Translations under genes and position numbers: made by a program
Notes under the pieces: generated by a model
Told to the model about the DNA's origin: nothing
Databases searched by the model: none
The model's input: only the letters and a program-made list of their open reading frames with translations
Shown here: piece by piece, positions 1-22,372 of the stretch
How the letters are laid out: the number at the start of each line of letters is the position of its first letter
How positions within the stretch are numbered: the first letter of the stretch is position 1
IMG/VR virus record: IMGVR_UViG_3300042878_000349
Location: 1-22,372 of that record
Direction: 5' to 3' (one strand)
Source of the DNA: a virus
Length of the DNA stretch: 22,372 nucleotides

Positions 1-179
1 AAGTACTTATTGCCGGTTGACAAAACGCCCGTGACATTCTTACGCAAGTTGGCAATCTGCACCGTGTTATAGATGCGTTGCTCCGCCTGCTTGATCATTG
101 TATTGATCGTAGTCGTGTCAAACGTGTTCTGCGTGTAATCAGTTACCGCAGCTACAAGTTGGGCGTATGTTAGTGCCAT
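1..179 (-). CDS. Phage adaptor-like structural protein (N-terminal part, cut by window edge)
   Basis: The reading frame opens with ATG at 179-177 and stays open to base 1, giving 59 codons that begin MALTYAQLVAAVTDYTQN and continue with a helical stretch rich in Gln, Arg and Asn. This opening resembles small adaptor or head-tail joining proteins that follow the capsid genes in short-tailed phages, in which N-terminal helices pack against the portal ring. The assignment is from memory of the family and from position downstream of the connector-like gene at 1035-1964. The C-terminal part lies outside the window, so length and function cannot be confirmed. It could simply be another virion protein of unknown role. 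Confidence 0.6.
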   Translation of the reverse strand, partial: MALTYAQLVAAVTDYTQNTFDTTTINTMIKQAEQRIYNTVQIANLRKNVTGVLSTGNKY

Positions 180-182
180 AAT

Positions 183-446
183 TTAAGCCATTGGGCCGCG
201 AGACATTAAACCTTTAGTGGCCGCGCCAGTGCCGCGCATCTTAATGCCGGACGTCTTAGGTGTGCCACCAGATGATTTGTTGATATTACCAACAGTCATC
301 TCTACTGTATCAGCACGGCTTAAGTTTTTACCAGAGCCGGGATTTTCTTTAGGAGCGACTTTCTCGCCCTTCATTGTGTGCGGAGGAGCGTAGACTTTGG
401 CATCGCCAACTTCTTTACCCATCATCATCTTGCTGTATTTAGCCAT
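183..446 (-). CDS. Small basic protein of unknown function (87 aa)
   Basis: I chose the ATG at 446 (MAKYSKMMMGKEVGDAK) over an upstream TTG in the same frame, because GAGG lies 5 bases before it and the previous gene stops just upstream at 448-450. The protein is basic and rich in Lys, Gly, Met and Thr. It has no membrane segment or recognised domain and looks largely disordered. It sits at the end of the morphogenesis block among several similarly basic small proteins, so a virion or DNA-associated role is possible. I do not recognise the family's function. Confidence 0.7.
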   Translation of the reverse strand: MAKYSKMMMGKEVGDAKVYAPPHTMKGEKVAPKENPGSGKNLSRADTVEMTVGNINKSSGGTPKTSGIKMRGTGAATKGLMSRGPMA

Positions 447-447
447 G

Positions 448-636
448 TTAGCCTCGCTTTTGTGCGGCAATCTTTGCCAAATTACGACCCATGGTTTTCA
501 TGTCAGAGTTGGTTTTACCCTTACCCTTACCTGTTCCGCCCTTTGTTTCTTTGACAGAAGGGCCGCTGTTAGGAAAGATGTGAACATCAGTCTTACCTTT
601 TTTAGCGACTCCGTCTGCTGATCGTGTATATGCCAT
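448..636 (-). CDS. Small basic protein with a DGxAxxGKT motif (62 aa)
   Basis: The gene starts at ATG 636-634 after an AGGAG-type ribosome site 6 bases upstream, and its TAA lies two bases from the next ATG. Residues 5-16 read RSADGVAKKGKT. Nearly the same motif ends two other proteins of this cluster (2384-2692 and 2702-3427). Residues 30-42 are a Gly/Lys/Thr-rich run and the C-terminus is basic. Function is unknown. The shared motif suggests a common binding partner or a common module duplicated within the cluster. Confidence 0.7.
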   Translation of the reverse strand: MAYTRSADGVAKKGKTDVHIFPNSGPSVKETKGGTGKGKGKTNSDMKTMGRNLAKIAAQKRG

Positions 637-645
637 GTTTAGCTC

Positions 646-1035
646 CTATGAAACTGTTATCGTTACTGTACCAACAAATGCCGTTGCAACCAAGTAGTTA
701 GGTGTTAAATATTCATCAAAACCACTAGCTCCACCGACTGGATTCCAACCCCACTGGATGTCCCGTGAACCACCAGTTAAATTTCCCGCTGCATTCAAAC
801 CCGCCGTCACATACGTTGTGTCTGGCCGTGGCTGATACAAAGCCTGCGGATCATAAACAGGATACATACCCAGCTGCAACTGCGGCTGATCTGGATCCCA
901 GCAAGCTTCACAAACCTTTAGCTGATAAAGCTTGGTCTTGATGACCTCCATCTTTAACTGCTTTAACTTATAACGCTGCCCACACCGATCACATTCGGCA
1001 ATAGCATATTTACCGGATGCAAACGGTGTTGCCAT
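646..1035 (-). CDS. Zinc-ribbon-containing phage protein (129 aa)
   Basis: Residues 15-18 (CDRC) and 42-45 (CEAC) form two CxxC knuckles about 24 residues apart, a typical zinc-ribbon arrangement in the N-terminal half. The middle is Pro/Asp/Gln-rich (residues 47-72). The C-terminal 45 residues are Gly/Thr/Val-rich and end in a beta-like segment (VATAFVGTVTITVS). The ATG overlaps the TAA of the upstream connector-like gene by one base (TAATG), so translation is probably coupled. The place in the block suggests a virion component or assembly factor. No enzymatic motif is visible. Confidence 0.75.
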   Translation of the reverse strand: MATPFASGKYAIAECDRCGQRYKLKQLKMEVIKTKLYQLKVCEACWDPDQPQLQLGMYPVYDPQALYQPRPDTTYVTAGLNAAGNLTGGSRDIQWGWNPVGGASGFDEYLTPNYLVATAFVGTVTITVS

Positions 1036-1964
1036 TAAGTACCACCACCAATGAACGCTATACGAGGCACCAACCTCAATGTAGCCTTCTCGCGATCCTC
1101 TTGAGCCGCCAAAGTATATTGTTCGTCATAGACCCGCTTAAGCATATCCAGACGGCCTTGTAACTCAGGCACCTTCATGGCTATGTAGTAGGCTAGTCCG
1201 GCCACTACGCATGGTAGGAAGCGGAAATTCATATCGGATGTTTGTATACCAGCGCCAGCGTCTTGGATGCGGCGCATTCTGTAGTACACAAACTGGTATT
1301 GCTGTGAGTTATCAGGCGTAGGCCACACCGTTACAGCGGGCAACTGGGGTACAAACACCGCAGCTCCATCTGTTTGTGCAGCAGCTGTTGTATTGTTCTG
1401 ACCACGGAACACACCGCCCAGCACATTACCACTGATATAAGTGTAGTAAATATCTTCAGTGCCTAAACGAATGTATCCAGACCCAGCTAGTCCAACCACC
1501 GAACTAAGCGTGATTGATGTGTCGGTCGATGTGATGTTGCCACTAAGTACAATGTCAGTGGGATTAGTTTCACCAGAAAGACGCTGAATCCAAACTTGGA
1601 TCGGCCTGCCTTGAACCAACTTGTTAGGGATTGTTGCATAAGTAGAAACGCTAATGCGCGTAATACTCAAATCTGCCTGAGTTGATGAGTTGTTGGCTTG
1701 CGTTCTAATCACATGATCTAGCAAGTCAATCGTATCTAAAGGCAAAGCGTATGTAGCCAGTCCCGGAGTCAGAGTAATTGTCCCTGTCTCAATCGTCCAC
1801 ATATTGATGCCACGATTAGCCCACTCAATCGTCATCAGGTTAAGAGAACGGCGCGCTGTGCGTAGGTCATAACCTGTACGCATCTCACGGCCAGCTCTCT
1901 CCCACGCCTCTTCAGCGAGCTCGGTGAACTCCATGTTAAAGGCTGTGGTTCCTGTAGTGGTCAT
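1035..1964 (-). CDS. Head-tail connector / tail-tube-like structural protein (309 aa)
   Basis: The N-terminal 60 residues (ELAEEAWERAGREMRTGYDLRTARRSLN) are helical and typical of short-tailed phage adaptor or tail-tubular proteins that sit under the portal. A Thr/Ser/Gly-rich beta insert covers about residues 145-205 and includes LGTEDIYYT and GVFRGQNNTT, patterns also common in virion surface domains. The C-terminus returns to helix. The start ATG overlaps the previous gene's stop as ATGA, and no strong ribosome site is seen, so coupling is likely. Its role as a connector is inferred from gene order (capsid, small proteins, then this gene) and N-terminal similarity; gp4/gp11-type names would be over-precise. 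Confidence 0.7.
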   Translation of the reverse strand: MTTTGTTAFNMEFTELAEEAWERAGREMRTGYDLRTARRSLNLMTIEWANRGINMWTIETGTITLTPGLATYALPLDTIDLLDHVIRTQANNSSTQADLSITRISVSTYATIPNKLVQGRPIQVWIQRLSGETNPTDIVLSGNITSTDTSITLSSVVGLAGSGYIRLGTEDIYYTYISGNVLGGVFRGQNNTTAAAQTDGAAVFVPQLPAVTVWPTPDNSQQYQFVYYRMRRIQDAGAGIQTSDMNFRFLPCVVAGLAYYIAMKVPELQGRLDMLKRVYDEQYTLAAQEDREKATLRLVPRIAFIGGGT

Positions 1965-2209
1965 TTCTTGGCAGTCTTAGCAGAGTTAATGAATGCTTGA
2001 GCTGTAGGCGCACCCTTAGAGCCGGGCTTACGCATCTTCTCTTTAGAGCCAGCTGCAATACGTTTTCTCTTGGCGTTAATGTTGGCATACAAGCCAACAG
2101 GCCCGCCATCAGCGTACTCAGTAAAGTCAGTGTCATCCCTACGCTCTTTGCGTACACCTTTGGGCATTTTTGAGGCGCGCATAGCGCCCATTCCACGGCT
2201 TGCCATCAT
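1961..2209 (-). CDS. Small basic phage protein (82 aa), unknown function
   Basis: Two adjacent ATG codons (2209 and 2206) overlap the upstream stop, and AAAGG lies about 10 bases before the first. The protein is strongly basic, with KMPKGVRKERR near residues 14-24 and KRKRIAAGSKEKMRKPGSKG near residues 46-66, and ends in KTAKK. A Tyr/Asn segment lies between. It may contact DNA or the capsid interior, but this is only a charge-based inference. A longer frame on the same strand (1936-2196) is an out-of-frame shadow. Confidence 0.7.
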   Translation of the reverse strand: MMASRGMGAMRASKMPKGVRKERRDDTDFTEYADGGPVGLYANINAKRKRIAAGSKEKMRKPGSKGAPTAQAFINSAKTAKK

Positions 2210-2382
2210 TTAGGATTACCTTTAGCTTTCTTGGCTAGAAACAATTTATCAACCATTTCTATCCGCTGGGGTTTAGTCGTAACTTTGTTAATAATACCCA
2301 ACCGTTTGGGTTTGCTGGCGCCGTAAAACCCAGCCTTCTTTAAAGACTTAACTACTTTAGCAGCTGGTTTTACGGTTGCCAT
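2206..2382 (-). CDS. Small basic protein (58 aa), unknown function
   Basis: The frame is open further upstream, but the extension would run back into the gene at 2384-2692. ATG 2382 (MATVKPAAKVVKSLKKAG) lies directly after that gene's TGA and has a GGAAAG ribosome site upstream. The product is Lys-rich throughout, with a central KPKRLGIINKVTTKPQRIE and a C-terminal KLFLAKKAKGNPK. No domain is recognised. It belongs to a run of at least seven short basic proteins between the decoration-like proteins and the connector, a region where virion-associated accessory proteins would be expected. Confidence 0.65.
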   Translation of the reverse strand: MATVKPAAKVVKSLKKAGFYGASKPKRLGIINKVTTKPQRIEMVDKLFLAKKAKGNPK

Positions 2383-2383
2383 A

Positions 2384-2692
2384 TCAGCACATCTTTCCGC
2401 GAGTCTTGCCGCGCTGGGCAATACCATCACCACGTTTTGAAGCTGTCATACCGCCACTGGCTTTCTTAACAACTTTCTTTTTAGGAGCAGCTGAACCGCC
2501 ATCAACATCTTGAGGTGGCTTCATACCTTCAGTAAAGATGCCACGATTCATTTTGCGTTCATAGTCAGCCAGCTCTTTAGCTGTAGGGCCACCTTGACCG
2601 CCACGGCCAGCACCGGCTTTTTCTCGAAGTCTGTCTTCAAGCTCAAGTTCCATGTCGGTAGAACCGCCGTATACGTATGGGTCTTCACGCAT
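2384..2692 (-). CDS. Small protein with acidic N-terminus and basic C-terminal GKT motif (102 aa)
   Basis: A clear AAGGAG ribosome site precedes ATG 2692. Residues 1-25 are acidic and helical (DMELELEDRLREKAG). Residues 28-37 are Gly-rich, and residues 70-78 carry PKKKVVKKA. The tail (88-102) is GDGIAQRGKTRGKMC and ends in Cys. The same tail motif ends the 241-aa protein encoded immediately upstream at 2702-3427. The bipolar charge could suit a linker between capsid protein and DNA. Function is unknown. Confidence 0.75.
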   Translation of the reverse strand: MREDPYVYGGSTDMELELEDRLREKAGAGRGGQGGPTAKELADYERKMNRGIFTEGMKPPQDVDGGSAAPKKKVVKKASGGMTASKRGDGIAQRGKTRGKMC

Positions 2693-2701
2693 ATCAGCTC
2701 C

Positions 2702-3427
2702 TTAACACATTCCGCCGCGCTTCATGACAATTTGAGTGCCCTTGGTTTTGCCTTTAGTAGCAATACCATCAGCCGCTTTTGTATAGCCGCCTTTTGCATA
2801 AGCCATGCCGCCCATGTTCATTTTCTTGGCCGCGCCGCCGCTGGCCAGCTTGGTCATGGTTGAGCCTTTGTGCAAACGGCCTTCGTGTTTGTTCACGGCC
2901 TTCTGCATCATTGACTTGTCTTGCTTCATGTCTGCTTTAGCCATGCCGCCTTTAGCCATCTTGCCCTTACCGTCAGCCGCAAAAGCTGGAACTTTTTGTC
3001 CATCTTTCATGACCATTGGCATACCGCCACCTGCATATCCGCCCATATTCATTTTTTTCACATTGCCACCTTTTTTAAAGTTACCAAGATCCTCTGGATT
3101 TGCCTCATTGGCAGCCAGAGCACGAACATCAACGCCACGTTCATCAAGACGGCGGCGCGCCATACCGGGTTTCAGCCCACGTTCACGACTGTAAAGCGTT
3201 GCATCGCCGGGTTGTTTGTACAGAGCGCGTTTTACCGTAGCAACGTCATCATCAAATTCAGAATCTTTTTTAGCCATAGTGTCACCACCTCTTGCAAATT
3301 TACGGCCTTTATCGGCCTCATTAAAATCTTTACCCACAGACTGTGGGACGCCTGCTTTCTTGGCAAACGCTGGGTTATGAGCCACCGCCGCCATGAAATT
3401 GTGTTGCGCTTTACTCTTGCTTGGCAT
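2702..3427 (-). CDS. Gly/Met/Lys-rich low-complexity phage protein (241 aa)
   Basis: The N-terminus (MPSKSKAQHNFMAAVAHNP) resembles a short family of unknown function widespread in phages and bacteria. Residues 55-115 look folded and charged. From residue 118 to the end the chain is a Lys/Gly/Met repeat region, with KKMNMGG at 124-130 and again at 201-207. The tail ADGIATKGKTKG lies at 219-230 and the chain ends GGMC. Its ATG overlaps the upstream stop (TAATG). An internal ATG at 3277 (residue 51) has its own GAGGTGG site and may give a 191-aa form. Function is unknown; a disordered virion or DNA-binding protein is plausible. Confidence 0.7.
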   Translation of the reverse strand: MPSKSKAQHNFMAAVAHNPAFAKKAGVPQSVGKDFNEADKGRKFARGGDTMAKKDSEFDDDVATVKRALYKQPGDATLYSRERGLKPGMARRRLDERGVDVRALAANEANPEDLGNFKKGGNVKKMNMGGYAGGGMPMVMKDGQKVPAFAADGKGKMAKGGMAKADMKQDKSMMQKAVNKHEGRLHKGSTMTKLASGGAAKKMNMGGMAYAKGGYTKAADGIATKGKTKGTQIVMKRGGMC

Positions 3428-3675
3428 TATCGCCCCGCTTGAATAAGCTGGTCAATTTTTGCTTCAAGTTTGTTAAAGCGTTGGTCAATGTGGTTCGTAA
3501 TGCGATCCACTTCTGCTTGAGTAACGTTATCACGGGCAACCTCCTCACGGGTTTTGTTCAAAAGAATCGTAATACGGGACAACTCGCGAAACTTTTCATT
3601 CACGATATAACCCATAACTGACATTAACAATGTTAATGTGGCCGACCAAACTGTATTGAGATCTAGCATTTCCAT
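3427..3675 (-). CDS. Small membrane-anchored or hydrophobic-headed coiled-coil protein (82 aa)
   Basis: Residues 8-24 (TVWSATLTLLMSVMGYI) are hydrophobic enough for a short membrane helix. Residues 25-80 are a charged helix with heptad-like spacing (VDRITNHIDQRFNKLEAKIDQLIQ). An Nin-Cout anchor with a coiled coil would fit a holin-associated or spanin-like protein, or a phage accessory membrane protein, but no diagnostic motif is present. The start may be 3675 or 3669, because both ATGs overlap the preceding gene's TAG. Confidence 0.65.
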   Translation of the reverse strand: MEMLDLNTVWSATLTLLMSVMGYIVNEKFRELSRITILLNKTREEVARDNVTQAEVDRITNHIDQRFNKLEAKIDQLIQAGR

Positions 3676-3908
3676 TTCTTCAACGCTTTATTGATCCGTG
3701 AATCTGGATCTTTTGCGGTCTTTTCGCTGGTTAACTTCTTCTTCATACCGCCCATCCTCGCACAGAAAGCGTCCTTGCGGGAGCCGCCTTCCGGCTGGGG
3801 AGGTTTCAAGTTCATACCTTGCTTTTTGGCGGAGGCGCGTCCCTTGGCATTCAAGCCACCAGTCGGACTCTTTCCCTCTTTCCTCTGCCATGCTGGACTC
3901 TTAGCCAT
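3663..3908 (-). CDS. Conserved small basic phage protein ending in Cys (81 aa)
   Basis: The sequence opens MAKSPAWQRKEGKSPTGGLN, followed by GRASAKKQG and PPQPEGGSRKDAFCARMGGM, and closes INKALKKWKC. I recognise this pattern as a conserved family seen in many phages and some bacteria, without a known function. It is basic, has Cys48 in the FCARM segment, and has a C-terminal Cys. The ATG lies inside the last codons of the upstream gene (8-base overlap) and no strong ribosome site is seen, so translation is probably coupled. Another frame over this DNA (3688-3891) is a shadow. Confidence 0.75.
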   Translation of the reverse strand: MAKSPAWQRKEGKSPTGGLNAKGRASAKKQGMNLKPPQPEGGSRKDAFCARMGGMKKKLTSEKTAKDPDSRINKALKKWKC

Positions 3909-4182
3909 AGAACACCGTGATTTTTGCGCTGGCAGGCAAAGTTATATGGACATTTGTACTAAACAAAACGCCTTCTCCGGGAACCGTAAATGATAGCGGA
4001 TTTGTTGGTGAAACAGCAATATTAAATTGCAAAGTTATGGGGCCGCCAGAACCACCGTCGCGAAAAATAATGTCACCAGCAGTGCCGCCAGTCAAGAATT
4101 GATAGCCCCGCACTCGGGTGCGGTAGGGCACCGCAGTGCCAGTCGCTTCTAAATGAACGGCTTTTACGTCTGTTTGCATCAT
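3901..4182 (-). CDS. Beta-rich virion-type protein (93 aa)
   Basis: I start it at ATG 4182, 7 bases after GGAG. The frame also offers a TTG two codons upstream, which is less likely. The protein is almost all predicted beta: YQFLTGGTAGDIIFRDGG at residues 27-44, then ITLQFNIAVSPTNPLSFTVPG and a C-terminal HITLPASAKITVFYG. This composition is usual for small capsid decoration or tail-associated domains. It is the first gene after a strong intrinsic terminator, so it depends on read-through or an unseen promoter. Confidence 0.75.
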   Translation of the reverse strand: MMQTDVKAVHLEATGTAVPYRTRVRGYQFLTGGTAGDIIFRDGGSGGPITLQFNIAVSPTNPLSFTVPGEGVLFSTNVHITLPASAKITVFYG

Positions 4183-4196
4183 AATCAATCTCCTTT

Positions 4197-4218
4197 AAAA
4201 AAGGGGCCGAAGCCCCTT
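4197..4218 (-). terminator. Intrinsic terminator after the decoration-like gene
   Basis: Read on the minus strand, the stem GGGGC-TTCG-GCCCC is perfect, is extended by flanking A/T pairs and is followed by six T. It lies 7 bases downstream of the stop at 4226. The stable TTCG loop and T-run are textbook features of a Rho-independent terminator. Genes to the left (4182 downward) would then be expressed less than those to the right. Confidence 0.85.
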
Positions 4219-4225
4219 GGGTTGA

Positions 4226-4747
4226 TTAAGCGATACGAGAGAACACGTATGCAGTGGCGCTAGAGAACATGATGCGGAAGCAACCAATGCCAGTTACGCC
4301 AGATGGCACGGTCAACAGGCCAGCACCAGCACTAGAACCAGCGGCTGCAGCGGCAGACAAGATGCCATTAGTTGCAACAGCGATAGTCACGGTGTTTGCG
4401 CCAGCGGTGTTGTCAACGTACAAGTCCAGCGTAGTGCCACGAGTTGCGCCCAAGGCTGCGCCAAGCAAAGTGCCTGTAGGCAAAGTGATGGTGACTGTTC
4501 CAACAGAAGTTGAAGTGATGTAGCCCGTAGCAACTTCTGCTGCGGTGGCTGTTGCTGTGGCGTTAATAGCAGCGGTTGAGGGATGGTTTTGGTCAGTAAA
4601 AACCAGATTTGTAGTAGTTAGGTTGGTTACGCTAGTGGTAGCACCAAACGTAGCGTCAACTGTAACTGCGCCAGTTGTTGCGTTAATAGAAATGTCTTGA
4701 AAGCCGTTTTCAGAACGAACTGGGCCGTTAAACGTGGTATTTGCCAT
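4226..4747 (-). CDS. Thr/Ala-rich beta structural protein, probable capsid decoration or fibre-like protein (173 aa)
   Basis: The N-terminus MANTTFNGPVRSENGFQ resembles small virion proteins found next to the capsid gene in related phages. The rest is Thr, Ala, Val and Gly in beta-strand patterns (GTVTITLPTG, LDLYVDNTAGANTVTIAV) and closes with FRIMFSSATAYVFSRIA. AAGGAA precedes the ATG. The gene has its own promoter-like site (4837-4865) and is closed by a terminator, so it forms an insulated single-gene unit beside the major capsid protein. High expression, as needed for a multicopy virion protein, is inferred. Confidence 0.75.
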   Translation of the reverse strand: MANTTFNGPVRSENGFQDISINATTGAVTVDATFGATTSVTNLTTTNLVFTDQNHPSTAAINATATATAAEVATGYITSTSVGTVTITLPTGTLLGAALGATRGTTLDLYVDNTAGANTVTIAVATNGILSAAAAAGSSAGAGLLTVPSGVTGIGCFRIMFSSATAYVFSRIA

Positions 4748-4751
4748 GATT

Positions 4752-4802
4752 TTTCCTTACATACAAGTTAAGTGCATCAGTCTGTATGTCGTCAGCCGGG
4801 AC
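4752..4802 (-). promoter_or_regulatory. Leader of the decoration-like gene with inverted repeats
   Basis: Within the untranslated leader, CATACA and TGTATG are complementary, as are GTGCAT and ATGCAC with GACTG/CAGTC-like neighbours. The leader RNA could therefore fold just before the ribosome site. A role in mRNA stability or translation control is only an inference. Confidence 0.3.
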
Positions 4803-4836
4803 TGTCTAATGCACCGGATAAGCCCGGATTAATATG

Positions 4837-4865
4837 TTTATACCACTCAAATAAAAACAATGCAA
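4837..4865 (-). promoter_or_regulatory. Sigma70-type promoter with extended -10, for the gene at 4226-4747
   Basis: On the minus strand, TTGCAT (4865-4860) and TATAAA (4842-4837) are 17 bp apart, and the -10 is preceded by TGG, an extended -10 element. It lies immediately downstream of the terminator of the capsid gene and about 90 bases upstream of the next start codon. The -35 matches consensus at only three bases. The combination of position, spacing and -10 makes it credible. Confidence 0.55.
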
Positions 4866-4866
4866 C

Positions 4867-4893
4867 AAAAAAGGGAGCCGAAGCCCCCTTTTT
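4867..4893 (-). terminator. Intrinsic terminator after the major capsid gene
   Basis: On the minus strand a GGGGGC/GCTCCC stem (one G-U pair) closes a TTCG loop and is flanked by A5 before and T6 after, 12 bases beyond the capsid stop codon. On the plus strand the same pairing contains an A-C mismatch, so the structure favours minus-strand transcription. It separates the capsid gene from the next unit. Confidence 0.85.
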
Positions 4894-4905
4894 CTTTACC
4901 GCTGA

Positions 4906-5814
4906 TTAAGCACCAGCAGAGCCGAACATACCCAATGGATCTGACCAACCAAAAGAATAACGCTCGCGAGACTTGTAACGAACGTTACCTGTATCGAAGT
5001 CGCCGTCCATGGAGTTAGCCAAGGGTGAACGAACAAAGTGCTTCATGCCGTTAGGAACGTCTGTGGTCAAGAACCAAGCGTTAGTATCGGTCAAGAAGTG
5101 GTTTACACAGTAACCTTCAGCAATTGAACCGTTGTTCTTAATTGCGTTGATGTCGTTATCAGCTGTACCGACACGGAGTTCCGTTTCGAGCAAGCGGGTA
5201 GCAACGAATTGCAATGAAGAAGGAACAACCAATTTCTTTGGTTTAGCTGCGATCAACAGGCCGCGCTCGTCTGTCCACAAGCTGATCTGAATAACGGCGG
5301 CTTCCAAAGAAGTCTCGTTCAAGTCAGCTGGTGTAGTAGGAACGTTACTGTTAGTACCACCAGACACCAAAGGATGTGATGCACTGAACAATGCAACACC
5401 GTCACCACCAACATAAGCGCTAGAGAAACCGTTGTTCAAAACAGCGGCTGCTTTAACTTGCTTGGTGTATGCCATAGCGCGGGCCAAAGCTTTCGTATAA
5501 CGTGCAGACAAAGAGTCATACAAGTTATCTTCGATAGCCTCTTCAGTCAAGCTGAAGCCCAAAGCAATGGTTTCGTGGTTGTATCGAGCAGTCCATGCTT
5601 CCTGTGCATTGTCATAGCTGATGGCAGAGCCTTCATTTTTGACTGGTGCGGCAGAGAAGCCAGAGAGTTTAGTCTCTTCTTCGAAGCTACGCTCTGATGT
5701 CTCAGTTTCGTAGATCTCTTTGTGCTCTTGATCGTATGTTGCATATTGCAGACCGAACAAAGCGTTCAGACCGGGAAGCAACTCTTTAAGTAGTTGTGCG
5801 CGTGAAATAGCCAT
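4906..5814 (-). CDS. Major capsid protein, HK97 fold (302 aa)
   Basis: The sequence matches my memory of the major capsid family of freshwater short-tailed phages, gpT-like in broad classification. The N-terminal segment is MAISRAQLLKELLPGLNALF. The E-loop-like region is acidic (residues 30-50, YETETSERSFEEETKLSGF). ALARAMAYTKQVKAAAVLNNGF resembles the spine helix, and the C-terminus has RERYSFGWSDPLGMFGS. There is no protease-type delta domain, which agrees with a separate scaffold gene upstream. AAGGAG precedes the ATG. It is the last gene before an intrinsic terminator, as suits the most abundant virion protein. The co-chaperonin encoded at 8070-8492 probably serves its folding. Confidence 0.9.
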   Translation of the reverse strand: MAISRAQLLKELLPGLNALFGLQYATYDQEHKEIYETETSERSFEEETKLSGFSAAPVKNEGSAISYDNAQEAWTARYNHETIALGFSLTEEAIEDNLYDSLSARYTKALARAMAYTKQVKAAAVLNNGFSSAYVGGDGVALFSASHPLVSGGTNSNVPTTPADLNETSLEAAVIQISLWTDERGLLIAAKPKKLVVPSSLQFVATRLLETELRVGTADNDINAIKNNGSIAEGYCVNHFLTDTNAWFLTTDVPNGMKHFVRSPLANSMDGDFDTGNVRYKSRERYSFGWSDPLGMFGSAGA

Positions 5815-5825
5815 GATCTAGCTCC

Positions 5826-6656
5826 TTATGCTGTAGCAGTTGCTGCGTAATACTCGTGCTGACCAAAATTCAATTTAACCAGAATTTCTGGGAATTGATT
5901 AAAGATCAACGTTGAGCTTGCGGCAAACGCAGTGATGGGGGCTTGATTCAAAATCACAGTCGTTGCACCAGCCGCCGCTGCTGTATCTACAAAGGATCCT
6001 GAAGCAATGTAATTGCCGTTAGAGTCCAATGAGCCTACATCAGTACCAACAGGCAACGCAAAGGGAATTGCGCTACAAGTGATAGTGGCAGTTGAAATGC
6101 TTGTGAATGTGGCGGAACCAAGAGAAACTTCGGTATCTGGATTCAAACCCAACACACGCAAAGGCAGAGCATCTGTCGTTGCAGGCGTATCGCTTGGAGC
6201 TAGAACTGCGTTCTTTGAATTACCAGTTGCAGTGCTGCCAGTGTTGTTGATCATGGCCACGTTTTGGCCGATCATTGCACGAGCACCAGAAGCAATAACA
6301 GTAGTAGCCGAGCAAACAACAGCAGAGAACACAGTGTCAGGATCGTCACAAACGATAGCCATAATGTCGCCCGCAGCAGTACTTGCTGGATAATACTGAG
6401 AAAACGTCTTCTGTTTGGTCAGCGGGTTGGTATACGAGCATCCCAAAAAGACACCCGCTACTGTACCCAACGTACCAGTACTTACAGAAAGACGCTCTAA
6501 ATTACCGCGAACCAAGCCCACGAGATCACCATAAAAGATGTTCGTAGCGTAGTTGTTGATGATTGCGTATTCACGAGTAGAACCCGCAAATACCTGACCT
6601 CCGATCAAGTTGATCGGTTTTAGCCCGTAAGGGCTTGAAACCACAGGATAAGCCAT
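5826..6656 (-). CDS. Capsid-associated structural protein (276 aa)
   Basis: The protein starts MAYPVVSSPYGLKPINLIGG, a pattern I associate with a conserved virion protein encoded just before the major capsid gene in these phages. The body is beta-rich with many Thr, Ser and Ala. It includes IFYGDLVGL near residues 40-48, GVFLGCSYTNP near 68-78 and a C-terminal FPEILVKLNFGQHEYYA. A strong AGGAG site precedes the ATG, and 11 bases separate its stop from the capsid gene. It may be a decoration or minor capsid protein; the exact role is unknown. Confidence 0.8.
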   Translation of the reverse strand: MAYPVVSSPYGLKPINLIGGQVFAGSTREYAIINNYATNIFYGDLVGLVRGNLERLSVSTGTLGTVAGVFLGCSYTNPLTKQKTFSQYYPASTAAGDIMAIVCDDPDTVFSAVVCSATTVIASGARAMIGQNVAMINNTGSTATGNSKNAVLAPSDTPATTDALPLRVLGLNPDTEVSLGSATFTSISTATITCSAIPFALPVGTDVGSLDSNGNYIASGSFVDTAAAAGATTVILNQAPITAFAASSTLIFNQFPEILVKLNFGQHEYYAATATA

Positions 6657-6674
6657 TTAAGACTCCTATAAAAT

Positions 6675-7124
6675 TTAAGTACCTTTACCAAAGCTAGACG
6701 AGGATTTATTCTCTTTGAAGAGAGGCATCCGCGCATCGCTTTGACGCATTAGATTGTTGTCTACAGCTTCCGTCTGAGATTGTGTCAACTTGTTAAAGTG
6801 CGTATTACGCTGTTCCACAAACTCTTTCGGGGTCTTACAGAGTAACAACCCGCCAATCTCAATATGGTCTTTATAACGGCTATTGGGATCAGCTAACAGT
6901 CTAAATTGTGGTTGTTCATCTAAACCTACTGGCTCCCATCCTTCGCGCCGTTTTGCGGCCAAGTTACGAGGGTCAGCTGTGTTTAAATTAGAAACACGAA
7001 TCCATCGGTAAGCGTAGTCCGGGTGCTTGTCGGGTTCAGGTAGAAGTTCGGCCTGCTGCCACTGTTTAGGACGTTCAGCCATCAATCTATCTTCAAGTTC
7101 ACGCGGTTTTCTGTTTTCAGCCAT
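6675..7124 (-). CDS. Conserved phage protein of unknown function (149 aa)
   Basis: I chose ATG 7124 (MAENRKPRELEDRLMAERPK) because a perfect GGAGG lies 6 bases upstream; the frame is open 11 codons further but without a better site. The first half is charged with many Trp, Tyr and Pro (DYAYRWIRVSNLNTADPRN). The second half is helical (TPKEFVEQRNTHFNKLTQSQTEAV) and Ser/Lys-rich at the end. Its start overlaps the scaffold stop by 8 bases. It lies between scaffold and capsid genes, so an assembly role is likely but not demonstrated. Confidence 0.75.
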   Translation of the reverse strand: MAENRKPRELEDRLMAERPKQWQQAELLPEPDKHPDYAYRWIRVSNLNTADPRNLAAKRREGWEPVGLDEQPQFRLLADPNSRYKDHIEIGGLLLCKTPKEFVEQRNTHFNKLTQSQTEAVDNNLMRQSDARMPLFKENKSSSSFGKGT

Positions 7125-8061
7125 TATTGGCCTCCATTTCGAGTTTCGCCTTGGCATATTGCTCGGGCGTTAAATTTAGTTTCTTGGCCAGACTCATTTC
7201 AGATGGATTCAAACGAACCCTCTTAGGAGCAGTTGACCTTGTAGCCGGTGCTACCACCGAACTTCTTCGAGCGACTGGGCGCTCATTTTGTTCCGCTTCT
7301 TCCTCGAATCGCTCGGGGAAACGCTTGCGGATAGTGGCGTCTATCTTTCGATAATATTCTTGTGATGAAACCTGAACACCTTCGCGCTTGAGTCTCTCAT
7401 GGAGGCCTAGAGCTAAACTGGTCATCTCTTCATCTTCTCCGAACCACGGATTTTCCTGTTGCCATGCTTGCGCGCTGGGGTCAGGACGGAACTGTGGTGC
7501 CGGCTGTGATTGCATTTGTACAGGAGTTTCTTCCTCTTGTAAAGCGGGTGGACGAAAATTCTTTACTTTTTCGGTTTTGAGGGTTGCTTGGGTAAGACGC
7601 TCTTGGGCTTCCATCACCTTATCAGTGTCGCCAGAATCATAGGCTTCACGATAAGCGCGCTTGGCCGCTTCCATCTCCATAGCCACAGCTTTCTGAACGC
7701 TCATAAGCACGTTCTTCTCGCTGTTATTAAGGTTTGACTTAAGGCGCTGGTTCTCTTGCATTACCTTTTGAGCAAAGGCAATAGCCTCTTGTTGCTCTCG
7801 TATAGCGTTATCTTTCTCACGGCGTTCATCGTGAGCCAGCTTCTTCATCTGGATTAGCTTCTTTTTGACCTTACTGGAATAGTCTTCCAGCTCATCGTTA
7901 TAGAGCTCTTCCTTTACATTGTCCGGCAGAGGGGGTTTACCGCGATCCTCTTCCGGCGTGTTGTCTTCTACGTCAATGATGATCTGTTCATCAGTTTGAT
8001 CGTCTTCTGTGGTGACCTTTACGTCATCCTGTTCGTCTGGGAATTTAAAAGTTTCAGCCAT
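7117..8061 (-). CDS. Scaffolding protein (314 aa)
   Basis: The first 60 residues are very acidic (EQDDVKVTTEDDQTDEQI). Residues 60-170 form a long charged helix or coiled coil (KKKLIQMKKLAHDERREKDN and AMEMEAAKRAYREAYDSG). Residues 175-205 are Pro/Gln-rich, and the C-terminal 60 residues are basic (RSTAPKRVRLNPSEMSLAKK). A long, charged, helical protein with a basic tail, encoded upstream of the capsid gene, is the pattern of internal scaffolds whose C-terminus binds the capsid shell. The upstream stop TAA forms part of its AAGGAA ribosome site. Confidence 0.8.
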   Translation of the reverse strand: MAETFKFPDEQDDVKVTTEDDQTDEQIIIDVEDNTPEEDRGKPPLPDNVKEELYNDELEDYSSKVKKKLIQMKKLAHDERREKDNAIREQQEAIAFAQKVMQENQRLKSNLNNSEKNVLMSVQKAVAMEMEAAKRAYREAYDSGDTDKVMEAQERLTQATLKTEKVKNFRPPALQEEETPVQMQSQPAPQFRPDPSAQAWQQENPWFGEDEEMTSLALGLHERLKREGVQVSSQEYYRKIDATIRKRFPERFEEEAEQNERPVARRSSVVAPATRSTAPKRVRLNPSEMSLAKKLNLTPEQYAKAKLEMEANNG

Positions 8062-8069
8062 GTTGTTCC

Positions 8070-8492
8070 TTATTTACGGCGAATACCGCGAGGATCATCT
8101 ACTACGCCTTCAACAGAATCGTCATTGATCACACGGAATTCTTTGCCGTGAATTACCAGTCGCGTTCCTGAATTGGGTCTAATCAAGATAAAGTCACCCT
8201 TCTTGCAGTACGGGCCAGATGGGAATCGGCTTGCGTCCTTGTAGCAGTCTGGGCCCATGTCTACTACGAATAACACAGTAGTCAGGGTTTCCTCAATCAT
8301 GAGAGTTTCTTCCGCTTTAATGAGTCCGGAGTCTCCGTATTCTTTTTCCATATCGGGTATGGCACAAAGAATTCTGTAACCAGATGGGCGGGGAAGTTGT
8401 TTAGCCTTCTCCTCTGGCTTTGTGTTCAAGATCTTGGATAAATCCACGGCCTTGGTTATGTCGAGATTTGAAATCTCACTCGTCATCGTCAT
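8070..8492 (-). CDS. GroES-like co-chaperonin (140 aa)
   Basis: From residue 35 the chain follows the Cpn10 pattern: RPSGYRILCAIPD as the first strand, a flexible stretch DSGLIKAEETLMIEETLT (54-71) in the place of the GroEL-binding mobile loop, VLFVVDMGPD, then CKKGDFILIRPNSGTRLVIHGKEFRVINDDSVEGVV matching the KVGD...EVLIM core. Residues 1-34 are an extra N-terminal extension. Known phage co-chaperonins (T4 gp31 type) replace host GroES on GroEL so that the capsid protein can fold; acting in the host cytoplasm on the capsid protein is inferred here from gene order. Starts at 8492 or 8486 both overlap the upstream gene's tail, so coupling is likely. Confidence 0.85.
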   Translation of the reverse strand: MTMTSEISNLDITKAVDLSKILNTKPEEKAKQLPRPSGYRILCAIPDMEKEYGDSGLIKAEETLMIEETLTTVLFVVDMGPDCYKDASRFPSGPYCKKGDFILIRPNSGTRLVIHGKEFRVINDDSVEGVVDDPRGIRRK

Positions 8493-8676
8493 CGTGATTG
8501 ACTCTTTCTTGTAGGTCTATGATGTATAAACGTGCAGTGAGTAGACCTTTCACCTCTCCACACATCTTCTTGTACTCCGCAAAGTCTTCAGCCTTGCCAT
8601 CGGCTATTGACATTTGGAGTTGGGATACTTTGTCATCTATCTTTGAAGCTAGAAGTTTTAGGTATTTGTCGATCAT
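8476..8676 (-). CDS. Small helical phage protein (66 aa)
   Basis: The protein is helical throughout (YLKLLASKIDDKVSQLQMSI, AEYKKMCGEVKGLLTARLYI) and ends in an acidic tail NHDDDDE. It is a conserved short protein that I associate with the portal/co-chaperonin interval in related phages; its function is unknown. AGGAA lies 7 bases before the ATG, which overlaps the portal stop as ATGA. Its last codons overlap the first codons of the co-chaperonin gene by 17 bases. Confidence 0.7.
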   Translation of the reverse strand: MIDKYLKLLASKIDDKVSQLQMSIADGKAEDFAEYKKMCGEVKGLLTARLYIIDLQERVNHDDDDE

Positions 8677-11099
8677 TGTTTATTCCTCATCATGTCAGCC
8701 AAAAGTTTGGTCTTCTCTGACTGGGCGTCTTGGGCTAGTTCCATCTGATCTTTTTGTATCGTAGCCTGCAGGCGCGCCATATCAATTTCCTTTTGGGTAG
8801 CGATACGGTCACGCTCAATCTGCTGCTGTGATTGTTTGAGCTGGGCATCAGTTGCATCCTTCTGAGCCTTACGCTGCACCTCTTGACCCTTAAGCGCCAG
8901 CTCTTGCTGTTGCATTTGGATAAGGGGATCTTGTTGCATAGCCGCCGCTTGAGCCTGCTGGGCCTGTGCAGTATTGGCTTGCAGTAACTGGGCGCTTGCC
9001 TGTGCGATGAGCTGCGACAGCTGGACTTCCACATCCTCTGGCAATTTCTCGTTCGGGGCGGGCATTGGCACACCCATTTGCTTCTCTATCAACTGACGAT
9101 AGTGGAAGCCTAAGTGCTCGGCAATGTGAGCCTGCATAGAAGCCATGATCTGATTGGCCATGGGGTTCTGACCCACCGTCTTTTGAATCAATGGGTCTTG
9201 CATGAACGTCTGGTGCGTAGCAATGTGGGCTTGTTGATCTTGGTAGATAAACGCCTTCATCGGCATACCTTTCAGTGCGGCCATGTTCTCGCTGACTGGG
9301 TCTTTTGGCATCTCATCATCAGGCAACGGCACCAACTTCTGGGCGTTTTTAATACCGAGGACATCAAGCATCTGCCTATGTAACTGTGGTAAGTCATAGA
9401 TCTGGGGAGCTTGCTGGGCCAGCTGGATCACCGCCTGATATTGGACAATCTTCTGCGCCATCGTGGCCGCATTGGGATCACTCACAGGAATAACATCAAC
9501 TAAGTCGTAATCAGATCGCTTGGCTTTGCGGGATCCTTCTTCTGGCTGGTAAGAGTATTCATCAGGTGTGTAGTCTCTGATAATGTCGCGCAGAAGAGCC
9601 AGCTCTTGCTTAAATGAATAGTGAATACGCGCCTGAACAGCGGTCATTACCTTTAACTGACGCTCAAGGATGGCCAGTGTCGTACCAACGGGAGAGTTGG
9701 CAGACATATCGGCAACTTGGATGTCAGCTGCAGAAGCAAACTTGCGGCCTTCTTCGACAATCTTATCGAGAAGAGTTGCCAATACTTGTGACGGCTCTTT
9801 GTAAGGCAGAGCCATGATGTTCTCTGCAATAGATCCGCTTGGTACGTCCACATCGCGCCACTCAGCTGGGCCGATTGGTGTGTCATCTCCCTTAACCCGC
9901 AGACCACGGGTTTTAAAGCCGCCGGGCAAGTTGGCCAGAGTCCCTGCATCCACCAATTGACGCAAAATAGACGTACCAGACTTAGCAAATGCTCCAACTA
10001 AGTGAATCAGTCCAAAACAATAGAAGCCAAAGCCGGGGACGTAGCCATAATGGACGTAGTGCTGGCGCTTAGTGTGGAGTTTGTCGCCTTGTTTCCAGTT
10101 TCTGCGGATAGCCAGACACTTCATGCTTCCATGTTCAATGGTCACAATGTAAGGCAGGGCAATTCCTGTAGGTTCGCCGTCTTTATCGGTGTGCTCGTAA
10201 CCTTCAAGGTCGAGCTCTACGTTCATCTCAAGGATTTTGTAGCGGTCATCCGACAAAGCGCGGAATCCCATCTTCTCAGCGATCTTTTTCTCTACTTCCT
10301 CCAGCGTATTGTTGGGCTCTCCCAAATCAATGTCGGCATAGAATCCAGCAACCTGTAACTTACGCAGCTCGTTTTCCGTCTTTCGCATAACGTGCGTAAC
10401 GCGAGGGGACGTTTGAATGTCGGACGCGCCGTAAGGCACAACCAGATCTTCAGCCGGAACGAATATTGATGTTTGTCTGTCAAAATTTGGATCAAAGTAG
10501 ACTTTCTTAAAAGCATTACCAGACAAACCAAGACCCCAGACCATTCTTTCGTGCTCTGGCCTAAACTCTGTCATTACATCCGTCAGCTGATAGTTCATAT
10601 CATCTTGAACACGGGTCGCAGCGTCTTTTTTCTCGGGGGTTTCCTTGCCAATGATCTGGGTCTTCACTGGCCCAGCTGCAGGAAACGTGCTCATCATGAT
10701 TTCAGCTTGGAATTTAACCAAAGCTTCTGACAATAATGGGTGGTAAACACCGCAAGCACCAATCCAAGGGTCGGCGCGCTCTTCAATCTTCATCCCCAAG
10801 AGCTCTAACCCGTCTACATAGGTCTGCATCCAGTCTTTACGGGAGTTGACGTCATCGTCATAGTCGCCAACTAGGTCAGTCACTATCCCAGTTACGATAG
10901 ATTCGTCTAAATAATCAACTAAGTTAGCGTCAAAGTCATCTATCTCTTCGCCGCCAATTGCTATTTCCATCCCACCCATACTAATTGTGACCTCTTCAGG
11001 GTCAACAATCTCAATTTCAATGCCGCCGTCCTCTTCGGTATCAGGCATTAGGGCTTCTAAACCCTCTGGTGCGGCGTAAAGTGATTTTTCAATGGACAT
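8673..11099 (-). CDS. Portal protein, long P22-like type (808 aa)
   Basis: Position directly after the large terminase, length and sequence pattern identify the portal. The first 90 residues are acidic. The body holds a conserved core (SRKDWMQTYVDGLELLGMK and DPWIGACGVYHPLLSEALVK), then HVMRKTENELRKL, GYVPGFGFYCFGLIHLVGA and GTTLAILERQLKVMTAVQ. The last 170 residues are a Gln/Ala-rich helix (QANTAQAQQAQAAAMQQDPL onward), like the C-terminal barrel of P22-type portals that extends into the capsid. The dodecameric ring is the DNA gate at one capsid vertex. AAGGA precedes the ATG, and 8 bases separate it from the terminase stop. Confidence 0.88.
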   Translation of the reverse strand: MSIEKSLYAAPEGLEALMPDTEEDGGIEIEIVDPEEVTISMGGMEIAIGGEEIDDFDANLVDYLDESIVTGIVTDLVGDYDDDVNSRKDWMQTYVDGLELLGMKIEERADPWIGACGVYHPLLSEALVKFQAEIMMSTFPAAGPVKTQIIGKETPEKKDAATRVQDDMNYQLTDVMTEFRPEHERMVWGLGLSGNAFKKVYFDPNFDRQTSIFVPAEDLVVPYGASDIQTSPRVTHVMRKTENELRKLQVAGFYADIDLGEPNNTLEEVEKKIAEKMGFRALSDDRYKILEMNVELDLEGYEHTDKDGEPTGIALPYIVTIEHGSMKCLAIRRNWKQGDKLHTKRQHYVHYGYVPGFGFYCFGLIHLVGAFAKSGTSILRQLVDAGTLANLPGGFKTRGLRVKGDDTPIGPAEWRDVDVPSGSIAENIMALPYKEPSQVLATLLDKIVEEGRKFASAADIQVADMSANSPVGTTLAILERQLKVMTAVQARIHYSFKQELALLRDIIRDYTPDEYSYQPEEGSRKAKRSDYDLVDVIPVSDPNAATMAQKIVQYQAVIQLAQQAPQIYDLPQLHRQMLDVLGIKNAQKLVPLPDDEMPKDPVSENMAALKGMPMKAFIYQDQQAHIATHQTFMQDPLIQKTVGQNPMANQIMASMQAHIAEHLGFHYRQLIEKQMGVPMPAPNEKLPEDVEVQLSQLIAQASAQLLQANTAQAQQAQAAAMQQDPLIQMQQQELALKGQEVQRKAQKDATDAQLKQSQQQIERDRIATQKEIDMARLQATIQKDQMELAQDAQSEKTKLLADMMRNKQ

Positions 11100-11107
11100 A
11101 TGTATCC

Positions 11108-12691
11108 TTAGTAGTAAGAAACTTTGCGTCTAAACGAGCGAACTTCGTCCTCTTCGTCTGTCTGCAAGCGTATAAACCCGCCTTTTCTGAACCTTATCAG
11201 AGCCTGCGTAGAAGAGTCAACTAAGTCATCGTGGTCTGAGTTTGGGAACGCAGCCATTTCTTCCATTAACTCATCAGCCCAGCGCGTAGCTGGCGCCCAA
11301 ACCTTACCGCTGGCAAACAAATCAGATACAGAATTGATCCTCACCATCTTATCATTACCTCTAGACGGCGTAAACTCTTGAACAGGTATCCCCATCGCCC
11401 TGAGTTCATAAATCAATGGCGCTCCGGACGCCTTGGCCTCAACGATAAACGCATCTGGCTCCCACTCTTTATAGTGATTAAAGGCTTTCTCTTTTAACTC
11501 TGGGAATTCCATGCGCTTTTTAAACGCATCTAACAAAATAATATTCGCATCGTTCTGGTTCTCGTTCAAATAGAAAACCCCCCAAGTCGTACAAGCTGAA
11601 TAGTCAGAGCGTTCGTTTTTAGTAAACGCCGTATCCCAAGACTGGATCACAAACTCGCACTTAGGCGGGTCTTCGTCTGTCCATTCTTTCCACCACTCCC
11701 GCTTAACAATCGCGCCTTGTTCACTAGTCGGGCTCTGTTGATACTGGGCATTCCACTTAGCCGCAGGCAGTTCAGACTGTAGGGCGTGTAGTTCTTCTAG
11801 GCTCCAAAACTCTGGCCATAAAGGATTTCCCGATGGGAGAATTGCAGGGAAGTCAATTACTTCCCAGTCATCGTTTCCGTCTTTATCAATCGCAGACTGC
11901 AAGATCCGGCCAGTCAGATCCCTCTTGGCCCAGCGCGTCATCACGACAATAATCGCACCACCCGGCTGAAGACGTTGACGAGGGCCAGAGGTGTACCACT
12001 CATAGACTTTATCAAAGACAGAGTTATCTCCTTGGGCCAAGGCGGCTTCTTGTTCAGAGTGGGGATCGTCAATGATTAATAGATCAGCACCTTTACCTGT
12101 TACTGTACCGCCTACCCCGATAGCAAAATACTCTCCGTTTTTATTTGTAGACCAACGTCCAGCGGCTTTACTGTCTGACCTTAAATTAACATTGGGGAAT
12201 ATCTTAGAGAACGGCTCACTGGCTACTAAGTTACGAACCTTACGGCCAAAGCCCACCGCGAGTTCTGCTGTATTGGAACACTGGATGATCTTCTTACTGG
12301 GATCCCGTCCCAGAAACCAAGCCGGCAACATATACGAAGCAAACTCAGACTTCGTATGCCGTGGGGGCATATTGATGATCAAGCGTTTAATCTTTCCAGT
12401 CGCGATCTCTTCAAACTTCTTAGCCATGACTTTATGGTGGCGGCCATCAATGAACCCCGGCCACATAGCATGGGCGAACTTATTAAAGTCATCAAAGGCT
12501 TCTTCTCTTTGTTGGCTGGCTTCTAATGCGTCAAGGTCGTCAAGGTAAGAGGCTTGTTCGTTAGAAGGCATCTTAAAGAAAGTCACAGCGGCGGCCTCGG
12601 CTTCTGGTTTCGTAAGGTTAAGAGCAAACATCACCCTCCTTACAAACAGGTCGCGCTCCTCTTGCATCTCCAGTTGTTGTTTTTTGTTCAA
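11108..12691 (-). CDS. terL: Terminase large subunit (527 aa)
   Basis: The ATPase domain shows a Walker A-like MPPRHTKSE (108-116), Walker B LLIIDD (204-209) and the coupling motif VMTRW (250-254). The nuclease domain shows SWDTAF with Asp353, VEAKASG with Glu418, and HDDLVDS at 487-493. It cuts concatemeric DNA and drives it through the portal. The start codon is TTG at 12691, overlapping the previous stop (TTGA), with GAGG 8 bases upstream. An ATG eight codons further lacks a ribosome site. The Walker A is the divergent kind usual for this family. Confidence 0.92.
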   Translation of the reverse strand: MNKKQQLEMQEERDLFVRRVMFALNLTKPEAEAAAVTFFKMPSNEQASYLDDLDALEASQQREEAFDDFNKFAHAMWPGFIDGRHHKVMAKKFEEIATGKIKRLIINMPPRHTKSEFASYMLPAWFLGRDPSKKIIQCSNTAELAVGFGRKVRNLVASEPFSKIFPNVNLRSDSKAAGRWSTNKNGEYFAIGVGGTVTGKGADLLIIDDPHSEQEAALAQGDNSVFDKVYEWYTSGPRQRLQPGGAIIVVMTRWAKRDLTGRILQSAIDKDGNDDWEVIDFPAILPSGNPLWPEFWSLEELHALQSELPAAKWNAQYQQSPTSEQGAIVKREWWKEWTDEDPPKCEFVIQSWDTAFTKNERSDYSACTTWGVFYLNENQNDANIILLDAFKKRMEFPELKEKAFNHYKEWEPDAFIVEAKASGAPLIYELRAMGIPVQEFTPSRGNDKMVRINSVSDLFASGKVWAPATRWADELMEEMAAFPNSDHDDLVDSSTQALIRFRKGGFIRLQTDEEDEVRSFRRKVSYY

Positions 12692-12972
12692 GGAAGGTTC
12701 CTCAACTTTAAGTAAGACGGGCGCACACTACGTGCCGAATGAACACTGCGCCTGCATATCCCTAAGTCACAGAGCTTCTTCACAACCCTGTGTACATTCC
12801 CCCGCCCTCTATCTCCAGTATGAAACATGATGTCATCTATAGAAGGCCCATATCCATAGTTCCTCCAATACTCATCTATCACAAGGAACACAGTCCTTTG
12901 CTTCTCAGTCATACACGCCCCTATACACGCCTCTAACGTTTGCTTAATCGCTTCTTTATTCTTATGTATCAT
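12688..12972 (-). CDS. LexA-N-terminal-like winged-helix protein (up to 94 aa)
   Basis: Residues 21-90 follow the LexA DNA-binding domain: TEKQRTVFLVIDEYWRNYGYGP, then SIDDIMFHTGDRGRGNVHRV as helix-turn-helix, then KKLCDLGICRR and a short wing. There is no protease domain. The ATG at 12972 has no ribosome site and directly abuts a tandem repeat. The ATG at 12912 has AGGGG 7 bases upstream and gives 74 aa covering exactly the domain, so it may be the true start. It is probably a transcriptional regulator that could bind the repeats just upstream (12973-13026); that link is inferred. It could alternatively help the terminase recognise DNA. Confidence 0.7.
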   Translation of the reverse strand: MIHKNKEAIKQTLEACIGACMTEKQRTVFLVIDEYWRNYGYGPSIDDIMFHTGDRGRGNVHRVVKKLCDLGICRRSVHSARSVRPSYLKLRNLP

Positions 12973-13004
12973 TGTAAGAATCTGTAAGTTTCATGTAAGT
13001 TTCA
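12973..13004 (-). repeat. Tandem 11-bp repeats abutting the winged-helix gene
   Basis: On the minus strand TGAAACTTACA occurs twice in a row, exactly, followed by GATTCTTACA, which ends at the base before ATG 12972. This iteron-like arrangement in front of a DNA-binding protein gene suggests an operator. A single CGAAACTTACA also occurs in the inverted copy at 17312-17354. Confidence 0.7.
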
Positions 13005-13026
13005 CTATCGTCACTGACAGATGTGG
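12984..13026 (-). repeat. Left copy of a 43-nt inverted repeat pair
   Basis: The minus-strand sequence from CCACATCTGTCAGTGAC to GAAACTTAC matches the plus-strand sequence at 17312-17354 at 35 of 43 positions with no gap. The CCAC end faces the interval between the copies. It contains one poorly kept dyad around CTGTCAGTGAC and overlaps the tandem 11-bp repeats. Confidence 0.75.
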
Positions 13027-13072
13027 AAAAAATATACCCCACCCCTTTTTGTATACATAAACATAGGGGGGG

Positions 13073-13825
13073 TCATTCTGTATCAAAGTCGAGGATCTGC
13101 TCATCTGGATTTTTGGAGGGCCCCCCCTCTTTTTTTTCTGGTGTTTGAATGTCAGAGTCTAATGTTTGAATGTCAGAAACAGTATGTGATAGGGCGCCCG
13201 GCGCGCGGGGGCCTGCAGGCGGGGCCCCGGGTGCGGTGGGTGCGCCGCTGGCAGCCTCCGAAGTGGCAGCCCCTCGAATTTCTTCCATCAATTCCAGAGC
13301 ATCGGTGACCGGGCCAGCGCTGGGCGCCCGCTGCTGCAGCCTATCGAGCAGCCGGGCCCGTATGTCAGCGCTCTTGTGCACGATGGTGCTCTCTTTACGC
13401 TCAAGGAAGGCTCCGACTTCGAATAGGTTACCGATCAGCTGCAGCGCTCGCATACGCTGGGCCGGTGGGAACTCTGGGTTTAGTGTGTGCTCTACCAGCT
13501 GCTGCACCAGCAGGGCCTTCAATTGTGCAGGGGTTCGATGTTTCTCCGCTTCTATTGCCAGCTTATACGCTTCAACCTCACGCTGTATTCTAGGATCGGC
13601 CGCGAGCTTATATGGCGCCGTCACAATGGTTGACTTGGCAGGCTTTGGGTTATAGCTTTGCCGGTATGCTGCAGCCTTAGTGTTACCGAGTGCAACGGCA
13701 TGAGCGAAGGCCTTAGCCTTGCTGCTGATCTTGGGTGTTCTACCCTCTCCGCTGCTTAACAGCGATTCAATGGGGACTTGCTCAAAGCCGGCTTTTATTT
13801 GCGCGCGTGTTAACTTTTGAACCAT
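13073..13825 (-). CDS. Terminase small subunit-like protein (250 aa)
   Basis: Residues 38-75 (AHAVALGNTKAAAYRQSY and the following KPAKSTIVTAPYKLA) resemble the helix-turn-helix of small terminases. A helical oligomerisation-like region follows (AQLKALLVQQLVEHTLN). I use ATG 13825; the frame is open to a TTG at 13882 that has no better support. The C-terminal 70 residues are Ala/Gly/Pro-rich, then contain SDIQTLD-SDIQTPE and a Lys/Glu/Gly run encoded by homopolymers. It lies upstream of the large terminase, separated only by the winged-helix gene. It probably recognises the packaging start. Its 3' half is far richer in GC than the large terminase. Confidence 0.65.
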   Translation of the reverse strand: MVQKLTRAQIKAGFEQVPIESLLSSGEGRTPKISSKAKAFAHAVALGNTKAAAYRQSYNPKPAKSTIVTAPYKLAADPRIQREVEAYKLAIEAEKHRTPAQLKALLVQQLVEHTLNPEFPPAQRMRALQLIGNLFEVGAFLERKESTIVHKSADIRARLLDRLQQRAPSAGPVTDALELMEEIRGAATSEAASGAPTAPGAPPAGPRAPGALSHTVSDIQTLDSDIQTPEKKEGGPSKNPDEQILDFDTE

Positions 13826-13858
13826 GGTGTTTTCAATGGGTATGAAATAAGAATCCCG

Positions 13859-13887
13859 AACATAGCAGACCACGCGCAGCAATGCAA
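13859..13887 (-). promoter_or_regulatory. Possible promoter for the small terminase and packaging genes
   Basis: On the minus strand TTGCAT (13887-13882) and TATGTT (13864-13859) are separated by 17 bp, about 35 bases before ATG 13825. The first eight bases, TTGCATTG, are identical to those at the better promoter at 4837-4865. Each hexamer is only a partial consensus match, so this remains tentative. Confidence 0.35.
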
Positions 13888-14001
13888 ACCACCACGGCCC
13901 AGCTGGCCATCATGGCCTATCAGCTCACCAGCTGCAGCAGCTCACCCCTCCCCAGGATTATTGCCGGCCAATTTATTTTGCATTAACTGTAAAAAAACCC
14001 C

Positions 14002-14031
14002 TTGACAAGTCAACACATGACATTATGTAAT
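14002..14031 (+). promoter_or_regulatory. Strong sigma70-type promoter of the plus-strand operon, with overlapping palindrome
   Basis: A consensus TTGACA (14002-14007) is followed after 18 bp by TGTAAT (14026-14031), five of six bases from consensus, with an A/T-rich stretch upstream. The -35 lies inside the palindrome TTGAC-AA-GTCAA, where a repressor could exclude RNA polymerase. The first gene starts 38 bases downstream of the -10. It faces away from the small terminase gene, so 13826-14068 is a divergent control region. Confidence 0.7.
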
Positions 14032-14068
14032 CGTTATTCATGTTTTAACCACCACCGAAAGGAACCCT

Positions 14069-14713
14069 ATGAAACCTCTCTACCTTATCGCCTGCAGTAG
14101 CGCCAAGCTGGGCCACGCTGCACCAGCTGCAGAGCTGTATCAGGGCCAAGCGTTCAAGCTGGCCATGGCCGCAGCAGAGCGGGCCGGCGCTGATGTAATC
14201 ATCCTCTCGGCCCTACACGGCGCCGTGAGCCCCACGCGCCAGCTGCAGCCCTACGATCGCGCGCTGTGTGACATGAACACCCAACAACGCAAGGTCTGGG
14301 CCGGCATGGTCGCGCAGCAGCTGCAGCAGCATAAAGACCGCGCTATAACTGTGCTGGCCGGTAAACACTACGCCGCCGCCGTTGACTATTTCCCGAACGT
14401 ATCGCGCCCGCTGGCCGGGCTGGGTATCGGCCAACAGCTGGCAGCGCTTAAGAACCTAAACACAACGACCGAAGAGCTGGAAGCGCTCGAAGAGCTGGCC
14501 CTTGCCGACTACAGGGCCGAAGAGGCCGACCGCCGGGCCGCTTGGGCCGCCGGCTGGGATATTGGCAGCGGCGCCGTATTGCTGGCTAAGGTTCGACTCG
14601 GGAAGATACGCGACCAGCTGCACGACCTCGACCACGAAGGCCGGCGCGAACTCGAGCGCGAAGCCCGGGCCGACTACGCCGAGCGCGCAGCCCTCATGCT
14701 TGACGATGCATAA
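14069..14713 (+). CDS. DUF6884-like protein of unknown function (214 aa)
   Basis: The N-terminal domain has LIACSSAKLGHAAPAAELYQ (6-25), DVIILSALHGAVSP (42-55) and QPYDRAL (60-66). These are the Cys/Lys, LYxG and SALHG...PYD signatures that I associate with the DUF6884 group of phage and bacterial proteins; the biochemical role is not known to me. Residues 130-214 form a charged helical extension (DYRAEEADRRAAWAAGW, REARADYAERAALM). AAAGGAA precedes the ATG. It is the first gene of the plus-strand operon and very GC-rich, unlike the minus-strand genes. Confidence 0.7.
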   Translation: MKPLYLIACSSAKLGHAAPAAELYQGQAFKLAMAAAERAGADVIILSALHGAVSPTRQLQPYDRALCDMNTQQRKVWAGMVAQQLQQHKDRAITVLAGKHYAAAVDYFPNVSRPLAGLGIGQQLAALKNLNTTTEELEALEELALADYRAEEADRRAAWAAGWDIGSGAVLLAKVRLGKIRDQLHDLDHEGRRELEREARADYAERAALMLDDA

Positions 14714-14738
14714 ACCCCAACCAACCAAAAGGAAAACC

Positions 14739-14906
14739 ATGGAACCAATGAAACACCACCAACACCGACAGCACTACAGCCCGGCCGCCGAGCGCGCCGA
14801 ATCACGCGCTGCAGCCGGTGCAGACTTCGCGGCCATTTTGCTAGTGGCCGGCGCCCTGACTGTGGGCGCCCTTTTTTACTTCGACATTTTTACAAAGGGG
14901 TTTTAA
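14739..14906 (+). CDS. Small single-pass membrane protein (55 aa)
   Basis: ATG 14739 follows AAAAGGAAAACC, a good ribosome site. The first 28 residues are His/Gln/Arg/Ala-rich and soluble, residues 30-50 are a clear membrane helix (FAAILLVAGALTVGALFYF), and the chain ends in Lys-Gly-Phe. The positive N-terminal half suggests that it stays in the cytoplasm. A long frame that includes this gene starts upstream at 14502 but overlaps the previous gene out of frame, so I reject the extension. Function is unknown. Confidence 0.65.
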   Translation: MEPMKHHQHRQHYSPAAERAESRAAAGADFAAILLVAGALTVGALFYFDIFTKGF

Positions 14907-14908
14907 CC

Positions 14909-15307
14909 ATGGGAAACAGAGCCGTTTTAACTTTCAACACCGCCCGCAATGCGCCTGCAATTTATCTGCATTGGAACGGAGGCCGGGCCAGCGTTCAGGG
15001 CTTTATAGACGCGGCCCGCGCGCTGGGCCTGCGCCATGCGCCAACAGCTGCAGCACAAGCCGAAGCGCTCGACCAGCTGGCCGAAATGATGGCCCGGCAT
15101 TTTTTCCGCTGCAATGTGGGGATGACAGTCTACCGCCAGCAATACGGCACCAGCGACCGCGACAACGGCGATAACGGCACCTATTTACTGGGCCGTGATC
15201 TATCCATTATCGAGCGCCTATACAAAGCCGGCCCCGATGAAATAAACCCGGCCAAAACCGCCGCAATTGTCGAACAGATCACGGCCACCGCGCCCGCATT
15301 TAACTAA
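14909..15307 (+). CDS. Conserved protein of unknown function, GNRAV/YLHWNGG family (132 aa)
   Basis: MGNRAVLTF at the start, AIYLHWNGGRASVQGFIDAA at residues 17-36 and DNGDNGTYLLG at about 85-95 match a family found in phages, plasmids and Firmicutes with no assigned role. AAAGGGG lies 9 bases upstream of the ATG, and the preceding stop is two bases away. The codon use is very GC-rich. It probably acts in the cytoplasm; no signal peptide or membrane segment is visible. Confidence 0.75.
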   Translation: MGNRAVLTFNTARNAPAIYLHWNGGRASVQGFIDAARALGLRHAPTAAAQAEALDQLAEMMARHFFRCNVGMTVYRQQYGTSDRDNGDNGTYLLGRDLSIIERLYKAGPDEINPAKTAAIVEQITATAPAFN

Positions 15308-15316
15308 GGGGCTGCA

Positions 15317-16009
15317 ATGCTTTACACATTCATTCGAAATAGCGGAAACCGCAAAACCGGCCCGCTGCCTGTTACTTACAACCTCCGCGACACTTGCCCG
15401 CCCGGCTGCGCCCTTTACCGGGCCGGCTGCTATGGTGAAGATTTTCATACCCGCATGAGCTGGGACAAGGTACCCCAGCGCGGCGCCCCGGTGCAGCAGC
15501 TGGCCGGCCACATTCAAAGCTTACCGCCCGGCCAAGTGTGGCGTTTTGCTGTAGTGGGTGATCTGCCCGGCAAGGGTGAAGCAGTAGACGCCCACGCGCT
15601 GGGCCTGATCGTGAAGGCCAACCGGGGCCGGCGCGGGTTTACCTACACGCACAAACACCAGCCCGAGGCCCTGCGCTGGGTGAAACACGCCAACGCTTGG
15701 GGCTTTACGATAAACCTAAGCGCCGACAATGCCGGCCACGCCGACAAGCTGGCCAACACCGGCGCCGGGCCCGTTGTTGCCGTTGTGCCCATGGATACGC
15801 CAAAAGTCAGCCACACCCCAGCCGGGCGCCTAATCGTGGTCTGTGAGGCCCAAACCCGAGACGAAATAACGTGTGAGTCATGCGGGAATTTCGAACCATG
15901 GTGCAGCCGGGCCGATCGTGATTTTATTGTGGGTTTCCGGGCCCATGGCAGCAAGGCCAAGCAAACCGACAAGCTGGCCCGCCGAGTCATTCCAATTTTG
16001 AAAGGTTGA
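15317..16009 (+). CDS. Seven-cysteine phage protein, possible metal or Fe-S binder (230 aa)
   Basis: The N-terminus has NSGNRKTGPLPVTYN, then CPPGCALYRAGCYG with Cys27, 31 and 38. The middle has VWRFAVVGDLPG, NRGRRGFTYTHKH and GFTINLSADNAGHADKLAN. The C-terminal third has Cys176, then CESC at 186-189 and Cys196, before FIVGFRAHGSK. I recognise this as a widespread phage and plasmid family without a known function (I recall DUF7227, unverified). The paired cysteine clusters and the alternating strand/helix body suggest a metal-bound barrel-like fold, which is inference. AAGGGG precedes the ATG. Confidence 0.75.
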   Translation: MLYTFIRNSGNRKTGPLPVTYNLRDTCPPGCALYRAGCYGEDFHTRMSWDKVPQRGAPVQQLAGHIQSLPPGQVWRFAVVGDLPGKGEAVDAHALGLIVKANRGRRGFTYTHKHQPEALRWVKHANAWGFTINLSADNAGHADKLANTGAGPVVAVVPMDTPKVSHTPAGRLIVVCEAQTRDEITCESCGNFEPWCSRADRDFIVGFRAHGSKAKQTDKLARRVIPILKG

Positions 16010-16012
16010 ATT

Positions 16013-16264
16013 ATGCTTAAAACAATGCGCGCAAAATACCCCGGGAAGTGCAGCCTATCAGGCGCCCGCATAAACCCCGGGGATTTCATCATTTACAACA
16101 CAGAAACCCGAACGGCGGAGCTGGAGCCTGACGCCGACACAATCCAATTTTCAACCACCAGCCCGCGCGTGAGCGATGTTTACAACTTTTCGGGCCGCGA
16201 GTTCTACCGCAACAAAAAGGGCCGTTGTGAAGACGCGCCATGCTGTGGCTGCTGCACCATATGA
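16013..16264 (+). CDS. Small Cys-rich protein (83 aa)
   Basis: The ATG at 16013 follows GAAAGG and lies 3 bases after the previous stop. AKYPGKCSLSGARINPGDFI (7-26) resembles small zinc-ribbon proteins with a KC...G..I.PGD pattern, but the usual second cysteine is missing. The tail, CEDAPCCGCCTI, holds five cysteines in eleven residues. Metal binding is plausible; function is unknown. Confidence 0.65.
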   Translation: MLKTMRAKYPGKCSLSGARINPGDFIIYNTETRTAELEPDADTIQFSTTSPRVSDVYNFSGREFYRNKKGRCEDAPCCGCCTI

Positions 16265-16473
16265 ACATCACAGAACCGCGCACCATGGCCCAGCTGCTGG
16301 CCGATGGATACACGCGCGACCAAGTTTATAACGCAGTTAAACGCGGGCAATTGGTAAACCTTGCAGCCCGTGACGCTTGGGGCCGCCGTACCCACGGCCC
16401 GGGCCTATTCTCAAACCCTGCAGCGCCGGCCTACAACGCCGGCCCGCTGCTTTCCGCATGGAGTCAATCATGA
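16261..16473 (+). CDS. Small helix-turn-helix-like protein (70 aa)
   Basis: The start is taken as ATG 16261 (MNITEPRTMAQLLADG), which overlaps the upstream stop as ATGA; an upstream ATG at 16240 in the same frame is less likely. MAQLLADGYTRDQVYNAVKRGQLVNLAARD (9-38) reads as a short DNA-binding helix-turn-helix in which the second helix begins at DQVYNAV. The rest is Pro/Ala-rich. It probably regulates transcription within this operon or contacts DNA. No close family is recognised. Confidence 0.6.
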   Translation: MNITEPRTMAQLLADGYTRDQVYNAVKRGQLVNLAARDAWGRRTHGPGLFSNPAAPAYNAGPLLSAWSQS

Positions 16474-16589
16474 CAGACCAAGAAATAATCAACTATTACT
16501 ACGGGCCCCGGCCCGGGTTAACGCTGCAGCAGCTGGCCATCATGACGGGCCGCACCACCGCGCAGCTGTGCAAAATTTTATTCAACTGA
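16470..16589 (+). CDS. Very short HTH-like protein (39 aa)
   Basis: ATG 16470 overlaps the stop of the previous gene (ATGA) and has GGAG 6 bases upstream. The product, MTDQEIINYYYGPRPG followed by LTLQQLAIMTGRTTAQLCKI, is just long enough for a bare helix-turn-helix. A longer frame over the same bases begins at 16377 but has no ribosome site. The tight coupling and good start make it credible despite its size. Confidence 0.55.
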   Translation: MTDQEIINYYYGPRPGLTLQQLAIMTGRTTAQLCKILFN

Positions 16590-16597
16590 GGCCCATC

Positions 16598-16786
16598 ATG
16601 AAGCAAACTGAACACACCTATATTCAAGCCGGTTACAAAGTGGCCCGAGCCATCAAAGCCGGAAGCGCAGCGCGCGCCCGGGCTGCAATCCAAAATTTTG
16701 ATCTGCTGCTGGCCCTTGAAGCAGAAGCCGACAGGGCCGAGGCCCGGCGCCTTTATGTGCTGGGTTATAACGAAGGCCAGCACTAA
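16598..16786 (+). CDS. Small helical protein (62 aa)
   Basis: ATG 16598 has TGAGG 7 bases upstream and follows the previous stop by 8 bases. The chain is Ala/Arg/Glu-rich helix (YKVARAIKAGSAARARAAIQ, LLLALEAEADRAEARRLYVL) and ends YNEGQH. It resembles small helical phage proteins of unknown role. It is the last gene of the GC-rich part of the operon. Confidence 0.6.
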   Translation: MKQTEHTYIQAGYKVARAIKAGSAARARAAIQNFDLLLALEAEADRAEARRLYVLGYNEGQH

Positions 16787-16807
16787 CCGCCCGCCGCCCA
16801 CCACGCA

Positions 16808-16823
16808 CCGGCCCCCGGGCCGG
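16808..16823. repeat. Perfect 7-bp inverted repeat in the operon gap
   Basis: CCGGCCC and GGGCCGG are separated by two bases within the non-coding gap 16787-16937. No T-run follows on either strand, so it is not a standard intrinsic terminator. It may pause polymerase or protect the mRNA end. It could also result from the general GGCC richness of this part. Confidence 0.45.
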
Positions 16824-16860
16824 ACAGGCCGCCCGCAAGACCAGCGCACAAGCTGGCAGC

Positions 16861-16910
16861 ACGAGGCTATTTATCCAACTATTCAAGCCAGTAAAACGAG
16901 GCTATTTTTT
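16861..16910 (+). repeat. Two copies of ACGAGGCTATTT at the GC-to-AT switch
   Basis: ACGAGGCTATTT starts at 16861 and again at 16896, 35 bases apart. The second copy extends, from CCAGTA at 16888 to TTTTTT at 16910, into a 23-base near match (21 of 23) to 17438-17460 inside the Toprim gene. The DNA turns from GC-rich to AT-rich here. Confidence 0.55.
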
Positions 16911-16937
16911 AACTCAACAAACGGAGATTTTTAAATC

Positions 16938-17123
16938 ATGACTGTATCTAAGATGATTATTGAGCAAATTCAATGCGTTTATTTTGATTTGAGCGACCTA
17001 CTGGAAAAGCTGGATTGTGCAGCGATCAAGCTTGAAGACTTTGAAGAATTCGAGAACTTACAAGAATTCATCATTGAACAAAAGCAAAAGATGGCTGACC
17101 TTGAAATTTCTTTAACGGAGTAA
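16938..17123 (+). CDS. Small acidic helical protein (61 aa)
   Basis: The product (MTVSKMIIEQIQCVYFDLSD) is acidic and helical, with heptad-like Leu/Phe spacing to the end (LEDFEEFENLQEF). CGGAG lies 11 bases before ATG 16938, slightly long, and a second Met at codon 6 lacks a better site. The base composition is much more AT-rich than in the preceding genes, like the minus-strand genes. Function is unknown. Confidence 0.6.
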   Translation: MTVSKMIIEQIQCVYFDLSDLLEKLDCAAIKLEDFEEFENLQEFIIEQKQKMADLEISLTE

Positions 17124-17127
17124 ACCC

Positions 17128-17310
17128 ATGAAATACGATGTAACAATTCAGGCTATTGTCACCAAAACCTACACAGTTGAGGCCGACACCGAAGACGAGG
17201 CCTATCAAGTGGCAAACAATTATTTTAGTCTTACCGAAGAGTTCGGCGTGTTCGAAACTTATCAGCAAGACACAATCGAAATCCAGCCATCCGAAACCGA
17301 GGAGGCCTGA
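17128..17310 (+). CDS. Small protein, possibly DpnD/PcfM-like (60 aa)
   Basis: GGAG lies 7 bases before ATG 17128. MKYDVTIQAIVTKTYTVEAD is two beta strands, TEDEAYQVANNYF is a helix, and an acidic tail follows. This strand-strand-helix layout with EADTEDEA resembles small DpnD/PcfM-type proteins of mobile elements, a weak resemblance without known biochemistry. It is the last gene of the plus-strand operon. Confidence 0.6.
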   Translation: MKYDVTIQAIVTKTYTVEADTEDEAYQVANNYFSLTEEFGVFETYQQDTIEIQPSETEEA

Positions 17311-17311
17311 T

Positions 17312-17354
17312 CCACTTCTGTCAGTGACAGATGTGAACCTTTCACGAAACTTAC
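17312..17354 (+). repeat. Right copy of the 43-nt inverted repeat, with a 23-bp near-perfect dyad
   Basis: It matches 12984-13026 in inverse orientation at 35 of 43 positions. Its first half holds arms CACTTCTGTCA and TGACAGATGTG around a central G (one mismatch in 11), a classic dimer-binding layout. It lies between two convergent genes. There is no T-run, so it is unlikely to be an intrinsic terminator. Confidence 0.75.
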
Positions 17355-18136
17355 AAAAACCCGCGCAGGGATTCGGCAGCCAACTGGGTGCCAATCCTCT
17401 GCTCGGTATCGTTGAAGTCCTCTCCAGCCTCGCCTAACCAGTAGACCGAGGCTATTTTTTTGGCCGTGGCCACGCCCATAGCATCGTTATCGGCAATCAC
17501 TAGTGGATCACGAACACCCTTGGCGATTTCTAGCATATTCCCCGCAGAGAAACACACATGAATCGTATAGCGTTCGCGCAAATACTTCATTGCCCTACGC
17601 ACAGACATACCCGTGGCAAACCCCTCACACAGAATATTGCGGCCTTTGGCATCAATGACCAGACTGGCGCCTTTGGTCTGTTGCCCTGACAAAAAGCGTT
17701 TTGTGCCGTCTTCCTGAATGAGCTGGCACCCAACCAAGTGCTGACCCACCCTCATTGGCAACACCAGTAGATCATTCCACACTAGGCCTCGATCAGGAAA
17801 CCCTTTGCGGATCAAGTAGGGGTGCTGCTGCTTGACGGCATTGTTCAGAATGAATGCGGCCTTATCTGCAGCCTTACGCTGACGCAGCTGGTGCTCGCGC
17901 TTGGCCGCCTCACGCTTGGCCGCAGCATTAGGATCGGGCACGAACGGCTCGCTAGATTTGTAAAGTATGTGTCTGTCATGTACGGCAAAGTTAATGATTG
18001 CGCCTTTGTGGCCATCAAAGATGTACGCGCCGTTCTGCTTTCTCGGGTGATCATCAGTGCCAACACGCACCCAGCGATCCAACACAAGGTCTTTGATCAT
18101 GAGGCCATGATCCCTTGCAAACTCTTCAAAGGTCAT
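17351..18136 (-). CDS. Toprim-domain primase-like protein (261 aa)
   Basis: The C-terminal half is a Toprim domain: NILCEGFATGMSVRRAMKYL with Glu171, then PLVIADNDAMG with Asp216 and Asp218, then AGEDFNDT. The N-terminal region has NGAYIFDGHKGAIINFAV and a basic linker (AAKREAAKREHQLRQRKAAD) followed by HPYLIRKGFP. There is no zinc-finger domain. Such proteins make or help prime primers in phage and plasmid replication. Its ATG overlaps the helicase stop as ATGA, with AAGGGG before it, so the two act as a unit. Helicase plus primase activity in trans is inferred. Confidence 0.8.
   Translation of the reverse strand: MTFEEFARDHGLMIKDLVLDRWVRVGTDDHPRKQNGAYIFDGHKGAIINFAVHDRHILYKSSEPFVPDPNAAAKREAAKREHQLRQRKAADKAAFILNNAVKQQHPYLIRKGFPDRGLVWNDLLVLPMRVGQHLVGCQLIQEDGTKRFLSGQQTKGASLVIDAKGRNILCEGFATGMSVRRAMKYLRERYTIHVCFSAGNMLEIAKGVRDPLVIADNDAMGVATAKKIASVYWLGEAGEDFNDTEQRIGTQLAAESLRGFL
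17438..17460 (+). repeat. 23-base near copy of the operon-gap repeat, inside the Toprim gene
   Basis: CCAGTA, then GAC, then CGAGGCTATTTTTT matches 16888-16910 at 21 of 23 bases. Here it is coding on the minus strand (KKIASVYW). It may mark a past recombination between the operon gap and the Toprim gene, or be a coincidence. Confidence 0.4.
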
Positions 18137-19605
18137 GCTTTCCCCTTTGATTTAAGCCAAGCAATGTTGCGCGACTTGATCCATGAAACTGTTTTGTGAG
18201 TAATTGGCGCGGGGTTTGTATGCAGCCCTCGGGGGTAGACGCCATACTTTTCTTTGTACTTCACAGCCGCATAGCCCTCTTTGTATCCCTTCGCTTTTGC
18301 AAAGAAGATCAGCTCAGAATAAAACTTCTGATTTTCAGACACGGCCTCGCGCTTAGTAATCTCCAGTTCTGTCAGCTGGCCCGGCACGTTGAGCAGCTGC
18401 TTCTGAGCTTTCTCAAACCCGCACTCACCACAAACCCGATCAGGCCAGACCCATAAAGTCTTACAGGCCGGACACTTGGCCTCGGTCTTTTCCTTTTCTG
18501 TGGGCTCTTTCTTTGCAGTCTCGGCGCCATTCTGCAGCTCGGTCACGCCCTCATCAAAAAGCTTGTCCCATTCTTTCCTAAACCGGAGGTAATTACCCGA
18601 ATGATCAAGCCACAGGCCGTATTTTTTTCCCTCATAAGGCCGCATGATCCGACCCATTTGCTGCACATGACTGCTGAACGACTTAGAAAACGGCCTAGCC
18701 GACACGCCAATCATCACATCAGGGACGTCAAAACCTCTGGTCAGTATGTCTGTGGCAATTAGTCCGTTGATTTTCGTGTCAGGCCTGCTGAAATCCTCAA
18801 TTGTCTCGGCTTTGAACTCGTCATCCTCTTTGTAACTGATCGACACAAAGTTATAACCGCGCTCATTAAACTGGCGCACAAGGTCGCGGCCATGCTCAAC
18901 ACCGGAGGCAAAGACAACTGTCTTGCGTGGGCCACCGAACACTTCATTTGTTTTATTGATCCACTCTTCGACAATGTCGCCCGTGATCTTCATGCCGCGC
19001 TCAGACACATCATCAGATGACCACTCTCCGGCAACCTTCTTGGCGCCTGTCATGTCGATTTCTTTGGCAATGTAGATCTTCAACGGAGTAAGCCACTTGT
19101 TCTCGATCAGCTCGCCAGTAGGCTTGGCACCTACTACATTCGTGTAGGTATCACCCAGCCCATTCGTAAAAGGCGTGGCCGTGAGGCCGATCACCTTCAT
19201 CTCTGGGCGGTCTTTGATGAACTGAACAATCTGCTTGCGCTGAACATGACACTCGTCAATGATGAGCATAGACACATCAGGGAAGTTGTCCCTGCTTTCT
19301 AGTGTCTGCGCGCTGCATACTTGGATCTTTTCATAAGGCCTGTAGCGCCAATGATCCGCCTGCATGACACCATGATTGATTCCATAGTTACCAAGGCGGG
19401 TACTGGTTTGGTTTACCAGTACGATGCGGTCAAGCACCATCGCTACATTCTTAAGCTGCTTGGCCTGTTCTAGCATGATGGCCATCGCCACCTCTGTCTT
19501 GCCAAACCCTGTGGGTGCGTAGAGTAGTTGGCTTGTGTGGCCATCCTTAAAACCCTGAGCGAGCTTCTCCACGACTTCCGCTTGATGCGGTCTTAAACTG
19601 AGCAT
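18133..19605 (-). CDS. Superfamily 2 DNA helicase with zinc ribbon (490 aa)
   Basis: Walker A APTGFGKT lies at 30-37, DECH at 117-120 and LTATP at 141-145. Motif V ATDILTRGFDVP lies at 284-295 and motif VI QQMGRIMRP at 315-323. A zinc ribbon (Cys378, 381, 392, 395) follows, then a domain with KEKYGVYPRGLH. The order is that of phage SF2 helicases that work in replication or branch migration. GGAG lies 7 bases before the ATG. It is coupled to the Toprim gene downstream. A short hairpin lies just upstream at 19619-19633. Confidence 0.88.
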   Translation of the reverse strand: MLSLRPHQAEVVEKLAQGFKDGHTSQLLYAPTGFGKTEVAMAIMLEQAKQLKNVAMVLDRIVLVNQTSTRLGNYGINHGVMQADHWRYRPYEKIQVCSAQTLESRDNFPDVSMLIIDECHVQRKQIVQFIKDRPEMKVIGLTATPFTNGLGDTYTNVVGAKPTGELIENKWLTPLKIYIAKEIDMTGAKKVAGEWSSDDVSERGMKITGDIVEEWINKTNEVFGGPRKTVVFASGVEHGRDLVRQFNERGYNFVSISYKEDDEFKAETIEDFSRPDTKINGLIATDILTRGFDVPDVMIGVSARPFSKSFSSHVQQMGRIMRPYEGKKYGLWLDHSGNYLRFRKEWDKLFDEGVTELQNGAETAKKEPTEKEKTEAKCPACKTLWVWPDRVCGECGFEKAQKQLLNVPGQLTELEITKREAVSENQKFYSELIFFAKAKGYKEGYAAVKYKEKYGVYPRGLHTNPAPITHKTVSWIKSRNIAWLKSKGKA

Positions 19606-19618
19606 TTGATTTCTCCTA

Positions 19619-19633
19619 CCGGGTACCGCCCGG
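19619..19633 (-). promoter_or_regulatory. Short hairpin before the helicase ribosome site
   Basis: CCGGG and CCCGG arms around a 5-base loop lie in the 35-base gap between the ParB-like and helicase genes, touching the AGGAG ribosome site. Five GC pairs could slow translation initiation. No T-run follows. Confidence 0.4.
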
Positions 19634-19640
19634 CTTCGGT

Positions 19641-20486
19641 TTATTTAGATTCTAGTGCCTTTTCTGACCTCTCAGCGCGCTTCTTCCAATAATTCATTTG
19701 CTTGATCATCTCAGCATTTTTGTTCTGGAATTCATTGCGTGATTGGGTCATTGTGCGAAGCTTAAACTCAAGGTCTTTGACCTCGGCTCGCAACGACTCT
19801 ATGGTTTCTTGAACCTCTGCGCGCGCTTCCTCAGACACAGGCAGCGTCTTGATGGCCAGCATATCTTTGAGCTTTGTATTCTCTTCTGTCAATGCGATCT
19901 GCTCAATAGCCAGCTCATGCATCTTGTCATCTTCGGTGTACTCTGGCTCTGGCGGAGGAGGGGGCGCAGCTGAACGGCCAATGTTTGTCGTATTCATTCT
20001 GCGACCATTCTTGTCAACCACAGATGTCTTCTCTAAACCCAACATCTTTTTGACACGGCCAACTGTAGAAATGGAAACATCGCATAGCTCGGCAATAAAA
20101 GCATCGGTTGAATTACCGTATTCAATGTCTTCCAAGGCCATCTGAACCACATAGCGGCGTTCTTCTGGGGTACGTGGCTTACCATGCTTGCTGTTGGCCT
20201 TTAAACAGGCTTTGAAAGCATCGCGCTTGGTGCCTTGATTGATGACCGCCTCAATGTCCAAGAACCCTGCGCGCTTGTGTGCGTGAAACCTATGGAAACC
20301 ATCGCTTGGCCAGTAGGACTTGCCATCAAACCATAAATCAATAGGCGGGAATGTGTCTTTACCCTCAAGCAATATCTCGGTGTAGTGTTGGACTAAGGGC
20401 TCGTCAATTTCTTTGCGGGGCTGGGTGCCGCCGTCTAAACGAATCTTTTGGAGCTTGACTCTCTCAATAATAATTTCTGTTGTCAT
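19641..20486 (-). CDS. ParB-like nuclease-domain protein with HTH and coiled coil (281 aa)
   Basis: ATG 20486 (MTTEIIIERVKLQKIRLDGG) is preferred because AAAGGAAA precedes it. Residues 14-95 follow the ParB/Sulfiredoxin pattern (LDGGTQPRKEID, PPIDLWFDGKSYWPSDGFHR, HAHKRAG). FIAELCDVSISTVGRVKKM (130-148) is a helix-turn-helix. A PPPPPEPEY linker (175-183) leads to a long coiled coil (190-281). ParB-type proteins bind DNA sites and, in phages, may serve in segregation, replication or transcription. No ParA partner is seen in this window. The stop of the small zinc protein overlaps its ATG. Confidence 0.82.
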   Translation of the reverse strand: MTTEIIIERVKLQKIRLDGGTQPRKEIDEPLVQHYTEILLEGKDTFPPIDLWFDGKSYWPSDGFHRFHAHKRAGFLDIEAVINQGTKRDAFKACLKANSKHGKPRTPEERRYVVQMALEDIEYGNSTDAFIAELCDVSISTVGRVKKMLGLEKTSVVDKNGRRMNTTNIGRSAAPPPPPEPEYTEDDKMHELAIEQIALTEENTKLKDMLAIKTLPVSEEARAEVQETIESLRAEVKDLEFKLRTMTQSRNEFQNKNAEMIKQMNYWKKRAERSEKALESK

Positions 20487-20674
20487 TATTTTCCTTTTGT
20501 TGATGTTCTTTTGGATGCGCGGCCTGCCCAGCAAGCGGCGCAGTGCCATTTTGTGTGGCCTAGTTGGATGCCACCCTCTGGTGGTTTCATTTCATTGCAA
20601 CTATTGCACTCCTTGTATTGATGTACCGGCTGCTTGCTGCCGATTGATAGTTGTTGGTTAGCAAATCCATTCAT
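20486..20674 (-). CDS. Small zinc-finger protein (62 aa)
   Basis: CNSC (23-26) and CAAC (45-48) give a four-cysteine zinc site in a short basic protein (GRASKRTSTKGK tail). The ATG overlaps the upstream stop as ATGA and its own TAA overlaps the ParB-like ATG (TAATG), so the three are translationally chained. A nucleic-acid or HNH-remnant-like role is possible, but no His-Asn catalytic motif is seen. Confidence 0.7.
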   Translation of the reverse strand: MNGFANQQLSIGSKQPVHQYKECNSCNEMKPPEGGIQLGHTKWHCAACWAGRASKRTSTKGK

Positions 20675-20874
20675 TTCTTCATGTTCCTTATGTAAACCGT
20701 GAAACTGTCTATTGTGACCTGCCCAAAGGCCGTCATTTTCTCTATCTCTTTGGCAACCTCTTCGATTGTGTCGTTGCGTATCTTCTGTGATACCTCGTTG
20801 ATCTGTGACTTAACCATTTGCCGCTTGCGCCAGCCCATAGCCTTCTCCCATATATTTAATTCTGGTTCACTCAT
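20671..20874 (-). CDS. Small basic helical protein (67 aa)
   Basis: AAAGGAG lies 10 bases before ATG 20874. The chain opens MSEPELNIWEKAMGWRKRQM, continues as a helix (NEVSQKIRNDTIEEVAKEIE) and ends in a short beta segment (VTIDSFTVYIRNMKK). No family is recognised. It leads a coupled run to the zinc-finger and ParB-like genes. Confidence 0.65.
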   Translation of the reverse strand: MSEPELNIWEKAMGWRKRQMVKSQINEVSQKIRNDTIEEVAKEIEKMTAFGQVTIDSFTVYIRNMKK

Positions 20875-20906
20875 ATGAGTTTTTCTCCTTTAGCTTGACT
20901 TTGATA

Positions 20907-21362
20907 TCATGCCCTAGCCTCCTCTTGAGCTTTGCTGCGCTGCTTGAGCTCGTAGTCCAACTTCACAATCAAGTCTGCAATATCTGAATCAATCAGGTGC
21001 AGCTTCTTAGTCCAGCGCGAAATCGTCAGCTTAAGATCATGGATAAACTCCTCTTTCATAGAGTCATCCGTCATCACATCGACCATTAGCCTGTAGCCGC
21101 CGCCAGTGCTTCTGTCAGTTGGTAAGCTGACAAATGCGCGAACGTGTGTTGGCTCATCGGCCAATATCGTAATCCGGCACCGTTGAATCAGGGTTCTAGC
21201 CTGATCCCTTCGGTAGTTAATTGCCGCCTCAGTATCATCCCATTCAAAGTGGCTGTGAAGAATGCTTGATTTATCAGCAGCCTCCATGATTACATCGTCA
21301 ATCATCAGAACGCCGCCATTACGCCGCGCCATTTTCTCTAGTAGTTTCCGTTCTGCATCCAT
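20907..21362 (-). CDS. Conserved phage protein of unknown function (151 aa)
   Basis: AAGGAG lies 6 bases before ATG 21362. Residues 33-65 (SILHSHFEWDDTEAAINYRR) carry the HSHFEWDD...YR signature of a conserved phage family. The middle is beta (VRAFVSLPTD, YRLMVDVMTD) and the C-terminus helical (LHLIDSDIADLIVKLDYELK). The family's biochemical role is not known to me. Its start lies about 18 bases from the edge of the pentamer array, so the array may be its untranslated leader. Confidence 0.72.
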   Translation of the reverse strand: MDAERKLLEKMARRNGGVLMIDDVIMEAADKSSILHSHFEWDDTEAAINYRRDQARTLIQRCRITILADEPTHVRAFVSLPTDRSTGGGYRLMVDVMTDDSMKEEFIHDLKLTISRWTKKLHLIDSDIADLIVKLDYELKQRSKAQEEARA

Positions 21363-21380
21363 AAGTTTCTCCTTGTTAAA

Positions 21381-22073
21381 TGCCTGCTAATCCCCGCCTT
21401 GCCAGACCTGTCCGATCCTCGCCATGCCTGCCATACCTTACAGCGCCTTGCCCCGCCGATCCAATCCGTGCCCTGCCTGCCGATCCGCGCCTTACCCTAC
21501 CTCTCCGTGCCTCGCCTCTCCGTGCCTGCCTTTCCACGCCACTCCCGACCGATCCAATCCGCAACGAGCCATACCTGCCATGCCGCGCCTAGTCATACCG
21601 AGCCGCAACCCTCCGTGCCTGCCGATCCAATCCTCACCTTTCCGTAACACGCCCAGCCTCGCCTGCCTCGCCCCACCACGCGCGTCCCAGACGCTCCGTG
21701 CCATGCCTGCCCCGCCTTGCTTCGCCATGCCTTGCCACGCCACACCTGCTATACCGCGCCCCACCGAACCCGTCCACTACGGGCCATGCCTGCCGTGCCT
21801 TGCCTTGCCCCGCCCAACCAAATCGGGCCTCTCCACGCCTGTCCTGCCATTCCGTGCCGCGCCTCACGAAGCCATGCCTCGCCTATCTCCGCCCCGCCTG
21901 CCTTGATGCGCCAAACCTCTCCGCACCGGGCCTTACCAGTGCTCGCCTTGCCACGCCTGCCATGCCTTGCCAGTCCTCGCCCAGACAATCCGCACCGCGC
22001 GTTGCCCCGCCATGCCTGCCTTGCCGGGCCGGGCCATACCGTTCCGGTACGAGCCCCGCCTCGCCTGCGGCGA
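21381..22073. repeat. About 140-unit degenerate 5-bp repeat array (NNNCC on +, GGNNN on -)
   Basis: This 0.7-kb gene-free stretch splits by eye into about 140 units, nearly all 5 bases long and about nine in ten ending in CC (ATGCC, TTGCC, GTGCC, TCGCC, GATCC, AATCC). About a dozen 4-base units occur, and almost all are TGCC. GATCCAATCC recurs at 21458, 21551 and 21624. Short open frames on both strands are a by-product of the composition and have no ribosome sites. It lies between two minus-strand genes. Function is unknown; an origin, a protein-binding array or a structured RNA are possibilities. Confidence 0.9.
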
Positions 22074-22372
22074 TTAGTGGATACTAAACTTGGATTTAAT
22101 TGTTTCCTCGCGGTCGCTCTCCACTACTTGGAACAAGCCAAACCCACAGCCAGCGCTTGCTTTGCTGTCTGGCCGGCCTGCTCCAATCCCTACCTGTAAG
22201 CCGCAACGGCTCACAAGGTTAATTACGTCAACAGTTTTAAACTGATCCATGTCAAAACGAACGCGCAGCTTAACTGCCCATTCTTTGTACATCGGGCGTG
22301 ATCGCACATCCACTACGCCAGTAGCGTTGCGGGTGTGAGCCGTATACACATCACTCTTGCCATAGACGCGCA
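22074..22372 (-). CDS. C-terminal part of a conserved phage protein (cut by window edge)
   Basis: The minus-strand frame is open from the right edge to TAA at 22074. It reads RVYGKSD, VYTAHTRNATGVVDVRSRPM, then KEWAVKLRVRFDMDQFKTVDV, then GLQVGIGAGRPDSKASAGCG and FGLFQVVE. I recognise this as the C-terminal portion of a conserved phage or prophage protein with no firm function. A GTG at 22349 could start a 91-aa product but has no ribosome site, so the gene most likely continues beyond the window. Its stop touches the pentamer array. Confidence 0.75.
   Translation of the reverse strand, partial: RVYGKSDVYTAHTRNATGVVDVRSRPMYKEWAVKLRVRFDMDQFKTVDVINLVSRCGLQVGIGAGRPDSKASAGCGFGLFQVVESDREETIKSKFSIH

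Follow-up and report, generated by a model that had tools for sequence, protein, structure and literature searches.

What is the 0.7-kb tract of short, varied units that lies between two minus-strand genes in the window, the 22,372-nucleotide stretch of viral DNA analysed here (IMG/VR record IMGVR_UViG_3300042878_000349)? A preliminary description had counted about 140 units in a 5-bp rhythm, mostly closed by CC, and both count and rhythm stood: CC dinucleotides recurred 92 times at lag 5, compared with 32.0 ± 5.0 (maximum 50) in 1000 dinucleotide-preserving shuffles. Segmentation of positions 21383-22065 yielded 140 units (126 of five bases, 13 of four and one terminal), 120 of which opened with GG on the minus strand. 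The rhythm was not unbroken, as had been stated; a four-base unit, GGCA (once AGCA), interrupted it every 7-11 units, and because of this recurrence the strongest base autocorrelation of the array lay at lag 49. The minus-strand array of GGHNN units thus splits into 14 modules parted by GGCA.

The first three modules comprise 9 units (22021-22065), 11 units (21962-22016) and 11 units (21903-21957), and their NN positions read GAGGTCCCACATCCCCAA, ATGGAAGCGCTTTGGACTAAAT and GTAAGACTAACCGCGATTGCAA, respectively. Modules 4 (21849-21898) and 5 (21795-21844) have 10 units each, module 6 has 8 (21751-21790; its NN string is identical in a relative, L004), module 7 has 7 (21712-21746) and module 8 has 8 (21668-21707). 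Modules 9-13 follow with 8, 8, 9, 9 and 9 units (21433-21663), and the last, of 8 units, runs into the start of a terminal AGCA-GGCA (21383-21428). Elsewhere in the window, at 14069-16009, a block on the plus strand that includes DUF6884 and DUF7227 proteins is set between two minus-strand gene blocks.

Several familiar readings of such a tract were rejected. Neither a tRNA nor a simple tandem repeat accounts for it, an Rfam search of the array returned no match, and a CRISPR array would require identical repeats with unique spacers, which are absent; the flanking genes had no Cas match in Pfam or PHROGs. An assembly artefact, named in the preliminary description as a potential refutation, is disfavoured since the 683-base array was letter-for-letter identical in two contigs from other samples (L002 and L025); homologous arrays occurred in 72 other distinct sequences, sequenced isolate phages included. 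A functionless simple repeat produced by replication slippage would suit the low-complexity look of the tract and the variation in array length among relatives, but this origin, like an artefact, is extremely improbable: none of the 120 loci that carry both flanking genes lacked the array, the entropy of NN was near maximum, the targets described below were coherent, and conservation across independent assemblies and isolates refutes it. Nor is there a need for copying in steps of 4-5 bases, as had been suggested, given that relatives share GGCA-bounded modules of about nine units.

The flanking genes point to the class to which the array belongs. Minus-strand order is gene A, array, gene B. 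The 3' part of gene A (22074-22372, minus strand), cut by the window end, encodes a predicted RNA-binding protein of RAMP fold that matched phrog_4652 (E = 2e-9 for the fragment and 2e-16 for the full protein, complete at 221 aa in L002:3624-4289). The Vipr protein of Escherichia phage SUSP1 is a member of the same family (E = 1.4e-96), and this shared membership identifies the window locus as a VIPR locus. A profile of protein A also retrieved PDB entry 36pp, 'SUSP1 Vipr' (E = 0.0027), hhalign of the two proteins gave E = 6e-6, and the best PDB matches of its AlphaFold model (pLDDT 72, moderate confidence) in Foldseek were all Csm3-type RAMPs (Csm3/Cas7). Directly after the array, gene B (20907-21362, minus strand; 151 aa; phrog_15946, E = 7.5e-15) is a candidate vap gene, its start codon, preceded by AAGGAG, lying shortly past the array. 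Gene B was always paired with vipr, being near it in all 120 vipr-carrying loci; it had no detectable homology to the SUSP1 vap gene (phrog_5926), and a structure search with it gave no structural match. The array fills the whole gap between A and B, as first described, and in line with both genes it is presumably co-transcribed with them.

VIPR (Viral Interference Programmable Repeat) systems and their guide RNAs, the vrRNAs, were described in April 2026 (bioRxiv 2026.04.26.720920, PMC13142463), and the earlier view that no element of this form was on record is superseded. According to the preprint, each vrRNA alternates a conserved GGY with a hypervariable NN over 9-16 repeats and is encoded beside the gene for Vipr, a RAMP homologue with an RRM core and a glycine-rich loop; vipr and one vap gene make up a minimal locus (PMC13142463). 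The code skips one base at the wobble position, the targets lie in rival mobile elements, and the RNA-protein complex of SUSP1 binds double-stranded DNA and silences or represses from either strand (PMC13142463). Seven types are distinguished there; in type II the vrRNAs are separate and each ends in an invariant, structured 3' tail, one of them lying upstream and three downstream of the genes in SUSP1, and some types have 'staggered arrays with overlapping vrRNAs' (PMC13142463, fig. S18).

The window locus resembles the type II system of SUSP1 in its phrog_4652 Vipr with tandem GGY/NN units, in the two-gene locus with an intergenic guide RNA and, from the guides of relatives, in the one-base skip, the wobble alignment and the choice of rival mobile elements as targets. 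It differs in form: SUSP1 has four separate vrRNAs with structured 3' tails, whereas here a single contiguous array is divided into modules that directly adjoin, with GGCA alone and no structured tail between them. As a positive control, our array detector recovered four separate runs at the SUSP1 locus, placed as in the preprint (PMC13142463). Position 3 is mostly T in SUSP1 and mostly C here, the accessory genes belong to different families (phrog_5926 and phrog_15946), and the targets decoded from relatives are integrases, unlike those of SUSP1. The 'staggered' types likewise have a multi-guide array and, to judge from the mention of them in the preprint (PMC13142463, fig. S18), may be the same type as the one described here. 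Class 1 CRISPR-Cas effectors, with their Csm3/Cas7 backbone, share the RAMP fold, the glycine-rich loop and a set number of guide bases per subunit; unlike them, the present locus has five-base units and an interrupted code, with no identical repeats, no contiguously pairing spacers and no cas genes. The array is genuine and selected, but its class is one already described, and we are highly confident that it is, as a whole, a multi-guide vrRNA locus of a VIPR system.

Related arrays, which the preliminary description had expected to exist unannotated in phage contigs, were found there and in isolates. The terminase places the window phage near HTVC027P/HTVC023P and DSL-LC04, aquatic phages of about 60 kb. 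Gene B as query retrieved 43 viral loci of 49-100% identity, and wherever these included the sequence upstream, the array kept its position and orientation; gene A retrieved 80 loci. Both genes were present in 120 of the 124 loci examined, which belong to aquatic phages and mycobacteriophages, and the array lay on the gene strand in 120 of 120, which bears out the selection for spacing proposed earlier. The array as a DNA query matched in mycobacteriophages only; there, homologues of A and B also stand beside an array, but in the order array-A-B. Cyanophage Cy-LDV1 and Gordonia phages came to light in a protein search, and GGYNN arrays with GGCA marks were seen in 10 of 10 further isolate loci examined. 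A scan of genome contigs for mycobacterial Vipr relatives gave one weak partial match and no array.

Some of these loci merit description in their own right. In some relatives the arrays are much longer (1.1-1.2 kb in L097 and L098, 1.0 kb in L123) and hold about 20 or more modules. In Phage DSL-LC04 (OR003939.1; L048:10890-11822), a protein annotated as 'helix-turn-helix transcriptional regulator' (WJZ48083.1) is Vipr (phrog_4652, E = 2.8e-15), and GGYNN runs with hairpin-like tails lie directly upstream of its gene; this is a different, SUSP1-like form of VIPR in a relative of the window phage. In cluster F mycobacteriophages (L045, L046, L047 and L129-L134), the VIPR loci sit between antirepressor and excisionase genes and the VIPR genes carry no annotation other than hypothetical protein; in the records of Donkeykong and Gorge, the array itself has been given protein-coding genes (gp48, gp53). 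Gp54 of Mycobacterium phage Gorge (L047:1781-2998) contains Vipr in two frames; a single long reading frame joins it to gene B, and this Vipr may be broken by a frameshift.

Unit grammar was derived from 73 distinct arrays with 6972 five-base units. G occupied position 1 at a frequency of 0.91 and position 2 at 0.89; position 3 was C (0.55), T (0.31) or A (0.13), a pyrimidine in 86% of units, and positions 4-5 (NN) were near random, with entropy near the maximum (about 2 bits). Of 728 four-base units, 679 were GGCA, spaced mostly 8-13 units apart (mode 10), with mostly 7-12 five-base units (mode 9) between marks, compared with 7-11 in the window. Between the arrays of divergent phages, NN strings recurred with position 3 altered. 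Where the NN of units 1-4 was identical, the difference in units 5-8 was 11-15% at NN and 40% at position 3; random units differed by 73% and 58%, respectively. The differences between homologous guides overall showed no significant excess of synonymous changes (13/175, similar to relabelled bases) and were given no weight as evidence. The recurrence of NN strings indicates that inheritance proceeds by whole modules of about nine units between GGCA marks and not by single units; since NN is kept and position 3 drifts between relatives, NN carries the message, with the third base largely free.

These comparisons bear on a reading in which the spacing of GG alone is important, the array being an RNA or DNA tract with a structural or regulatory role, for instance as the binding site of a TRAP-like ring, as a protein sponge or as two-tier G-quadruplexes in a row. 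Five-base periodic GG fits both TRAP-like rings, which bind GAG-NN repeats, and GGN3 quadruplexes, and TRAP shares with the present array a five-base RNA periodicity. No TRAP gene was seen here, however, and NN carries information, being kept between divergent phages and decoding to integrase peptides; quadruplexes, in turn, do not need strict spacing. A tract of this kind is strongly disfavoured and very improbable.

The message became legible in relatives of the window phage. When one guide family is read antisense and a single base is skipped after every NN, it spells [TVI][HQY]G[FL]RS[TS][FL]R[DE]W, which we took to be the box II motif of tyrosine integrases before searching for it. The corresponding DNA pattern matched at least 120 viral contigs when about 0.04 were expected by chance, a reversed-unit control gave 0 matches, and all 80 loci examined coded VHGFRS[TS]F[RS]DW in frame, with the skip at the wobble base. 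Natural guides from L114 and L087 were exact over all 11 units at 8 and 2 of those 80 loci, respectively. Against the same loci, other guide families gave 77 near-matches at a skip of one base (71 of them in the wobble phase) and 5, 4 and 1 at skips of 0, 2 and 3; 37 of 369 guides of at least 9 units matched integrases (0.4 expected from shuffled guides), with at least one such guide in 42 of the 69 aquatic arrays. Because the target loci were fetched with the box II family, that family is circular in these counts and the overall integrase share is biased upward; the circularity does not extend to the families that match elsewhere in the gene. The latter fall on NTLATYAYP, DECAEAYM, LKVLEPIW, HHAALPY, KEHHVPL and KVEAAYR. 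Guides in the sense orientation matched a serine recombinase, identified by its motifs (NTTTSMGR, IYTRKSSE). In 1.9 Mb of the same temperate phages outside integrase genes, matches were near chance only; 490 kb around the relatives' own VIPR loci revealed neither clear targets nor a convincing preference of skip; and exact scans with four other guides gave 0, 2, 0 and 3 matches, at chance level or incoherent. No integrase of their own was detected in 16 VIPR phage records tested (Pfam PF00589), a search that matched 14 of 14 control genomes.

All 37 tyrosine-integrase guides were antisense to the gene, complementary to the coding strand, as they would be if the VIPR RNA paired with the rival's integrase mRNA rather than its DNA and served as an antisense repressor. 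We consider this rather unlikely, given that the guides matching the serine recombinase are in the sense orientation and that the SUSP1 system is reported to bind double-stranded DNA and to silence from either strand (PMC13142463). The one-sidedness is itself not explained by either-strand DNA targeting as the preprint presents it, and might reveal how guides are acquired or what is targeted.

The window's own guides were less readily interpreted. Its 14 modules yielded no convincing target, module 2 included, and an exact scan of viral contigs with module 3 found nothing. Two mismatches separate module 8 from integrase box I (TACRxGE); the likeness is not significant, and the module was rejected as a box I guide: its 3 exact matches in 399 genomes (one bacterial order) all lay outside integrase genes. 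We infer that the window's guides act like the decoded guides of its relatives.

On the VIPR reading, a single guide would correspond to one module, some 8-11 GGYNN units between GGCA marks. Vipr subunits would line up on the RNA at intervals of five bases, each gripping a GGY, and the NN pairs left exposed would read the target DNA two bases at a time, passing over one base in between. With the skip on the codon wobble position, a guide would track what its target gene encodes at the protein level. A notable fraction of the guides in this lineage would be directed at the integrase or recombinase genes that temperate rivals carry, and would presumably silence these. The RNA-protein complex, its binding of DNA and the repression are carried over by analogy from the preprint (PMC13142463), and processing would take place at GGCA. 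The present analysis adds the tail-less, GGCA-punctuated form and the targeting of integrases in this lineage, the latter, as far as the text of the preprint shows, a subject not treated there; the array may be the preprint's 'staggered' form or a new variant. More tentatively, and with somewhat less than even confidence, we propose a variant outside the preprint: tail-less, GGCA-only arrays of up to some 20 guides that form a shared, recombining arsenal of lytic aquatic phages against temperate elements, aimed at their integrase and recombinase genes, with a wobble-skipping code that follows catalytic motifs such as the HGFR box.

The locus provides independent support, from raw sequence, for the newest class of RNA-guided systems, and brings into the range of VIPR a wide variety of aquatic phages, one cyanophage and well-studied phages of Mycobacterium and Gordonia. 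The guides of relatives can be read, and many fall on integrase genes, which gives a direct and testable view of a phage's rivals. Cluster F mycobacteriophages offer a laboratory host for immediate tests. Guides that skip the wobble base on conserved protein motifs would be hard to escape by silent mutation.
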